Below, one piece after another: positions 1 to 64,000 of a DNA stretch of 64,000 nucleotides. Made by a program: the position numbers and the translations under genes. Numbering within the stretch: position 1 is the stretch's first letter; every line of letters starts with the position of its first letter. Source of the DNA: a bacterium (GTDB lineage: Bacteria; AUK180); NCBI GenBank assembly GCA_023144005.1, contig JAGLGN010000023.1, positions 53,191-117,190 of the forward strand. The letters are read 5' to 3'. The notes below the pieces were generated by a model, which made no database searches, had not been told where the DNA came from, and saw only the letters and a program-made list of their open reading frames with translations.

Positions 1-641
1 ATCTAAAAGAAATCCTTCATGAGAATCAAGATGCGAAAGTGATATTTGTGACAAAAAATACAAATGATTATTTTGGTGATAAAAGTGATTTACATGATGA
101 TTTAAGACAAGATTTGCAGGAAAATGAAATCGGTATTGACCGTGTAAAATTACATGGTAGTCTTACTGAAATGTTTAAAAAAGAGATTTCGGATGAATTT
201 TTGCCCCAGGAAAAGATAAAAAGGCAATTTAAAAAGAATGAATGGGAGGTTATATCACATGAGGGTCTTTTTGAATATTTAGATGAATTTGTTACGGAGC
301 AAGAGATAAAGATTGATCTACCAGACGGTAACGATGAAATGGTTTACCTTGAGAGTATAGATGGAATGAAGATAGGCACAATTGATGATATTCTTCAATT
401 CCCGGATAATGAAGTATACCTTTCATTTCAAGTGAAAGCCAATTGTATTCTAAGTTATTTAGTTGATAAGAGAGACTTGTATCCTAATGAATCGAAAGAA
501 TATCATGTTATAGATATTGGATGGAACGAGCATTCAGCCGAAGTTGAAATAACAAGAGATGTCATAATACAAGTAATGATAGTCGTGAATACAGAAACAA
601 AACTGTTTGAGAGTTTTGACTATGAATTTATTAATGAATGA
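1..641 (+). CDS. PIN-like domain protein (DUF4935 type), 5' end outside window
   Basis: The reading frame is open from the left edge, so this is the C-terminal part of a longer protein. A GTG at 39 lies in frame but is probably internal, because the residues before it (LKEILHENQDAK) continue smoothly into VIFVTKNTNDYF. A hydrophobic strand ending in FVT, followed by N and D, is the pattern at the end of the PIN-like nuclease domain in DUF4935 proteins, where late acidic residues help bind metal. The remaining roughly 190 residues are acidic and show no motif I recognise. It lies about 100 bp upstream of a Gabija pair on the same strand, which fits a defence island. PIN domains are RNases as a family, but activity cannot be judged from a fragment. 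Confidence 0.5.
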   Translation, partial: LKEILHENQDAKVIFVTKNTNDYFGDKSDLHDDLRQDLQENEIGIDRVKLHGSLTEMFKKEISDEFLPQEKIKRQFKKNEWEVISHEGLFEYLDEFVTEQEIKIDLPDGNDEMVYLESIDGMKIGTIDDILQFPDNEVYLSFQVKANCILSYLVDKRDLYPNESKEYHVIDIGWNEHSAEVEITRDVIIQVMIVVNTETKLFESFDYEFINE

Positions 642-739
642 GTTGAATAAGAGATTGAAATACGTAATTGGACAATATATGTTGGCGATTCTTTATCCCT
701 CATTCAGGGACAAATATAAACTGATATTTAGGAGTGAGT

Positions 740-2362
740 ATGTATATTAAGAAGCTAAACATTGAGAATTTCAAGTGTTTCAAAGGAAAATTTTCGATTG
801 AACTCAATTCAGGTGTTAACATCTTAGTGGGTAACAATGAAACGGGAAAATCTACCATTCTTGAAGCAATACACTTAGCATTGCGCGGGGTACTCAATGG
901 TAGATATCTGAGGAATGAATTGAGTCAGTACCTTTTTAACAATGAGGTCGTTAATGAATATATTAATAGCCTAAAAACTGATAATCCGCAACCACCACCA
1001 TATATACTCATTGAAGTCTTTTTCGATGACATAGATTTTCCAATGTTTGAAGGGAACGGCAATAGTGAAAAAATACAAGAATGTGGACTTGCATTCAAAA
1101 TTAAATTTGATGATGGATTCAAAGATGAATATGAAGATTTAATCACACCTGCAAAAATAAATACTATTCCTGTGGAGTATTACAAAATATCATGGAAGTC
1201 CTTTGCGCGAGAACCTATAACTTCAAGGAGTATTCCCTTGAAATCCGTAGTTATAGACTCGTCTTCATATCGCTATCAGAACGGTTCCGACGTTTATATT
1301 TCAAGGATTATTCGCGATGATCTCGAAATAAGTGAAAAAGTAAATATGGCTCAAGCATACAGAATGCTGAAAGAAGAGTTTTCGAAAAACGATGCTATCA
1401 AAGAAATTAATAGGAAGATCACAGAAAAGACAAAAGTGAGCAATAAGAATCTCCACATATCCGTAGATTTGTCCTCATCCAATTCCTGGGAAACGGTACT
1501 AATGACCTATTTGGATGAAATACCGTTCCACCAAATAGGAAAGGGAGAGCAGTGTATTATTAAAACAAGTCTGGCTCTTGAGCATGAAAAGAGTGAAGAA
1601 GCTAATATGATATTGATTGAGGAACCTGAATGCCATTTGTCGCATACGAAACTTAATCAACTCCTGAAAAGTATTCGGGGAAAGTGTGATGAAAAGCAAA
1701 TTCTTATATCTACACACAGTAGTTTCGTCGCAAACAAATTGGGACTAGAGCATTTAATCTTTCTCAGCAATTCGAAGGTAGCAATGCTCAAGGACCTTAC
1801 GGCAGATACGCAAAAGTTTTTTCAAAAACTTCCAGGGTATCAGACGCTTAGATTAATCCTTTGCCAAAAAGCACTTCTTGTGGAAGGTCCTTCGGATGAA
1901 TTAATTGTACAGAAAGCCTATATGAAAAACAATGAGGGAAGGCTTCCTATTGAAGAAGGAATTGATGTGATTTCTGTAGGGCTTTCATTTAAAAGATTTC
2001 TTGAGATAGCTAAAAAACTTAAACATCCAGTCGCTGTGATTACGGATAATGATGGTGACTATGATGTTAATATAATAAAAAAATATGCAGATTATTCAAG
2101 TGAAGAGTATATTAAAATATGTGCAGATAATAGGAATCCATTGAAAACTCTTGAATATCAATTTGTTGATGCGAATAAAAATCAATTGGAAGTTCTTAGA
2201 AAAGCTTTAGTTATCAAGGAGTCAACCTATGACACAGAAGAAAAGGTAATTAAATACATGATAGATAATAAGACGACTTGGGCTCTCAGAGTATTTGAGT
2301 CGAATGAAGATGTAAATTATCCTAAGTATATCTTCAAGGCAGTAAAGTGGTGTAATGAGTGA
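740..2362 (+). CDS. gajA: Gabija GajA: OLD-family ATPase with TOPRIM nuclease domain
   Basis: This 540-residue protein has an ABC/SMC-like ATPase domain with Walker A GNNETGKST (residues 31-39) and Walker B ILIEEPECHLS (about 290-300). A C-terminal TOPRIM domain follows, with LLVEGPSDE (about 379-387) and VITDNDGDYD (about 432-441), which supply the glutamate and aspartates that bind metal. This is the OLD nuclease architecture. It overlaps the next gene, a UvrD-like helicase, by 8 bp, and that pair defines Gabija, in which GajA cuts DNA and GajB assists. I chose ATG 740 rather than GTG 734 because AGGAG at 730-734 is spaced correctly for 740. Length is close to known GajA proteins (about 580). 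The region is AT-rich compared with the dcw genes, suggesting horizontal transfer. Confidence 0.9.
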   Translation: MYIKKLNIENFKCFKGKFSIELNSGVNILVGNNETGKSTILEAIHLALRGVLNGRYLRNELSQYLFNNEVVNEYINSLKTDNPQPPPYILIEVFFDDIDFPMFEGNGNSEKIQECGLAFKIKFDDGFKDEYEDLITPAKINTIPVEYYKISWKSFAREPITSRSIPLKSVVIDSSSYRYQNGSDVYISRIIRDDLEISEKVNMAQAYRMLKEEFSKNDAIKEINRKITEKTKVSNKNLHISVDLSSSNSWETVLMTYLDEIPFHQIGKGEQCIIKTSLALEHEKSEEANMILIEEPECHLSHTKLNQLLKSIRGKCDEKQILISTHSSFVANKLGLEHLIFLSNSKVAMLKDLTADTQKFFQKLPGYQTLRLILCQKALLVEGPSDELIVQKAYMKNNEGRLPIEEGIDVISVGLSFKRFLEIAKKLKHPVAVITDNDGDYDVNIIKKYADYSSEEYIKICADNRNPLKTLEYQFVDANKNQLEVLRKALVIKESTYDTEEKVIKYMIDNKTTWALRVFESNEDVNYPKYIFKAVKWCNE

Positions 2363-3527
2363 AAATAAATTAATAATTGCTGCAGCAGGATCTGGAAAAA
2401 CCACCTACCTCGTTAATCAAGCTTTAGAAAGGAGTAAAATTGATAAAATTCTCATAACTACCTATACGGAAGCAAATGAAGCAGAGATAAAAAGTAAAAT
2501 TATTGAGAAGAAGAAGTGTATTCCCTCAAATATTTCCATACAGACATGGTTCTCGTTTTTATTGCATCATGGTGTTAGACCATATCAGAGTACTAATTAC
2601 CCGGATTTACATGAGTTGAATATTGGCTTTTTCCTATCGAATAATAAATCAGGGGGAAAATTAGATCAGAGGGGGAATCCTTTGTTTTCAAAAAAAGGAT
2701 TCCCTTTATATTGGAAAGAGGAGAATTATCTGAAGCACTATTTTACATCCTCAATGAGAATATATTCTGATAAGGTTTCAAAATTTGTTATTAGAACAAA
2801 TGAAGCTTGCAATAATGAAATTATTAATAGGATTAGTAGAATATATTCTCACGTTTACATAGATGAAGTTCAAGATTTAGCAGGATATGATTTAGAAATA
2901 ATAAAACTACTTTTCCAGTCATCTTCTTCAGTTTTCCTTGTTGGTGATCCACGCCAAGTAACATATTTGACGCATCATGAGCCGAAGCATAATCAATTCA
3001 AAGATGGAAAAATAAAGGATTTTGTTTTGAATAAATTGGGGAAACGAATCTGTTGTAATATTGACGAATCAACCCTACTGAAGTCACATCGCAATAATAG
3101 TCAGATATGTAATTATTCCTCAAAATTATTTCCTGAATATCCAATAGTTCTTCCCTGTGATTGCGAAGGATGTAGGAAAAGTGATTCTTCTCATAAGGGA
3201 GTATATTTGGTTGATATAAATGATTTGGATAGTTATCTAGATAAATTCACTCCTATTCAAATACGATGGAATATAAATATAAAGGTAAATCCGAAATTTC
3301 AATCTATTACTTTTGGATATTCAAAGGGAAAAACTTTTGATAGGGTGCTAATCTATCCTACATCTGATATGAGAAAATGGATATTAAACAATGGATATAA
3401 TTTGAAGAATAGCACACGATCAAAATTATATGTAGGAATTACAAGAGCACGGTTTAGTGTTGGTATTGTTATGTCTCATGATTCGAAAGCCGAGATCACT
3501 GGGATTCAAAGATATGTACCGAACTAG
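2355..3527 (+). CDS. gajB: Gabija GajB: UvrD/PcrA-like superfamily 1 helicase
   Basis: This 390-residue superfamily 1 helicase has motif I AAAGSGKTT (residues 9-17), motif II YIDEVQDL (about 168-175), motif III GDPRQ (about 198-202) and a motif VI-like VGITRAR (about 360-366). A cluster CDCEGCRKSD around residue 270 may bind a metal. It begins inside the last codons of gajA, so the two are translationally coupled. It is somewhat shorter than the roughly 490-residue GajB of Bacillus cereus, mostly through smaller insert domains, but no motif is missing. In Gabija, GajB contributes to ATP/nucleotide sensing and forms a complex with GajA. Assignment rests on the helicase motifs plus the OLD partner; a stand-alone UvrD paralogue is unlikely given the overlap. 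Confidence 0.88.
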   Translation: MSENKLIIAAAGSGKTTYLVNQALERSKIDKILITTYTEANEAEIKSKIIEKKKCIPSNISIQTWFSFLLHHGVRPYQSTNYPDLHELNIGFFLSNNKSGGKLDQRGNPLFSKKGFPLYWKEENYLKHYFTSSMRIYSDKVSKFVIRTNEACNNEIINRISRIYSHVYIDEVQDLAGYDLEIIKLLFQSSSSVFLVGDPRQVTYLTHHEPKHNQFKDGKIKDFVLNKLGKRICCNIDESTLLKSHRNNSQICNYSSKLFPEYPIVLPCDCEGCRKSDSSHKGVYLVDINDLDSYLDKFTPIQIRWNINIKVNPKFQSITFGYSKGKTFDRVLIYPTSDMRKWILNNGYNLKNSTRSKLYVGITRARFSVGIVMSHDSKAEITGIQRYVPN

Positions 3528-3609
3528 GTTGTAAAAGGTAGGAATTAATAGCAGAGACCCGACGGAGGCTGTCGTAAAAGTGTTGTTTTGAAAAGTAAAA
3601 GGAGGGTAT

Positions 3610-4665
3610 ATGAGAAGTAATAACGGAAACATTGAGTATTTCAATTACAGTCTGGATCTGAAAAAAAGTGTGAAATACAAAATGCCTGGTGGGTTTGGTT
3701 ATTCAGTGTTTAATTCTGTTCAAAAACCAAAGATAGACTGTGCCTTGTTTTTAACCAATATTGTTTTTAATGATACTCGAACAGCTAAAAACTCACTATG
3801 TTTAACCTATACTCCAAGATTCAGAAATATCCCGTTGGAATATGAAAACGATAAAAATAGAATAATCAATCCTGTATTTATTAGTGATGGGATTACGTTA
3901 AGAACATGTCCGGCTTTTGGAAGTAATGGTGGTGCAGGGGAGTGGATTATTGAATTAAAGCAGAATGATATTATTTGTTTGGAGACACAGGATTACTTTG
4001 TTAATGGAGGTTGTACAGACCGATGGTACATGTCTGGTTGGGAGAGAAATCTACTGACTAGCTCAGTGTTCCTAATGAAAATTTCCGAAGTTCTCATGGA
4101 AGTTTTACCTTTTGATGAAGAAGAAGTATCAGAGATTAGAGCTACCTTAAGGGGATATCGCTTTGAAATAGTCTTTCGGTTAGCTGAATCAATTAAAAAG
4201 AACAATACCATTAATTGTGAATACATATCAATCTCATGTGGTTTTCAACAATCAAGAGATGGATTCTATGTAAAGTATTGGGGAGAGAGATGGAGAGATA
4301 TTTTTGTTAACAAATCTCTTGATTATCGGACTATTAAGAATGTAACTCCCTCGTCTACGAGACAAAAAACTAGTGAAGAGAAGTTTACTATAGAATATTG
4401 TAGAAATAATTTTGAATATTCAGGATTACGATTTATTACTAAAAGTATGGAGTTGGGGGAAATTTATTATAAAAATAGCATTAATATTAGTACATTAGAA
4501 AAACATATAAATAGTACAATTACATGGATGAAAAAATTTCTACAAATGAAGAAAACTCAACCTGCTAAATATCCTTATTATTCTGACAGATTGAAACCTT
4601 ATTTTATTAGTCAAAAACATCAAATTATCCCACTGATAGATTTATCAAGAAATCTGTGGATGTAG
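3610..4665 (+). CDS. Unrecognised 351-residue protein downstream of Gabija
   Basis: I do not recognise this protein. It has no signal peptide or membrane segment and no obvious nucleotide-binding or nuclease motif. It has aromatic-rich stretches (residues 150-185 around GGCTDRWYMSGWERN and 230-245 around GFYVKYWGERWRD) that could form a binding surface. A Shine-Dalgarno AGGAGG at about 3599-3604 precedes ATG 3610. The gene lies 82 bp after gajB and only 7 bp before the DUF2971 gene, all on one strand, so it and DUF2971 look like one unit and could be an accessory to, or a separate system beside, Gabija. Base composition matches the AT-rich island. Function unknown. Confidence 0.75.
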   Translation: MRSNNGNIEYFNYSLDLKKSVKYKMPGGFGYSVFNSVQKPKIDCALFLTNIVFNDTRTAKNSLCLTYTPRFRNIPLEYENDKNRIINPVFISDGITLRTCPAFGSNGGAGEWIIELKQNDIICLETQDYFVNGGCTDRWYMSGWERNLLTSSVFLMKISEVLMEVLPFDEEEVSEIRATLRGYRFEIVFRLAESIKKNNTINCEYISISCGFQQSRDGFYVKYWGERWRDIFVNKSLDYRTIKNVTPSSTRQKTSEEKFTIEYCRNNFEYSGLRFITKSMELGEIYYKNSINISTLEKHINSTITWMKKFLQMKKTQPAKYPYYSDRLKPYFISQKHQIIPLIDLSRNLWM

Positions 4666-4672
4666 GATTGAG

Positions 4673-5368
4673 ATGAAAAGGGCGCTAGATGTGAAATTGT
4701 ACAAATTTAGAGGACTTGTTGAAAAAGAGGAATTTTCAAGAGCGGAAGAAATTATCAAAACGGGCAAATTATATTGTGCACCTTTTACTGAATTAAATGA
4801 TCCTATGGAGGGAGTGTATAAATTTAAATATAAACGCAATATAATTAAAGATATATACAATGAAAAACAGAGTTATAGAATCTGCTGTTTATCTGGAGAG
4901 AAGGCATTATTAAAGATTCCCATGTGGGGGTATTATGCAAACGGCTTTAAAGGTGTTGCTATAGAATTTGAGGTAAAAGAAAAACACCACCTTCCCACTA
5001 AAGTAAACTACAAAAAGAAGCTTATTGAATTCAAAGATCAATGTGTAAAGGATTTTGTTCAGTCTGTATTAACAATGAAGTTTTTAGACTGGGAGCATGA
5101 AGAGGAATACAGATTTTTATTCAAAGATTCCGATAATAAGGAAAATGGCTCAATTACAGGGATATATTTTTCTAAAATAGAAAGCATTTTCTACAATTCG
5201 CATGAAATTAACCAGAGCAATAATATGAATAAGTATGTAATTAACAAAAAAGCCCTTATTAATACTATTAATGAATTAAATAATGATAATGATAAAGAAA
5301 TATTGATGTATGATGTTTGGTTTGATTCAAATAAAGAAGCCCTAACTTTTGACAGGATAATTGAATGA
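4673..5368 (+). CDS. DUF2971 family protein
   Basis: This 231-residue protein shows the landmarks of DUF2971: an N-terminal LYKFRGL (residues 9-15), then LYCAPFTELNDPMEG (about 38-52), a CCLS segment, and MWGYYANGFKGVAIEF (about 79-94), with a later HEEEYRFLF (about 138-146). The family biochemistry is unsettled. Members often occur in genomic islands next to defence genes. It is soluble, with no signal peptide. The gene follows the unknown 351-residue gene by 7 bp, which suggests co-expression. It ends against a repeat-rich stretch, which marks the end of this operon. ATG 4673 is the first in-frame start; MKRALDVKLYKFRGL gives a normal length N-terminus for the family. Confidence 0.8.
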   Translation: MKRALDVKLYKFRGLVEKEEFSRAEEIIKTGKLYCAPFTELNDPMEGVYKFKYKRNIIKDIYNEKQSYRICCLSGEKALLKIPMWGYYANGFKGVAIEFEVKEKHHLPTKVNYKKKLIEFKDQCVKDFVQSVLTMKFLDWEHEEEYRFLFKDSDNKENGSITGIYFSKIESIFYNSHEINQSNNMNKYVINKKALINTINELNNDNDKEILMYDVWFDSNKEALTFDRIIE

Positions 5369-5446
5369 TAAACTGCCAAGGATGGTTGTTACATTGAAAA
5401 ACAGAGATTCTCGTTACATTAACTGCAACAGAGTTAAGGAGAAAAT

Positions 5447-5475
5447 CGGGGACGGTTGTTGCATTTGGTGCAAAA
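5447..5475 (+). repeat. GGGGACGGT hairpin element, copy 1
   Basis: The sequence reads GGGGACGGTTGTTGCA, then a short loop and TGCAA, giving a small stem (TTGCA 5459-5463 with TGCAA 5469-5473). A close relative with the same lead sequence lies at 6854-6886, beyond the HEPN-like gene, and GGGACGGT also begins the inverted repeat at 29723. Short hairpins led by GGGGACGG resemble REP-type elements mobilised by IS200-like tyrosine transposases, but no such gene is present here. Confidence 0.5.
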
Positions 5476-5519
5476 TTGCGAAGCGTGTCTCTTGTGCACT
5501 GCGTAGCATGTTCCACTCT

Positions 5520-5551
5520 GGGTCCACTTGTCCCTGGGTCCACTGCGTAGC
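5520..5551 (+). repeat. 32-bp dispersed repeat, inverted copy at 63789-63820
   Basis: This 32-bp stretch, whose core is CCACTTGTCCCTGGGTCCAC, matches the reverse complement of 63789-63820 at 31 of 32 positions by eye. The two copies sit at opposite ends of the window, each in non-coding DNA beside an accessory gene. Confidence 0.7.
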
Positions 5552-5610
5552 GTGTCGCTTGTGCTCTGTGAAGCGTAACCTTGAACTTTTGAACCTGTGA
5601 ACTTCTGGGT

Positions 5611-5660
5611 GTTCCACTGGGATACTGGGTTACTTACTACTGTTCCACTGGGATACTGGG
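5611..5660 (+). repeat. 19-bp direct repeat, two copies
   Basis: GTTCCACTGGGATACTGGG occurs exactly at 5611-5629 and 5642-5660, period 31 bp. A degenerate relative (GTGTTCCACGGGGTCACTTA) lies at 6933-6952, on the other side of the HEPN-like gene. Confidence 0.75.
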
Positions 5661-5986
5661 CCGCTGGTCCACTGCGAAGCCTGCCCGTCCCCAATTCTTT
5701 AGCGTTTCCGATTGCGGATTTTTCTCATTAGTTTATAATGAACTTTCCTAGTGTCCTTTACATCAAGAAGGTAGATTTTTACAAGGAAGCAGGCTATTTC
5801 TTTAACAATAGAAATGATGTCAAATAAAGTCATTTCATACTCCTGGAGCTCGAATTATTTATCGCCTCCACAGAGATAGTAATGGCGTGAGTTAATGTGT
5901 GTATTTTCCTCAAAAAATCGGTGCTCAGCCAATATTGGGATTAATATGGAATGGTTCTTGTTGTTAGAGAGAAAGAGGTGGTTTGG

Positions 5987-6844
5987 ATGGTAAATAGCGC
6001 AATTATTACTCCAAACACATCCCTGGAGGCCAAGATGTGTAAAAAAAGGATCTTTGGAGAGATTCCCAGTTCCAAGAAAGCACTTTCCTATTTACTTGAT
6101 AATCTGAAGGTGTGCGATTACGGGGTTATGAAACCTCTTCTTATGAATGCCGTGAATAGTACCTTCTACAACTTGTTCAATTACTTATTTGACCCTTCTC
6201 GCAGATCCAAATATAACAAAACAGTAAAGCACATGAGAAGCGTAGTATTTTACCTTGAAAAAATGCTGTTTTCCTTGGAAAAAGAACATATTCATTTTGA
6301 ACTTTCAATGGAAGAAAGTTATTTCTCACATTTCATCTCTGATGACATTTCAAATTTTCTTCTTTACACTAGGAGCATATTTGACCAAGTCGGTGCAATG
6401 ATTGAGAATGAGGAAATGATCGACTGGGAATCAAACGAGAAAATGCAAGCGCCAATCGCCTGGATATTTAATGGCAGGATAAAAATAATCGAGAAGTCGG
6501 GATTATTGAAGAAACTGAAGCGAAAAAACAAGAAATGGTTCAAGATGTTAAGCGAAGTGAGAAACAAGCTAGTACACCGTTCTCTGGAAGTAGGTGTCGG
6601 TCCGAGTGAGAAAAACGAATTCATTTTCAGGCACCTTGATGAAACTAAAGACATGAAAACGGACTACCACAGATTTGACTTCTATACCTATGCAGTAAAT
6701 CTAGTTGCCAATATCATACTTTTTCTTGATGAAGTTGCGGCAATAATCATCGCGAAGTACTCGTTTATAGGGATTTCGGAAGAACCTTACCCTTCTTCGG
6801 CCTTTGAAGTGATTGGTGAGCATCTGATGAATATCCGAGATTGA
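5987..6844 (+). CDS. HEPN-like helical protein with RNxxxH motif
   Basis: This 285-residue protein is predominantly helical and carries VRNKLVH (R192, N193, H197), which fits the Rx4-6H signature of HEPN RNases, with the usual N after R. A preceding helix FLLYTRSIFDQVGAMI (about 124-139) resembles the first conserved HEPN helix. There is no membrane segment. I chose ATG 5987 because AGAGGTGG at 5974-5981 is well spaced; an upstream in-frame ATG at 5951 lacks a ribosome binding site. It stands alone, flanked on both sides by related repeats (around 5447-5660 and 6854-6960). HEPN proteins commonly act as toxins or defence RNases, but many members are inactive. No antitoxin partner is visible. 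The family call is by motif only. Confidence 0.55.
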   Translation: MVNSAIITPNTSLEAKMCKKRIFGEIPSSKKALSYLLDNLKVCDYGVMKPLLMNAVNSTFYNLFNYLFDPSRRSKYNKTVKHMRSVVFYLEKMLFSLEKEHIHFELSMEESYFSHFISDDISNFLLYTRSIFDQVGAMIENEEMIDWESNEKMQAPIAWIFNGRIKIIEKSGLLKKLKRKNKKWFKMLSEVRNKLVHRSLEVGVGPSEKNEFIFRHLDETKDMKTDYHRFDFYTYAVNLVANIILFLDEVAAIIIAKYSFIGISEEPYPSSAFEVIGEHLMNIRD

Positions 6845-6853
6845 GGGGGATTG

Positions 6854-6886
6854 AGGGGACGGTCATTGCATCTGTTGCAATGCCGT
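6854..6886 (+). terminator. GGGGACGGT hairpin element, copy 2; possible terminator
   Basis: An 11-bp stem with one bulged T (ACGG-CATTGCA, 6859-6870, pairing with TGCAATG-CCGT, 6876-6886) closes a 5-base loop. A T-rich stretch follows about 10 bp on. It starts 10 bp after the HEPN-like stop codon and shares its GGGGACGGT lead with 5447-5475. It could end that transcript, or simply be a mobile hairpin element. Confidence 0.5.
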
Positions 6887-6922
6887 TAAGATCATTATTT
6901 TTATATTTGAATTGAACTTGCG

Positions 6923-7000
6923 AACTTCCAGGTGTTCCACGGGGTCACTTACTAATAATTGTCAACTGTCAATTGTCCATTGTCAATTTCTCTATAAGCC
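6923..7000. repeat. Intergenic repeat modules (TTGTCAATTGTCCATTG type)
   Basis: CAATTGTCCATTGTCAATTT around 6970 recurs in variant form at about 62788-62812 and 62929-62960. GGTGTTCCACGGGGTCACTT around 6931 recurs in variant form at 5608-5642. The stretch is non-coding. Confidence 0.6.
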
Positions 7001-7012
7001 TCTAACCCTCAT

Positions 7013-7375
7013 CTATTCTGAAAGATTTATCAAAAAATGTTCGATCTTATCCGAGACCTTGCAGGTCAGCGGTAGGAATTGAAGCCCGATTGTGATATTG
7101 CCGTCATGTGAATGCAGCCATCTGACGATGCCTTTCACGGTTACGATCTGCTCATTGTGGAGGCTCACCTCCAGGCTGATGCCGTAATTGAGCTGAACCG
7201 GGATATCATCATAGATCTCGAGAAGCATTCCGCTCATCGAAAGATTAAGCGTCTTTCCCATGCCTTGATAGATACCGTTTCCGTTCTGGTCATAAATATC
7301 GACATTCGTCATATTCAACGACTCGAGGCGTTTGTCCCTTCTTAAAAGTTTGAAATCATCCATATAATCTGTCAT
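7013..7375 (-). CDS. PilZ domain protein (c-di-GMP receptor)
   Basis: This 120-residue protein is a single PilZ domain. It carries the RxxxR motif (R12-R16 in LRRDKRLES) and the (D/N)xSxxG motif as NLSMSG (N44, S46, G49), the two elements that grip cyclic di-GMP. Late strands (TVKGIVRW, ITIGLQF) complete the barrel. A single-domain PilZ protein usually acts as an adaptor that passes the c-di-GMP signal to a partner, which cannot be named here. AGGAGAGG lies just upstream of ATG 7375 on the minus strand. It is 84 bp downstream of lipA on the same strand and may be in the same transcript. An exact copy of the 14-mer TGAAACAGTACACT lies 16 bp upstream of its start (7391-7404). Confidence 0.9.
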   Translation of the reverse strand: MTDYMDDFKLLRRDKRLESLNMTNVDIYDQNGNGIYQGMGKTLNLSMSGMLLEIYDDIPVQLNYGISLEVSLHNEQIVTVKGIVRWLHSHDGNITIGLQFLPLTCKVSDKIEHFLINLSE

Positions 7376-7390
7376 ATATCCTCTCCTATA

Positions 7391-7404
7391 TAAGTGTACT
7401 GTTT
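7391..7404 (-). repeat. 14-mer TGAAACAGTACACT, solo copy
   Basis: The minus strand reads TGAAACAGTACACT, identical to 42538-42551 and 42628-42641. The copy at 42538 is the outer part of a terminal inverted repeat of an inserted element, so this is likely a relic end of the same family. It sits between lipA and the pilZ start. Confidence 0.6.
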
Positions 7405-7459
7405 CACAAATAAATTGTCAATGGAATACCCGGATTTGAGTCAATTCAATTATAAAACA

Positions 7460-8311
7460 CTACACCAGCTTTGTTTCATGAGCCCGGTAGCTTGATCTGA
7501 CGAACGGGCCCGAATACACTTCTTCAAATCCTTCCTGCAAAGCTGCATCTCTGAGCGCGTCAAATTCCTCAAACGTGTAGTATTTCTTAACGGGAAAGTG
7601 CCGCAGAGACGGTTGAAGGTATTGTCCGATCGTCAAGATGCTTACGCCGACCCGTCTTATTTCGCCCATGGTCTTTTTTAATTGCTCAAAGCTCTCTCCC
7701 AGTCCTGTCATGATGCCGGATTTGGTTATCATATCACGGGCATGGAAGAACGCCAGGACATTCAAAGAGCGGTCAAAGTCCGCCTGCGGCCTAACCTGCG
7801 AATAGAGTTCTGCCACCGTTTCAACATTATGATTCAGAATATCCAGAGGGGAGTCAGCGATCATCTGCATTGCTGATTCGTTGCCTTGCATATCCGGGAT
7901 CAGGAATTCCAGTTTTATTTCCGGGTATCTGTTTTTCAGCTCGACCGCCAAGCGGTGAAAGTGTTCCGCTCCTCCCATCGGCAGGTCGTCTCTTGTCACC
8001 GATGTAATTACAACATACTTAAGTCCCATGATCCCGACAGATTCTACGATCCGCGCTATCTCATCGTGGTCCAGCGGATCCGGTGCTCCGCTTTGTATAT
8101 TACAGAACCGGCAGTCACGCGTACAGGTGCTGCCCATTATCAAAAAGGTCGCCGTGCCGTTTCCGAAGCATTCGGAACGATTGGGGCAGTTCGCCGCCTG
8201 ACAGACGGTATTTAAACCCTTTTCTCTGATCAATTGTGTGGTGGTCAGGGCATTACCCTGGATCTCCCTGTAATGGTCTTTAAGCCACTGAGGCCACCTC
8301 AGATAAGCCAT
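7460..8311 (-). CDS. lipA: Lipoyl synthase
   Basis: LipA is a radical SAM enzyme that inserts two sulfurs into octanoyl groups on the lipoyl domains of 2-oxoacid dehydrogenases and GcvH. The 283-residue protein carries both iron-sulfur ligand sets: the auxiliary CxxxxCxxxxxC (C37, C42, C48) and the SAM-binding CxxxCxxC (C63, C67, C70). It also has the C-terminal RSSY that provides the serine ligand to the auxiliary cluster. ETVAELY and QYLQPS are further family hallmarks. ATG 8311 is preceded by GGAAG, and the stop codon of the upstream gene lies 6 bp before it, so the two are co-transcribed. No lipB or lplA is visible nearby. Confidence 0.96.
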   Translation of the reverse strand: MAYLRWPQWLKDHYREIQGNALTTTQLIREKGLNTVCQAANCPNRSECFGNGTATFLIMGSTCTRDCRFCNIQSGAPDPLDHDEIARIVESVGIMGLKYVVITSVTRDDLPMGGAEHFHRLAVELKNRYPEIKLEFLIPDMQGNESAMQMIADSPLDILNHNVETVAELYSQVRPQADFDRSLNVLAFFHARDMITKSGIMTGLGESFEQLKKTMGEIRRVGVSILTIGQYLQPSLRHFPVKKYYTFEEFDALRDAALQEGFEEVYSGPFVRSSYRAHETKLV

Positions 8312-8317
8312 CTTCCG

Positions 8318-10588
8318 TCACTTCACCGTAAGATCCACCAATTGCAGTCCCTTTGGCTGGATCAGGATCAAGAAATCATCATATATCTCAAGGTTGATAA
8401 TATCTCCGCCCTCCTGCTTTGCGCGGAAGGTTTCCATATTATAGGTATTCATAGAGAGCTTCATCACCTTGCGCTCCCCGTTTGCGAGGAAGATATAGCC
8501 GCCGCTTTGTTTCAGGAGATTGAATGGCGGGCCGATCTGGAAATCGGATATGCGCTTCAGCACTTTGCCCCTTTTTATATCGAAAATATTAAGAATATTT
8601 TTTCCTTCTTCTTTTGAAAGGTATGTAAGGTATCTGTCAGTGTAATCCATGAGGCTGACCTTGCCTGACTTATATTTGGTATTCCACATCTTTCGGCCGG
8701 TATTATAATTGGCAAGTCCGATATTTCCAAGGCCGAAGATATTTGATCCGGTCTGTGAAACGAATTTGAAATTCGAATATCTCTGTTTTGTGATGGGGTC
8801 CATGTGCCCTTTTTTGAACACGGCTTCCATGCGGTCAACATCGAAAATGATCATCGTATCCTCACTTCCCACATAAAGCGACGAATGCTTCTTATTCAAA
8901 AAGAATATCTTCTTGGAGGTAAGTCCCTCACTGGAAGTTATCATCTTTGCCTTTCGCCCTTCGAGTGTAAAGATCGATACGCCCTTTGATGTTCCGATGT
9001 ATATTTTATTGCGGTACTTCACGCTTGGGGAAATATAATTTAATCCCCCTCCGGCTGCAATGATATTTTTAGAGTCCCTGGTTATCAGGTTTACGAGTTC
9101 GACTTTTCCCCCGGTAAAAAAGATCCACAGATACTTGTCAGCGGGGATGATCTTTGCTACTATCATCTGATTGTCGTCAGCGAATTCAAAGAGCTTCTTC
9201 ATAGAGAAATCATCAGAATTATATTTGTAGATCGCCAGATTGGAAGCCAGGTAAAAATCCCTGTCGATCTTCGTTCCCATATTAAAGAGCTCGTCCTTGC
9301 CGGATAATTCATCCTTTGATATGAAGGTGTATTTGATGCTCTCTTTCAGATCAGCGATCTTCTGCATATAAGGGGACTCCGGAAATATTGAAATGAAGTC
9401 GATCACCTCATCGTAGGCATCCCTTTTTCTCCGTATCTTCACAAGATTTTCAATGTAATAGTAATAAGCGTCGTCCCTTACTTTATACTCACCTTCCATT
9501 TTCAATATCTCGGTCAGGATCGGGAGTTTTTCAAGTACGGCAGAATTGTTAATGGCCTGATAATACTTTGCCAAAGCGGAATTATCCTCTTGCATATTCT
9601 CATTGAGAAATTCGTACTGCGCCTTTAAATATTCATCATTAGCGGTCAATTCGCTATTGTGCCTCAAAAGCCCCATGATACGATTAAACGGCGGGGAGGC
9701 AAAATTCAGAGTATCTTTGGTAAAGGACAGCAGATCGGATGTATCAAGTTCTCCGTAAATAGCAAAAAGTGTTTCATAGGAGTTGAGCATCTCCTCTTCC
9801 AATCCAAGATATCTAGCTCCGATAAGTTTGAATTTGTGAAACTCCATAGACTTCTTATAATCTTCAAATTCAACCCTCTGTAAAAACTCCATTCCCTTTT
9901 CGATCTCGCTCTTGTCCTGTCCTGACGAGCAGGCGATGAGGCTTTGACCCGCCCGGAGGTAGAACATCGATCGTATCCTTCCGGCAGGAGTTTTTGAAAC
10001 ATTTTTCTCGAAATACTCCGCCTTTGGAGAGTGATACGATATGGACTCCACCATATTTGCCGCCATGTCCCATCTCAGGCCTATGGCAATCGCGAATATC
10101 GCTGCAAGCAAAAAGATACCGAGCAGGCGGTTTTTGATAAAGCTGGCGAACTTAGAGCGTTGAAGGACAAATGCCAGGAGGAATCCCGTAAAGGCGATAT
10201 AGAACGGTACAATAAAATTACCGGAAAGAAAGATCACACGCATGGTATGCATGGAGATAAGCATTTTCAAGCTGATACCGGAGAAGAGAAAGAAAACAAC
10301 TTTATCTATCATGATGAAGAGCAGCAGAAATATGAACAGAAGGAACAAACTGGTCAAGAATCTGAGATTGATCTTTGAAGGCGGAAGGTCAAATTTTTTC
10401 TTGTCGACCTTGAAGATGTAATTGATGAGAAAATACTCAAGAAGTATTATCACCAGCAATAACGGCAATCCACCTAATACAAAGGAGGAAGTGGAGATTA
10501 AAAGAAGCCCTTTGGGGCTAATTGCAAAATATAATACCCACATCAATACCAGAACAGCGATCGAGGTTCCTGTGGCAATCAAAAACAT
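8318..10588 (-). CDS. Membrane protein with N-terminal helices, helical middle and beta-propeller-like C-terminus
   Basis: I do not recognise a named family. Of 756 residues, roughly the first 175 contain about five hydrophobic segments (for example 5-22, 34-56, 77-100, 115-140, 155-172). The middle (about 180-420) is helical and looks like a TPR-type solenoid (repeated Y/L spacing, FPESPYMQKI). The last roughly 300 residues are strands with recurring DLxxRxxK and Y/F-IGT/VGS patterns typical of WD40/PQQ-like propellers. That arrangement suggests a membrane-anchored scaffold with its soluble part on one side of the membrane. AGGGAGGG precedes ATG 10588. It is the first gene of the minus-strand run with lipA and pilZ and diverges from mraZ. 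Confidence 0.75.
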   Translation of the reverse strand: MFLIATGTSIAVLVLMWVLYFAISPKGLLLISTSSFVLGGLPLLLVIILLEYFLINYIFKVDKKKFDLPPSKINLRFLTSLFLLFIFLLLFIMIDKVVFFLFSGISLKMLISMHTMRVIFLSGNFIVPFYIAFTGFLLAFVLQRSKFASFIKNRLLGIFLLAAIFAIAIGLRWDMAANMVESISYHSPKAEYFEKNVSKTPAGRIRSMFYLRAGQSLIACSSGQDKSEIEKGMEFLQRVEFEDYKKSMEFHKFKLIGARYLGLEEEMLNSYETLFAIYGELDTSDLLSFTKDTLNFASPPFNRIMGLLRHNSELTANDEYLKAQYEFLNENMQEDNSALAKYYQAINNSAVLEKLPILTEILKMEGEYKVRDDAYYYYIENLVKIRRKRDAYDEVIDFISIFPESPYMQKIADLKESIKYTFISKDELSGKDELFNMGTKIDRDFYLASNLAIYKYNSDDFSMKKLFEFADDNQMIVAKIIPADKYLWIFFTGGKVELVNLITRDSKNIIAAGGGLNYISPSVKYRNKIYIGTSKGVSIFTLEGRKAKMITSSEGLTSKKIFFLNKKHSSLYVGSEDTMIIFDVDRMEAVFKKGHMDPITKQRYSNFKFVSQTGSNIFGLGNIGLANYNTGRKMWNTKYKSGKVSLMDYTDRYLTYLSKEEGKNILNIFDIKRGKVLKRISDFQIGPPFNLLKQSGGYIFLANGERKVMKLSMNTYNMETFRAKQEGGDIINLEIYDDFLILIQPKGLQLVDLTVK

Positions 10589-10673
10589 ATGTCCCTCCCT
10601 TAAAAGTACTTGGATTTGTTTTTAGTACCTATATAGTGAATATATCCCGCAACCCCCGACATATAGTTTATCC

Positions 10674-10699
10674 GTGGTAAAAAGTGGTAGGAAATGGTA
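10674..10699 (+). promoter_or_regulatory. MraZ operator: three direct boxes at 10-bp spacing
   Basis: GTGGTA at 10674, GTGGTA at 10684 and ATGGTA at 10694 repeat exactly every 10 bp. MraZ of other bacteria binds arrays of short G-rich direct repeats with this spacing upstream of its own gene and represses the dcw operon. The array lies about 30 bp upstream of the -10 box and 133 bp before mraZ. Confidence 0.75.
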
Positions 10700-10729
10700 G
10701 GTTGTGTGGAATTGGTGGTAGATTTATTG

Positions 10730-10735
10730 TATAAT
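10730..10735 (+). promoter_or_regulatory. -10 box of the dcw promoter
   Basis: A perfect TATAAT at 10730-10735. The -35 region is weak: TGGAAT at 10707-10712 gives a 17-bp spacer. The third MraZ box ends just upstream, so bound MraZ would cover the -35 region. Confidence 0.6.
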
Positions 10736-10831
10736 GCTACCGGAAATAAGGGACATAAACGTGAATATAAGTACATCTGCATTTATTTTAAGTTTTATTG
10801 CCGGAAAAGTCAAATTAAGGAGGGTCTGCAA

Positions 10832-11302
10832 ATGAAGTTCAGAGGAAATTATTCCTACTCTATAGATTCCAAAGGAAGGGTCATGCTGCCGAATGAGATC
10901 AGAAGCGTAATGACCGAGCGTTCAATAGACCGATTTGTCGTCCTTCCCGGATTCTCTGTTGATTACAAGTATCTCTTTATCCTCCCCAAAGATTTTTCCA
11001 ATACAATCGAATCTAAACTGGAGTCACTTAAATTCTTTGATGTCAAGGCACAGCAGATCTTCACCTTTTTCTTTGGTAACTCTTTCGAGGTCCAGGCCGA
11101 CGGACAGGGACGAATCCGCATCCCGTCCGGCCTTGTAGCAAAATTCGGTTTTGCCAAGGAAGTCGTCATCACAGGTGAGGGAGATTTCCTGAAGCTCTGG
11201 ATACCCGAGGATTACAAGCAGATGATGGAAAAGGAGTTTACCGGTGATATGGAGAATATCACGGATATTCTGAACTCTATCAATGAGAAGTATGACATAT
11301 GA
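10832..11302 (+). CDS. mraZ: Transcriptional regulator MraZ
   Basis: This 156-residue protein has two AbrB-like MraZ halves. The first contains YSIDSKGRVMLPNEIR (about 9-24) and the second VQADGQGRIRIPSGL (about 86-100), each with the DxKGR/DxQGR turn that contacts DNA. ATG 10832 follows AAGGAGGG (10818-10825); the frame is open further upstream but that part lacks MraZ similarity and would swallow the promoter. It overlaps rsmH by 4 bp. MraZ typically represses the dcw cluster in balance with RsmH, which fits the operator just upstream. Confidence 0.96.
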   Translation: MKFRGNYSYSIDSKGRVMLPNEIRSVMTERSIDRFVVLPGFSVDYKYLFILPKDFSNTIESKLESLKFFDVKAQQIFTFFFGNSFEVQADGQGRIRIPSGLVAKFGFAKEVVITGEGDFLKLWIPEDYKQMMEKEFTGDMENITDILNSINEKYDI

Positions 11303-12159
11303 TGGTAACACATATCCCGGTCCTAAAGGAAGAGATACTTCAGCTCATCAGGGATCACGCCACCATAAAAAGTTTCTGTGACTGTACATTGGGTGAAGGC
11401 GGTCATACCCGTTTTTTGAAAGATGAGCTTGAAGGCTGGACATTTTCCGGCTTCGACCGGGATTCACTGATCATCGAGGCCGCTTTAAAAAGAATCGGAA
11501 ATGATGTTGATGTGATCAATGATTCCTATGAGAATGTGGATAAGTATCCCGCATCTGACTCCGGTGTATTCCTTTTGGACCTGGGTATCAGCATGTTCCA
11601 TTATAAGGACTCAAAGCGCGGATTTACATTTACCAAGCCGGAAGAACCCCTTGATATGAGATACTCGCATATCTCCGGCCCTACCGCCGCGGATATATTA
11701 AATGAATATACTCCCATTCAACTCGAGACCATGCTGATGGATAATGCGGATATCTATCGTCCGGGTTTTTTTATAGAAAAGATCATGAAAACACGGAAGG
11801 AAACACCCTTCTCTACGGTGTCGGACCTGCTTTCACTTTTTCCATCTCATGGGAAGGTCAGGGGTAATCACCCTCTCACCTTATTTTTTCAGGCCCTTCG
11901 CATCGAGGTCAATCAGGAGTTCAATCACCTGGAGACCTTTTTAAGTAAAATGAATATATTTCCGCGGTCCGACGCACTGTTTATATTCATCTCGTACCAT
12001 TCGGGTGAGGACAGAAGGATCAAGCAGAGTTTCCGTGAGATGAGGGACGCCAACAGGCTAAAGATCATAAATAAAAGGGTAGTTAAGCCCGCGTGGGAGG
12101 AAGTGCAGAAAAACAGAGCCTCCCGTTCCGCCAAATTGCGCGCGGGTATCATCATATGA
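11299..12159 (+). CDS. rsmH: 16S rRNA m4C1402 methyltransferase
   Basis: RsmH (MraW) methylates N4 of C1402 in the 16S rRNA decoding centre. The 286-residue protein starts with HIPVLKEEIL and has the SAM-binding motif DCTLGEGGHT (about 28-37), LLDLGIS (about 92-98) and the family signature RGFTFTKPEEPLDMRYS. The C-terminal FISYHSGEDR and KRVVKPAWEE segments are also typical, although EEVQKNRASRSAKLR is close to the end as usual. The ATGATG start overlaps the mraZ stop codon, and its own stop overlaps ftsL, so it is coupled both ways. Confidence 0.96.
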   Translation: MMVTHIPVLKEEILQLIRDHATIKSFCDCTLGEGGHTRFLKDELEGWTFSGFDRDSLIIEAALKRIGNDVDVINDSYENVDKYPASDSGVFLLDLGISMFHYKDSKRGFTFTKPEEPLDMRYSHISGPTAADILNEYTPIQLETMLMDNADIYRPGFFIEKIMKTRKETPFSTVSDLLSLFPSHGKVRGNHPLTLFFQALRIEVNQEFNHLETFLSKMNIFPRSDALFIFISYHSGEDRRIKQSFREMRDANRLKIINKRVVKPAWEEVQKNRASRSAKLRAGIII

Positions 12160-12425
12160 ACAAAAAAAAGCGATTGTTCTGGGGGCTCATTTTATTATTT
12201 GTCCTCATGTTCACATATATAAATTTTCAGATCAACAGCCGGATCAATTATTACACGATCTCGGTGAAGGAAAAACAATTGGAGCAATTAAAAGATTTTC
12301 GCCGCAAGCTGCTTCTTGAATATTATGTACTCTTTGACTATAAATATGTTGAAAAGGCCGCCCGTGAGAAGCTTGGATTTGACTACTCCGGGATACATAA
12401 GGATGTGAGGCTGGTAGTTGAATAA
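12156..12425 (+). CDS. ftsL: Cell division protein FtsL
   Basis: This 89-residue bitopic protein has a short basic cytoplasmic tail (MNKKKR), one membrane helix (about 7-27) and a periplasmic coiled coil (about 30-65) ending in YVEKAAREKLGF, the weakly conserved tail of FtsL/DivIC proteins. Its sequence is too divergent for motif-based proof. Position between rsmH and the division transpeptidase, small size and topology make the call. ATG 12156 overlaps the rsmH stop as ATGA. FtsL bridges FtsQ and FtsB to FtsI/FtsW. No ftsB is visible in this window. Confidence 0.85.
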   Translation: MNKKKRLFWGLILLFVLMFTYINFQINSRINYYTISVKEKQLEQLKDFRRKLLLEYYVLFDYKYVEKAAREKLGFDYSGIHKDVRLVVE

Positions 12426-14190
12426 ATTAAGATTGAGTATAATCATAGGCCTTATCGTGCTCTTCTGGGGCTATATAATGTTCTCTTATGTGAAATTAAT
12501 TGCCAATAAGAGCAAAAAACGAAGCCCGTATACCGAAATACAATTGGCGCCCCGTGGAGATATCCTGGATTCCGAAGGCAAGATCATCGCGACTTCTGTT
12601 GCTCTTTTTTCATCATATTTTTATACAGCGAGATCATCTCAAGAAGAAGTGGAATATATAAGAAGAGCTATTTCAAGGGTTCTTGTCCAGCGCGGCTTCA
12701 AGCGCAGCCTGATAAGAGACTTCAATTACCGCTGCGGAGAATATGCCCGTAAACACCGCACCTTTGAGTTCATCAGCGGCGAGCTGGACCTTGATATTCA
12801 TGAAGAAATAATCCGCAGTCTTGCCGACGGCGATGTTGAGATAATGGACTTGAGAGGAAAGATCTATTCAAAGAAGAACTATAGGAGGTTTTATCCCTTT
12901 GGAAAACGATTCGGTTCGATACTGGGATATATTGACCAGAAAGGGAATCCTCCATACGGCCTTGAAAAAGCGTACAATGAAAGTTTGAAGGGCCGGGAAG
13001 GCATATATTTCAAAAATTCCGTTATCTCCGCTGTCGGCGGCAGATGGGGAAAGGTAAAATGGGTTGAGGAGCCGCAGAATGGGGAAGAGGTCAAACTGAC
13101 CATCGATACGGTCCTGCAGGACTTGAGTTACCGATTCCTGGGTGACGCGGTAAAGAAATACGATGCGGTTTCCGGTTGTGCCGTGGTCATTGAGACCGAA
13201 ACGGGAAAGATCCGTGCCTTTGTGAACTACCCTAGTTTTGACCCTAATAATTATTCCTCTTATTCCATTTCGCTTTTTCAGAACACCGGAGTTTCATCTT
13301 TGCTGGAAGTTGGGTCGGTAATGAAACCCCTGGTCGTCGGCTATCTGATGGACTACACCGATGCCTCGGGCAGAAAATTCATGAAGCCATCCGATAAATA
13401 TTACTGCGAAAAAGGAAAATATAAGATCCCCACGGGGAGAAAGACCAGGGTGATAGAAGATTCTGAGAAATTCAAAACATTGGACATCGCGGACATTCTG
13501 GCGCATTCATCCAATATCGGCATGGCTAAGATCATGCAGAAGTATGAAGAAAAAGGCGACAAGCTCGGCCTTTACAGATATCTGATATCGCTTCTGAACC
13601 TTAAAAGAAGTATAAAGATCGATATTCCGGGATATCAAAAGGGTGTTTTGAAGCATTATAATAAGTGGACCAAAAATTACTCGATGATCTCCTTTGCCAT
13701 CGGCCATGAGATATCGGCCCCTTTCATTAATTTTGTGATGGCATTCAATACCATTCCCGCCAATGGAAAGCTCCTGCGGCCTCTTCTCAAAGAGAGTGAT
13801 CCTGTCGAGGCCTTTGAAAACAGTATATTTTCGGCCGCGACCGCCGAATTCCTTCAGAAAGCGATGGCGCTGGTGGTTGATGAGGGTACCGGAAAGAATA
13901 TCAGGAACGCCCGCATAGGATTTGCGGGAAAAACAGGAACAGCAAGAAAGTGGGACAGAGAATCGGCCTCCTATTCCAAGGAGAAGTACCTGGCCTCTTT
14001 CATCGGATATTTCCCGAGAGAGAACCCCAAATATACCATAGGGGTTTTTGTAGACGAGCCAAAAGAATCCATTTACGGCGGATCGGTTGCCGCGCCCGTA
14101 TTCAAACAGATCGCGGAGCGGCTCTACCATATGGAATTGAATAAAACCACTTATATATTCAGGGAGAAAGACATTGCAGCTTCAAAATAG
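12418..14190 (+). CDS. ftsI: Septal peptidoglycan transpeptidase (FtsI/PBP3 class B)
   Basis: This 590-residue class B penicillin-binding protein cross-links septal peptidoglycan. It has an N-terminal membrane anchor (about 5-25), a pedestal domain with RGDILDSEG (about 43-51), and a transpeptidase domain with SVMK (S300 catalytic, K303), SSN (S364-N366) and KTGTA (505-509). The apparent start is TTG 12418, overlapping the last codons of ftsL by 8 bp. It is slightly longer than the E. coli protein, without an obvious PASTA domain, so it is of the Gram-negative FtsI type rather than the spore type. The overlap of its end with murE continues the operon. Confidence 0.95.
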   Translation: MNKLRLSIIIGLIVLFWGYIMFSYVKLIANKSKKRSPYTEIQLAPRGDILDSEGKIIATSVALFSSYFYTARSSQEEVEYIRRAISRVLVQRGFKRSLIRDFNYRCGEYARKHRTFEFISGELDLDIHEEIIRSLADGDVEIMDLRGKIYSKKNYRRFYPFGKRFGSILGYIDQKGNPPYGLEKAYNESLKGREGIYFKNSVISAVGGRWGKVKWVEEPQNGEEVKLTIDTVLQDLSYRFLGDAVKKYDAVSGCAVVIETETGKIRAFVNYPSFDPNNYSSYSISLFQNTGVSSLLEVGSVMKPLVVGYLMDYTDASGRKFMKPSDKYYCEKGKYKIPTGRKTRVIEDSEKFKTLDIADILAHSSNIGMAKIMQKYEEKGDKLGLYRYLISLLNLKRSIKIDIPGYQKGVLKHYNKWTKNYSMISFAIGHEISAPFINFVMAFNTIPANGKLLRPLLKESDPVEAFENSIFSAATAEFLQKAMALVVDEGTGKNIRNARIGFAGKTGTARKWDRESASYSKEKYLASFIGYFPRENPKYTIGVFVDEPKESIYGGSVAAPVFKQIAERLYHMELNKTTYIFREKDIAASK

Positions 14191-15604
14191 AATGAAAAAA
14201 TACGGACTTGATTTTTCACCCTCCTCCATTGAAATGGATTCCAGAAAGATCATTCCCGGCTCGGTCTTCGTTGCCGTAAAGGGAAGGTTCTATGACGGCC
14301 ATGATTATGTTTCTCAAGCCATAGAGAACGGCGCCAAAGCCGTTGCGGGAGAGATGGTGTACCCCGGAAGGCGAAAGGGGATCATATTTGTGAAAACGCC
14401 GAAGATATCAGAATATATGAACTCTCTTGCCTACGATCTGTACAGGGATAATCTTGAAAAGATGGATCTCTTCGGAGTTACGGGAACAAATGGAAAGACA
14501 TCGACGGTCTATTTCCTTCACTCCATCTTCAATCATGCCGCGCAGAAATGCTCCCTTACCGGAACCGTCGAGAATTTGATCGGAAAAGAGCACATTCCCT
14601 CGGTCAATACCACTCCGTTCGCTCCGGAACTCTTCAAAATACTCAGCAGATCATTTGATCTTGGATTTCATACCTGCGCCATGGAAATATCCTCGCATTC
14701 CCTGAAGGAAGACCGCATTCACGGCCTTGAATTCTCGGGAGGCATCTTCACCAATATCACGGCCGACCATATGGATTATCACGGGAGCATGGATGATTAT
14801 ATCAATTCAAAGATGCTAATATTCTCAAAGATGAGAAATTCCGCTCCGATGATAATAAATATTGATGACCCGCTTCTGGCAAAGAATGAAATGATAAAAA
14901 AGTATGCGAATACGGTGACCTTCGGGCAAAAGGGTGATTTCACAATTAAAGAGACAAGCCTGTCAAGCTCCAATGCCTCGTACACATTCATACATCAGAC
15001 AAAGCCCTATGATGTCGAATTAAAATTAAGCGGTAGCTTTGCGGTATATAACAGCTTAGGCGCAATCGCATTGGCGGTGGCAAAGGGGATGTCCGTGAAA
15101 ACAGCGGTCGAAGGTGCGGAAAAACTGAAAATGGTCCCCGGCCGTTTTCAGGCGATAAGAATGGGGAATATCACCGTGATCGTGGATTATGCCCACACTC
15201 CGGACGCCTTGGAAAAACTTCTCGCATCCGTGAAACAGCTTCAGCATGAGAGCATCATTACGGTCTTCGGTGCCGGCGGTGACAGGGATAATTCAAAACG
15301 GCCCCTTATGGGAAAGGCGGTTGAGAAGTTTTCCGATCTTATGATAGTAACATCTGATAATCCAAGAACAGAGGATCCGGAACATATCATTGACGACATA
15401 CTGAAAGGGGTTTCCGATACGGCCGCCTGTAAAAAAATAACAGACAGAAGAGAAGCGATAAGATATGCTGTCAAGAGCGCAAAGGAAGGAGATATTGTCA
15501 TCATCGCCGGCAAGGGGCATGAAGATTATCAGATACTGGGGAATAACAAGGTCCATTTTTCCGACCTTGAAGAAGTTAAGAGGATATTCAATGAAAATAA
15601 ATAA
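14174..15604 (+). CDS. murE: UDP-MurNAc-tripeptide ligase (meso-DAP adding)
   Basis: MurE adds the third residue of the stem peptide in the cytoplasm. The 476-residue protein has the ATP-binding GTNGKTS (104-110), the conserved MEISSHSL segment, and DNPR at residues 395-398. DNPR is the marker for meso-diaminopimelate addition; lysine-type enzymes carry a different motif there. So the wall is predicted to be DAP-type. The start is probably TTG 14174, preceded by AGGGAG at 14161-14166; ATG 14192 has no ribosome binding site. It overlaps ftsI by 17 bp and murF by 14 bp. Confidence 0.95.
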   Translation: MQLQNRMKKYGLDFSPSSIEMDSRKIIPGSVFVAVKGRFYDGHDYVSQAIENGAKAVAGEMVYPGRRKGIIFVKTPKISEYMNSLAYDLYRDNLEKMDLFGVTGTNGKTSTVYFLHSIFNHAAQKCSLTGTVENLIGKEHIPSVNTTPFAPELFKILSRSFDLGFHTCAMEISSHSLKEDRIHGLEFSGGIFTNITADHMDYHGSMDDYINSKMLIFSKMRNSAPMIINIDDPLLAKNEMIKKYANTVTFGQKGDFTIKETSLSSSNASYTFIHQTKPYDVELKLSGSFAVYNSLGAIALAVAKGMSVKTAVEGAEKLKMVPGRFQAIRMGNITVIVDYAHTPDALEKLLASVKQLQHESIITVFGAGGDRDNSKRPLMGKAVEKFSDLMIVTSDNPRTEDPEHIIDDILKGVSDTAACKKITDRREAIRYAVKSAKEGDIVIIAGKGHEDYQILGNNKVHFSDLEEVKRIFNENK

Positions 15605-16853
15605 AGCATTATCCAAATTGTGGGATCATTCGGGGATAAAGAAGATAAAGGGCATATCGACAGATAGCCGTACCATCAGGAGCGGAGAACTTTTCGTTCC
15701 CTTGACCGGCGACAATTTCAATGGCCATAAATTTATTAAGGCGGCCTTGAAAAGGGGTGCGAAGCTATACCTTTATTCCGAGGAAGAACATAAAGGCCCC
15801 AAAGGTATCAAGGTCGAAGATACGCTTGAGGCCTATTGCCTTATTGCTCTTGAGTACAGAAAAGCCGTAGGCTGCAATGTCGTGGGGATAACCGGCTCCA
15901 CGGGTAAAACAACTACAAAGAACCTCCTTCACGACATACTGGACAGCGCGGGGAAAAAGGTACACTCGACCTATTCAAATGAAAATAATATGATCGGTGT
16001 TCCGAAAACCATTCTTGCGATGCCGGAGGATACTCAATATCTGATCCTGGAAATGGGCACCAATCATTTCGGAGAGATAGAGGCCGAGACAATGGCGTCC
16101 AGCCCGGATGTGGGAATGATCGTCAATATCGGCCCGTCGCATCTTGAATTCTTCGGCGACCTTCAGGGAATATACAGAGAAAAGACCACTTTATTGAGAG
16201 AGGTGCTCAAGAAAGAGGGAAAGGTATTTGTTCCGAACGACCCGATGTTCGAGGAATTTTTCGGACTTGACAATGTTTTTACTGTTGACGGTGAGATCCG
16301 CGGCGGAAAGCTTTTTATGGAACTCCCATTTGAGTTCTCCATGTCCTTGAGTTCCGTGACCGCTTTTTACCATCATAATATTCTTTTCGCAGCTGCCGCT
16401 GCAATAGGTTTCGGCATTGACGATAAGGATGTGGAAGACGCCATATTATCACATCGCTTCATAAGGATGAGCGAGTTCGAGTGGAATGGGAAGACGGTAA
16501 TAGATGATTCGTACAATGCCAATCCCGTATCGTATGAAAAAGCGCTGAGATACCTCTTCTCACTAAAGGGAAGAAAAGCCCTTGTGATCGGGAGAATGCT
16601 GGAAATGGGCGATAGTGAAAAGATTTATGAGCAAGAGATATTCTCATTCATAGAGTCCAATACCCCTTCACTTGTAATAGCAAAGGGCAGCTTCGCGACC
16701 GATATACCGAATGACTGGATACGGGCAAAAAAGCAGGCAAAGATACTTGATATCCTCAAGAAGAGATCAGATGAGTATGACATAGTATTTCTCAAGGGTT
16801 CACACGGAACCGAGGTTTACAAGGTGGCTAAGCTTATGGAAAAGGAGATCTAA
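15591..16853 (+). CDS. murF: UDP-MurNAc-tripeptide-D-Ala-D-Ala ligase
   Basis: MurF adds the D-Ala-D-Ala dipeptide to complete UDP-MurNAc-pentapeptide. The 420-residue protein has GSTGKTT (102-108), the NNMIGVP segment in YSNENNMIGVPKTIL, LILEMGTNHFGEI and a C-terminal SYNANP (DDSYNANPVS), all MurF hallmarks. ATG 15591 lies inside the end of murE and follows AAGAGG; the frame is open for another 42 codons upstream but that is murE sequence read in another frame. The stop codon abuts the mraY start. Confidence 0.95.
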   Translation: MKINKALSKLWDHSGIKKIKGISTDSRTIRSGELFVPLTGDNFNGHKFIKAALKRGAKLYLYSEEEHKGPKGIKVEDTLEAYCLIALEYRKAVGCNVVGITGSTGKTTTKNLLHDILDSAGKKVHSTYSNENNMIGVPKTILAMPEDTQYLILEMGTNHFGEIEAETMASSPDVGMIVNIGPSHLEFFGDLQGIYREKTTLLREVLKKEGKVFVPNDPMFEEFFGLDNVFTVDGEIRGGKLFMELPFEFSMSLSSVTAFYHHNILFAAAAAIGFGIDDKDVEDAILSHRFIRMSEFEWNGKTVIDDSYNANPVSYEKALRYLFSLKGRKALVIGRMLEMGDSEKIYEQEIFSFIESNTPSLVIAKGSFATDIPNDWIRAKKQAKILDILKKRSDEYDIVFLKGSHGTEVYKVAKLMEKEI

Positions 16854-17933
16854 ATGTTCTATTTTCTCTTTGAACTTCTTTATAATGAGGAAACCGCTTT
16901 CCGCTTTTTGCGTATCTTCAAATATATTACCATAAGAACCGGCGGTGCATTTGTTACAGCTCTTCTGATCTTCCTGATATTCGGCAACGGTATGCTCAAA
17001 TTTCTAAGAAAGAGAAAATTCGGCGACAAGGTCAAGGATTATTTTGAAGGTAAGCGGGATTCAAAGGAAGGTACTCCTACGATGGGCGGGATATTCATTT
17101 ATTTCGTGACCATGGTAACGGTACTTCTTTGGGGAAATCTTTCTAATCCGTATATTCTCGTGTTCATTCTCGGGACCACGCTGTCTTTTGCTGTCGGTTT
17201 TCTGGATGATCTGGTCAAGCTGAAGAACGGCAACGGTATTTCCGCCAGAGTAAAATTTCTGCTGCTCACGGTCTCCGCCGTCATAGTCGCCTTCTGCTTG
17301 AATCTGATACCCTCATTTGAGACCACGGTCCTTATTCCGATATTCAAAGATGTCCGCATTCAGTTAGGGATATATTATTATCTATTTATGGTGATAATTC
17401 TCCTGGCTACCTCAAACGCGGTGAACCTTTCCGACGGTATGGACGGCCTTGCGGCTTCATTATCAATGATATCATTTTTTACATTGGCGCTGATCGCCTA
17501 TTTCACCGGCAATGCGATATACTCGGGTTATTTGAACATACCCTTCATCGCCGATATAGGTGAGCTCACTGTTTTTGCCGGCGCTATTGTAGGAGTATGT
17601 CTGGGTTTCCTCTGGTATAATTTTTACCCCGCCCAGGTTTTCATGGGGGATTCAGGTTCACTTCAATTGGGCTTTTCCATGGGTTTGATGAGCGTAATGG
17701 TCAAACAGGAGCTTCTCCTGCTGATCTTCGGCGGTATTTTCCTTATGGAGACATTATCGGTAATTATTCAGGTGTCGGGCTTTAAGCTATTTGGCAAAAG
17801 AGCGTTCAAGATGGCACCCCTGCATCATCATTATGAAAAACGAAATATCCCGGAATCCAAAGTAGTCATAAGATTCGTGATCATTTCAATAGTGCTTTCC
17901 ATAATCGCTCTGGCTACTATAAAGGTAAGGTAA
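16854..17933 (+). CDS. mraY: Phospho-MurNAc-pentapeptide translocase
   Basis: MraY makes lipid I by moving phospho-MurNAc-pentapeptide to undecaprenyl phosphate. The 359-residue membrane protein has about ten hydrophobic helices, the GTPTMGG segment (about 73-79), DDLVKLKNGNGI (catalytic aspartates, about 119-130), NLSDGMDGLA, GDSGSLQLG and the cytoplasmic HHHYE (about 323-327). All active-site segments are intact. It begins on the base after the murF stop and its last base is the first of murD (TAATG). Confidence 0.96.
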   Translation: MFYFLFELLYNEETAFRFLRIFKYITIRTGGAFVTALLIFLIFGNGMLKFLRKRKFGDKVKDYFEGKRDSKEGTPTMGGIFIYFVTMVTVLLWGNLSNPYILVFILGTTLSFAVGFLDDLVKLKNGNGISARVKFLLLTVSAVIVAFCLNLIPSFETTVLIPIFKDVRIQLGIYYYLFMVIILLATSNAVNLSDGMDGLAASLSMISFFTLALIAYFTGNAIYSGYLNIPFIADIGELTVFAGAIVGVCLGFLWYNFYPAQVFMGDSGSLQLGFSMGLMSVMVKQELLLLIFGGIFLMETLSVIIQVSGFKLFGKRAFKMAPLHHHYEKRNIPESKVVIRFVIISIVLSIIALATIKVR

Positions 17934-19264
17934 TGGAAAAACTGGGGGTATTGGGAATGGGTATCAGCGGTTATGAGGCCGCTATTTTAGGCGTGAAGCT
18001 GGGCTGCGATGTATTTCTCTCGGACAATCGAGAGGAAGATGAGCTCAGCAGAGAGCGCATACTCAAATTGAGATCATTAGGTGTGAAGACGGAATTCGGT
18101 AAGAACACGGCGCAATTCTTTGACGGCTGTTCCCGTATCGTTCTTTCTCCCGGTATCTCTCCCGAGACACCCATAGTAGGTGAATTGACGAAGGATGGAC
18201 ATGAATTCATCTCTGATCTTGACCTGGCGTATGAGAACCTTAGGGCGGATGGCTGGATCGGGGTCACGGGCACCAATGGCAAAACCACAACGGCAGATCT
18301 CCTCGGAAAACTGCTCTCAAAAAAATACAAGACATTTACGGGCGGTAATATCGGGACCTCTCCCTGCTCCGTATTCGGTGAGAAATTCGAGCGTGTAGTC
18401 CTGGAGATGTCCAGTTATCAGCTTGATATATCCTCGAAGCTTCAGCTGCGGGGGTCGATCATACTTAATATTACAGAAGATCATCTCAACCGTTATAAGA
18501 CGATGAGCAATTATATCGCATCAAAGAAGAAAATAGCCGATCTGACAGATGGTTATCTGATACTCAACAGAGAAGATGAAGTTCTCTACGATGCCTATAA
18601 GGGCCGTGATGGTGCAATATTTGTTTCCGTGGAAGGCAATAAGGATTCTCATGCTTATCTTAACGCCGATAAAATGATATTCAATGTCGGTGGTACAAAG
18701 ACAAGCATATCAGCGAATATCTTGAAGATACCCGGAAATCATAATATCTTCAATGCCATGTGCGCTGCCGCATCCGCGATCATGGAAGGAGTATGCCGGG
18801 ATGATATCATTTCCGTACTTGAGCAATATGAAGGGCTGGAGCATCGCATCGAGTATATTAAGACCATAAACGGCATCAGGATATTCAATGATTCCAAATC
18901 CACCACACCGGATTCCACGCTTGCAGCCGCTTTGAGCTTTCCCCGCGGCAGCATCTTTCTGATAGTGGGCGGTTCCGATGAAAAGAATTCCGATTTCACC
19001 ATATTAAGTAATGCCCTGAAGCAAAACTGTAAGGCCACATACGCCGTGGGTGAGACCGCGGATCGTTTCATTGAAACAGTTAAGGGTGGGGAGATAAAAG
19101 GCCCCATGACCATTGAAGATGCATTGATGTCTGCCTTAAGAAGCGGCAAAGAAGGTGATATGATCCTCTTTTCTCCGGGCGCGCCTTCCTTCGACAGATT
19201 CAGCAATTATGAGCAAAGAGGTAATTATTTTAAAAAGATAGTATATGAGATCCAGGGAAATTAA
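17933..19264 (+). CDS. murD: UDP-MurNAc-L-Ala:D-Glu ligase
   Basis: MurD adds D-glutamate to UDP-MurNAc-L-Ala. The 443-residue protein starts with a Rossmann-like GVLGMGISGYEAA, followed by LSPGISP, the ATP loop GVTGTNGKTTTADLL (about 110-124), LEMSSYQL, NITEDHLNR (about 179-187) and a C-terminal LFSPGAPSFDRFSNYEQRG, which is highly characteristic of MurD. It is tightly packed between mraY (1-base overlap) and ftsW (20-bp overlap). Confidence 0.96.
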   Translation: MEKLGVLGMGISGYEAAILGVKLGCDVFLSDNREEDELSRERILKLRSLGVKTEFGKNTAQFFDGCSRIVLSPGISPETPIVGELTKDGHEFISDLDLAYENLRADGWIGVTGTNGKTTTADLLGKLLSKKYKTFTGGNIGTSPCSVFGEKFERVVLEMSSYQLDISSKLQLRGSIILNITEDHLNRYKTMSNYIASKKKIADLTDGYLILNREDEVLYDAYKGRDGAIFVSVEGNKDSHAYLNADKMIFNVGGTKTSISANILKIPGNHNIFNAMCAAASAIMEGVCRDDIISVLEQYEGLEHRIEYIKTINGIRIFNDSKSTTPDSTLAAALSFPRGSIFLIVGGSDEKNSDFTILSNALKQNCKATYAVGETADRFIETVKGGEIKGPMTIEDALMSALRSGKEGDMILFSPGAPSFDRFSNYEQRGNYFKKIVYEIQGN

Positions 19265-20333
19265 ATTTATCTTATTCCTTTTCACACTTCTGGGGCTCCT
19301 CTGCGTATTTTCGTCCTCAGCCGTCTTTTCATTTGAGCAATACGGCTCCAAATATATGATGGTATTCAAGCAGCTTCTTTTTTTTGCCGCGGGATGGGTC
19401 GTTTTTTACCTGATGCAGAAATTCACGGGTAAAAAAGCAATTGCCGCTTTGACCGTATTCATTACGGTAGTTTCGATGCTCGGCCTCATCTATGTTCTGA
19501 TTTCCGGCGTCCGCATCAACAATGCCAAAAGGTGGATACAATTCTTCGGATTTACCGTACAGCCCTCCGAGTTCTTCAAGATATCCGCATTGCTTCTGAT
19601 GGCGTTTTCGATCAACAAACAAGGCAAGATCATACTCAAGAATAAAAGAGGTGTCTGGGAATGGGGAAATGTTTTCAGGATCTCCATCATACTGACAGGT
19701 CTGGCACTTGTGTTGGTGGCACCCGATATGGGGACCACGATCACAATAGGCGCTGCGCTTCTTGCAGGATTGGTTTTTTCAAAAACAAATTTCAAATACA
19801 CCGCAGGTATATTATTGATCTGCGCGCTTCTTGTCGTAACCTTTATCTACTTCTCTCCTTACAGGCGAGCCCGTGTTGTTTCGATGTTCAAAAGCGGCGG
19901 CGGGCAGACATTCAATTATCAGCGGTTCCAGTCCCAAAACGCCATTCAGAAGGGTGGAGTTTTCGGCAAAGGCATCGGCCGGGGCCGAATGAAGGTCTTT
20001 TCCCTACCGGAGGCATGGTCGGATTTTATCTTCTCCGTGATAAGCGAGGAGGTCGGATTGATCGGAGGGATACTACTGATCGGCCTGTATTTCCTGCTTT
20101 TCCTGCGAATATATAATATCGGCAATAAAACAAAAGATATACAATTAAAATATTTTACTCTAATGTTTCTTGTTCTACTCTCCATGCAGGTTGGTTTTAA
20201 CATTGGAGTGGCGGTCGGGGTGCTTCCCCCAACCGGCATGGTCCTACCCCTTATTTCATCGGGAGGTTCAGCCCTGATCGCTTTCATGATGGGTTTCGGT
20301 ATCTGCGAAGCAGTGAGAAATAGAAATGGATAA
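19245..20333 (+). CDS. ftsW: Septal peptidoglycan glycosyltransferase FtsW (SEDS)
   Basis: FtsW polymerises lipid II glycan chains at the septum together with FtsI. The 362-residue protein has about ten membrane helices and SEDS family features: the Arg/Trp-rich loop INNAKRWIQFFGFTVQPSEFFK (catalytic aspartate region follows), VAPDMGTTITI, GIGRGRMKVFSLPEAWSDFIFSVISEE and a C-terminal GMVLPLISSGGSALI. Position between murD and murG in the dcw operon favours FtsW over the rod-type RodA. It overlaps murG by 8 bp. Confidence 0.94.
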   Translation: MRSREIKFILFLFTLLGLLCVFSSSAVFSFEQYGSKYMMVFKQLLFFAAGWVVFYLMQKFTGKKAIAALTVFITVVSMLGLIYVLISGVRINNAKRWIQFFGFTVQPSEFFKISALLLMAFSINKQGKIILKNKRGVWEWGNVFRISIILTGLALVLVAPDMGTTITIGAALLAGLVFSKTNFKYTAGILLICALLVVTFIYFSPYRRARVVSMFKSGGGQTFNYQRFQSQNAIQKGGVFGKGIGRGRMKVFSLPEAWSDFIFSVISEEVGLIGGILLIGLYFLLFLRIYNIGNKTKDIQLKYFTLMFLVLLSMQVGFNIGVAVGVLPPTGMVLPLISSGGSALIAFMMGFGICEAVRNRNG

Positions 20334-21375
20334 ATGGATAATATTCGGTACCGGTAAGACCGGCGGACACCTTTTTCCGGCAATTACCATAGGTGAGAAC
20401 CTTGGCTCACGCGGATACAAATGTCTCTTCTTAATACAGGGCACAAAAATGGAAAAAGAGGTATTGAACAAAAGGGGAATGAAATATATGACCATTCATT
20501 CCGCCCCTTTCCCCGGTGCCTCCCTAAAGGCCGTCTGGAAATTCATCTATGAGAATATATTGGGCATCTGTCAATGCATTAGCCTCTTTTTACAGTACCG
20601 CCCCGTATTCTCCCTTGTGACAGGGGGATATACATCATTCCCCGTGGGATCTGCGTCCTTGCTCTCCTTCGTACCGTTATTCATTTACGAGGGTAATATA
20701 AAGATGGGCAAATCGAATGTACTTCTTTCGCCATTCGCGAGAGCATCGTTCGGCCCGGACAAAAGCGGCTTCGGTGTCTTCGTTAAGGCGGGTAACCCCG
20801 TCAGAAAGGAGATGTGCACCGCAGGGGCTGAATTTCCCGAAGATACGAATATACTTATTACAGGGGGGTCACAGGGCTCGTTGATAATTTTGAAAACGGT
20901 ATTGAATATGCTGGAAGCGCATGAAAGAGAGCTTAAAGAAAAGGGTGTTAGCCTGACCATTGCCACCGGCCACAATAACGCTTCCTGGATAGAGAAGTTC
21001 AGCCGGTTCTCAAATGTCAAAGCGCTGCCCTTCATACATGATATGGCTTCCGCGATCAAGCAGGCAACCCTGCTGATCTGCCGCTCGGGCGCCATGACGG
21101 TGGAGGAGAATCTCGCGATGGGCAGATATGCGCTATATATACCGTTTGCGGGCGCTACCGGTGACCATCAGTATTTCAATGCACTTATCGTTAAAGAGAA
21201 AGGAGCGGGTGATCTTATTAAGGAGCGGCTTCTGAACGCGAACTCGCTTTTTTCCAGGCTCATGCCTCTCATAGAAGACAAAAAGCTTTTGCAGCGGGGC
21301 GGAGAAAAGGCAAGTGATCTCTATACCGAGAGACACAAGATCAGGGTCGAAGCAGAGATCCTAAGGAGAATATAA
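20326..21375 (+). CDS. murG: UDP-GlcNAc:lipid I GlcNAc transferase
   Basis: MurG adds GlcNAc to lipid I on the inner membrane face to make lipid II. The 349-residue GT-B enzyme has an N-terminal glycine loop GTGKTGGHLFPAI (about 5-17), the TGGYTSFPVG loop, GGSQGS (about 183-188) and a C-terminal domain with ICRSGAMTVEE and IPFAGATGDHQYFNA (about 265-280), where UDP-GlcNAc binds. It overlaps ftsW and abuts murC exactly. Confidence 0.95.
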   Translation: MDKWIIFGTGKTGGHLFPAITIGENLGSRGYKCLFLIQGTKMEKEVLNKRGMKYMTIHSAPFPGASLKAVWKFIYENILGICQCISLFLQYRPVFSLVTGGYTSFPVGSASLLSFVPLFIYEGNIKMGKSNVLLSPFARASFGPDKSGFGVFVKAGNPVRKEMCTAGAEFPEDTNILITGGSQGSLIILKTVLNMLEAHERELKEKGVSLTIATGHNNASWIEKFSRFSNVKALPFIHDMASAIKQATLLICRSGAMTVEENLAMGRYALYIPFAGATGDHQYFNALIVKEKGAGDLIKERLLNANSLFSRLMPLIEDKKLLQRGGEKASDLYTERHKIRVEAEILRRI

Positions 21376-22746
21376 ATGCTTTTAGGAATTTCAAAGGTTC
21401 ATTTCATCGGGATAGGCGGCGTCGGCATGAGCGGCATTGCCGAGATCCTGAATAATCTGGGTTTTATTGTTTCGGGTTCGGATATTGAGAGATCAGAGAT
21501 AACTGACCGGCTTGTTTCGCTCGGCATAACGGTGAAATACGGCCATGATGAAAAAAATGTTTCAAATGATATTGATATCGTTGTTTACACTTCCGCGGTG
21601 AGCGAGGACAATGTTGAAATGATCAAGGCGCGAAAGGAGAATATTCCGGTAATAAAACGCGCCGAGATACTGGCGGAATTGATGCGGATCAAGGATGGCA
21701 TCGCCATCGCCGGCTCTCATGGCAAATCGACCACCACCGCTCTTTGCGGCAAGGTCTTCATAGATTGCGGTATGGACCCGACCGTTGTTATCGGCGGGCG
21801 TTTCGACTATATAAAGGGCAATGCGAAATTAGGCGAAGGGGATTTCTTCATTGCCGAAGCCGATGAATCGGATAAATCCTTCCTGCTTCTTTCGCCCATA
21901 ATCAATATTATCACATCTATTGATAATGATCATCTTGAAAATTACGGCTCCATGGAAAATCTGCTTGCGGGCTTCACGGATTTCGCGAATAAGGTGCCGT
22001 TCTTCGGATTCAATATTCTGAATATGGATGATGAGAACATACAAAAGCTCTTTCCGAAAATAAAGACAAAGATACACACATACGGCTTTAAGAATCCCGG
22101 TGAATTCCGTGCGGATAATGTGAGTTTTTCCAGAGAGGGTTCGAAATTCTCAGTTTACAGAAATGACACGCATCTGGGGGATTTCGAAGTGCCTTATCCC
22201 GGAGAGCATTATATTTCCAATGCTCTCGCGGTGATCGCCCTTTCACATCTTCTCGGCCTGAATATGGAAAATGTAAAAAGTTCCATTGATTCTTACGCGG
22301 GCCTTGGCAGAAGAATGGAAAAAATGGGTTTCTACGAAGATGCCGTCGTTTATAACGATTACGGGCATCACCCTACAGAGATTAAATTTACCCTCAATAC
22401 CTTTTCCAGGATCAAAAAAGGCCGCCTGATAACTTTTTTCCAGCCGCATAGATATACCCGGACAAAGGCCTTGATGGAGGATTTCGCGAGATCTTTCTAT
22501 TCGACAGACCTTCTCTATGTCGCCGATATATATCCCGCCTCCGAAAAGCCCATAAAGGGAGTGGATTCAAGGGTTTTGACAGAGAAGATCAGGGAGTTCG
22601 GAAAGAAAGAGGCTCATTATATAAACGGGACGGATCCTGTGGAAGTATTGAAAGATATCAAGCCGGGAAAGGATGATATCATTCTCTTTTTAGGCGCGGG
22701 TGATTATTACAGATTCGCAATAAAGATGCTTGATGATAATAAATAA
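21376..22746 (+). CDS. murC: UDP-MurNAc-L-alanine ligase
   Basis: MurC starts the stem peptide by joining L-alanine to UDP-MurNAc. The 456-residue protein has HFIGIGGVGMSGIAEIL (9-25), the ATP loop AGSHGKSTTTAL (about 115-126), EADESDKSFL (about 166-175), NIDNDHLENY-like segment and YGHHPTEIK (about 333-341). It abuts murG and overlaps murB. No frameshift or missing motif is seen. Confidence 0.96.
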   Translation: MLLGISKVHFIGIGGVGMSGIAEILNNLGFIVSGSDIERSEITDRLVSLGITVKYGHDEKNVSNDIDIVVYTSAVSEDNVEMIKARKENIPVIKRAEILAELMRIKDGIAIAGSHGKSTTTALCGKVFIDCGMDPTVVIGGRFDYIKGNAKLGEGDFFIAEADESDKSFLLLSPIINIITSIDNDHLENYGSMENLLAGFTDFANKVPFFGFNILNMDDENIQKLFPKIKTKIHTYGFKNPGEFRADNVSFSREGSKFSVYRNDTHLGDFEVPYPGEHYISNALAVIALSHLLGLNMENVKSSIDSYAGLGRRMEKMGFYEDAVVYNDYGHHPTEIKFTLNTFSRIKKGRLITFFQPHRYTRTKALMEDFARSFYSTDLLYVADIYPASEKPIKGVDSRVLTEKIREFGKKEAHYINGTDPVEVLKDIKPGKDDIILFLGAGDYYRFAIKMLDDNK

Positions 22747-23563
22747 GAATATGGACCTTACTCTGCTTTCCGGATTGAAGATCGGCGGCTCTGCCGAGAT
22801 CGTCTATTATCCGGAAGACAAAAGGGAGATGATCGAACTCATCGCGGAATTCGGCGCCGATGCAGTGATAATCGGCGGCGGTACGAATACGGTGTTCTCC
22901 TCAGGGGCCCACACAAAGCCGTTTATTATGACGACCGCATTGAATGAAATAAGGTCCTCGGGAAATTCCCTTTACTTACAGGCCGGTGTTTTGGCCGCGC
23001 AAGCAGTTGATACCGCGCGGAGATCCGGGCTTAAGGGCATGGAATGTCTTTGGGGAATTCCCGGAACCATGGGAGGCGCGATCAGGGGAAATGCTTCCAT
23101 CGGCAGCGACTCTCTCTTTTCCCATTTGAAAGAACTGTCTTTGATAAGTCTCGAGGGCTGTGAGTATCAAATGGAAGAATTCACACCCCGGTACAGAGAT
23201 TCCGGCATTAAGGATGTCATCTTCTCGGCTGAATTCGAGCTGGAGAATTGGTCCGAATCCGCATCAGCGGCCGTGATAGAGGAATTGAAGGCCATCAGAG
23301 CCGCCCAGCCGAAAGGCGTCTCATGCGGCTCGGTATTTAAGAATCCCGAAGGTAAGACCGCGGGATATCTGATCGATAAAGCGGGATTCAAGGGCCGCAG
23401 CTGGGGAGGCCTCACGGTGAGCAAAGAGCATGCGAATTGGTTCATTCGAACCGGCGATGCGGTATTTGAGGATTTTGAGAACGGTGTGAGCGAGATCAGA
23501 AATGAAGTACTCGCTCTTTTTGATATAGAACTGGAATTGGAGATCAAGGTGTATTATGCATAA
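22733..23563 (+). CDS. murB: UDP-N-acetylenolpyruvoylglucosamine reductase
   Basis: MurB reduces UDP-GlcNAc-enolpyruvate to UDP-MurNAc with FAD and NADPH. The 276-residue protein has the FAD-binding IIGGGTNTVFS (about 45-55), GLKGMECLWGIPGTMGGAI with the substrate-binding region, a YRDSG segment, and the catalytic serine segment GVSCGSVFKNPEG (about 199-211). It lacks the long C-terminal insertion of type I enzymes, so it is a compact MurB. ATG 22733 is one codon after an alternative TTG; either overlaps the murC end. Confidence 0.94.
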   Translation: MIINKNMDLTLLSGLKIGGSAEIVYYPEDKREMIELIAEFGADAVIIGGGTNTVFSSGAHTKPFIMTTALNEIRSSGNSLYLQAGVLAAQAVDTARRSGLKGMECLWGIPGTMGGAIRGNASIGSDSLFSHLKELSLISLEGCEYQMEEFTPRYRDSGIKDVIFSAEFELENWSESASAAVIEELKAIRAAQPKGVSCGSVFKNPEGKTAGYLIDKAGFKGRSWGGLTVSKEHANWFIRTGDAVFEDFENGVSEIRNEVLALFDIELELEIKVYYA

Positions 23564-24494
23564 GCAAAAGGATGTGCTGGTGGTGATGGGCGGAGCTTCT
23601 TTGGAAAGAGAAGTTTCTCTGAGAAGCGCTTCCAATATTATCAGCAGCTTAAGGCGAAGCGGTTATTTGGTAAATGAATTTATTTTGCAAAAGGATAATT
23701 GGTCCGCATTAGCCGATCTCGCCCCCCGTATCGTTTTCAATATTGTACATGGGACCGGTGGTGAGGACGGCACTCTGACCGCTTTTCTGGACTCGCATGG
23801 AATACCCTATGTCGGCACAGGTCCCGACGCGCAGGCGGTAACAATGGCAAAACATCTTGTTCAGCCGCTTCTTGAGAGTCGTGGTTTCAGCATACCTCCG
23901 CATCGCAGTTTCATCACCGCGGGTGACTTTGAAAGGAAAGCAGGGGATCTCTTCAAGGATTTCGGGACATTGGTAATTAAGGCCTCCAGTCAGGGTTCGA
24001 GCGTTGGTATTTCGATATGTCATGACCTTGACTCTGTATTGAGCAACGGCAAAAAGCTCATAAAGGATTTCGGCACCGTCATAGTAGAGAAATATATAAA
24101 AGGAATAGAGGTCACATGCGGACTTGTGGAGAACGCCGGAGTCTGCCGCTGCTTCACGCTGATGGAGATCAGAGCTAATCGTGAGTTCTACAATTATGAA
24201 GCTAAATACACATCGGGCGGCACGGATTTCATTGTTCCGGCTGAAATATCACCTTCGGCAGCGCAGCGTATCAGCGAAGAGGCGGTGCGGATATTTGAAC
24301 TTTTTGAATTGAGGGATTTTGCCCGGGTCGACTGCATCTTAGAGGGTCAAGAGATCCTTTGGCACGATATAAATACCATTCCGGGCATGACAGATCTTTC
24401 CGATCTGCCGCAGGTAGCCAAGTATGACGGTGTGGAATATGATGAATTGGTAAGAGGAATATTAGAAAATGCGGAAAATCGAAACAATTTGTAG
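23556..24494 (+). CDS. ddl: D-alanine-D-alanine ligase
   Basis: Ddl makes the D-Ala-D-Ala dipeptide used by MurF. The 312-residue ATP-grasp protein has VMGGASLEREVSLRS (about 10-24), HGTGGEDGTL (about 65-74), GIPYVGTG, the ATP-binding IKASSQGSSVGIS (about 142-154), EKYIKGIEVT and a C-terminal RVDCIL...HDINTIPGMT. In most Ddl enzymes that last motif reads EINT; here the metal-ligating glutamate is replaced by aspartate. That is conservative but worth noting. It overlaps murB by 8 bp and ftsQ by 26 bp. Confidence 0.93.
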   Translation: MHKQKDVLVVMGGASLEREVSLRSASNIISSLRRSGYLVNEFILQKDNWSALADLAPRIVFNIVHGTGGEDGTLTAFLDSHGIPYVGTGPDAQAVTMAKHLVQPLLESRGFSIPPHRSFITAGDFERKAGDLFKDFGTLVIKASSQGSSVGISICHDLDSVLSNGKKLIKDFGTVIVEKYIKGIEVTCGLVENAGVCRCFTLMEIRANREFYNYEAKYTSGGTDFIVPAEISPSAAQRISEEAVRIFELFELRDFARVDCILEGQEILWHDINTIPGMTDLSDLPQVAKYDGVEYDELVRGILENAENRNNL

Positions 24495-25137
24495 GATACT
24501 TATTCTTCTCTTGGCCGTAGGGGCATTATTTTCCTGCGGGAGCGCTGGTTTTACAGTAAACGAGATAAAGATACGGGGCGCGATCAATTCAAATGTTTCG
24601 AGTATGAAGGGTATCCTGAAAGAAGTGAAGGGAAAAAATCTGATCATTTACCCTCTTGGTGAAATAGTCGGTGAATTGTCAAAGGACCCCTATGTGGATT
24701 TCATTCGTTATGAGAAAGTGATCCCGGATATTCTGATAATCAATGTGTATGAGAAAAGGGTTTCGGGCTATTGCGGGAATGATAAGGAACACTTCTCTAT
24801 ACTGGAGGATGGAACCAGGGTCAGCAGCGGCCCCAAGGGCCCTATCTATTTCACATTCCCCAAAAAACTCCCAACAGATAATGAGATAGAAAACATTATT
24901 CAAAATCTCTATAGAATAAATATCGAGGCAACGGAGGTAGAGATCGCCCCTAATTATTTGAAAATCGTATTGGCGGATGGATTTCTGCTTCTATTGGAAA
25001 GGGATATATCGAATATAACAAATGTGAAATATATGCAGTATATAAGAGAAAAGATAGCCGGAAATGAAGGGGATGGTATCGTAGGGCTCGATATGAGATA
25101 TAGAGGGCAGTCCATCATGATCTTGGGAGGAAAATAA
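24469..25137 (+). CDS. ftsQ: FtsQ/DivIB-like division protein with lipobox-like N-terminus
   Basis: The 222-residue protein has a short N-terminal hydrophobic stretch (about 9-22), then FTVNEIKIRGAINSN (28-42), the start of a POTRA domain as in FtsQ, followed by a beta domain. Its place between ddl and ftsA is the canonical ftsQ slot. The odd feature is the N-terminus. The hydrophobic stretch is only about 14 residues and ends GALFSC (cysteine 23), resembling a relaxed lipoprotein cleavage site, whereas FtsQ is normally a bitopic membrane protein. Either reading keeps the POTRA domain in the periplasm. The gene overlaps ddl, and its stop overlaps the ftsA start by 1 base. Confidence 0.8.
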   Translation: MRKIETICRILILLLAVGALFSCGSAGFTVNEIKIRGAINSNVSSMKGILKEVKGKNLIIYPLGEIVGELSKDPYVDFIRYEKVIPDILIINVYEKRVSGYCGNDKEHFSILEDGTRVSSGPKGPIYFTFPKKLPTDNEIENIIQNLYRINIEATEVEIAPNYLKIVLADGFLLLLERDISNITNVKYMQYIREKIAGNEGDGIVGLDMRYRGQSIMILGGK

Positions 25138-26378
25138 TGAACTATATTTGCGCAATGGATCTTGGGGGTTATCAATTTAAACTGGTAATCGCATCAATAA
25201 ACGATTCAGGAGAAATGGAAATTCTTGGAGCCACCAAGAAGAGGACAGATTCTATTCAAGACGGTAAAGTGGTAAATTTGAAAAATGCCACGGACACATT
25301 GAAGGCCGCTTTTGAAGAGGTCACAAATCTCAGCGGGCTCAAAGAGAAAGAGATAAATCACTTTTTTTGTAATGTTACCGGTTCTAATATCAAAGGTTAT
25401 GACGGCACATTGAACAATGTTATCTCTATTGAACATTCGGATAGAAGGATCACTCAGGCCGACATAGATAAGGTGATAAAGAACGCTCATGCCGAGGGCT
25501 TGTATGAGGATAGCGAGATAATTCATAAAATACCAAGATACTTCGACATTGACAATACATCATTCATTAAGAACCCTTACGGATTGGAGGGGCAGAAGCT
25601 GAGCGTAAATACATATATCATCGCTACAAGTAGATATCAGATGAACAATCTGAGGAATGTGATAAGGGATGCCTTAGGGGTTAAGAACCCGGTATTTGTC
25701 TTAAATTCCATTGCCTCGTCCGAAGCCATATTAAGCGAAGAGCATAAGAAGATCGGAGTGGTCATTGTGGATATCGGCGGTGAAAATGTTGATGTTGCGG
25801 CTTACACACAGGGCAGCCTGCTTTTTGCCTCATCTTTCCAGGGCGGCGGCAAGGAAATAACGCTTGATCTGGCGAGGGAGTTCTCCCTGGCAATGGATAC
25901 TGCGGAGAAACTCAAATCTAATTTTGAAAAGGTCATAACTTCTGGCAAGACCGCCATCACCATAGAGACGATCGGCGGACTTGAGGCGGAGATCAGGGTT
26001 CCTTCAATTAAAAGGGATATTGTGGATAAATTCAATTCGATCTTCGGGAACACTTACAATAAATTGCAGTATTATGTGGAGCAGGAACGGTTCTCAGCGG
26101 GAATAGTCCTGACCGGCGGTACATCGATGACATACGACATCATAAGTACGGCTGCATCACATTTTCATGTACTGACACAATTGGGGCAATTGACACACCC
26201 TCTTCCGGGGGTAGAGAATATGGAATACACAGCGGAATACGCAACAGCAATGGGGCTTCTGCTCTGGGGCCGCCGCCGGCTTGTTGAAAAAGGCGGCTCT
26301 AAGGCAAGGCTGAAAATGAATACAGGAAATCTCTTTGAGCGGATCAAGGGATACTTCAAAAATATAAATGAAGATTAG
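25137..26378 (+). CDS. ftsA: Cell division protein FtsA
   Basis: FtsA is the actin-like protein that tethers FtsZ to the membrane. The 413-residue protein has the actin fold motifs AMDLGGYQFKLVIA (phosphate 1, about 5-18), VVIVDIGGENVDVAAY (phosphate 2, about 204-219) and GIVLTGGTSMTYDI (adenosine, about 321-334), with an FtsA-type 1C insert after the first motif. The C-terminus NLFERIKGYFKNI is amphipathic, matching the membrane-targeting helix. It sits 12 bp before ftsZ, which has its own Shine-Dalgarno (AGGAGG). Confidence 0.94.
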   Translation: MNYICAMDLGGYQFKLVIASINDSGEMEILGATKKRTDSIQDGKVVNLKNATDTLKAAFEEVTNLSGLKEKEINHFFCNVTGSNIKGYDGTLNNVISIEHSDRRITQADIDKVIKNAHAEGLYEDSEIIHKIPRYFDIDNTSFIKNPYGLEGQKLSVNTYIIATSRYQMNNLRNVIRDALGVKNPVFVLNSIASSEAILSEEHKKIGVVIVDIGGENVDVAAYTQGSLLFASSFQGGGKEITLDLAREFSLAMDTAEKLKSNFEKVITSGKTAITIETIGGLEAEIRVPSIKRDIVDKFNSIFGNTYNKLQYYVEQERFSAGIVLTGGTSMTYDIISTAASHFHVLTQLGQLTHPLPGVENMEYTAEYATAMGLLLWGRRRLVEKGGSKARLKMNTGNLFERIKGYFKNINED

Positions 26379-26390
26379 TAGGAGGAACAT

Positions 26391-27521
26391 ATGAACAGCG
26401 GCATTAAAATCAGCGTAGATTGCGGCTTTACAAAGATCTATGTGATCGGTGTCGGAGGTGAAGGCGGAAATGCCATCAATCTCTTTAAGAAACAGCACCC
26501 GGACCAGAGTATCAAGACTATTGCGATCAATACCGATAATCAGGATCTGGAAAAAAGCATGGCGGATGAAACACTGCTTCTGGGTAGAGAAATTACCAAT
26601 GGTAGAGGAACCGGCGCCAATCCGACCGTGGCTGAAGACATCGCGGAGAAGGAGATCGAACGCATCGAAGAAATGGTGGCGGATGCGGATATGGTCATCA
26701 TTTGTGCCGGCCTTGGCGGCGGCACCGGCTCGGGCGTATCACCCGTGATCGCGCGGGCGGCCAAGAAACGCGGCGTGCTTACACTATCTGTCGTCACCGT
26801 TCCCTTCGCGTTCGAAGGGGGAATGAAGATCAAGATAGCAAAGGACTATCTCCAGAAATTGAAAGAGCTCTCCGATTCGGTGATAGTCATACCGAATTGG
26901 AAATTGATCAAGGAAAAAGGTCTTGGAATGAAGAAGGCATTCGAGTGGGGCAATGAGATCTTTTCAACCTCTATACAAGTGATCTCGGACATCATCAACA
27001 GCGCTCAGCTCATGAATGTGGATTTTGAAGATATAAAGACTGTTCTGAAGGACTCCAAGGAGGCCTATATCTCAATGGCGAAGATCACAAAGAATATGGA
27101 ATCCACAGGCCGGGCCAAAGGCGAGGTCCTCGTTGAGGAGCTGATGAATTTCCCGCTGATCGACGCGGATACCATAAAGAATATTTCCAAGGCGGTACTT
27201 TTTATTGAAATGGATGAGAATGAAGACGCTACTATTATGGATGAAGTGCAGGCAAGTATCATGCAATATATCAAACCCAATTCCCTGATCATTCCCGGGA
27301 TGGATTTGAAGGAAAACTTCAATGAAGTGCGCTTGACGCTGATAGCCGGTGATTTTGAAAGAGAAGACAGCGAATACTATTTTTCAGGCATAACAGATGT
27401 AGGGACCACCAAGGGGAATATTTTTCAATTCCACAATAAAAAGGTAGCGAATGACACGAATCCCTCGAATCTCTTTACAAAGGACATGCTTCCTCCTTCT
27501 ATGAGCAGCGATATAGATTAA
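26391..27521 (+). CDS. ftsZ: Cell division GTPase FtsZ
   Basis: FtsZ polymerises into the Z ring. The 376-residue protein has the tubulin G-box GGGTGSG (109-115), the N-terminal VIGVGGEGGNAINLF, AINTDNQDL, and the T7-type catalytic region near NVDFEDIKTVL. The usual GVGGGGxNAV is here GVGGEGGNAI. The N-terminus carries an additional roughly 14 residues. The short C-terminus ends KDMLPPSMSSDID and lacks the common conserved peptide (DIPxFLRR type) that binds FtsA. AGGAGG precedes ATG 26391. Confidence 0.95.
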   Translation: MNSGIKISVDCGFTKIYVIGVGGEGGNAINLFKKQHPDQSIKTIAINTDNQDLEKSMADETLLLGREITNGRGTGANPTVAEDIAEKEIERIEEMVADADMVIICAGLGGGTGSGVSPVIARAAKKRGVLTLSVVTVPFAFEGGMKIKIAKDYLQKLKELSDSVIVIPNWKLIKEKGLGMKKAFEWGNEIFSTSIQVISDIINSAQLMNVDFEDIKTVLKDSKEAYISMAKITKNMESTGRAKGEVLVEELMNFPLIDADTIKNISKAVLFIEMDENEDATIMDEVQASIMQYIKPNSLIIPGMDLKENFNEVRLTLIAGDFEREDSEYYFSGITDVGTTKGNIFQFHNKKVANDTNPSNLFTKDMLPPSMSSDID

Positions 27522-27522
27522 T

Positions 27523-28893
27523 ATGTGGAAAAGGCGCCTGGAACTGACTAAACTCAAGGAAAAAGAGACATTGCTCTTTAGCAAAAAGGGTAATATGAAA
27601 ACGAGAGCCGCACTCTTATATCCGGACTCCTACTACTCCGGCATCTCTTATCTCGGGTTTCAGCAGGTTTACAGGTACCTTAATGAAGAGGGCATAGCCG
27701 ATACCGACAGGTATTTCTGGGAGAATGAAGATGACATGATCACAATGGACGGCTTCATGAATCTCAGCGATTTTCCTATTCTGCTTCTCTCTCTGCCCTA
27801 TGCGAGCTATATGGATGGAGCGGTCGAACTCTTGAAGAAGGCCTCCATCACTTTAAATAAAAATGCGCGTCGAATGAACCCCGTAATTGTTGCCGGGGGG
27901 CCGGGATTGTGGTTAAATCCCTATCCCCTCGGTAACGTCATTGACCTTTTTGTATTCGGCGATATAGAAAATAAACTGGAGCCATTCTTTGACGACCCAA
28001 TCGGTTTTATTAAAAAGATCGATTCAGGCGAATTGAAGATACCCGGGCTTCTGACACGCCTTCCGGAGAAGAGAGAACATCTCTTAAAGGAGATCACATA
28101 CACATCAATAGATTCCCCTCCTCCCCATTCCGCGATACTGACGGAAGAATCATTTTTCGCGAATATGTTCCTGGTGGAATTGGGAAAGGGCTGCGTGAAC
28201 AACTGCTCCTTTTGTACCGTCCCGCGCATCTATCATCAGCGCATATTCCGAAAAACAAGTGAAATTATAAATACTATCGACTTCGGTTCGAAATACACAA
28301 AAAGAATAGGGTTGATATCTTCAATGGTGTTGGAGCATCCCGGTATTCAAGAAATACTGGAGCATTGCAAAAGCCGTGATCTCGAGGTTTCCACCTCTTC
28401 TCTTTCTGTCATGGGTATAAATGAGCCGCTGGCAAAATTGCTCAATGAAACCGGTAATAAGAGCATAACGCTGGCACTGGAATCACTATGTGAAAAAGCA
28501 AGGATCAAGGCAGGTAAACCCTTTACCGATGAGGATTTTCTGGCTAAATTGGAAATAGTTCTCAATTCCGGAATAAAGAAAATAAAGATCTACCTTATAC
28601 TCGGCTTGCCGGGCGATAAGGAAGATGCTGACAGGCAGGACAAATTATGGAGCGATATGCTGAAACTCGCGAAAAGCCGGGGCGGAAGATTCCACTTCAG
28701 CGTAAATCCTCTTATACCGATGCCGTTTACGCCGATGGAAAAACTTAGGATGATGAATAAAAATGAAATAAAAAAGGCATACAAGGCATTCAAAACAAGG
28801 TTCAGCGGTGCCGATATTCGTTTTGAATCTGTTAACGATGCCATAAGGGGCCATAGACTGGCCTTCTCCAGGGAGGATCTTCTTGAAAATTAA
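27523..28893 (+). CDS. Radical SAM protein with N-terminal cobalamin-binding-like domain
   Basis: This 456-residue radical SAM protein has CVNNCSFC (C224, C228, C231) for the 4Fe-4S cluster, with a preceding domain containing RAALLYPDSYYSGISYLGFQQVY and NPVIVAGGPGLWLNP that resembles the B12-binding-like domain of the TIGR03960/YgiQ-like group. Substrate is unknown. ATG 27523 is one base after the ftsZ stop; ATG 27595 has a better ribosome binding site (AAAGGG) and would give a start nearer to family length. Its placement in the dcw operon suggests a link with division or envelope work, but that is inference. Confidence 0.8.
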   Translation: MWKRRLELTKLKEKETLLFSKKGNMKTRAALLYPDSYYSGISYLGFQQVYRYLNEEGIADTDRYFWENEDDMITMDGFMNLSDFPILLLSLPYASYMDGAVELLKKASITLNKNARRMNPVIVAGGPGLWLNPYPLGNVIDLFVFGDIENKLEPFFDDPIGFIKKIDSGELKIPGLLTRLPEKREHLLKEITYTSIDSPPPHSAILTEESFFANMFLVELGKGCVNNCSFCTVPRIYHQRIFRKTSEIINTIDFGSKYTKRIGLISSMVLEHPGIQEILEHCKSRDLEVSTSSLSVMGINEPLAKLLNETGNKSITLALESLCEKARIKAGKPFTDEDFLAKLEIVLNSGIKKIKIYLILGLPGDKEDADRQDKLWSDMLKLAKSRGGRFHFSVNPLIPMPFTPMEKLRMMNKNEIKKAYKAFKTRFSGADIRFESVNDAIRGHRLAFSREDLLEN

Positions 28894-29719
28894 ATATTAT
28901 TTTATAGTATCAATGCTATTGTCACTGCTCATTTTTGCAGATTCGGGTATTTTTATTACAGGCGGGGTACCGATAATCACGGCGGGTATGGGCGGCGAGA
29001 ACTTCAATCCGTCATACTCCATTTCCATGAAGGGCTTGAAATTCAGCGCGACCTCTGATTTCAACTCAGAGGAAAGGCATCAGATAGATCTTTCATTATC
29101 ATTGCAGAATACCGCTTCGGTATTTACGATCAAATACGAAGACCGCCTGACATCCCGTAAAGTCCTTCGATTCCAATGGGCGGTGCCGCTTTCAGAAACA
29201 ATGATAGTCGGCCTTGGTGCCAGGAATTATTTCTCGGATAAGAACGCATTTACATTTGATGCCGGCTTTTTAATGGAGAGGGACTGGTATGCCTACGGGG
29301 TCGCGGTTCTGAATATCGGAGGCCTGGGAGTCTCAAAGAACTTTGCGCAGGATTTTATCAAAGGAATATTTCCCTTTATAAATGATCCCGCGCTGAATTA
29401 TTTTGATGCTGATGACAATCGCTTAAAACAGGGGCTTATGACGCATTTTATGGTTAACAATGAAAAATATTACCTTGGAATGCAGGTCAATAATTATGTT
29501 TCCTCAATTGAAGACCTGAAAGAATTCGGCTGGGGGAATATCAAATGGGGAGTTATATACAAGCTTCCTGATGGGAGTTATTTAGGTTTCGGTCAGAATT
29601 CTCATTTCAATTCCGCCGGAGCTGGTTTCGTACTCAAAAAACTTCATCTGGATTATGCCTTTCTCTGGCTGGGAAAGAGTTTCACATATCATATGATCAC
29701 TATGTCTGTATCTCTTTAA
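28883..29719 (+). CDS. Secreted beta-barrel-like protein, unknown function
   Basis: This 278-residue protein begins with a signal peptide (MKIKYYFIVSMLLSLLIFADS), followed by alternating strands rich in glycine and aromatics and a C-terminus SFTYHMITMSVSL that could be an outer membrane beta-signal. It resembles the PorV/UPF0164 type of outer membrane proteins in layout, but I see no decisive motif. The probable start is TTG 28883, 6 bp after AGGGAGG, overlapping the radical SAM gene by 11 bp. It is the last gene of the dcw run; a perfect inverted repeat element starts 3 bp after its stop. Confidence 0.7.
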   Translation: MKIKYYFIVSMLLSLLIFADSGIFITGGVPIITAGMGGENFNPSYSISMKGLKFSATSDFNSEERHQIDLSLSLQNTASVFTIKYEDRLTSRKVLRFQWAVPLSETMIVGLGARNYFSDKNAFTFDAGFLMERDWYAYGVAVLNIGGLGVSKNFAQDFIKGIFPFINDPALNYFDADDNRLKQGLMTHFMVNNEKYYLGMQVNNYVSSIEDLKEFGWGNIKWGVIYKLPDGSYLGFGQNSHFNSAGAGFVLKKLHLDYAFLWLGKSFTYHMITMSVSL

Positions 29720-29722
29720 TAA

Positions 29723-29908
29723 TTAGGGACGGTGCTTTAATTCTTTAGTTTTTACCATGGCATTGTTTCAAATATGCATACACTTACTTGAGTTACCTCA
29801 ACAATATTAAAAATTGTACACATTCTGGAAATATATATTTCCCGCATTGTTGGAGAATTTGAGCTCTCACAAATTTGGAAAACTAAAGAATTAAAGCACC
29901 GTCCCTAA
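29723..29908. mobile_element. 186-bp element with perfect 30-bp terminal inverted repeats
   Basis: The first 30 bp (29723-29752, beginning TTAGGGACGGTGCTTTAATT) are the exact reverse complement of 29879-29908. The 126-bp interior has no gene. The arms share GGGACGGT with the hairpin elements near the HEPN-like gene. No flanking target duplication is clear. It could be a non-autonomous transposable element or a large hairpin that also ends the dcw transcript. The stretch from 29909 to 30034 holds nothing further that I can identify. Confidence 0.75.
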
Positions 29909-30034
29909 CATATAGCGTTCATGTCAGTAATTATGAGGATAAGAGGGAGGGATTTGAGAGGAGATGGAATAAATTCAGAGAGAAGTTTCAAAAAGTTAAG
30001 TATTTTCATTATTCCTTCTTAGCACAATATTCTT

Positions 30035-32116
30035 CTATCCAACTTTTTTGAACTCTGCATTGTCGCATGAAGGGCAAGGTGGTAAGGTGTCAGTGTTATT
30101 ATCCATTACCACAATTCGCCCGCATTTGGAACATTTGTACCTACCTTTTCCTGGGTTTTTTCCTGCTGAGAAAAACATACTTAATATTTCTCTTACTTTC
30201 TTTCTAACTTTAAAATTTTTATCATTTATTGATATATGAAGATATTTTAATGCTTTCTCTGTTTCTATTTCTCCTAATGCCTCAACACATGCAAGTTTTA
30301 TTTTTACAAACTCTTCATACAAATGAGGAATAATATAAATGATACCTAGTTCGTTGCCTATATTTCCAAGAATTTTTATTGCTGCAATCCTTTCGGGAAT
30401 AAACTCCTTTCTTAACAACATCTGTATAAAAGAAACAATATTTTCAAAATTTATCTTGCCGAGTGCCGAAGCGGCAGACATACGAACATAATCATTATCA
30501 TCTTTTAACGCTTCAATAAGATAAGGTATTGCCTTGTCAGCGCCGATTTTACCGAGTGCCGAAGCGGCATAAATACGAACATCGCCATTTTCATCTTTTA
30601 ATGCTTCAATAAGATAAGGGATTGCCTCTTCCGATCCGATTATACCGAGTGCCGAAGCGGCAGAACTACGAACATCATTATTTTCATCTTTTAACGTTTC
30701 AATAAGATAAGGGATTGCCTCTTCCGATCCGATTATACCGAGTGCCGAAGCGGCAGAACTACGAACATCGCCATTTTCATCTTTTAATGCTTCAATAAGA
30801 TAAGGTATTGTCTCTTCCGATCCGATTATACCGAGTGCCGAAGCAGCAGAGCTACGAACATAATTACTATCATCTTTTAACGTTTCAATAAGATAAGGTA
30901 TTGCCTCTTCCGATCCGATTATACTGAGTGCCGAAGCGGCAGACATACGAACATAATTATTATCATCTTTTAACGCTTCAATAAGATAAGGTACCGCATT
31001 TTCAGTGCCGATTTCACCGAGTGCCGAAGCGGCAGACATACGAACAGAATCATTATCATTTTTTAACGCTTTAATAAGATAAAGTACTGTCTTTTCCGAG
31101 TTGATTCTACCGAGTGCCGAAGCGGCATACTTACGAACATCATAATCTTCATCTTTTAATGCTTCAATAAGATAAGGCACTGCCTTTTCAGCGCCGATTT
31201 CACCGAGTGCCGAAGCGGCAGACATACGAACATAATTATTATCATCTTTTAACGCTTCAATAAGATAAGGTACTGCCTTTCCAGCGCCGATTTTACCGAG
31301 TGCCGAAGCGGCAGACATACGAACAGAATCATTATCATCTTTTAACGTTTCAATAAGATAAGGTACTGCCTTTTCAGCGCCGATTTCACCGAGTGCCGAA
31401 GCGGCAGAACTACGAACATAATCCTTATCATCTTTTAACGCTTTAATAAGATAAGGTACTGCCTTTTCAGCGCCGATTTCACCGAGTGCCGAAGCGGCAG
31501 AACTGAGAACAACATCCTTTCCATCTTCTAACGCTTCAATAAGATCAAGAACCGCCTTTTCAGCGCTGATTTCACCGAGTGCCGAAGCGGCAGAACTACG
31601 AACAAAATCATTTCCATCTTTTAGCGCTTTAATAAGATAAGGTACTGCCTTTTTAGCGCCGATTTCACCGAGTGCCGAAGCGGCAGAACTACGAACAAAA
31701 TCATTTCCATCTTTTAGTGCTTTAATAAGATAAGGTACTGCCTTTTTAGCGCCGATTTCACCGAGTGCCGAAGCGGCAGAATTACGAACATCACTATATT
31801 CTTTGTTATTGTTCAAAAGATCGATTAAATACTTTGTATACATTTTTTGAATTTCTCGTGTAAATCCCTTGAAAGTATCAATTGCATTTAATTTATCTGA
31901 TTTACTTTTTCCTTGAATAAATCTTAAAAAGCGTTCTTCTTCCGAAGTAACGTTGTCCTTCTCAATTAATGGGCTTAAAAGATCAAAATATATGCCAATT
32001 CTGTTCTCATCCTTAAAAAACGGCGGCTTGGATAATAAATCTTCTAAAAATAAATCACTTTTTGTATATTCTTTAATTGTATCAATACTTTTAATTTTAT
32101 CATTATTATTTTTCAT
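30035..32116 (-). CDS. HEAT-repeat protein with C-terminal zinc ribbon
   Basis: This 693-residue protein has an N-terminal helical part (1-109), then seventeen 31-residue HEAT/PBS-lyase type repeats (110-636) of consensus VRxSAASALGEIGxEKAVPY, and a C-terminal zinc ribbon (C662, C665 and C681, C684 by count) with CSKCG and CPSC. Fourteen repeats are nearly identical, while the last three are degenerate. HEAT solenoids bind proteins or nucleic acids. The zinc ribbon could contact nucleic acid. ATG 32116 overlaps the end of the KAP NTPase gene by 11 bp, so both come from one transcript. Function is unknown. The neighbourhood (restriction cassette, AT-rich island) suggests conflict with mobile DNA. 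Confidence 0.85.
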   Translation of the reverse strand: MKNNNDKIKSIDTIKEYTKSDLFLEDLLSKPPFFKDENRIGIYFDLLSPLIEKDNVTSEEERFLRFIQGKSKSDKLNAIDTFKGFTREIQKMYTKYLIDLLNNNKEYSDVRNSAASALGEIGAKKAVPYLIKALKDGNDFVRSSAASALGEIGAKKAVPYLIKALKDGNDFVRSSAASALGEISAEKAVLDLIEALEDGKDVVLSSAASALGEIGAEKAVPYLIKALKDDKDYVRSSAASALGEIGAEKAVPYLIETLKDDNDSVRMSAASALGKIGAGKAVPYLIEALKDDNNYVRMSAASALGEIGAEKAVPYLIEALKDEDYDVRKYAASALGRINSEKTVLYLIKALKNDNDSVRMSAASALGEIGTENAVPYLIEALKDDNNYVRMSAASALSIIGSEEAIPYLIETLKDDSNYVRSSAASALGIIGSEETIPYLIEALKDENGDVRSSAASALGIIGSEEAIPYLIETLKDENNDVRSSAASALGIIGSEEAIPYLIEALKDENGDVRIYAASALGKIGADKAIPYLIEALKDDNDYVRMSAASALGKINFENIVSFIQMLLRKEFIPERIAAIKILGNIGNELGIIYIIPHLYEEFVKIKLACVEALGEIETEKALKYLHISINDKNFKVRKKVREILSMFFSAGKNPGKGRYKCSKCGRIVVMDNNTDTLPPCPSCDNAEFKKVG
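30395..31789 (-). repeat. Tandem 93-bp coding repeats (15 units)
   Basis: Fifteen in-frame 93-bp units encode 31-residue HEAT repeats. The first fourteen (30488-31789) are very similar at DNA level, with a shared core GAGTGCCGAAGCGGCAGA on the + strand recurring every 93 bp. Differences cluster in the helix-loop residues. Confidence 0.9.
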
Positions 32117-33305
32117 TTTCTAAAACCCTTTCAATCTCGCCAAGATCCGCCGGTCTCTCACCCAGTTTTTCATATAATGCAGAATTTCTAAAATATATTA
32201 TAAGACATTTAATTAAAAGCTCGTTTTTTATTTTTCCATTTTTTATTTCCTCCTCAGCAATTCTATAATAGAGTAAATATGTATTCAAGAATAATTTAAT
32301 CCTACGAGGATTGTATTTCAATGCTTTAGCAATTATCAGTCTCCATTTTCCTAATATTACACTTAATTCCTTAGAAAGCCCATCAAAATAATTTTTTAAA
32401 TTTTCTTCTAATTTTATAGTGGGAAGATTGAATGGAACTTGGATAAATTTCTCAAGATATTCTTCCCCTCTAATAATTTTCTCTTCTTCTTCATTTGATG
32501 TAACTATTTCTTTATACTTGATTTCTAATCCTTTTTCAATTACTCTTTTATCAACCCCAATAACAAAAACACAATTTTTAACATACAAAAACAATTTTAT
32601 TTTTTCAAATATTATTATTACATTCTCAGGAGAACAGCGATCCAGATCGTCAATGAAAATTACTAATAATTTATTCTTTTGATTTCCTAGTATTTTATTA
32701 ATCGCCTTTTTAAATTTATCCTTAATTTTAATAAATTCACTTTTGTTTTCCAAATATTGATTCTTAAAATATTTTTCGGTTTTAAATATATCTTGAATTC
32801 CCATGGAACCGTTAGTCATTGTTTTTAAAAATAAATCACCTGAAAGCACTGCAATGGTATTAAAAAGCATTGTTGCTTTTTTCTTCTTTCTTATTTTTTT
32901 CTCGGCATTTTCATTCTTACCATATTTATTGTCAATTGTTTGCAATAAAGGTATTAATATTTCTTCCTCTTTTTCATATTGCCAGGCTTCAAAAAATACA
33001 GTTAATGTATTCCGCTCTTTCAAACTATTTTGAATTTGTTTCATTAAACTTGTTTTGCCACTTCCCCAATGCCCATGTATACCAATTGTAAAAGGTGTGT
33101 TTTTTACCGAGTTAAGTATTAAGTCAACAAGAATTTTAGAGTATTTATTAAAACCAAGTAAGTCATTCTCTACAGCTTCATCTGAAGCAAAACCAATATT
33201 ATCGGGAATTTCTATTTTCAATTTTTCTTCCGCATATTGTGGATGTAATGAATCATTATTACTAAAATAGACTTTTCTCTTTTTATCATCATTCGATTCT
33301 TTCAC
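32106..33305 (-). CDS. KAP-family P-loop NTPase
   Basis: This 399-residue protein has Walker A GHWGSGKTS (78-86), the KAP family FFEAWQYEK (104-112) and Walker B LLVIFIDDLDRCSPE (213-227). A region around 144-165 is hydrophobic and might be the interrupted membrane insertion seen in many KAP NTPases, but it is weak. Late RIIAKALKYNPRRIKLFLN-like helices match the KAP C-terminal part. KAP NTPases work as signalling or membrane-associated NTPases, some in phage resistance. The start is GTG 33305 without an obvious ribosome binding site. A possible promoter TTGAAA-17 bp-TAACAT (minus strand, 33312-33340) ends only 7 bp before the GTG. Confidence 0.88.
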   Translation of the reverse strand: MKESNDDKKRKVYFSNNDSLHPQYAEEKLKIEIPDNIGFASDEAVENDLLGFNKYSKILVDLILNSVKNTPFTIGIHGHWGSGKTSLMKQIQNSLKERNTLTVFFEAWQYEKEEEILIPLLQTIDNKYGKNENAEKKIRKKKKATMLFNTIAVLSGDLFLKTMTNGSMGIQDIFKTEKYFKNQYLENKSEFIKIKDKFKKAINKILGNQKNKLLVIFIDDLDRCSPENVIIIFEKIKLFLYVKNCVFVIGVDKRVIEKGLEIKYKEIVTSNEEEEKIIRGEEYLEKFIQVPFNLPTIKLEENLKNYFDGLSKELSVILGKWRLIIAKALKYNPRRIKLFLNTYLLYYRIAEEEIKNGKIKNELLIKCLIIYFRNSALYEKLGERPADLGEIERVLENEK

Positions 33306-33311
33306 ATTAGA

Positions 33312-33340
33312 ATGTTACCACTTATTTTAAATATTTTCAA
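33312..33340 (-). promoter_or_regulatory. Possible promoter of the KAP/HEAT operon
   Basis: On the minus strand TTGAAA (33335-33340) and TAACAT (33312-33317) are separated by 17 bp. The -10 box ends 6 bp before the GTG start, so the transcript would be nearly leaderless, which would fit the missing ribosome binding site. By eye only. Confidence 0.35.
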
Positions 33341-33475
33341 ATTACCAGCAGCGAAATTTGAAACCGACAAACCGCTAACCTGGCACTGTTTCACAGGACT
33401 TTTATGATAGTTAAAGGAATAGTTTCTAATTATATTTCCGCCATATGATAAGATCATATTTTATTTCACGATTTG

Positions 33476-33504
33476 TTGAGAAAATACATACAATATGGTA
33501 AAAT
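33476..33504 (+). promoter_or_regulatory. Promoter of the restriction cassette
   Basis: TTGAGA (33476-33481), 17-bp spacer and TAAAAT (33499-33504) with an extended -10 TGG (33496-33498). It lies 28 bp before the mod start and diverges from the KAP/HEAT promoter region. Confidence 0.6.
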
Positions 33505-33531
33505 ACAACACAGATTATGAAGGATTTGCAG

Positions 33532-35280
33532 ATGGACGGGAAATCATTGGATATAACAGAAAATAGGTTAAAAAAATTACGAGAATATTTTCCAGAGGTA
33601 TTTACCGAAGGAAAGATTGATTGGGATAAACTGAAAGCCGCTCTTGGTGATGATATAGAATTCAAAGATGAGAGATATGTTCTGAACTGGGCAGGGAAAT
33701 CAGATGCTTTCAGAACTCTTCAGAGACAGACTGCCGCAACTCTTTCCCCCTGTAAAGAAGAATCGATCGATTTTGATGAAACTGAAAATATATTCATCGA
33801 GGGTGAAAATCTTGAAGTTCTGAAAATTCTTCAAAAATCCTATTACGGAAAAATCAAAATGATATATATTGATCCTCCATACAATACCGGAAATGACTTT
33901 GTTTACTCCGATAAATTCAAGGAAGACAGGAAAGAATATGAAAAGAGATCTGGGATCAAGAATGAAGAGGGATTATTGCAAAGAGAAGGCCTGATAAAAA
34001 ACACTAAGGACAAAGGTCATTATCACTCAAATTGGCTATCAATGATGTATCCTCGCTTGTTTCTTGCAAAGAATTTACTAGGAGATGATGGAGTGATCTT
34101 TGTTTCAATTGATTATAACGAAGAACATAATCTGAGATTAATAATGAATGAGATATTTGGGGAAGATAATTATAAAAACACTTTCTATGTTTCGCGAGTA
34201 AAAAAAAATATACAGGAAACAGAATTAGTTGTAAGAACCAATTTTGGCATCAATTCAATCATGTTTTATGGCAAATCCAAAAATTCTACCATCATTCCTC
34301 CGAAAAAAAAGCAGAAAAAAAAGGATCGATGGCACGCTTTTGATGCACCAGGTATTCGAGAGACAATGGAATATGAAATATTTGGATGGAAACCACCAAA
34401 TGGGCGCCACTGGATGTATGAGGAAAAAAGGGCAAAAGGTATGATTCGAGATGGAGTTTTAAGAAGAAATCCAAAAACGGGAAAACCTCAATACTTTCTA
34501 GAAGCCAATGAATATACACTTTTAGATACAAATTGGACTGATTTACAAGAATCGGATTCGACTTGGATTAATAATGGTGGAAAGAATATTTCACTTATTA
34601 GAAGAATGTTAGAGATGATAAATAATGAAGGAATTATTTTAGACTTCTTTTCCGGTTCTAGCACATCTGCTCATGCTGTTCTTGATTTGAACAGGGAAGA
34701 TGGAAAAAGTCGGAAATTCATCTGTGTTCAGATGCCTGAAGAAACAGACGAAAAATCGGAAGCATTTAAGGCAGGATACAATACCATTGCGGAAATTGGC
34801 AAAAACCGGATTCGTAGTGTAATTAAAAAGATCAAGAATGAACAGGAATCAAAGCTTGATATCAATGGAGATCATAATAAACAGGACTTGGGATTCAAGG
34901 TATTCAAATTGCGAAATTCAAATTTCAAAGCATGGCGTTCTGATATCCAATCAGAAGAGGAGTTAAATGAGCAGCTGAGAATACATCTTGAACCACTTGA
35001 TGAAAATGCTGAAACAGAAAATATCCTCTATGAGCTTCTTCTTAAATCAGGAATACCATTGACCGCAAAGATTGAAGAGAAAAACAATTATTACATTATT
35101 AATGATAATGAGCTGATATTGATTCTTGACAAAATTGATGAGAACATTATTGGGCGGGTTATTGAAATAAAACCTCAAAAGGTTATTACATTAGATCGAT
35201 TGTTTAACAACAACGATCAATATAAAACAAACGCAATGCTTCAGATGAAGGATGCAGGAATTGAGATAAAAATCATATGA
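33532..35280 (+). CDS. mod: Type III restriction system methyltransferase (Mod)
   Basis: Mod methylates adenine and provides sequence specificity of type III systems. The 582-residue protein has the catalytic motif IV DPPYNTG (D114-Y117), then target-recognition sequence, and the SAM-binding motif I DFFSGSST (371-378). That order (IV before I) is the beta class of type III Mod enzymes. GENLEVLKILQKSYYGKIK before DPPY is also typical. ATG 33532 follows AAGGA (33520-33524) with good spacing; the upstream ATG 33517 has no ribosome binding site. The end overlaps the next gene by 4 bp (ATGA). It is AT-rich like the rest of the island. Confidence 0.94.
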   Translation: MDGKSLDITENRLKKLREYFPEVFTEGKIDWDKLKAALGDDIEFKDERYVLNWAGKSDAFRTLQRQTAATLSPCKEESIDFDETENIFIEGENLEVLKILQKSYYGKIKMIYIDPPYNTGNDFVYSDKFKEDRKEYEKRSGIKNEEGLLQREGLIKNTKDKGHYHSNWLSMMYPRLFLAKNLLGDDGVIFVSIDYNEEHNLRLIMNEIFGEDNYKNTFYVSRVKKNIQETELVVRTNFGINSIMFYGKSKNSTIIPPKKKQKKKDRWHAFDAPGIRETMEYEIFGWKPPNGRHWMYEEKRAKGMIRDGVLRRNPKTGKPQYFLEANEYTLLDTNWTDLQESDSTWINNGGKNISLIRRMLEMINNEGIILDFFSGSSTSAHAVLDLNREDGKSRKFICVQMPEETDEKSEAFKAGYNTIAEIGKNRIRSVIKKIKNEQESKLDINGDHNKQDLGFKVFKLRNSNFKAWRSDIQSEEELNEQLRIHLEPLDENAETENILYELLLKSGIPLTAKIEEKNNYYIINDNELILILDKIDENIIGRVIEIKPQKVITLDRLFNNNDQYKTNAMLQMKDAGIEIKII

Positions 35281-38200
35281 CTCTAAAGAGTATTTATGAT
35301 AGGCTTAACCTTACACCAGAAAACGGTCTATGCTTTATTGATGAAAGCAATTGGAAAAACAAATTATCAAAGTATACAGAGAAGGTTATTGTTGAAAGGC
35401 TTAAGCCGAAATCCTTTTTCTGCTTTGACAATAAACCTTTAATTTTATTTTTTGATTCACCTCAAAATAGGAAGGAGTTATTTAGAGATATTTGGAATTT
35501 CAATGAAGCACCTATAATTATTATCAATGAAGAAACTACTATTGACATTTATAACGGTTTTTCGCTAGATAAGGAATATCATGATTTAGATAAACTCGAT
35601 GATGCAGGCAATCTCGATAATTTCTCTTATTTCGAACTTATTACTGGTAAATCATTGGAAAAATACACTGCACAGTTCAGCCAGAAAAATCGAATTAATT
35701 ATAACTTACTTAGAAATATAAAAGAAGCACGCTCTATTCTTACTAAGTATTTCGATTTAACAGACTACACAGCAAATGCCCTAATTGGGAGATGTATCTT
35801 TGTAAGATATTTAATTGACAGATGTGTTCGAATCGATTTTGAAAATCAGCCAAGATTATGGACAAATGAAGACTTTTGTAACCTCTTAGGGGATCAAGAA
35901 AAAACCGTGAAATTCTTTCAACATATTGGTTCTAAATTCAACGGAGAGGCATTTCTAATTTCTGATGATGAATTGAAAGAAGTAGATGCGGGGGTATTCA
36001 AAGTTTTGAAAGATCTTCTAAGTGGAACACATTTATCAAGTGGTCAGTTATCATTGTTTAATATCTATGATTTTTCAATTATTCCTATAGAATTTATCAG
36101 CAATATTTATGAATACTTCATTGGGAAGGAAAATCAAGCAAAGAAAGGAGCATATTATACCCCCAAATTTCTTGTAGACTATATCTTAAATCAAACAATT
36201 GACAAGCATTATAATGAAAATCCAGATGAATATAATTGTAAAATTCTTGATCCTGCTTGTGGTTCTGGGATATTTCTAGTAGAAGCATTGAGAAGAATAA
36301 TTGAAAGATATAGAGATTTGAATGGTAATAGTATTAGTAATAAGAAACTAAATGAGATTGCAGAATCAAATATCTATGGCATTGATAAAGACAATAATGC
36401 TGTTAATGTTGCCATTTTCTCTATCTACTTAACTCTTCTTGATTACCAAGAACCAAAAGATATAGAAAACTTTCAATTTCCAAATTTACGGGAAAAAGGC
36501 AATTTTCATGATTCTGATTTCTTTGACTTAAATGCGAAGTTTAATGAATTAACAAAAATGGAGTTTGATTTTATTGTGGGTAATCCTCCGTGGAAGAGGG
36601 GATCCTCTGAAGATGCGCTATTCTTAACTTATGTCGAAAATCGAATCAAAGAAGAAACCGAGAGAACGCAATGCAGTTCACTTCCTGAAGTTAGTGATAA
36701 GCAAATTGCACAAGCATTCTTATTACGAGTCAGTGACTTCTGCGGACAAAAGACATTATGTTCACTAGTAATCACTAGTAAAATATTATATAATCTGAAG
36801 GCGAGAAAATTCCGAGAGTATTTGCTGAAAAACTATTTCATTGATAGACTTCTCGAACTCTCACCTGTTCGAAGGGAAATATTCGATGAATCCAACGATG
36901 TTTCTATCGCCCCAGCTGCTGTAGTATTCTTTCGATATGCGTTTGGAGAGGATACATTGCTTAACAAAATGACACACATTTGTCTGAAAAAGAACAGAAT
37001 GTTCTCATTATTCAAGATCTTTGTAATACAAAGAGATGACATAAATATAGTTATTCAGAGAAAGTTGTTGGAATATGATTGGCTTTGGAAATTATTAGTA
37101 TATGGATCATTTCTGGATTTTAGACTGATAGAAAGACTGAAAAGCAAGTATGAAAATATCAACTCGGTTCTCAAGGATTTGGAGAATACCGAAGTTAGAC
37201 AGGGAATTATGGTGGGTGGAGCTGATCGTAATGATGTAACTTACCTTTCAGGACAGAAACTATTGGATACAACAAATGATATCAAGCCGTTTTATGTTAA
37301 TAGCGAGCCAGAAAATACGTGGACTATAGAATATGTACATAGAGCAAGGACACTAGATTTTTTTTCTCCTCCTGTGCTGATAGTGAAAGAGGGAACTGAC
37401 AACAAATTACATGCAATATCAGGAATTTCATATTCTCAAAATATATTCAAGAGTTCCTTGACTGGAATTAAGACGGGGCTTAACAATATTAACATTCTTA
37501 GGATAATTAATGGTATTCTAAATTCTGACTTGTATTCATATTTTATCTTGCATACTGCATCCACAATTGGAATTGAGCGTGAACAAGTCCATGATTTTGA
37601 GAAATGGAATACCCCCTTTGTTTATAATGATGTGATTGCTTCTCTTGTTGAGAATCTAGAAAAAGTGAGTAAACAATTGTATAGTAAAAATAATGTATTG
37701 AATTCAAACAGAAATGATTTAGATAAGAAAAGGGAAAAACTTATTTCACTATTGAATCAGGAGATTTTTAGAAGTTACCAATTAAATGATATGGAATTGG
37801 CTCTGGTCGATTATTCGAGAAGTATTTTAGTACCGCTAATTATGAAACAAGAGAACATGTATAAAGATATATTGTCAGCAATTCATTTTAAAAGCGATGT
37901 TTTGGTAAAATATATAAATATATTCTTCTCAAGATTTAAGAGATCATTAAAAGGAAAGCGTCTTGTTGCAGAAGTATATTTTACAGAGAGCATAATTGGA
38001 GTATTTTTTCGAGTAGTTTCAAAAAAAAATCCTGGAAAAAACGGAATTGTATGGAATGAAATTCGTAATGTCGAATTACTGAAGAAAATAATATCATTAG
38101 GTGTAGAAGAGATTTCTACATCCCTATTTATTCAGAAAGATATACGAGGATTTGAAAGAGATGGATTTTACATTATTAAGCCAAACGAAAAAAAACTGTG

Positions 38201-38285
38201 GCATCTCGTAAATGGTTATTTAGATGCCAATGATTTCATGGATTCAATTCTTAGGGAAGGCAGAAGGATTTACAGTGAGCAATAA
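35277..38285 (+). CDS. N6-adenine methylase of Eco57I/type IIG type, nested in the type III operon
   Basis: This 1002-residue protein has GAYYTPKFLVDYIL (291-304, motif X region), DPACGSGIFLVEAL (325-338, SAM-binding motif I) and NPPW (436-439, catalytic motif IV), followed by a long C-terminal part that would hold target recognition. The arrangement is that of gamma-class N6-adenine methylases in type IIG/Eco57I proteins. The N-terminal 280 residues show no clear nuclease motif. It overlaps mod by 4 bp, and the downstream nuclease-like gene begins inside its end, so it is part of the mod-res operon. Type III systems need only mod and res, so this gene is extra. It could be a second specificity, a split IIG enzyme or a BREX-like methylase. 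Confidence 0.88.
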   Translation: MTLKSIYDRLNLTPENGLCFIDESNWKNKLSKYTEKVIVERLKPKSFFCFDNKPLILFFDSPQNRKELFRDIWNFNEAPIIIINEETTIDIYNGFSLDKEYHDLDKLDDAGNLDNFSYFELITGKSLEKYTAQFSQKNRINYNLLRNIKEARSILTKYFDLTDYTANALIGRCIFVRYLIDRCVRIDFENQPRLWTNEDFCNLLGDQEKTVKFFQHIGSKFNGEAFLISDDELKEVDAGVFKVLKDLLSGTHLSSGQLSLFNIYDFSIIPIEFISNIYEYFIGKENQAKKGAYYTPKFLVDYILNQTIDKHYNENPDEYNCKILDPACGSGIFLVEALRRIIERYRDLNGNSISNKKLNEIAESNIYGIDKDNNAVNVAIFSIYLTLLDYQEPKDIENFQFPNLREKGNFHDSDFFDLNAKFNELTKMEFDFIVGNPPWKRGSSEDALFLTYVENRIKEETERTQCSSLPEVSDKQIAQAFLLRVSDFCGQKTLCSLVITSKILYNLKARKFREYLLKNYFIDRLLELSPVRREIFDESNDVSIAPAAVVFFRYAFGEDTLLNKMTHICLKKNRMFSLFKIFVIQRDDINIVIQRKLLEYDWLWKLLVYGSFLDFRLIERLKSKYENINSVLKDLENTEVRQGIMVGGADRNDVTYLSGQKLLDTTNDIKPFYVNSEPENTWTIEYVHRARTLDFFSPPVLIVKEGTDNKLHAISGISYSQNIFKSSLTGIKTGLNNINILRIINGILNSDLYSYFILHTASTIGIEREQVHDFEKWNTPFVYNDVIASLVENLEKVSKQLYSKNNVLNSNRNDLDKKREKLISLLNQEIFRSYQLNDMELALVDYSRSILVPLIMKQENMYKDILSAIHFKSDVLVKYINIFFSRFKRSLKGKRLVAEVYFTESIIGVFFRVVSKKNPGKNGIVWNEIRNVELLKKIISLGVEEISTSLFIQKDIRGFERDGFYIIKPNEKKLWHLVNGYLDANDFMDSILREGRRIYSEQ

Positions 38286-38952
38286 CCTAGATGTGTCATT
38301 ATTTCCTACAACAAGAGAGATTTATGAAAACGAATTCAATAATATTCTTTCTGGGATAGCCTATTGCTATAAGAGGTTATTGAAAGATGGGCAAGTTGTC
38401 CCGCCAAATAATGAAAATAGAATTAGAGATGTGCTTTTAATTAACTATTTAAAAAATAGAGTGATAAAAGAAAAGGCCAATCTAAATGAATTTCGTTTTG
38501 ATAGAGAGATTCAAGAAGATGCAACGAAGGGAAGAGTTGATATTCGCGTAATAACAAAAAACGATTTTGAGAATGATGATGCCTACTATATAATTGAGTG
38601 CAAAAGATTGGATAACAAAAATCTAACTGGAACTTCAGGATTAAATGCAGAATATATAAAAGAAGGAATAATGCGATTTGTCAATGTTCAATATTCATCT
38701 TATTATGAAATAAATGGAATGATAGGTTTTATTATAGAAAAAATGAAAATAAATAAAAACATTAGTAACTTGAACAATTTGATGAAAACAAAGATAACAC
38801 AAGCAAATGTGAAAAAACAAATGACTAGACTTAAAGAAATAAAGAAATTCAGATATTCTTATTTTTCAAAGCATAGGACAAAGGCCGGGAATACGATAAG
38901 GCTTTGTCATTTAATGCTTGATTTTTCAAAGAATCTTGAGTGCGGCTCTTGA
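38275..38952 (+). CDS. PD-(D/E)XK nuclease-like protein, nested in the type III operon
   Basis: This 225-residue protein has GRVDIRV (D89) and YYIIECKRLD (E108, K110), which match the D...ExK active site of PD-(D/E)XK nucleases, each at a strand end. No other domain is recognised. I chose GTG 38275 because AGAAGGA (38262-38268) is 6 bp upstream, which makes an 11-bp overlap with the methylase gene; the frame is open further upstream. It overlaps the res gene by 13 bp. The obvious hypothesis is that it is the cutting partner of the 1002-residue methylase, a split type II-like enzyme. It could also be an inactive DNA-binding version. Confidence 0.75.
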   Translation: MSNNLDVSLFPTTREIYENEFNNILSGIAYCYKRLLKDGQVVPPNNENRIRDVLLINYLKNRVIKEKANLNEFRFDREIQEDATKGRVDIRVITKNDFENDDAYYIIECKRLDNKNLTGTSGLNAEYIKEGIMRFVNVQYSSYYEINGMIGFIIEKMKINKNISNLNNLMKTKITQANVKKQMTRLKEIKKFRYSYFSKHRTKAGNTIRLCHLMLDFSKNLECGS

Positions 38953-41573
38953 AATTCCATTTTGATCCGAACCAGAAATTTCAGCTTGACGCTATTAGAT
39001 CAATAGTTGATATATTTGACGGACAGACACTAAAAACGGGTGAATTCTCCATTGTTTTTGAAGATGATCAGAATCTATTTCACACTGAATACATCGGAAA
39101 CAATCTAAAAATTGGCAAAGATCAAATTTTGGAAAATCTTCAAGAAGTGCAAAAGCAAAACGAACTTCAGATTTCAAAAGAACTTGACGGGATGAATTTC
39201 TCAGTCGAGATGGAAACCGGGACCGGCAAGACATATGTCTATCTAAGAACGATATGTGAATTGAATAGGAAGTATGGTTTCAAGAAATTTGTTATTACTG
39301 TCCCCTCTATTGCCATCAAGGAAGGTGTTCTGAAAAATCTGGAAATCACACACGAACACTTTCAGAATCTTTATGACAATGTTCCGGTTGACTATTTTGT
39401 TTATGAGTCAAAGAATGTTTCTAAGTTAAGACAATTTGCGTCTTCCAATACCATCCAAATCCTTGTGATCAATATTGACTCGTTCGCTAAGGATGAAAAC
39501 ATTATTAACCGGGCAAATGATAAGCTGGTCGGCAAAAAACCGATTGAGTTTGTGAGGGGAACCCATCCCATAGTAATTGTGGATGAACCTCAAAATATGG
39601 AGACCGAAAAACGGAAAAAAGCGATTGAGAATCTTTCTCCTTTGTGTACTCTCAGGTATTCAGCTACTCATACTAACCTGTATAATTTGGTTTATTCCCT
39701 TGACCCTGTAAAAGCCTATGACCTTGGTCTGGTGAAGCAAATCGAGGTGGATTCGATTGTGACAGAAAACGACTTCAATGATGCCTATGTACTTCTTGAG
39801 AGAATCACTGCGGGCAAAACTCATATTACGGCAAAGCTCAGGATAGATGCAGAGCAGGTGAAAGGCGCTATTAGAAAAAGTGTCACTGTCAAAATAGGCG
39901 ATGACCTTTATAGAAAATCAAACCAGAGACAGGTTTATTTCACCGGATATAAGATAAATAGCATTGATGCTGAAAATGGCTATATTGAATTTTCAAATGG
40001 AAAATCCCTTTTTCTGGGAAATAATATAGGGAGTAATCCCGATGAACTTTTAAGGGTTCAGATAGAAAAGGCAGTTGAAGAGCATTTCTGCAAGGAACAG
40101 AGATTTTCAGGAAAAGGGATCAAAGTGCTTTCGCTGTTTTTCATTGACAGGGTGATGAATTACAGAGGCTATGATGCTACTGGTAACCCAGTAAAAGGAA
40201 AGTACGCTTTATGGTTTGAAGAAGCATTCAAAAAGAATATTTCAAAAGATAGGTTCAAAGGTATTATCCCTTTTGATGTGGAGCAAGTTCATAATGGTTA
40301 TTTTGCCCAAGATAAAAAAGGGCATTGGAAAAATACCAAAGGTATTTCAAAAGCTGATGATGATACTTATCATTTGATAATGAAGGACAAGGAAAAGCTA
40401 CTTGATATTGCTGAACCTTTAAGATTTATTTTCAGTCACTCGGCTCTTCGTGAAGGTTGGGACAATCCGAATGTATTTCAAATATGTACTTTGAATGAGA
40501 CTCGTTCTGAATTAAAAAAAAGACAGGAAATAGGAAGAGGGATGCGGTTGCCTGTAAATCAGCAAGGTGAAAGGATCCAAGACAAGAACATTAATCATCT
40601 GACCGTAATAGCAAATGAATCATATGAGGATTTTGCAAAGACTCTTCAGATGGAGATAGAAAAGGATTGTGGCGTATCATTCGGTAGTAGGATAAAGAAT
40701 AAAGCGAAAAGGAAAACTGTGAAGTATAGAAAGGGTTTCGAGCTTGACGACAAATTCAAAGAAATCTGGGAGCGGATTAAATATAAGACAAGTTACAAAG
40801 TTGAATACGACAGCAGTGATCTGATAGAAAAAGCAGCTATGTCCGTAAGAAGGATGCCTGAGATCAACCGCGCAAAGATCAAAGTGTCAAAAGCAATTAT
40901 AGATATTAATAAGAAAGGTATTTCAACCACTCCCAAGTCTTCAAGAGTTGTAGACAGTACATATAATATTAGAATTCCCAACATACTATTTTATATTGAA
41001 CAGAGAATTGGACTTACAAGGTCAACTATCTGGGAAATCTTGAATTCCTCGGAGCGAAGCGGAGATATTCTGATTAATCCTCAAATGTTTCTGGATAATG
41101 CTGTAAATGCTATTCAAGATGTCTTGTTTGACTTGATGATAGACGGTATTAAATATGAAAAGTTTGGTGATTTGTGTTACGAAATGCATCTCTTCGAGGA
41201 TTTTGATATTCATGTAAATGACCTGACATTCAGCGTATCTGATAAAGAAAAAACGATTTACAAGAATCTACTTCCTCTTGATTCCGGAGTCGAATATGAA
41301 TTTGCACAAGAGTGTGAAAGTAGAGAAGATATTGAGTTTTATTTCAAGCTTCCCTCTTGGTTCAAGATAAAAACGCCCATTGGGAATTATAATCCTGATT
41401 GGGCTCTGATCAAAAAGAATGAAAAGACGGTTTACTTCGTCGCTGAAACTAAATCGGCAGGACAGGAACTAAGAGAGAGTGAAAAAAGAAAGATAAGATG
41501 CGGATATGCTCATTTTAATGAGTTTGAGAATGTTGAATACAAGCAGGTTACTACTGTACAAGAATTGGATTAA
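38940..41573 (+). CDS. res: Type III restriction endonuclease subunit (Res)
   Basis: Res is the ATP-dependent helicase/nuclease of type III systems. The 877-residue protein starts with a RecA-like domain: Walker A METGTGKTY (91-99), DEPQN motif II (215-219), SATH motif III and RQEIGRGMRLPV motif VI (about 529-540). The C-terminal endonuclease domain has NPDWALI (P819, D820) and AETK (E836, K838), the PD...ExK site. All parts are intact. Start is GTG 38940, or TTG 38949, which gives the more usual KFHFDPNQ opening. It overlaps the nuclease-like gene, closing a four-gene operon. Confidence 0.95.
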   Translation: MRLLKFHFDPNQKFQLDAIRSIVDIFDGQTLKTGEFSIVFEDDQNLFHTEYIGNNLKIGKDQILENLQEVQKQNELQISKELDGMNFSVEMETGTGKTYVYLRTICELNRKYGFKKFVITVPSIAIKEGVLKNLEITHEHFQNLYDNVPVDYFVYESKNVSKLRQFASSNTIQILVINIDSFAKDENIINRANDKLVGKKPIEFVRGTHPIVIVDEPQNMETEKRKKAIENLSPLCTLRYSATHTNLYNLVYSLDPVKAYDLGLVKQIEVDSIVTENDFNDAYVLLERITAGKTHITAKLRIDAEQVKGAIRKSVTVKIGDDLYRKSNQRQVYFTGYKINSIDAENGYIEFSNGKSLFLGNNIGSNPDELLRVQIEKAVEEHFCKEQRFSGKGIKVLSLFFIDRVMNYRGYDATGNPVKGKYALWFEEAFKKNISKDRFKGIIPFDVEQVHNGYFAQDKKGHWKNTKGISKADDDTYHLIMKDKEKLLDIAEPLRFIFSHSALREGWDNPNVFQICTLNETRSELKKRQEIGRGMRLPVNQQGERIQDKNINHLTVIANESYEDFAKTLQMEIEKDCGVSFGSRIKNKAKRKTVKYRKGFELDDKFKEIWERIKYKTSYKVEYDSSDLIEKAAMSVRRMPEINRAKIKVSKAIIDINKKGISTTPKSSRVVDSTYNIRIPNILFYIEQRIGLTRSTIWEILNSSERSGDILINPQMFLDNAVNAIQDVLFDLMIDGIKYEKFGDLCYEMHLFEDFDIHVNDLTFSVSDKEKTIYKNLLPLDSGVEYEFAQECESREDIEFYFKLPSWFKIKTPIGNYNPDWALIKKNEKTVYFVAETKSAGQELRESEKRKIRCGYAHFNEFENVEYKQVTTVQELD

Positions 41574-41644
41574 GAAATATCTTCTGTCGGGTTGATACTT
41601 GACTTTTACAGCTACTGTTCTTTTAATTAGAAGATCTACCGTCT

Positions 41645-42292
41645 TCACTCTTTTCTAAGAAGCACTTCGCCTGTCGTTCTGTCCTTTATCTCAAGCAGCA
41701 TCTGCTTTCCTCCATCCATATGGAATTCTATGTCCAATTTACTTAAATGAATATCATTCATAGGGAATGTAGTGCTTTTCAGTCTTTTCTCCCATAGTGT
41801 ATTCCCTGAACCCTTTCTATAGAGCACGATGAGGAGTTCGTTATTGTTCTCATAGATAAATGTCCTGAAAAAGTGATCCTTATCCACTTTCCCGACACTC
41901 CTGGGCATTCTTCCGGGAATGGCAAAATCGACCCCATGCTTGCCCATAAGGGAAAAAAGGCCCTGACCGGTGATGAATCCGATAAGAAGAATGATCAGAG
42001 TGATCTTCAACGGCTTTGAGATATGACTTCTGATCATTGCCCAGAGGATATTCAGCGTCGAGAAATAGAAGAGCATATTGATCAATTGGTCGGAGAGAAC
42101 TCCCCTGAGAGAGTATCCTGAATAATAGATACCCAAGATCACGATACTTACTGCCAAATATACATAAACGAGCTTCCGTACAAGAAATCTTCTGTTCAGG
42201 AGGAAATAATGGAGATAAAATGACAGTATCGGTATCCAGAACATGAATATCCATTGCAGTAAAAGAATTATGAATCTAGTGTATTGTTCCAT
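41645..42292 (-). CDS. Membrane protein of unknown function; start codon inside inserted element
   Basis: This 215-residue protein has four hydrophobic segments (about 5-28, 39-60, 68-88, 94-113) and a soluble C-terminal domain of about 100 residues made of strands (FFRTFIYENNNELLIVLYRK, TGEVLLRKE). I do not recognise it. The start codon ATG 42292 lies within the left terminal inverted repeat of the element at 42276-42553, so the first residues (MEQY) and the upstream region come from that element. The original N-terminus or promoter may have been displaced. It converges on the res gene with a 71-bp gap. Confidence 0.65.
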   Translation of the reverse strand: MEQYTRFIILLLQWIFMFWIPILSFYLHYFLLNRRFLVRKLVYVYLAVSIVILGIYYSGYSLRGVLSDQLINMLFYFSTLNILWAMIRSHISKPLKITLIILLIGFITGQGLFSLMGKHGVDFAIPGRMPRSVGKVDKDHFFRTFIYENNNELLIVLYRKGSGNTLWEKRLKSTTFPMNDIHLSKLDIEFHMDGGKQMLLEIKDRTTGEVLLRKE

Positions 42293-42553
42293 AAATACGG
42301 TAACAATGGCTGATGTTATTTTGTTCAGTATTCAAGGCGCCGAGGAGCGCAGCATACCCACTGCGGTATGTAAGTAACGAGCAACGCAGAAGACATAGAA
42401 AGAGCATCAGCCCGAAGGGAATATCATCTTTGGCCCATTTCTTTCTCTCTCTTCGCTTACGGACCACGAAGGGTACGCCACGCTCATTGTTCGTTGGAAT
42501 TGACTCAAATCTAAGCATTCCATTGTTATGGTATTTATGAAACAGTACACTAG
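42276..42553. mobile_element. MITE-like element, copy 1, with ~34-bp terminal inverted repeats
   Basis: The left end (42276-42309) and right end (42520-42553) are imperfect inverted repeats, about 28 of 34 matching. The inner 20 bp read CATAAATACGGTAACAATGG at 42290. The interior (about 210 bp) aligns throughout with 59769-59977 with scattered changes, and contains an inverted repeat CATACC/GGTATG. No transposase. Both ends carry CTAG. A short open frame crosses it on the minus strand but is not convincing as a gene. Confidence 0.8.
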
Positions 42554-42627
42554 TATTTGGGTCCATTGATTTAATGTACCATATTAATGATAAAAAAAGC
42601 AAGCTTTCTATCGGTGTACTGCATTTT

Positions 42628-42641
42628 TGAAACAGTACACT
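42628..42641 (+). repeat. 14-mer TGAAACAGTACACT, solo copy
   Basis: Identical to the outer terminal repeat at 42538-42551, 90 bp away and in the same orientation. It may be a relic end of a second insertion next to the complete element. Confidence 0.6.
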
Positions 42642-42739
42642 GGTACAGCGTACGCCCGATTTATCAAGTATTTTCCGGAATTCCCTTTCGTTTACAAATT
42701 CACTACAGAAAATGCTGTACATTTGTGTCGACGTAATGC

Positions 42740-42768
42740 TTGACTTTTCTCCCAAGGCGTACTATAAT
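42740..42768 (+). promoter_or_regulatory. Near-consensus sigma-70 type promoter
   Basis: TTGACT (42740-42745), 17-bp spacer, TATAAT (42763-42768). It lies 21 bp before the small membrane protein start at 42789 and presumably drives it and the radical SAM operon behind it. Confidence 0.8.
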
Positions 42769-42788
42769 AAAGCGTTGGAGGATTTCAT

Positions 42789-42962
42789 ATGAAGATCGTG
42801 GAACTTGCTTCCTTTATCTTGTCTCTAGTGTCACTCGTAGTCGGTGCGGTGGGAAAACTATTTTGCATTTCAATACTTAATTCTCCTCCCCGTACATGGG
42901 CTTTTCTTGCGGGCCTATTTATACTTTTTGCCATCTATGCAAATATGAAGGTAAAAAAATAA
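42789..42962 (+). CDS. Small two-helix membrane protein
   Basis: A 57-residue protein starting MKIVELASFILSLVSLVVGA, with two hydrophobic helices (about 4-27 and 36-53) separated by a short loop (NSPPRT) and ending MKVKK. GGAGG (42777-42781) is 7 bp before ATG 42789, and a near-consensus promoter precedes that. The radical SAM gene begins 3 bp after its stop. I do not recognise a family. It is convincing as a gene because of promoter, ribosome binding site, topology and tight linkage. Confidence 0.75.
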   Translation: MKIVELASFILSLVSLVVGAVGKLFCISILNSPPRTWAFLAGLFILFAIYANMKVKK

Positions 42963-42965
42963 TAT

Positions 42966-44279
42966 TTGACCGCTGATTCTTACTTTTTGCTGGTAAATCC
43001 TTACATAGTTGATGTTGCCGCCTATGATTTGTGGAACCGCCCGCTCGGGCTTCTATATGTTTCCTCTATATTAAAAAAAAATCATTTAAAGATCAGATTC
43101 ATGGACCTTATGGATCGATACGACATCTATTTCAATGATGTGAAGAGCAAGGAGCATTTCACCGGGAAATATTACTCCAGGATCGTCGGCGACTCTCCTT
43201 TTGAACAACTGCAGGAGCGTAAGTTCAGATATTACGGATTGCCTGAAGAGGAATTTCGCCGCCGCCTTTCTATATTGCCTGTGCCTTCCGCCATTTTGCT
43301 GACAAGCGGGATGACCTATTGGTATCGAGGCGTGGAAAAGACAGCGTCCATTCTCAAGGAATACTTTCCCGAAACAAAGATATTTCTCGGCGGCACCGCA
43401 GCCAATCTGGATCCAGGCACCTATGAAAAAATGTCTGTTATTGACCGTGTGTTTTCCTCATGCCGAATGGATGAACTCTACGAAGCGATTAAAGTGGTAA
43501 CCGGCGATGATCTGGATTATACTCCGGACACTCACCTTGATTTTCCGCTGCCTGATTGGAATATCTACAAGATCCGTCATGCCGCCGCTGTTCAGGCCTC
43601 GTGGGGATGTGTTCACAAATGCACTTATTGTGCGTCTTCCCGGCTTCACCCTGAATTTATTCAAAGAGCTCCGCAGAGTGTCTTTGAGGAGCTCCTGGAG
43701 CTGGATAAACTCGGCTTTTCCGATATCGCCTTTTACGATGATGCGATCCTGGCCAATTCATCGGGCCATATCGAGAAGATCCTGGAGCTTATCATCGCAT
43801 CGGACCTGACAATATCTTTTCACATTCCAAATGCGGTTCACCCGGAATTCGTAAGTGAAAAGAATGCAAAACTTATGTACTCCGCCGGAGTGAAGACGGT
43901 AGCGATAGGATTTGATACCGAATCGGTTCAAAAAAGGCAGAAAAAGAAGTATCCCGTTGAAAAAGCTTTGGAATATCTCTTATCGGCCGGATTTGATCCC
44001 GCCGCTCTCTGGTGCTATCTTCTCGTGGGCTTACCCGGGCAGGAGACGAGGGAGATCATTGAAGCGATGGAAAAGATCCACCGGCTCAAGGCACGCATCA
44101 GACTGGCGTGGTTCTCTCCGATCCCCGGAACCAAGGATTTTGAGGGCATAGAGAAAGATGCAGGCCCGGATTATTACAATAACTCATTTTATTCTGTCGT
44201 GTCCGGGACTATGGACAGGAATACTCAGGAACAATTGAAATCAAAGGAAAGAGAGCTGAATAGGGGGCTGTATGCTTAA
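42966..44279 (+). CDS. B12-binding radical SAM protein
   Basis: This 437-residue protein has an N-terminal B12-binding-like domain (LLVNPYIVDV, RPLGLLYVSSIL, ILLTSGMTYWY, IFLGGTAANLD) followed by the radical SAM domain with WGCVHKCTYCAS (C215, C219, C222) and FYDDAI, IGFDTES, LVGLPGQ. That resembles the large group of B12-radical SAM enzymes, including methyltransferases and methylthiotransferase-like proteins of unknown substrate. Start is TTG 42966; no in-frame ATG is near. It overlaps YjbQ by 8 bp. Confidence 0.85.
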   Translation: MTADSYFLLVNPYIVDVAAYDLWNRPLGLLYVSSILKKNHLKIRFMDLMDRYDIYFNDVKSKEHFTGKYYSRIVGDSPFEQLQERKFRYYGLPEEEFRRRLSILPVPSAILLTSGMTYWYRGVEKTASILKEYFPETKIFLGGTAANLDPGTYEKMSVIDRVFSSCRMDELYEAIKVVTGDDLDYTPDTHLDFPLPDWNIYKIRHAAAVQASWGCVHKCTYCASSRLHPEFIQRAPQSVFEELLELDKLGFSDIAFYDDAILANSSGHIEKILELIIASDLTISFHIPNAVHPEFVSEKNAKLMYSAGVKTVAIGFDTESVQKRQKKKYPVEKALEYLLSAGFDPAALWCYLLVGLPGQETREIIEAMEKIHRLKARIRLAWFSPIPGTKDFEGIEKDAGPDYYNNSFYSVVSGTMDRNTQEQLKSKERELNRGLYA

Positions 44280-44670
44280 TAGATTTAAATTGCCGACATC
44301 AAAAAGAGCTCAGATCATTGATATCACGGAAACTGTTAAAAATTGTGTGAAGGATTCAAAGATCGAAGAAGGTATCGCAATCGTCTATTCGCCGCATACT
44401 ACTGCGGGCATCACCATCAATGAAGGCGCGGACCCTGATGTAAGGACAGATATCAACTCCGCCTTGGAGCGTATTGTTCCGCGTGACTGGAATTTCCTGC
44501 ATGCCGAAGGGAATTCCGACAGCCACATTAAGACATCAATGATGAATCCCGGACAAACATTGATCATATCGGAAGGCAAGTTAGTTCTGGGAACATGGCA
44601 GGCCATATATTTTTGCGAATTTGACGGGCCGCGAAGCAGGACCTTCTATGTGAAGGTGATAAATGGATAA
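44272..44670 (+). CDS. yjbQ: YjbQ family protein
   Basis: This 132-residue protein has IVYSPHTTAGITINEGADPDV (the His-containing signature), HAEGNSDSHIKTSMM and LGTWQAIYFCEFDGPRSR. These match the YjbQ/UPF0047 family, whose E. coli member has thiamine phosphate synthase side activity; the physiological role is unclear. It overlaps both neighbours (8 bp each), so it is co-translated with the radical SAM protein and the RsmB-like methylase. Confidence 0.93.
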   Translation: MLNRFKLPTSKRAQIIDITETVKNCVKDSKIEEGIAIVYSPHTTAGITINEGADPDVRTDINSALERIVPRDWNFLHAEGNSDSHIKTSMMNPGQTLIISEGKLVLGTWQAIYFCEFDGPRSRTFYVKVING

Positions 44671-45922
44671 TCGTACCCGGCTGGTAAATTTCTTCGAGAA
44701 TTTTTATCCGGGTAAAACAGATTTTTCAAAAATGCGCGAGGATTTCATAAATGATACGCCGAAAGATATCCGGCCGTTATTTTATAATGATGTGACGCAG
44801 ATAACACGCAATTATCTCCTTTTGGATCACTTGATGACATTGCCGTTAAAAAAGGGCCAGAAGATCTCACGCTCCAATAGGGCAGTTATCTTTTGCGCTC
44901 TCTATGATATTATTTTCAGAGCACAGCCTCCTCATGTAGTGAATGAGTATATCAATCTTGTCAAGCATAAAAAGGACAAGGGGTTTGTAAATTGGTTGTT
45001 GAGGACAGTCCTTCAAACTACAGGCACCGATCCGGAATCCCTCCCTCTGCCCTCCAGCAAGATCAAGGAGATCTCGATGAAATACTCCTTCCCAGTGGAC
45101 TTTACAGTTAAACTCTCCACGGAATTCAATAAGAAAAAAGCCGAAGATATCTTCAAGGTACTTTCGCGGGAGGTTCCTTCGGTCTATATGCCGAATAAGT
45201 CCGCCCCCGAATTAAGTACACTGAACTGTCCGGAGATCCTTCCTGATATCTACACCATTTGTGATATGAATGCCGCTCTTCAAGCTCAAAGAGAGGGCAA
45301 GATCCTGATCTTTGAAAAGACCTCCATGTTCCCTGTCTATCTTCTCGACGCTCAAGAAGGTGAAGAGATCTTGGATCTGGCGGCTTCTCCGGGAAATAAG
45401 AGCTTTATGATATACAATCAAAGCAAGGGTAAGGTAAAATTGACCCTCAATGACCCCGATCCTCAGCGCTATGATTTTATGGTTGAGAATGTCAAGAAAT
45501 GGGGTATGGATATGGAAACGGTGTCATATGACGGCCGGAACTTTCCTTTGCAGAAGAAATATGACGCTGTTTTTGTCGATGCTCCGTGTTCAAATACCGG
45601 AGTGATATCAAAGAAACCCGATATCAAATTCAAATTGAAGAACACTCAGATGAACAAATTGAGAGATCTGCAGTTCGCCCTTGTGAAAAGGGGGCTTCAA
45701 CTCTTAAAGCCCGGTGGCCGGCTCGTATACTCTATCTGTAGCTTTTTGAAAGAAGAGATCGCCCCTTTGGTTGAGGAGATCGAGGCCTCAACTGAATTCA
45801 GAAGTGTGATCTCGCCCGTACATTTCAGATTGAAAAAGTTCAGTGAAGACAAATACTTCCGCATCATACCCAGTGAAGATGATCCTGTGGGCTTCTCGAT
45901 GGCGCTGTTTAAAAGCAAATGA
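44663..45922 (+). CDS. rsmB: RsmB-like rRNA m5C methyltransferase
   Basis: This 419-residue protein combines an N-terminal NusB-like helical domain (about 1-130) with a SAM-dependent m5C methylase domain. It has DLAASPGNKS (238-247) for SAM, DAPCSNTGV (C309) and YSICSF (C359, catalytic). This is the RsmB/NOP2/SUN layout; E. coli RsmB methylates C967 of 16S rRNA. The SAM motif is slightly divergent (AASPGNKS rather than AAPGGKT), so another RNA target is possible. It overlaps the MGMT-like gene by 4 bp. Confidence 0.88.
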   Translation: MDNRTRLVNFFENFYPGKTDFSKMREDFINDTPKDIRPLFYNDVTQITRNYLLLDHLMTLPLKKGQKISRSNRAVIFCALYDIIFRAQPPHVVNEYINLVKHKKDKGFVNWLLRTVLQTTGTDPESLPLPSSKIKEISMKYSFPVDFTVKLSTEFNKKKAEDIFKVLSREVPSVYMPNKSAPELSTLNCPEILPDIYTICDMNAALQAQREGKILIFEKTSMFPVYLLDAQEGEEILDLAASPGNKSFMIYNQSKGKVKLTLNDPDPQRYDFMVENVKKWGMDMETVSYDGRNFPLQKKYDAVFVDAPCSNTGVISKKPDIKFKLKNTQMNKLRDLQFALVKRGLQLLKPGGRLVYSICSFLKEEIAPLVEEIEASTEFRSVISPVHFRLKKFSEDKYFRIIPSEDDPVGFSMALFKSK

Positions 45923-46368
45923 AATCGGGAAGAATTTCTTTTTTGCCTTGGGATTTTACTTGGAAAGTCGTTGAAAATAAGGTGATAGAATCCCACTTTA
46001 TCGACCATTTGGCGAAAGCGGATTCTTTTAAGTATCCCTATTATGAAGAATTCAAATTTTACTTCACCAACGGCCGATTTTCCAAATTTCCATCCTTTGA
46101 GATCCAGGGTGTATCGGAAAAACAGAATCATCTTCTGATGACGCTTTTTGAAAATTGGAATGATGTTCTCTTCTACGGCGAATTGGCGGAGCTGTCAGGT
46201 TTTCCCGGTGCTGCCAGATTTGCGGGCACCTGTATGGCAAAGAATCCACTCCCTGTGCTCATCCCGTGTCATCATGTGTTAGGTAAAAGCGACCCCTGGA
46301 AATTCACCGGCCCTTCTGCCTTGAAGAAGGCACTTTTGGAATTGGAAAACAGATCCATCGAGGGATGA
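45919..46368 (+). CDS. ogt: Methylated-DNA-cysteine methyltransferase (MGMT/Ogt type)
   Basis: This 149-residue protein has the MGMT C-terminal domain: VLFYGELAELSGFPGAARFAGTCMAKNPLPVLIPCHHVL, with the acceptor cysteine in PCHHV (C117). The canonical motif is PCHRV, so arginine is replaced by histidine. The cysteine keeps it a repair enzyme rather than an alkyltransferase-like protein. The N-terminal domain is short and variable. ATG overlaps the RsmB-like stop (ATGA). Confidence 0.88.
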   Translation: MKSGRISFLPWDFTWKVVENKVIESHFIDHLAKADSFKYPYYEEFKFYFTNGRFSKFPSFEIQGVSEKQNHLLMTLFENWNDVLFYGELAELSGFPGAARFAGTCMAKNPLPVLIPCHHVLGKSDPWKFTGPSALKKALLELENRSIEG

Positions 46369-46584
46369 AGAGAAATAGAGGCTAGAGGTTCGAGGTTGGA
46401 GGTTAGTTGGGTTAGAAAAAAGAATCAAACGGAAACATTCTCCACACTTCTTTGAATCTCATCCCTCCGTTTTGTCATTCCCGACTCCGTTGAATCCATT
46501 TTCTCTACCTATCACCCTATTAACTTGTGCCTTGTCCCTTGTGCACTTGTGCTCTACGAAGCGTAGTTTACTAGCGAGTGATGT
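46369..46584. repeat. Intergenic repeat modules
   Basis: GAGGTTGGAGGTTAGTTGG (46392-46410) is an exact match to 62701-62719, and TTCTTTGAATCTCATCCC-like sequence around 46449 recurs around 62899. CTTGTGCACTTGTGCTCTACGAAGCGTAG near 46540 resembles the modules near 5500. No gene seen. Confidence 0.65.
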
Positions 46585-47124
46585 CTACCAGCGCAGAAGC
46601 AGAAGTTGATAACGCTTTTTGGAAAGATAGAGCAGGCAATGTTCGCTAATTGACTTGTCCTGAACGAAACCGAGGGAGATGAGCATCTTACTCCCATTTA
46701 TATTTTTCAATGCGACCGGGTCGGAAATAATTTCCCCATGGAATTCCTTAAAGAAAATATTCAGAAGCAGTTTAACCGCTTCAGAGCCATACCCTTTACC
46801 ACGGTTTTTTGCCGATATCTTAATATTGAGTTCCGCTTCTTTCTTTTCAGTGTCGAATCTATGGAATCCCACTTCTCCAACAGGAGACCCTCTCTTGGTG
46901 AAGATAAGAAAATAAAGGTCTTTACCATTACCCGGAAATACCATTTGCTCATACCATTTGGCTGCCATGCCGGGTTCAAGTAGTATCGGGCCTCCAATTT
47001 CCTTCATGGTATTAGGGTCGCTCCAAAGCCAATTAATATAATTGAGATCGATCCTCTCGGGGGTTTTTAGATCAATAAATGTCCCCTTCACTGTGAATCC
47101 GGGCTTTGAAAATTTCATTTGCAT
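46585..47124 (-). CDS. GNAT family acetyltransferase
   Basis: This 179-residue protein is of the RimJ/RimL type. It has the acetyl-CoA loop KNRGKGYGSEAVK (about 123-135), GEVGFHRFD and a late NGSKMLISLGF. Substrate (protein N-terminus, aminoglycoside or small molecule) is not predictable. It stands alone on the minus strand between repeats and the PUR gene. ATG 47118 is an alternative start two codons later. Confidence 0.85.
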   Translation of the reverse strand: MQMKFSKPGFTVKGTFIDLKTPERIDLNYINWLWSDPNTMKEIGGPILLEPGMAAKWYEQMVFPGNGKDLYFLIFTKRGSPVGEVGFHRFDTEKKEAELNIKISAKNRGKGYGSEAVKLLLNIFFKEFHGEIISDPVALKNINGSKMLISLGFVQDKSISEHCLLYLSKKRYQLLLLRW

Positions 47125-47198
47125 ACAGTTTAGCTTAATAATAAATATATTTCAAGCGCCAAATAATGTAATATATACCAAATAATAGGCATATATTC

Positions 47199-47226
47199 TT
47201 GAAATAGAGTGAAAATATACTATAAT
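47199..47226 (+). promoter_or_regulatory. Promoter of the PUR-nudix operon
   Basis: TTGAAA (47199-47204), 16-bp spacer, TATAAT (47221-47226), 34 bp before the GTG start of the PUR gene. Confidence 0.65.
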
Positions 47227-47259
47227 ATAGTTGTGCGTATACATATTTAGGAGAGATAA

Positions 47260-47463
47260 GTGCAAGGTGAAGATACACTTTTATCCAAAGAGCTTATAAT
47301 AGAGAGCAAGAAATATTATTTTGATCTAAAGGAAAACGCCAACGGGAAATTTCTCAGAATCACCGAAAAACGCTCCGGCGGAAAAAGCCGGATCATTATC
47401 CCGGTTTCCGGCCTTAGCGATGTCGCCGGAATAGTCAGAGAAATGGGAGATGCTGTTGACTGA
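47260..47463 (+). CDS. PUR-domain nucleic acid binding protein (DUF3276)
   Basis: This 67-residue protein is a single PUR repeat: [21 protein letters not shown] (about 18-38) followed by a helix at the end. The KENxxGxFLRI core is the signature of bacterial PUR-alpha relatives (as in Borrelia BpuR), which bind single-stranded DNA or RNA. GTG 47260 follows AGGAGA. Its last codons overlap the Nudix gene. Confidence 0.9.
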
Positions 47464-47878
47464 GTATAAGAACCCTGTTCCCACAGTTGATATTATCATT
47501 GAAACCTCAGAAGGTGTCGTTTTGATAAAGAGAAAGAACTTTCCCTACGGCTGGGCAATTCCCGGTGGATTCGTAGATGAAGGAGAATCTCTGGAATCCG
47601 CTGCTGTAAGGGAGGCATTGGAGGAAACTTCATTGAATGTGAAATTGAGAGAACAATTCTTCACATATTCCGACCCTTCGAGGGACCCCAGAAGTCATAC
47701 TATAGCAACTGTATATATTGCTGAAATATCATCGGGAACTCCCTTGGCTGCCGATGATGCTGTGGAAATTGGCACTTTTAGTGCAAGTAAGCTCCCGGAT
47801 GAACTGGCATTCGATCATTCACGGATCCTTAGTGATTATTTCGAGTACCGGCAGACCGGAAAGAGGAGAACATTATAA
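47450..47878 (+). CDS. Nudix hydrolase
   Basis: This 142-residue Nudix protein has the box [23 protein letters not shown] (about 42-64), with REALEE intact and the final glycine changed. The GWAIPGGF lead and small size suggest a nucleotide-sugar or ADP-ribose type, but the substrate is unresolved. The apparent start is ATG 47450; TTG 47456 is better placed after GGGAG. It overlaps the PUR gene. Confidence 0.88.
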
Positions 47879-47883
47879 AGCAT

Positions 47884-48579
47884 GTGGTGAAAGGAATCCT
47901 TATTTTACTTGTTCTGTTTTTACTTCCAGGATATACAAAGGGAACAATAGCTTCCTTTTCAGGGAAGTTGAGCGGTAAGGACATATCTTTCAAAGAGACC
48001 CTTATAACAGCATCTCAAAAAGAATTAGATGGAAAACAAATTGTTTTCTACTTCTTCAAGTTCAAATCTTCCGGCGCTAAAAATTTTTACGGCAGCTTTC
48101 TTGTATCTGAAACCGGGTTTCTTGAAAAACTCTCTGTTTCGGATTCGGACAGGAAACTCTCCTACAAACTTCAGATCAATGAGGGTGAGACCATTTTAAA
48201 GGTCAAGGAATCCTCGGGGCTCCTTTTAAAGGAGATCCCTCAGTCCGGTGGAGTTGCAGATGGTGTATTCCTTCCTATGTTACCTGCCTGCTGGCACTTT
48301 TTATTAAGATCAAATGATCTGATAAAAACCGGAAAATACAAATTCAAAGCCGCCGTACCTCTTTACGATAAGGAGATGAATGCGGGTCATCCAAACAATA
48401 TGGAGTTTGCGGAACATTCCGAATTCAGGACGGTAAATATCAGGATTAAGCTGAGCAGCGCGGGGGCAGGGAAATATGAAGTCAAACTTTCCCCCTTCAA
48501 TGCTGTGATTATGATAGATGCCGAATATAATATCATTTCATTCAAATGGAATGGCCTTATCCTGATCGGAAGTAAATGA
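47884..48579 (+). CDS. Exported protein of unknown function (DUF3108-like layout)
   Basis: This 231-residue protein begins with a signal peptide (GILILLVLFLLPGYTKG) and continues as alternating strands without cysteine, ending FNAVIMIDAEYNIISFKWNGLILIGSK. Layout is that of periplasmic lipocalin-like or DUF3108-type proteins, but I see no decisive motif. Start GTG 47884, 5 bp after the Nudix stop; its end overlaps ribF by 4 bp. Confidence 0.65.
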   Translation: MVKGILILLVLFLLPGYTKGTIASFSGKLSGKDISFKETLITASQKELDGKQIVFYFFKFKSSGAKNFYGSFLVSETGFLEKLSVSDSDRKLSYKLQINEGETILKVKESSGLLLKEIPQSGGVADGVFLPMLPACWHFLLRSNDLIKTGKYKFKAAVPLYDKEMNAGHPNNMEFAEHSEFRTVNIRIKLSSAGAGKYEVKLSPFNAVIMIDAEYNIISFKWNGLILIGSK

Positions 48580-49481
48580 AAATATTCTGGGGCTATGATC
48601 ACAAAGAAGTCAGTATTCACACAATTGTAATTGGAAATTTCGACGGTTTTCATTTGGGCCATGTCGAACTCCTGATTGCCGCCGCCGATCAAAAAAAGAA
48701 AAATGAGAATCTCGGTGTCGCGACATTCTATCCCCACCCCGACACGGTTGTTCGGGCACGAAGCGATAATTTCGCGCTTTCTACACTGGATGAGAAGATC
48801 GAAGAATTTGAAAAACGCGGGATCGACTCCGTTTTTTTTGTTGAATTTACAGCACATTTATCTCAGCTGAGCCCAAGCGCCTTTATTCAAAGATTGCTTG
48901 AGATGGTGAATGTCAGCAGAATAGTTGTCGGAGAGAATTTTAGATTCGGAAAAGCCGGCAAGGGTACTCCTCAGACATTAAAAATGGAGCTGCGGCAAAA
49001 AGGCATTGATGTAATTACCGTCCCGTTGTTAAAAGTGGAGGGTACACCGATCTCTTCCACATTGATAAGAAATTGCATTTACGATGGACATTTCTTGGAA
49101 GCTGAGAAATACCTCGGGAGACAATATTTGATCTCCGGTACGGTTATGCACGGAAAGGGCATAGGACACAAAATAGGGTTCCCCACCGCAAATCTTGATG
49201 TTCAGGGGAAATTGCTTCCCCGTCAGGGAGTGTACTCCGGAGAGAGCTTCTATAGTGGGCAAAGCTATTTCTCTTTGTTCTTCATTGGCAAACCGACTTT
49301 GTCATTCTCAGAGGAAGAAGTTCTTGAGGTTTGGATGGAAGATTTCGATGATGATATTTACGGCGAGGCGCTTGAGGTCCACATTAGTAAGTTCCTCAGG
49401 CCTACGAAGAAGATCGACGATCTTTCAGAACTTAAATTGATGATCACAGAGGATTTGAAGAAAGCAAAAAATGGCATTTAG
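48576..49481 (+). CDS. ribF: Bifunctional riboflavin kinase/FAD synthetase
   Basis: RibF makes FMN and FAD. The 301-residue protein has the FAD synthetase nucleotidyltransferase motif GNFDGFHLGH (20-29), FYPHP, STLIRN and the C-terminal riboflavin kinase domain with GKGIGHKIGFPTANL (about 193-207). Both domains are complete. No FMN riboswitch precedes it. It overlaps both neighbours. Confidence 0.95.
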   Translation: MKIFWGYDHKEVSIHTIVIGNFDGFHLGHVELLIAAADQKKKNENLGVATFYPHPDTVVRARSDNFALSTLDEKIEEFEKRGIDSVFFVEFTAHLSQLSPSAFIQRLLEMVNVSRIVVGENFRFGKAGKGTPQTLKMELRQKGIDVITVPLLKVEGTPISSTLIRNCIYDGHFLEAEKYLGRQYLISGTVMHGKGIGHKIGFPTANLDVQGKLLPRQGVYSGESFYSGQSYFSLFFIGKPTLSFSEEEVLEVWMEDFDDDIYGEALEVHISKFLRPTKKIDDLSELKLMITEDLKKAKNGI

Positions 49482-52335
49482 CATGAGGAAGATCTATTCC
49501 AAGATATTCGGAATAGATGAAAGCACTCTCATTTATGCAGGAAAATTCAAGGCCACTTTCAGATATGCTATCATAAGTTTTACATTTGCGCAGAATGCCA
49601 TCGATGCCATCTTTTTGAAGAGGATCGGGCCGGAATTTCTACCGCTTGCCTATATCCTTACACCGGTTCTGATCATTATCTTCTCGCTCGCCTTCTCATT
49701 TTTATCCTCTTATATCAATAAAAAAGCCGCTCTTTCGGGCTTTCTCATATTCTCTGCTTTGATCTATTTCTTTTTGAGGTTCTTTGGCTCTGCTCCCGGC
49801 TGGGAGTTTTTTGCCTATCTCTTTGTCGAAGTATATCTCGCGTTTTTCACAATTTTGTTTTTTACGAATCTGAACGAAACAATGAACTCCAGAGAAAGAA
49901 AGCGGGCTATTCCGTTTATTCTGGCGGGAGCTTCCGCCGCAGCGGGTACCTCGGCTTTTATCATTGTATTCCTCTCTAAATATGTTCAGATGAATATCCG
50001 GGACTATTTGATCATTGCCGCCGCTTTCAACTTCATTGCTCTCTTCTATGTTCTCCGCATCCCCGCCAAGAATATCAGGGGCTATTTCCGGCAGAATTAT
50101 TTCTCGAAATTCATTTCTCCCGACACGAAGAAGGATCTGATGAATATCGCCTCAACAAAGTCGAAATACCTCCGGCTCTTCCTGGTTATGATGCTGGTTT
50201 CATTTGCCCTTGCCACATTGATAGATTATCAATTCAAATTAAAGTTAGCGGCAAATGCGCTTACGGAACAGGATATTTCAGGATTTCTCGGGATGTTCCG
50301 CGGAGTTTCGAATGTAGCGTTGTCGATCTTTCAAAATTACATTTTCGCCAGAATTATTCCCTTTATCGGGACCCTGAATATCTTTAATATCTATCCGATC
50401 ATACTTTCCATCGGGGCATTATTCCTTGTTTATTTTGCCGGTTTCTATGCCTCATTCATAATGAAATTGTCCGCCGAGATCTTCAAGAAGATGTTTGAGG
50501 ACGCGGCGATCCAATTCGGGTATAATCCGGTCCCTCTCCTGCATAAGGGGCGTATAATTTCCATTGTCGAGGGATTGATCAAACCCTTGTCACTGGTCGC
50601 TGTGGGCGCTCTGCTATTCTATGTGAAAAAGTTCGATCCACGTGTGGTATATTACTTGATCGGGGTATTTTCCCTTCTCTACCTCTTCATATCTGTGAAA
50701 TTAAGAAAGGAATATTTCGGAGCCTTTTACAAGAAGATAAGGACAGAGAGCCTCCTGCTTGAGAAAAAACTGCCTGAGATCTTCAAAAAAGATATAGATG
50801 AGGGTAATCTGAAGCGCTATATAGAAGGCAACTCCGCTGAGATGGAGGAGTTCTCCCTATACTATTTGGCGAAATTGGAAAAGAAGGTAAATGATGACCT
50901 GCTTAATCATATATTTGAGAAATTCGCCATGAAATATCCTATCGCCATGGGACAATATCTGGTAAGCAATTATTCTGTAGAGAAGTGTCTGCAATTTCTT
51001 CCTGCATCTGAAAAAGAGATGAAATTGGAGATACTTAAAGGGCTATTGGATGGTAAATTTACGCCTTCTGAGTACTTGGATGCCTTTAGCGACAGAGAGA
51101 GGTACCTTGCGGAGCTGCCGCATTCCTACGGCAAGCGTTTGTTCTCCCTGATGCCGCATGATAGTTTGGAGGTAAAGAGCATCGGCGCTGTTCTGGATAT
51201 TCTGAAGACCGCTCCGTACAGCATCGGTTCATTCAGCTCAGACTTCACAGAATTCGATTTCGAGCCCTCTCGGTTTGACGAGGTGTATTCCCTTGCATCC
51301 AGCTTCGATATGGATGAGCTTATCCCGTATTTGAAGGGCGGATTTGATAATCTGGAGAGTGGCGACGCGATCAGACTGATCGGGCTTTTCATTGAGAAAG
51401 GTGAAGCGGTTCCCATGAGCAGAGACAGGATCAGCGCCGTAATTCGAAGGGAGATCGAAAGAGCGTCATTATTCGCTCACCTTTTTTATATCTCGAATAA
51501 GAAAAGAGGCGGCGATTATCAGCTCTATGAATATCTCAGGGAAAAAACCGCTCTGCTCTTGAAAATAGCGGTGCGATTCTTCATGGACGACGCTGCCGTG
51601 GAAGCGCTGAAGAATTCGGATCTCGCGAATTCATATCTGGCTTCTGAAGTATTACTGTATCTGGAAGAGCGCAGTCAGAAATTGCGCGGCCCCGCCAAGA
51701 TGATCATGAAAGATGTCCTCGGAGTTGTAGATTCAGTATATGCTTCAAAAAAGATCAGAAAGGTTTCATTGACACCGAATCTGCGTTTTTCATCCATGGA
51801 ATCGTATCTATTAAAATATTTCGCGGAAAAATACCAAATGCAGCTTCCTCAGGAAGTTATATTAAAGGAGAATGAAGAGATGGAAAAAATAATGGAAAGC
51901 TTGTTGCTGCTGAAGAAGGTTGAATTCTTCAGCGAGATCAGTCTTCTGAAATTGGAAGGGCTGGCAATGATGGCATCCAATGGAAAATACAAAATGGGAG
52001 ATGTGATCATACGGCAGGACCAGGCGGGAGACAAGCTATATATCTTAAAATCAGGTAAGGCGGAGATCTATAAAAGGGTCGGCCCGATCATAACACCCTT
52101 GAAAATCCTGCAAAGAGGCGATTGGTTCGGAGAATTGTCGATCATCTCCGATTCAAATACACATCTTGCATCCGTAAAAGCTATCAGCGATGATATGGAA
52201 ACGGTGGAGATCCCGAAGGAAGCCTTCAGGACATTTATCTCAAACAACCCCGAGGTCAGTTTCAGGATATTCGATGTACTGGTTACATATATTTCACAAG
52301 ATCAAAGTTTAGGAGATGAATATGAAATTGGCTAA
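49471..52335 (+). CDS. ADP/ATP-carrier-like membrane protein with C-terminal cNMP-binding domain
   Basis: This 954-residue protein has three parts. The first roughly 420 residues contain about twelve hydrophobic helices and resemble the ADP/ATP translocase (TlcC/NTT) or MFS-like fold. The middle (about 440-790) is helical and charged, HEAT-like. The last roughly 135 residues form a cyclic nucleotide-binding domain (GDVIIRQDQAGDKLYILKSG, RGDWFGELSII). Similar fusions occur in several Gram-negative phyla but the transported molecule is unknown. It overlaps ribF by 11 bp and hutH by 14 bp. Confidence 0.8.
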   Translation: MAFSMRKIYSKIFGIDESTLIYAGKFKATFRYAIISFTFAQNAIDAIFLKRIGPEFLPLAYILTPVLIIIFSLAFSFLSSYINKKAALSGFLIFSALIYFFLRFFGSAPGWEFFAYLFVEVYLAFFTILFFTNLNETMNSRERKRAIPFILAGASAAAGTSAFIIVFLSKYVQMNIRDYLIIAAAFNFIALFYVLRIPAKNIRGYFRQNYFSKFISPDTKKDLMNIASTKSKYLRLFLVMMLVSFALATLIDYQFKLKLAANALTEQDISGFLGMFRGVSNVALSIFQNYIFARIIPFIGTLNIFNIYPIILSIGALFLVYFAGFYASFIMKLSAEIFKKMFEDAAIQFGYNPVPLLHKGRIISIVEGLIKPLSLVAVGALLFYVKKFDPRVVYYLIGVFSLLYLFISVKLRKEYFGAFYKKIRTESLLLEKKLPEIFKKDIDEGNLKRYIEGNSAEMEEFSLYYLAKLEKKVNDDLLNHIFEKFAMKYPIAMGQYLVSNYSVEKCLQFLPASEKEMKLEILKGLLDGKFTPSEYLDAFSDRERYLAELPHSYGKRLFSLMPHDSLEVKSIGAVLDILKTAPYSIGSFSSDFTEFDFEPSRFDEVYSLASSFDMDELIPYLKGGFDNLESGDAIRLIGLFIEKGEAVPMSRDRISAVIRREIERASLFAHLFYISNKKRGGDYQLYEYLREKTALLLKIAVRFFMDDAAVEALKNSDLANSYLASEVLLYLEERSQKLRGPAKMIMKDVLGVVDSVYASKKIRKVSLTPNLRFSSMESYLLKYFAEKYQMQLPQEVILKENEEMEKIMESLLLLKKVEFFSEISLLKLEGLAMMASNGKYKMGDVIIRQDQAGDKLYILKSGKAEIYKRVGPIITPLKILQRGDWFGELSIISDSNTHLASVKAISDDMETVEIPKEAFRTFISNNPEVSFRIFDVLVTYISQDQSLGDEYEIG

Positions 52336-53818
52336 GGATTTCCATATTGATTTAAGGACCCTATTTAAATACTCTCTTGGCAGCGGCGGACTTGACATTT
52401 CTGAAGATGCGCTGGCGGCCGTTCGCGCCTGCAGGGATTATATCAATGAACTCATTGCAAAAAATACCACGATGTATGGAGTGAACACTGGTTTCGGGGA
52501 GTTGGCGAAGGTCAGGATCTCTTCAGAAGAACTGGATAAACTCCAGGAGAATATCATACTTTCGCATTCGATAGGTGTCGGAAAAATAGCCTGCCCGATC
52601 TTCATTAAGGGCGCAATGCTTCTCAAGCTCAGGACATTTTTGCAGGGGCATTCCGGTGTTACGGAAGCGCTTGTAAAAAATATCGCGCTTCTTCTGAATA
52701 AAGGACTTATTCCGGTAGCTACCGAGACCGGATCATTGGGTGCTTCCGGTGATCTGATCCCATTGTCTCAGATGTTCGCGGTATTTTACGAAAAAGGTGA
52801 ATTCTATTACAAAGGCAAGATCATTTCCGCGCAAGAGGGGCTGCGTATCGCGGGAATAGAAGATTTTTCCCTGCATGCCAAGGAAGGCCTTGCCCTGACG
52901 AATGGAATGCAATTTTCCGCCTCTCTGGGCGGCATCTCCCTTTTCCGGCTTTATGCCGCCATGGAGCTCTTTCTGAAATTGGCCGCTCTTCAATTTGAGA
53001 TCATGGATGTCAATCCGCTTCCCTTTGAGCCTGAAGTCCACGATCTTCGTCCCTTTCCGGGGCAAAAGACCGCCGCGTCTTTATTGTATAAATACCTCAA
53101 AGGCAGGGAGATCAATAAAGACAATATGAAAGTGCAGGACCCATATACCGTCAGATGCATTCCGCAGATCACCGGAGGGATACTTGATAATCTTGCTTAT
53201 GTAAGGGGAGAGCTGGAAGTGGAATTTAATTCGGTCTCGGATAACCCTCTATTCATTCCCGAGAAGGACCTCTACCTTTCCGGCGGGAATTTCCATGGGC
53301 AGGCGATCGGGCTGGCTTTGGATTCCGGCGCGATATCCGTTTCGGTATTCACATCACTCTTAGAGAGGATGGCTAATCGTCTTATCAATCCTAATCTTTC
53401 CTCGTTCCCGGCTTTCCTGGTCGAGGCTTCCGGCCTGAATTCCGGATTCATGATGGTGCAATACGCGATGGCGGCACTGGCCAATAAATGCGCTACCCTG
53501 GCATCTCCCTCATCGATATTCTCAATTCCGGTTTCTGGTGATCAGGAGGATTTCGTTTCCATGGCGGGCAATGCCGCTGTAAAATTCAAGGATGGTGTTG
53601 AGATCGCCGTTGAAGGATTGTCATTGTATGCGATGAGCGTCTTTCAGGCGGCTCATTTCTATAAAGGCACGCTTTCTGATAATGCGAGATCTCTCAAAGA
53701 GGAGTTCTCTTCTGTGTGGTCATTCTACGAAAAGGACCGCTTTCTGCGCGCAGATCATGAAAAAATATTAGAAAAGATTTGGGAGGTGATAGACAATTCC
53801 GATGCTGAACTCGTCTGA
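52322..53818 (+). CDS. hutH: Histidine ammonia-lyase
   Basis: HutH removes ammonia from histidine to give urocanate. The 498-residue protein has MYGVNTGFGEL (51-61), the MIO-forming ASG (141-143) in GSLGASGDLIPLSQM, and S81-H82 in the selectivity position, which is typical of histidine over tyrosine or phenylalanine. ATG 52322 is 6 bp after AGGAG; an upstream ATG at 52316 abuts it. No hutU, hutI or hutG lies nearby, which is unusual. It overlaps the AmgK-like gene by 17 bp. Confidence 0.92.
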   Translation: MKLAKDFHIDLRTLFKYSLGSGGLDISEDALAAVRACRDYINELIAKNTTMYGVNTGFGELAKVRISSEELDKLQENIILSHSIGVGKIACPIFIKGAMLLKLRTFLQGHSGVTEALVKNIALLLNKGLIPVATETGSLGASGDLIPLSQMFAVFYEKGEFYYKGKIISAQEGLRIAGIEDFSLHAKEGLALTNGMQFSASLGGISLFRLYAAMELFLKLAALQFEIMDVNPLPFEPEVHDLRPFPGQKTAASLLYKYLKGREINKDNMKVQDPYTVRCIPQITGGILDNLAYVRGELEVEFNSVSDNPLFIPEKDLYLSGGNFHGQAIGLALDSGAISVSVFTSLLERMANRLINPNLSSFPAFLVEASGLNSGFMMVQYAMAALANKCATLASPSSIFSIPVSGDQEDFVSMAGNAAVKFKDGVEIAVEGLSLYAMSVFQAAHFYKGTLSDNARSLKEEFSSVWSFYEKDRFLRADHEKILEKIWEVIDNSDAELV

Positions 53819-54728
53819 TATCCGAGATATTCTTATTCCTGAATTCGGCGAACTTTCGTTGAGTAAATTGACGGGAGATGCTTCCACCAGAGAGTATTAC
53901 CGCGGTGAAAACGGGAAATATGATCTTGCTATTCAGGTATATTCGGATCAGGATGAGGTCTTCAATGCCCAATGTCACAGTTATGCATTTCTGAGTAAGC
54001 ATGAGATCCCCGTATCTCCCATCATCAAAGCATATGACGAGGAAAAGGTCATCATCTTCAAATATCTTTCCGGCGGGACATTATTCGAACGCTTTGCCGC
54101 GGGTGAAACTCTTTCCAGGTACAGAAAAGGCCTTGAGGACTTATTGAACCGCCTCGCTCTTTTGCCACATAAGGAATATTCTTCGCGATACTCTCCGTTG
54201 AACAGGGAGAAGTATATCTGGGGGTTCAATTTCTTCAAGAAGGAATTTCTGCAAAAAGAATTGCATATTACTCTAGACAGCGGCTTGGAGAGGGCACTGC
54301 TTCTGGAATTTGAAGATATCGCGGCGGTTCTGGACAGAGGCTCGACCTCTCTGATCCACAGGGACTTTCATTCACGCAATATCATGATCCATGAAGACGA
54401 ACTCTTCTTAATAGATTATCAGGACCTTAGAGAGGGCAATGCTTTCTATGACCGCGCCTCTCTGCTTTGGGATGTTTATTTTGACCACGGAGATGAAAGA
54501 GCAAAGATGTTCCCCGGGATCAACCGGTATTATTATCAGCTTCAGTTCTCTGCCATTCAACGGCTTTTTAAAATACTCGGCAATTTCGCATATCTGAAGA
54601 ACACATACAGCAAGAACGATTATCTTGCGGAGAACACGGCCCGGATATTGATCTTTTTGGATGACCTGCTCTCAACAACGGGCTATGTTGAAATGAAAAG
54701 GATATTGAGGATCATTAAGGACAGATGA
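53802..54728 (+). CDS. AmgK-like sugar kinase (aminoglycoside phosphotransferase fold)
   Basis: This 308-residue kinase has TGDASTREYYR (24-34), the motif seen in AmgK, and the catalytic loop HRDFHSRN (186-193, D188) with LIDYQDLREG. AmgK phosphorylates N-acetylmuramate and GlcNAc at the anomeric position for peptidoglycan recycling. Usually it pairs with the nucleotidyltransferase MurU; here a CCA/poly(A) polymerase-like gene follows instead. The fold is sure, the substrate is inferred. Confidence 0.78.
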   Translation: MLNSSDIRDILIPEFGELSLSKLTGDASTREYYRGENGKYDLAIQVYSDQDEVFNAQCHSYAFLSKHEIPVSPIIKAYDEEKVIIFKYLSGGTLFERFAAGETLSRYRKGLEDLLNRLALLPHKEYSSRYSPLNREKYIWGFNFFKKEFLQKELHITLDSGLERALLLEFEDIAAVLDRGSTSLIHRDFHSRNIMIHEDELFLIDYQDLREGNAFYDRASLLWDVYFDHGDERAKMFPGINRYYYQLQFSAIQRLFKILGNFAYLKNTYSKNDYLAENTARILIFLDDLLSTTGYVEMKRILRIIKDR

Positions 54729-54731
54729 TAA

Positions 54732-56072
54732 ATGTTAAATAAAATAGAAGCCAGTATTGCCTCACATCCGTTGATCATAATGGTCAGAAAGAAAAAGCTA
54801 CCGCCATGTTATCTCGTTGGCGGGTATTATCCGGCACTTTACTTTGGGGAAAAGGTTGGTGACCTGGACTTGATCACCGAAGATATCTCAAAATTCCGCC
54901 TTGCTCTTGAAAAGGCGTTTTACCGTAAATTCAGAATAATTACGGATAGAAAAGGGCATAAGGTCCTGAAGTTCAAGATCAAAGAGGTTAATTTCGACAT
55001 AAGCGAGATGGAGCGTAATATCGAGGCCGATGCTGCAAGAAGGGACTTTCGATTCAACTCCATTTATTATGATATACCAAATAAGAGAATTATTGATCCG
55101 CTGGGCGGCATAGAGGAGATAAAAAGCACAAGGATCTCCCTGAGTTCTAAGGATTCACTCATCAAAGATCCCGTGAGGATCATCAGATACTACCGTTTTC
55201 TTGATAAATACGGCCTCACCCCTTCTCCAAGCACTCAGAAAAACGCGGCGGAATTCGACCCATGCCTTTTAGACAATATCGCTGTTGAAAGAATGATCCT
55301 TGAGGTGCGCTCGATCTTCCTTCAAGTAGATTCATGGAAAACAATATCAGTATTGCTGGAAAAGGGTATTCTGCATAAGATATTTCCCTTCATAGAGCAA
55401 TTGGAAGAGGTCTCACAGAATCAATTCCACTCCTTTGATGTTATCACGCATTCCCTTTTCTGTTTGAAATGGATAGACCATTACTGCGGGAAGTACCCGC
55501 TTGAAGATATTTTTTCACTGAAAATGGCTGCCCTTTTTCACGATATCGGCAAGAAACAAGCGGCAAAGGAAGATGCGGGTGAAGTGTGTTTTCACGGACA
55601 TGAGAAGATAGGCGGAGATCTTATGAAAAAGGAACTTCCCAAGTTGAAATTATCTAAAAAGGAGATCCGCACAATCAAATTCCTTGTTGAAAAACATATG
55701 TATCCGGCATTCTTAAAATTCTCCGAAAATGTCGGCGCAAAAGCGCTGAGAAGATATGTCCGCAGGTCAAAAGAACATTTCTGGGCCTTATTGGTGCTCT
55801 TTCTGGCGGATGGTGCCGCCGCACACGATAGGACGGATCCGGAACAGGAGAAATTCGCGAAGAAGCTAGCGGCGATGTTCAAGAAGATAAAAGAAGAAGA
55901 GATGTCCATAATACCCGTCACGGGTGATGACCTCATCGCCCTGGGGTATGATGAGGGCCCGGTCTTAGGCAAGATACTCAAGGATATAAAGCATGGTTTC
56001 GAGGAACGGCGTTTCAAGAACAGGGAGGAGGCAATTCGATATGCGAAAAGATCACTGGAAAACAGTAAATAG
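54732..56072 (+). CDS. CCA-adding enzyme/poly(A) polymerase-like nucleotidyltransferase with HD domain
   Basis: This 446-residue protein has a class II nucleotidyltransferase head with LVGGYYPALYFGEKVGDLDLITED (catalytic D44, D46), RRDFRFNSIYYD and DPVRIIRYYRF, and an HD domain with ALFHDIGKKQA (H270, D271). These suggest a tRNA CCA-adding or poly(A)-adding enzyme. Variation at the usual GG.VRD motif blurs the choice. It starts 3 bp after the AmgK-like stop. Confidence 0.88.
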   Translation: MLNKIEASIASHPLIIMVRKKKLPPCYLVGGYYPALYFGEKVGDLDLITEDISKFRLALEKAFYRKFRIITDRKGHKVLKFKIKEVNFDISEMERNIEADAARRDFRFNSIYYDIPNKRIIDPLGGIEEIKSTRISLSSKDSLIKDPVRIIRYYRFLDKYGLTPSPSTQKNAAEFDPCLLDNIAVERMILEVRSIFLQVDSWKTISVLLEKGILHKIFPFIEQLEEVSQNQFHSFDVITHSLFCLKWIDHYCGKYPLEDIFSLKMAALFHDIGKKQAAKEDAGEVCFHGHEKIGGDLMKKELPKLKLSKKEIRTIKFLVEKHMYPAFLKFSENVGAKALRRYVRRSKEHFWALLVLFLADGAAAHDRTDPEQEKFAKKLAAMFKKIKEEEMSIIPVTGDDLIALGYDEGPVLGKILKDIKHGFEERRFKNREEAIRYAKRSLENSK

Positions 56073-56373
56073 AGTTTTAGTGCTTGCTTTTTGTGCCTTT
56101 TCACTCTGGCTTTTAAGTCATTATATCTTCTTTTCCATAGGAGAGGATCGTTTCTATGGAGCCTTGCCGTCGCCTACTCAGAAGAACTTAACAAGGGCTC
56201 GTTCACCGCTTCTTATATCATTGAAGATCTTTCCGTACAATAGAAAAGCATTAGCTTATCTGATCAAAATAGATGGCAAGCTTTACGGGGCGAACTCCGA
56301 TGAGATGAAAAAGTTGAAAATATGGCATAATAGAATGTACCCGGTCAAACGGGATAAGGGGGTTATCATATGA
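56041..56373 (+). CDS. Small membrane-anchored protein, unknown function
   Basis: This 110-residue protein has one membrane helix near the N-terminus (about 12-31), then a basic soluble domain with LLISLKIFPYNRKALAYLIKIDGKLYG. No family recognised. ATG 56041 follows GGAGG (56025-56029); the frame is open slightly further upstream but overlaps the CCA-like gene. It overlaps the symporter gene by 4 bp. Confidence 0.65.
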   Translation: MRKDHWKTVNRVLVLAFCAFSLWLLSHYIFFSIGEDRFYGALPSPTQKNLTRARSPLLISLKIFPYNRKALAYLIKIDGKLYGANSDEMKKLKIWHNRMYPVKRDKGVII

Positions 56374-58034
56374 GTGGAAAGAGAGATATCTGGTCTTCGA
56401 GAACTGCATTTATTTTGGCGTCGATCGGCTCTGCTGTCGGCCTCGGCAATGTCTGGCGTTTTCCTTATATCGCGTATAAATACGGAGGCGGTGCTTTTCT
56501 GATCCCATTCTTTGTCTGCATATTTGTTGCGGGGATCCCTCTTTTAATCCTTGAATTTTATCTGGGACAGAGTTCTCAGCAAGGCGCACCGGGAGCGTGG
56601 AAAAAGATCGGAAAAAACTGGGAGATACTCGGCTGGTTCGCCATCTTCATCGGTTTCGTCATAGTATCATACTATGCCGTTATTATGGGCTGGGCATTCG
56701 GTTATCTGGGAAAGTCCCTCTCATTGAATTCCATCACAAGTTGGGAAACTTTCTTTTATAAAGATTTCTTGAACCTTTCTCCGAGCATAACACAGCTCGG
56801 GGGAATACGACTGGTAATTTTATTCGGGCTTCTGCTCACATGGATAAGTATGGTCCTGATAGTGTTCAAGGGGACGAAGTCGGTTGGAAAGGTAGTCATG
56901 ATAACCGTCCCTCTGCCGTTTCTCATTCTTATCTTATTTGTTATCCGCGGAGCCGCATTACCCGGTGCTTCACAGGGCCTGAAGTATTTTCTAACACCTG
57001 ATTTCAATGCATTGCTGAAGGTTGAAACATGGCTTGCGGCTTTTGGCCAGGTCTTCTATTCATTCTCCATTGGTTTCGGCGTGATGATCGCCTATGCCAG
57101 CTTCAAGAAAAAGGATTCAGATATCACAAATAATGCTTTTATTACGGGTATAACGGATGGATTTACCGCCTATCTCGCCGGATTCGCGGTATTCTCCGCA
57201 TTGGGTTTCCTCGCGATGTCAAAGGGTATTCCGGTTCCTGAAGTAGTGAAGGACGGCCCCGGCCTCGCCTTTGCCGTATTTCCGGAGATCATTACCCGTT
57301 TGCCCTTTGCGCCGTTCTTCTTTATTCTATTTTTTATTATGCTGCTTACCTTGGGAATAGATTCCGCTTTTTCTCTTGTTGAGGCTTTTGTTACAGGGGT
57401 ATCGGACAAATTAAAGAAAGCAAAGTATTTCGTGATCTACGGAACAGCTATTTTAGGATTTCTTCTGGGTATCATTTACACTACGGAGGCGGGATTACTT
57501 TGGCTTGATGCGGTCGATTACTTCTGCAACAATTATGGCCTTGTGATAGTTGTCATTATCGAGGCGATCGTGATAGGGTGGATACATAAAGCATCACGGG
57601 CGAGAGCGTTTATCAATGAGCGGAGTGAGATAAAGATAGGGCCCTGGTGGGACATTACGATCAAGTTTGTTATTCCGATCTCCCTCATCGTATTGATTAT
57701 TCTGAATACAAAGAACCTTCTGACTGACGGCTATGAAGGCTACCCCGCGAGAGTATTAATGATAGCCGGTCCGTCTATGTTGCTTTTTGGTTTGATTTTC
57801 TCTATAATAATGAAAGGTCTCGATAGCGGGATAAGTAAAAGAGAGACCGTAATCATTACTATGAGTGCGGCCTTCATCCTCTTCAGCATCTTCTACTTGT
57901 TCTTCGATCAGCAGATCAACGGCTTTTTTAAAATGTATTCGCCTGTCATAATGGGCATATTCGGTTTCCTCGTATTGAGCGGCGGACTTGTAATATGTTT
58001 CAAGAAGATGGCGAAAGGGAGAATTAATGATTAG
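56370..58034 (+). CDS. Neurotransmitter:sodium symporter family transporter
   Basis: This 554-residue membrane protein is of the NSS/SNF family (LeuT fold). It starts with WSSRTAFILASIGSAVGLGNVWRFPYI, the conserved TM1 signature, followed by GGGAFLIPFF. About eleven or twelve helices follow. Sodium-coupled import of amino acids is likely; the substrate is not certain. ATGA overlaps the upstream small gene. Confidence 0.94.
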   Translation: MSGKRDIWSSRTAFILASIGSAVGLGNVWRFPYIAYKYGGGAFLIPFFVCIFVAGIPLLILEFYLGQSSQQGAPGAWKKIGKNWEILGWFAIFIGFVIVSYYAVIMGWAFGYLGKSLSLNSITSWETFFYKDFLNLSPSITQLGGIRLVILFGLLLTWISMVLIVFKGTKSVGKVVMITVPLPFLILILFVIRGAALPGASQGLKYFLTPDFNALLKVETWLAAFGQVFYSFSIGFGVMIAYASFKKKDSDITNNAFITGITDGFTAYLAGFAVFSALGFLAMSKGIPVPEVVKDGPGLAFAVFPEIITRLPFAPFFFILFFIMLLTLGIDSAFSLVEAFVTGVSDKLKKAKYFVIYGTAILGFLLGIIYTTEAGLLWLDAVDYFCNNYGLVIVVIIEAIVIGWIHKASRARAFINERSEIKIGPWWDITIKFVIPISLIVLIILNTKNLLTDGYEGYPARVLMIAGPSMLLFGLIFSIIMKGLDSGISKRETVIITMSAAFILFSIFYLFFDQQINGFFKMYSPVIMGIFGFLVLSGGLVICFKKMAKGRIND

Positions 58035-58719
58035 AAACATTAAAAATATTACCTTTGTCTTTGCCTTGCTGATGCTTATGATAGGATTTTTATCCTGCAA
58101 TTATCAGGCAGAACTGAATTTTCCGGATACCTCAGGAGAACAGATCATAATAAAGTCCATAACATACGGCGAGAGCTCAGGCTCTGGAGATGGAACCATT
58201 GTCAGAGCGAATACGATCACATTTACCTTGGTGGTGGAAAATGCGGAAAACGATACCTTCACAATTACGTGGATCAATAATAATGATTCGACAACGCTGT
58301 CTGAAAATGGAGTATCCGCGGAATGGACCGCCCCATATGCGTCAGGAGAATATTATGTTCACGGATATGCCTATGACGGCGCTGATACCGCTGCCGCCAT
58401 TTGCAAGATCACGGTTACCAATACGCTGCCGGAGATCGTTGACATTAACTATCTGGCTACAACCACCGGCAATAATACCATAAATGTGACCGTTTCAGAC
58501 AAGGATACCTTCCCTGAAACTACGCTGAATGTAGCAGTAGTTGCTGATACGGGAACTATTACTGAATTGGGCACGACCGTTATTAACTCGGGTGTTGCTG
58601 ACTTTATTTGGCTGCCCGCGGGATGCGCGGAAGGTATAACCGTGAGTTTAACGATCGATGTTCTGGATGACAATCCAAATACGGTTACGCAAACCATCGA
58701 ATTTTACTATCAGCCCTGA
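58027..58719 (+). CDS. Lipoprotein with Ig-like strands
   Basis: This 230-residue protein has a lipoprotein signal (FLSC, cysteine 24), then beta strands with Thr/Asn/Gly-rich repeats such as NTITFTLVVENAENDTFTITW, as in Ig-like or cadherin-like domains. Function is unknown. It overlaps the symporter by 8 bp and pgpA by 1 bp. Confidence 0.72.
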   Translation: MIRNIKNITFVFALLMLMIGFLSCNYQAELNFPDTSGEQIIIKSITYGESSGSGDGTIVRANTITFTLVVENAENDTFTITWINNNDSTTLSENGVSAEWTAPYASGEYYVHGYAYDGADTAAAICKITVTNTLPEIVDINYLATTTGNNTINVTVSDKDTFPETTLNVAVVADTGTITELGTTVINSGVADFIWLPAGCAEGITVSLTIDVLDDNPNTVTQTIEFYYQP

Positions 58720-59207
58720 TGCGTTGGGATGAAGTAATATCATCATTTTTCTATACGGGTAAATTCCCTAAGGCTCCCGGGACATTTACTTCTTTTATTA
58801 CCGCGCTCCTGATATTTCTAACAGCGAGTTTTACCGGTTATTGGCTTCTGCTTATCATCGGACTCGGCCTGTCGCTGATAGGAATAATTGTTTCGGGGAT
58901 CACTGAAAAAAGATCCAAGGAACATGACCCGGGTTGGATCACTATTGATGAGGCCGCCGGAATGATACTTTCCCTTTCTCTAATTGATCTGTCGGCATTA
59001 CCTGTTTTCCAACGAATTATCCTGATCTTGATCGCTTTTATCATGTTTCGATTATTAGATATACTGAAGCCGACCCCGATACGGCAGATCCAGGCATTGA
59101 AGGGAGGATGGGGGATAATGGCGGATGATATCATCGCGGGAATAATGGCAAATCTGATCTCCCGTCTCTTTTTCTATGTTATTTTCAAAGTAGAACTTCG
59201 GTTTTAA
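58719..59207 (+). CDS. pgpA: Phosphatidylglycerophosphatase A
   Basis: PgpA dephosphorylates phosphatidylglycerophosphate at the inner membrane. The 162-residue protein has GKFPKAPGTFTSF, HDPGWITIDEAAGM, FRLLDILKPTPIRQIQALKGGWGIMADDIIAGI, which match the family closely, including the acidic residues DE and DD, and several membrane helices. Confidence 0.95.
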   Translation: MRWDEVISSFFYTGKFPKAPGTFTSFITALLIFLTASFTGYWLLLIIGLGLSLIGIIVSGITEKRSKEHDPGWITIDEAAGMILSLSLIDLSALPVFQRIILILIAFIMFRLLDILKPTPIRQIQALKGGWGIMADDIIAGIMANLISRLFFYVIFKVELRF

Positions 59208-59736
59208 ATCAAATTTCTATTGTTCCATCTCCCACTTCTTTGTTGTGAAAAATCTCTTTGTATTCTATCCTATAATTGTCAATGTAAAATTGACAATTGA
59301 ATAAAGAATATTTGATGGAGTTTTGATCCATCTTTGCTCTCATGCCATTTTTTGAGACGATACTCAGCACGGCTATCACTCATTAAAATCCCAAAACTCG
59401 TTAGCTTTCGCTCACTCAGACAATTGGATATTTTTGGCTTCGCAACCATTCATTCCTGCCGTTAAAAATGTCAATGTCGCTTAGACGGTTCAAAACTCTT
59501 TTGGGTTGGTCGCCCGGCGCTGCCGGGCTCCCGTTGAGCGGATGCGGGAAGGAAAAAGGAAACACATCCGTAACCTAGAAAACACTATTTCGTATTTAAC
59601 CTTAAATTATCCGTAACAAATATAGAACGCTGGAGCTATCAGCCTACGGGACGGCAGGTTGAATATTTTAACTAAATACATTCAATTCAGATGAATAAGT
59701 GGGTTGAAAAATTCACCACCTCCGTCCCTGGAGAAT
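59208..59736. other. Intergenic stretch with AT-rich hairpin and repeat modules
   Basis: Between pgpA and the second MITE-like copy there is no gene. AATTGTCAA (59275-59283) and TTGACAATT (59291-59299) form a perfect 9-bp stem with a 7-base loop, possibly ending the pgpA transcript. GAAACACATCCGTAACC (59559-59575) recurs exactly at 62731-62747. The remainder shows nothing. Confidence 0.6.
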
Positions 59737-60008
59737 GGTGTTCTGATTCATAAATACGATAACAATGGCTGAAGCTGTTTAGCTCCGTATTCAAGGCACG
59801 AGGAGCGATGCATACCCGCAGCGGTATGTAATGGACGAGGAACGCTGAAGACAGAAAAAGAGTTTCAGCCCGAAGGGAATGTCATCTTTGGTCAATTTCT
59901 TCCTCTCTCTTCGTTTACGGACCACCAAGGGTACGCTGCACTCATTATTCGTTGGAATTGCCTCAAATCTAAACATTCCATTGTCATCTTATTTATGACT
60001 CAGATCAC
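59737..60008. mobile_element. MITE-like element, copy 2
   Basis: CATAAATACGATAACAATGG at 59749-59768 pairs with 59978-59997 (18 of 20). The interior aligns with the copy at 42310-42519 and the inner size is nearly identical (249 versus 250 bp from repeat to repeat). The outer parts of the terminal repeats are more decayed than in copy 1, so this copy looks older. Confidence 0.72.
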
Positions 60009-60199
60009 TTGGGTGGGTGGAGGGAGAATGAGTATAGATCTAAACGCAACCACTATCCACACGTCTTTGAATGTTATTAATATTTCTGAGTCATCCTGAG
60101 ATTATCGCGAAGGATCCATCTCGTATTTGTTTCTTGTATTTCCCACTTTACACTTCAGACTTCTTAATATCTCGTACATCGTTCACCTCAGGTGAACGA
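60009..60199. other. Intergenic, nothing identified
   Basis: The stretch before the end of the DUF4097-like gene shows CCCACTTTACACTTCAGACTT-like sequence near 60142, of the same type as near 62567-62592. Around 60180-60200 TCGTTCACCTCAGGTGAACGA is a short palindrome (GTTCACC/GGTGAAC) that could terminate the minus-strand transcript. Confidence 0.5.
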
Positions 60200-61165
60200 T
60201 CAGAGCTCTTTTTTATCTTCCGTTTTCGGTGAATAAATGATCGTATTGTCTTTTTTGGAGGAGAACTTCTCCGGTAAAGGATAATCGGTCCTGACAATTG
60301 AATTGCTTCCCGATGCGGAGATCTTGTTCATCAGATTGTCTTTCAGATTGACATTCGCGTTATCGAAGGAAAAATCCACCTTGGAAATGTCATTTGCAAG
60401 AAGCCAAAGGATATTTCTTTTGGAAATGTTATTCAAATATTTAACTTTGGAATCCTGTATCTGAAGATAGCCGGAATCCACATCCGCCTTAAGCTCTCCG
60501 AAATTGCAATTTGAAAAGAGTGAATTCATATTCTTCAATGTAAATTCGGCATGACCGCTATCAAGGGAATTTCCTGACAATTCACCGCAGAACGCATTAA
60601 TATTCAGTTTATCCACAGATGAATTTCTTAATGAGATAGAGCCGTTCTTCGTGATTATGGAAAGAGAGTTAACCTTCTGGAGCTCATTTGCCGAAAGGGT
60701 CAAAAAATCTGAATTAATAAATATGGTCCCTCCCACAAGTCCGCTTAGCGTGATGTTCGAAGATTTCTGTCTGATATTTACTTCAACCCCTGCTGGAAGA
60801 ATGGCTTCAAAGGTATCAATGAATGCTACCGAGGTTTCCCCGATATCGAACAGGCCTTTCTCGGGATTGAATTTAAGCTCTTCTTCCGAATCGTGCCAAT
60901 ATGTGATCTTCAGCATAGGGGTATCTTCGCCGCGCGCCTTTCTGATGATGATGCTTTCGGCATGTGCCAGAATAGAGAGTTTGACGATCTCCGGAAATAC
61001 TGTTTCGGATTCACCGTATGTGCTGAGTATCTTTCCGTTAAAAGAAACGAAAGGTTCTTTAGGAATGTCATTTCTATTATTAAGGTTGCGTGTCAGTAGA
61101 ATGCCCGCAACCACAAGAACGATCACCAAAAGTACTATCGAAACAAAGAAAAATATTTTTTTCAT
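60200..61165 (-). CDS. DUF4097-like adhesin/beta-helix domain protein with N-terminal anchor
   Basis: This 321-residue protein has an N-terminal membrane segment (IFFFVSIVLLVIVLVVAGILL, about 3-24), followed by a beta-helix of strands in which alternating NISLSG, SISLRNSS, LQIQDSK rungs recall DUF4097 domains. Function is unknown. ATG 61165 follows GAGG; the frame is open further upstream into kdsD. It starts 1 bp after the KdsD stop codon, so the two are co-transcribed. Confidence 0.65.
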   Translation of the reverse strand: MKKIFFFVSIVLLVIVLVVAGILLTRNLNNRNDIPKEPFVSFNGKILSTYGESETVFPEIVKLSILAHAESIIIRKARGEDTPMLKITYWHDSEEELKFNPEKGLFDIGETSVAFIDTFEAILPAGVEVNIRQKSSNITLSGLVGGTIFINSDFLTLSANELQKVNSLSIITKNGSISLRNSSVDKLNINAFCGELSGNSLDSGHAEFTLKNMNSLFSNCNFGELKADVDSGYLQIQDSKVKYLNNISKRNILWLLANDISKVDFSFDNANVNLKDNLMNKISASGSNSIVRTDYPLPEKFSSKKDNTIIYSPKTEDKKEL

Positions 61166-61166
61166 G

Positions 61167-62126
61167 TCAGTTATTTCCTCCAAGAATATTATGCATGTGT
61201 ATGATGCCGCAGATCTTGCCTTTATCAACAACGGGCAGAACTGTGATCTTCCTGTCCTCCATTATCTCTAAAGCGTCTTTTCCGAAGAGTTCCGGTGCCA
61301 CAGAAGTAGGGGCCGGGTTCATGATCTCTTCCGCTTTCAGGTCAAACGCTTCCTTTGAATGTTCTTCGAACATTCGCCTGATATCTCCATCAGTAATGAT
61401 GCCGAGTAAATCGCCTTCTTTTGAGCAGACCAGAGCCGCGCCCATCCTAAAAGAAGAAATAGTATAGAGAATATTCGTCATCTCAGCAGCCGCTTCTACA
61501 ATGGGTATATCTGTTCCCTTATGCATCACGGCGGAGATGGTTACACCAAGTAATTGTCCGAGAGCGCCCCCGGGATGCAGTTTCGCGAAGTCCTTCTGTT
61601 CGAAATTCCTCATCTTGGCGACAGTTAGCGCGAGCGCATCTCCCATTGCCAGGGTTGCAGTTGATGAAACAGAAGGTGCATAGGGAAGTATCTCGCTTTC
61701 TTTGGAGATATTTAATAGGATTGGTATCGAGGCGTTCTTAAATAATGCGGAGTCTTTCTTACCTGTGATGGCGATTATAGGTATCTTCTTTTCAGCGGAG
61801 ATATTATAGAAATAATCAAATTCCCGCTGCTGCCCGTTGAATGACAGCAGAAAGAAGAGGTCATCATCCTGGATCATACCCAGATCGCCGTGCCCCGCTT
61901 CTGTGGGATGAATGAAAAACGCAGGCGTTCCGGTTGAAGAGAATGTCGCGGCTATTTTCTGCGCGATCAAGCCGGATTTTCCCATTCCGCTTATCACCAG
62001 TTTTCCCTTCAGCGAAAATATGGCAGTCACAGCGTTTTCAACATTCTCATCAATATGTGAATGACATTGCTGAATGCCTTCAATTTCATCCGCCAGGACT
62101 CTTTTTATGCTTGCCTTTATATCCAT
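61167..62126 (-). CDS. kdsD: Arabinose-5-phosphate isomerase (KdsD/KpsF type)
   Basis: KdsD converts ribulose-5-phosphate to arabinose-5-phosphate for Kdo. The 319-residue protein has a SIS domain with GMGKSGLIAQKIAATFSSTGTPAFFIHPTEAGHGDLGM (about 47-84) and LSFNGQQREF, then two CBS domains (about 205-319) ending HMHNILGG. HPGGALGQLL separates them. This implies lipopolysaccharide. The upstream region toward the tRNA gene has no clear promoter. Confidence 0.94.
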   Translation of the reverse strand: MDIKASIKRVLADEIEGIQQCHSHIDENVENAVTAIFSLKGKLVISGMGKSGLIAQKIAATFSSTGTPAFFIHPTEAGHGDLGMIQDDDLFFLLSFNGQQREFDYFYNISAEKKIPIIAITGKKDSALFKNASIPILLNISKESEILPYAPSVSSTATLAMGDALALTVAKMRNFEQKDFAKLHPGGALGQLLGVTISAVMHKGTDIPIVEAAAEMTNILYTISSFRMGAALVCSKEGDLLGIITDGDIRRMFEEHSKEAFDLKAEEIMNPAPTSVAPELFGKDALEIMEDRKITVLPVVDKGKICGIIHMHNILGGNN

Positions 62127-62223
62127 CTCTTATTCTAATACAAATTGCGGGCATTGTCAAACATAGTGTGCCCTGCAGCTTGATTTTTAGCAGAAAAAAA
62201 AGTATAAATATACTTATCTCCGC

Positions 62224-62313
<90 letters not shown>

Positions 62314-63059
62314 GTAAGGATACGATATTCACACAAATATACTATAAACTTTATTGCAGGCGTATTATTCATGAGTTTATTGGAGGGAGAGCAACATAAA
62401 CTGCTTTATGTTGCGTAGGGATTCGAAGACCGCAGGCTGTCTATGGACAGGCGAGGGGCGGGTCGCGAAAAACAGAGTTACGCGAAGTTTATTTGTGACC
62501 GAATCCTCTCCCTCCGCCACAGTCGTCTGGATATTCCTGTGAATATTTTATCATCTGATTCTCCCACTTTACACATCACACTTCACACTTCACACCTGCG
62601 ATCCTTTGGGATCGCAAACATGTTGCGTGGGGATTCGAAGACCGCAGGCTGTCTACGGACAGGCGAAGCGCGAAGCAAGCTTCGCAGAGGTTAGAGGATA
62701 GAGGTTGGAGGTTAGTTGGAGAAGGAAAAAGAAACACATCCGTAACCGGAAAATCGTTTAGGATAAGAATTTCCTGTGTATATTTCTTAATTGTTCATTG
62801 TCAATTGTCCATTGTATTCAGCCCTCCGCCACAATCGTTCGGATATTCTTGTGAATACTTTCACATCTGATTCTCCCACCTTGCTCACCACACATCTTTG
62901 AATCTCATTCCCTTCTTCTCTTCTAATTGTCAACGGTCAATTGCCCATTATCAATTTCTCTATCGGCCTCGTGCCTGCGATCCTTTGGGATCGCACAGAA
63001 ATTTCTATTAAATTATGTAATATTTCACACACTTTTTAAGAAATTAGCGTTTTAACTAC
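62314..63059. repeat. Repeat-rich intergenic stretch with tRNA-Ser 3' end copies
   Basis: No gene seen. TCTCCCTCCGCCA, the tRNA-Ser 3' end (62301-62313), recurs at 62507-62519, and CCCTCCGCCACA at about 62822. These two copies are each followed by a related roughly 70-bp module (GGATATTCxTGTGAATA, ATCTGATTCTCCCAC). GGGATTCGAAGACCGCAGGC occurs at about 62418 and 62630. Two perfect hairpins TGCGATCC-TTTG-GGATCGCA lie at 62597-62616 and 62976-62995, and GCAACATAAA-CTGC-TTTATGTTGC at 62391-62414. Confidence 0.7.
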
Positions 63060-63087
63060 TTGCACGTGTGCCCAAATATGATATACT
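63060..63087 (+). promoter_or_regulatory. Promoter of the V4R-like gene
   Basis: TTGCAC (63060-63065), 16-bp spacer, TATACT (63082-63087) with an extended -10 TGA. Confidence 0.55.
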
Positions 63088-63183
63088 ACTAATAAGATGA
63101 TAACCGATTTTCTTTTTAGCCGATCTCTCAAGACCGACGATTAGTAAATTATGTAACGAATAGATGTATACAGGAGTGTAATC

Positions 63184-63771
63184 ATGGGACAGTTTGAATC
63201 AATTGATCCAAAAGTGGAAGTTAACGGACAAACAGTTTTGTCCATTGCAAACGGTATGGGTTCGATGAAGAAGATGGGGCTGAAGATCTTAGCCAATAAT
63301 AATATTCATGACCCGAAACCGGGACAGTGGTATCCCCAGCAGGATTGGCTGGATGCTTTTAAGCAGATCTCTAAAGAGATAGGAAATTATACACTCTTTG
63401 AAATCGGAAAATCAATTCCCGAAAATGCTGAGTTCCCTCCTCATATTGACAGTATTGAGAAGGCTTTAGCGGCAATTGATGTTGCGTATCATATGAATCA
63501 CCGCTTATACGGTAAACCCTTATTTGATCCGCTGACCGGGAAATTGGAAGAGGGTATCGGGCATTATACCTTTACACAGATCAGTGATAAGAAAGTAGAG
63601 ATATTATGTGATAATCCTTATCCTTGTGATTTCGATCGTGGAATTATTGAATCCATGGCCAGAAGATTCAAGCCGGAAGATTGCCGGGTTGTGAATATCG
63701 AGCATGACAGTGTAAAAAGCTGTAGAAATAATGGGGACAACACCTGTAGTTATATAGTTACTTGGCACTAA
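63184..63771 (+). CDS. Small cytosolic protein, possibly V4R/heme-NO-binding-like
   Basis: This 195-residue protein has no signal peptide or membrane segment. The C-terminal half (GHYTFTQISDKKVEILCDNPYPCDFDRGIIESMARRF, then SCRNNGDNTCSYIVTW) resembles the end of V4R/DUF2378-type domains, where a late Cys/Gly-Asp-x-C-x-(F/Y) strand is typical. The fold call is weak. AGGAG (63172-63176) precedes ATG 63184 and a clear promoter lies about 100 bp upstream, so it is a single-gene unit. Repeats follow directly after it. Confidence 0.6.
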   Translation: MGQFESIDPKVEVNGQTVLSIANGMGSMKKMGLKILANNNIHDPKPGQWYPQQDWLDAFKQISKEIGNYTLFEIGKSIPENAEFPPHIDSIEKALAAIDVAYHMNHRLYGKPLFDPLTGKLEEGIGHYTFTQISDKKVEILCDNPYPCDFDRGIIESMARRFKPEDCRVVNIEHDSVKSCRNNGDNTCSYIVTWH

Positions 63772-64000
63772 CGCGAAGCGCGAAGCATGCTTCGCAGTGG
63801 ACCCAGGGACAAGTGGACCCAGTGTCCCTGGGACAAGTGCGAGGTCCGAGGTGAAGGCGAAGCCAATATCCAAATCCGTAACACAAGGAAAGAGGGACAC
63901 GCCGTCGACGATTTGTCAGCACGACTGCCCCGGATAGAAGATACCAAGCGGAAAGTTGAAAATTGCAGAACACTAAACTCTTCGCCCCGTTAGAATCAAA
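63772..64000. repeat. Terminal repeat-rich stretch
   Basis: A perfect 16-bp palindrome GCGAAGCATGCTTCGC lies at 63780-63795. CCCAGGGACA (63802-63811) and TGTCCCTGGG (63823-63832) form a 10-bp stem. 63789-63820 is the inverted partner of 5520-5551. No gene is seen to the window edge. Confidence 0.7.

What the first reader, a model, noticed from the sequence alone, without database searches (positions are those of the whole stretch)
33476..41573. Composite restriction cassette: N6 methylase and PD-(D/E)XK nuclease nested between type III mod and res
Four genes overlap head to tail (4, 11 and 13 bp) behind one promoter: mod, a 1002-residue Eco57I-type methylase, a 225-residue nuclease-like protein and res. 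A plain type III system needs only mod and res. The inserted pair looks like a split type II system or a second specificity bound to the type III machine. I know no named system with this exact layout, although I cannot search for one.
Basis: partly seen in the sequence, partly recalled or inferred. Interest (0 to 1): 0.82.

Follow-up and report, generated by a model that had tools for sequence, protein, structure and literature searches.

The report
Two-gene restriction system inside type III operon
A complete, normally free-standing two-gene DNA methylation and cutting system sits in the gap between the two genes of an ordinary type III restriction system, a gap that in related bacteria holds other defence or toxin-like genes or nothing, so the locus is best read as nested defences and not as one new machine.

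Summary
The four-gene operon is real (mod, M, N, res; 33532-41573), tightly coupled and catalytically intact by motif. The order recurs: eight loci including the window (Auribacterota, Bacteroidota, Kiritimatiellota) plus two partial ones. M and N are a partnership of their own: N lies directly behind M in 70 of 74 relatives, and 51 of 57 assessable loci have no mod or res. N is a PD-(D/E)XK nuclease (invariant D89, E108, K110; AlphaFold pLDDT 93). M is a type IIG-like methylase whose N-terminal nuclease position carries no catalytic motif. The mod-res junction is a variable slot: a same-family genome has the orthologous mod and res with a Fic protein there; others hold RhuM, Bro-N, Abi_C or nothing. 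All full-length embedded Res fall in one Res subfamily, whereas embedded M are scattered on the M tree, which suggests few entries into the slot and later allele exchange. One relative kept M-N after its mod decayed. Best reading: an independent split type IIG-like system nested in, and probably co-transcribed with, a complete type III system. A single composite machine is not supported, but physical contact was not tested. Accessory genes nested in R-M operons are known; the M-N subtype and its repeated nesting were not found in the papers searched.

The parts
33476..33504 (+). putative sigma-70 promoter TTGAGA-17-TAAAAT with TG before the second hexamer
   Evidence: 10/12 consensus match; similar element precedes a second, decayed mod in sister species G003. 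Such matches are as frequent in shuffles.
33532..35280 (+). mod: type III DNA methyltransferase, 582 aa from the preferred start (587 aa from ATG 33517); DPPY at residue 119 and FSGSST at residue 378 of the 587-aa form; central recognition region differs from its orthologue
   Evidence: (MTase_III, E 3e-166)
35277..38285 (+). M: 1002-aa N6-adenine methylase with recognition domain, type IIG-like architecture (DPACGSG 325, NPPW 436); PADLOC PDLC03603 over its full length
   Evidence: E 1e-260; AF2 pLDDT 87.5
35370..35606 (+). M residues 32-110: N-terminal alpha/beta domain lying where type IIG enzymes carry their nuclease; no D...ExK motif conserved in 70 sequences
   Evidence: (DrdV and BpuSI alignments start at M residues 36 and 29)
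37194..38066 (+). M residues 640-930: low-conservation target-recognition region (limits approximate), exchanged between close relatives
38275..38952 (+). N: 225-aa PD-(D/E)XK nuclease, partner of M; E47, D89, E108-C-K110
   Evidence: (pLDDT 93.1)
38949..41573 (+). res: type III restriction subunit, 874 aa from TTG 38949 (877 aa from GTG 38940); SF2 helicase and C-terminal endonuclease domain PDW...ETK
33683..41573 (+). segment missing in the sister species, where the first 164 bp of mod are joined to the sequence following res, within a short similar sequence

Best explanation
The locus is two restriction-modification systems nested and probably co-expressed. Mod and Res form an ordinary type III system. 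M and N form an independent two-gene system that works like a type IIG enzyme cut in two: M methylates adenine at its target and supplies sequence recognition, while N supplies the DNA-cutting active site in trans, probably docking on M, whose own N-terminal nuclease position is catalytically empty. The M-N cassette occupies the mod-res junction, a slot that in relatives carries other accessory genes or nothing. Tight gene overlaps keep res translation coupled to whatever precedes it. Entry into the slot was rare and confined to one Res subfamily; afterwards M-N alleles, mostly their recognition region, were exchanged with the larger free-standing pool. Shown: gene content, recurrence, free-standing M-N, other slot contents, catalytic motifs, predicted folds. 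Inferred: co-expression, recruitment of N by M, independent action of the two systems, exchange by recombination.
For: N directly behind M in 70 of 74 loci with enough sequence; N-profile hits in 295 genomes of one order mostly lie behind an M-like gene; M-N also alone on alphaproteobacterial plasmids and, for weaker hits, in viral contigs. Free-standing in 51 of 57 assessable loci. Slot: same-family G001 has orthologous mod (80% and 60% in two blocks) and res (70% aa) with a Fic protein instead of M-N; others RhuM, Bro-N, Abi_C, 23S_rRNA_IVP or empty. Identity matrices of seven embedded loci: mod-res r 0.94, M-N 0.80, cross pairs 0.61-0.74. L126/L128: Res 93% identical, M 61%, N 59%. L115: mod reduced to its two ends, no res found, M-N intact. 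L104/L114: M N-terminus and start of the methylase 92-100%, region beyond about 24-72%, N 96%, so one N goes with two recognition regions. N fold and motif.
Against: No expression, methylome or cleavage data. All eight embedded loci keep the order mod-M-N-res with tight junctions, and all full-length embedded Res fall in one subfamily, which is more specific than a neutral slot and leaves room for functional coupling. N also diverges in several pairs with changed recognition regions (L136/L138, L124/L141, L128/L170), so N may read DNA itself in some members. Covariation of N with M domains is weak (partial r 0.11-0.22). M:N docking was not modelled.
Confidence: 0.74

Rival explanations
1. One composite machine: the four proteins act together, with M and N adding a second recognition sequence or a second nuclease to the Mod-Res complex.
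For: Same four-gene order in eight loci from several phyla with tight overlaps; full-length embedded Res all in one Res subfamily; cross correlations of 0.61-0.74 are not zero.
Against: M-N is complete and usually found without mod and res; it persists where mod is decayed and no res is found (L115); within the same Res clade the slot can hold Fic or RhuM or be empty; M-N differs strongly between loci whose Res are 93% identical.
Confidence: 0.12
2. Ordinary type II pair: N recognises the target on its own and M only protects it; its position between mod and res is a passive insertion.
For: Separate methylase and nuclease genes; N at 225 aa is large enough to be a complete restriction enzyme, and its structural neighbours are mostly such enzymes; N diverges along with the recognition region in several pairs.
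Against: N stays 96% identical between L104 and L114 while the recognition region of M is replaced. M is much larger than a plain methylase and has type IIG-like architecture. N tracks the N-terminal domain of M more than the recognition region.
Confidence: 0.22
3. The insertion is a recent chance event in this genome with no wider meaning.
For: Only the window had M of this family among 386 diverse genomes searched.
Against: Seven other embedded loci and two partial ones; well-supported branches force at least three changes of the label on the Res tree and six on the M tree. The sister species carries a deletion scar with mod remains, so a type III operon at this site predates the split, although the scar cannot show that M-N was in it.
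Confidence: 0.04

Closest known systems
Type III restriction-modification (EcoP1I/EcoP15I kind)
   Same: Mod and Res families, catalytic motifs, operon order mod then res; the Mod recognition region varies between conserved ends, as described for EcoP1/EcoP15 (PMC3874151)
   Different: mod and res are not contiguous: two further genes lie between them
Type IIG/IIL enzymes (MmeI, DrdV, BpuSI)
   Same: M has the helical connector, NPPW methylase and recognition domain of these enzymes; recognition-region exchange leaves the rest of the system unchanged
   Different: Type IIG carries the nuclease in the same chain (PMC4081073); here no nuclease motif is conserved at that place and the nuclease is a separate protein
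PADLOC family PDLC03603 (REase_MTase_IIG)
   Same: M matches it over its full length
   Different: The model covers M only; the window's N has no hit in Pfam, PADLOC or NCBIfam, so tools would call a one-gene type IIG
Accessory genes embedded in R-M operons (PrrC in EcoprrI; HEPN, RhuM, Doc/Fic neighbours of R-M genes)
   Same: A second defence or toxin gene sits in an R-M operon (PMC3710099, PMC12707154); RhuM and Fic are found in this same slot in relatives
   Different: Here the cargo is a second complete restriction-modification system, not a toxin
CamA and BREX PglX/BrxX methylases
   Same: Closest solved folds of the methylase part of M (CamA Z 28.5, BrxX Z 24.6)
   Different: None of the other BREX genes is in the operon, and matches to BREX models lie far below their cut-offs

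Membership tests
Type III restriction-modification | Mod: beta-type N6/N4 methylase with DPPY and FxGxx motifs | tested here: met
Type III restriction-modification | Res: SF2 helicase core plus C-terminal PD-(D/E)XK endonuclease | tested here: met
   ResIII, RE_endonuc, GTGKT, DEPQ, PDW...ETK
Type III restriction-modification | mod and res contiguous, two genes sufficient | tested here: not met
   M and N lie between them; relatives with an empty slot do have contiguous mod-res
Type III restriction-modification | ATP-dependent cleavage needing two inversely oriented unmethylated sites | not testable with these tools
   needs biochemistry
Type IIG enzyme (for M) | gamma-class NPPY/F/W methylase followed by a recognition region | tested here: met
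   NPPW at 436; structural matches to MmeI, DrdV, BpuSI
Type IIG enzyme (for M) | nuclease and methylase in one polypeptide | tested here: not met
   no conserved D...ExK in M residues 1-135 across 70 sequences; nuclease encoded separately as N
Type IIG enzyme (for M) | cleavage stimulated by or dependent on AdoMet, restriction and modification sharing one specificity module | tested here: inconclusive
   constant N with exchanged recognition region in L104/L114 fits shared specificity; AdoMet dependence not testable
PD-(D/E)XK nuclease (for N) | core fold and D...(E)xK active site | tested here: met
   D89, E108, K110 invariant in 70 sequences; order H-E-E-E-H-E; second-look matches led by OkrAI and BglII with MunI, SwaI, EcoRV also listed, all Z under 8 and Foldseek alone not significant; 20 of 70 members match PDDEXK_9
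BREX / DISARM / MADS | core partner genes and model scores above cut-off | tested here: not met
   M scores 54 against a cut-off of 720 for MAD2 and below cut-off for all PglX models; no other core gene in the operon

The most novel reading that the evidence does not exclude
M-N is an undescribed widespread subtype of restriction-modification, a type IIG-like enzyme in which the nuclease has moved to a separate subunit and the old nuclease domain became its docking site; and one type III subfamily carries a dedicated mod-res slot into which this system and toxins are loaded and exchanged, giving two-layer protection in one operon.
Probability: 0.4. Interest if true: 0.68.

Novelty: new variant of a known kind. 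Interest (0 to 1): 0.52.

Why it matters
If right, defence annotation misses the nuclease half of a restriction family spread over many bacterial phyla and some methanogens, and files M as a single-gene type IIG enzyme. The natural recognition-region exchanges give a ready route to enzymes of new specificity. The mod-res slot is a predictable place to look for unknown defence genes, as hsd operons were for PrrC, and the pair Mod-Res plus M-N is a clean test of whether nested systems cooperate or merely travel together.

Tried and rejected
Single-protein scan of viral contigs with M found nothing; the alignment-based scan found relatives. PDLC03603 in 386 relatives and N in 98 relatives: only the window, so the genus-level route was dropped for the GTDB contig scan. 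Phages: no N, only partial M matches. Foldseek alone gave no significant match for N; the second look gave restriction enzymes at Z up to 6.8, a weak score. Profile search of solved structures found no relative of N. Considered and rejected: BREX, DISARM and MADS membership of M (scores far below cut-off); a role for the divergent KAP/HEAT genes in the operon (opposite strand, separately absent in the sister species). Paper searches for genes between mod and res, or for a split type IIG, found no description of this layout; most subscription papers and REBASE are not covered.

Full report
WHAT IS THERE. The window holds four overlapping + strand genes: mod, a 1002-residue methylase (M), a 225-residue protein (N) and res. 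Mod and Res are normal type III subunits with intact motifs. M has Eco57I/N6_Mtase domains, DPACGSG and NPPW motifs, and matches PADLOC PDLC03603 over its full length. The window's N has no match in Pfam, PADLOC or NCBIfam, but 20 of 70 family members match Pfam PDDEXK_9.

THE ORDER RECURS. A scan of GTDB contigs with an alignment of M relatives gave 80 loci with 31-54% identity. Gene-order analysis found mod-M-N-res in L094 (Auribacterota), L110, L116, L126, L128 and L170 (Bacteroidota) and L134 (Kiritimatiellota); L094 and L110 are cut by contig ends inside res and mod. L115 and L172 keep parts of the arrangement. N and res overlap by 4 bp in these loci (in L110 an earlier res start was listed, but the same ATGA junction is present), and by TTGA in the window if res starts at 38949.

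THE PAIR IS USUALLY ALONE. N lies directly behind M in 70 of 74 loci with enough sequence. Of 57 loci where both flanks are visible, 6 carry type III genes (5 full operons and L115), so 51 are free-standing. In an even sample of 393 genomes of the order to which the L128 genome (a Bacteroidales bacterium) belongs, 8 had M and only that genome itself is embedded. M-N pairs at 21-24% identity to the window's M also stand alone on alphaproteobacterial plasmids. N-profile hits in 295 genomes of that order mostly have an M-like gene directly upstream.

THE SLOT. A search for Mod relatives gave 26 of 386 genomes. Among those with both mod and res in view, about half have other genes between them: Fic, RhuM, Bro-N, Abi_C, 23S_rRNA_IVP or unassigned proteins; the rest are empty. 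The clearest case is G001, of the window's own family: its mod matches in two blocks at 80% and 60% identity around a non-matching central region, its res matches at 70% (69% nt over 2644 bases), the homology stops at the end of mod and resumes at the start of res, and a 361-residue Fic protein lies between.

HISTORY. On a tree of 86 M proteins the embedded label needs eight changes, six of them forced by well-supported branches. On a Res tree the embedded loci with full-length Res, window included, lie in one 10-row clade together with G001 (Fic), L207 (RhuM) and L208 (empty) and need three changes. Embedded loci were found through M and the others through Mod, so frequencies are biased, but the confinement to one Res subfamily is not produced by that. 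Pairwise identities correlate at 0.94 for mod-res, 0.80 for M-N and 0.61-0.74 across. L126 and L128 share 93% of Res but only 61% of M and 59% of N. L128 and L170 share M ends at 84-93% nt around a replaced middle. I infer few entries into the slot and later exchange of M-N alleles. In L115 the mod reading frame holds only residues matching 1-65 and 500-587, no res is found in the 2.3 kb after N, and M-N is intact, which suggests that M-N can outlast the type III genes.

THE SISTER SPECIES. G003, of the same genus, has both flanks at 96% nt identity. It carries the first 164 bp of mod joined to the sequence just after res, the junction lying in a short stretch that is similar at both ends, and it lacks the KAP/HEAT genes. 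A type III operon therefore stood here before the split; the scar cannot show whether M-N was in it. Fragments of a second decayed type III system lie nearby.

HOW M-N WORKS. N models at pLDDT 93 with the core order of PD-(D/E)XK enzymes; D89, E108, C109 and K110 are invariant in 70 sequences and E47 nearly so. Fold comparison is weak but led by restriction enzymes such as OkrAI and BglII (Z 6.8 and 6.5; Foldseek alone not significant). M models at pLDDT 87.5 and matches CamA, MmeI, BrxX, DrdV and BpuSI; alignments with DrdV and BpuSI start at M residues 36 and 29, in the domain where those enzymes carry their nuclease, yet no D...ExK is conserved there. In L104 and L114 M is 92-100% identical through its N-terminus and the start of the methylase, falls to about 24-72% beyond, and ends at 88%, while N is 96% identical. 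One N thus goes with two recognition regions, which favours recognition by M and cleavage by N. N identity tracks the M N-terminal domain (partial r 0.22, p 0.001) more than the recognition region (0.11, p 0.013) after the methylase core is regressed out; the effect is small. Other pairs show N diverging with M, so recognition by N is not excluded.

COMPARISON AND NOVELTY. By the review definition type IIG enzymes keep nuclease and methylase in one chain (PMC4081073), so M-N works like type IIG but fails that defining feature. Toxin-like genes embedded in R-M operons are known (PMC3710099, PMC12707154). I found no paper describing M-N or a second R-M system nested between mod and res, but REBASE and most subscription papers could not be searched. 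I file the finding as a new variant of a known kind.

LIMITS. There are no expression, methylation or cleavage data; most loci are metagenome assemblies; trees used quick searches with some long branches; M:N and M:Res complexes were not modelled; the mod-res slot was surveyed only around this Mod.

Noticed in passing
window 30035-33305 (- strand): A KAP-family NTPase (399 aa) and a 693-aa HEAT-repeat protein with a C-terminal zinc-ribbon-like end, divergent from the operon and absent from the sister species G003; possibly another defence pair.
   Followed up: partly
window 734-3527 (+ strand): A 542-aa ATPase with a likely TOPRIM part followed with 8-bp overlap by a 390-aa UvrD-like helicase, resembling a Gabija pair, in a second low-GC stretch. 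Recognised by eye only.
   Followed up: no
L289:6188-6551: Fragments of a second, decayed type III system (mod start, pieces of res) in the sister species, with a promoter-like element similar to the window's.
   Followed up: partly
L115:1602-2051: A mod gene reduced to its two ends in frame, with M-N intact and no res found: a possible snapshot of M-N outliving its host operon.
   Followed up: yes
L147:5113-10973: A weakly M-like gene (958 aa) directly in front of M (995 aa) and N.
   Followed up: no
L145: Contig titled Helicobacter pylori PMSS1, but its M groups with Sulfurimonas and Sulfurovum; the title or the binning looks wrong.
   Followed up: no
L212:4914-6397 and L218:9111-11293: Unassigned proteins in the mod-res slot (345 aa; a four-gene set) without Pfam matches for those tested; candidates for unknown accessory defence genes.
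   Followed up: no
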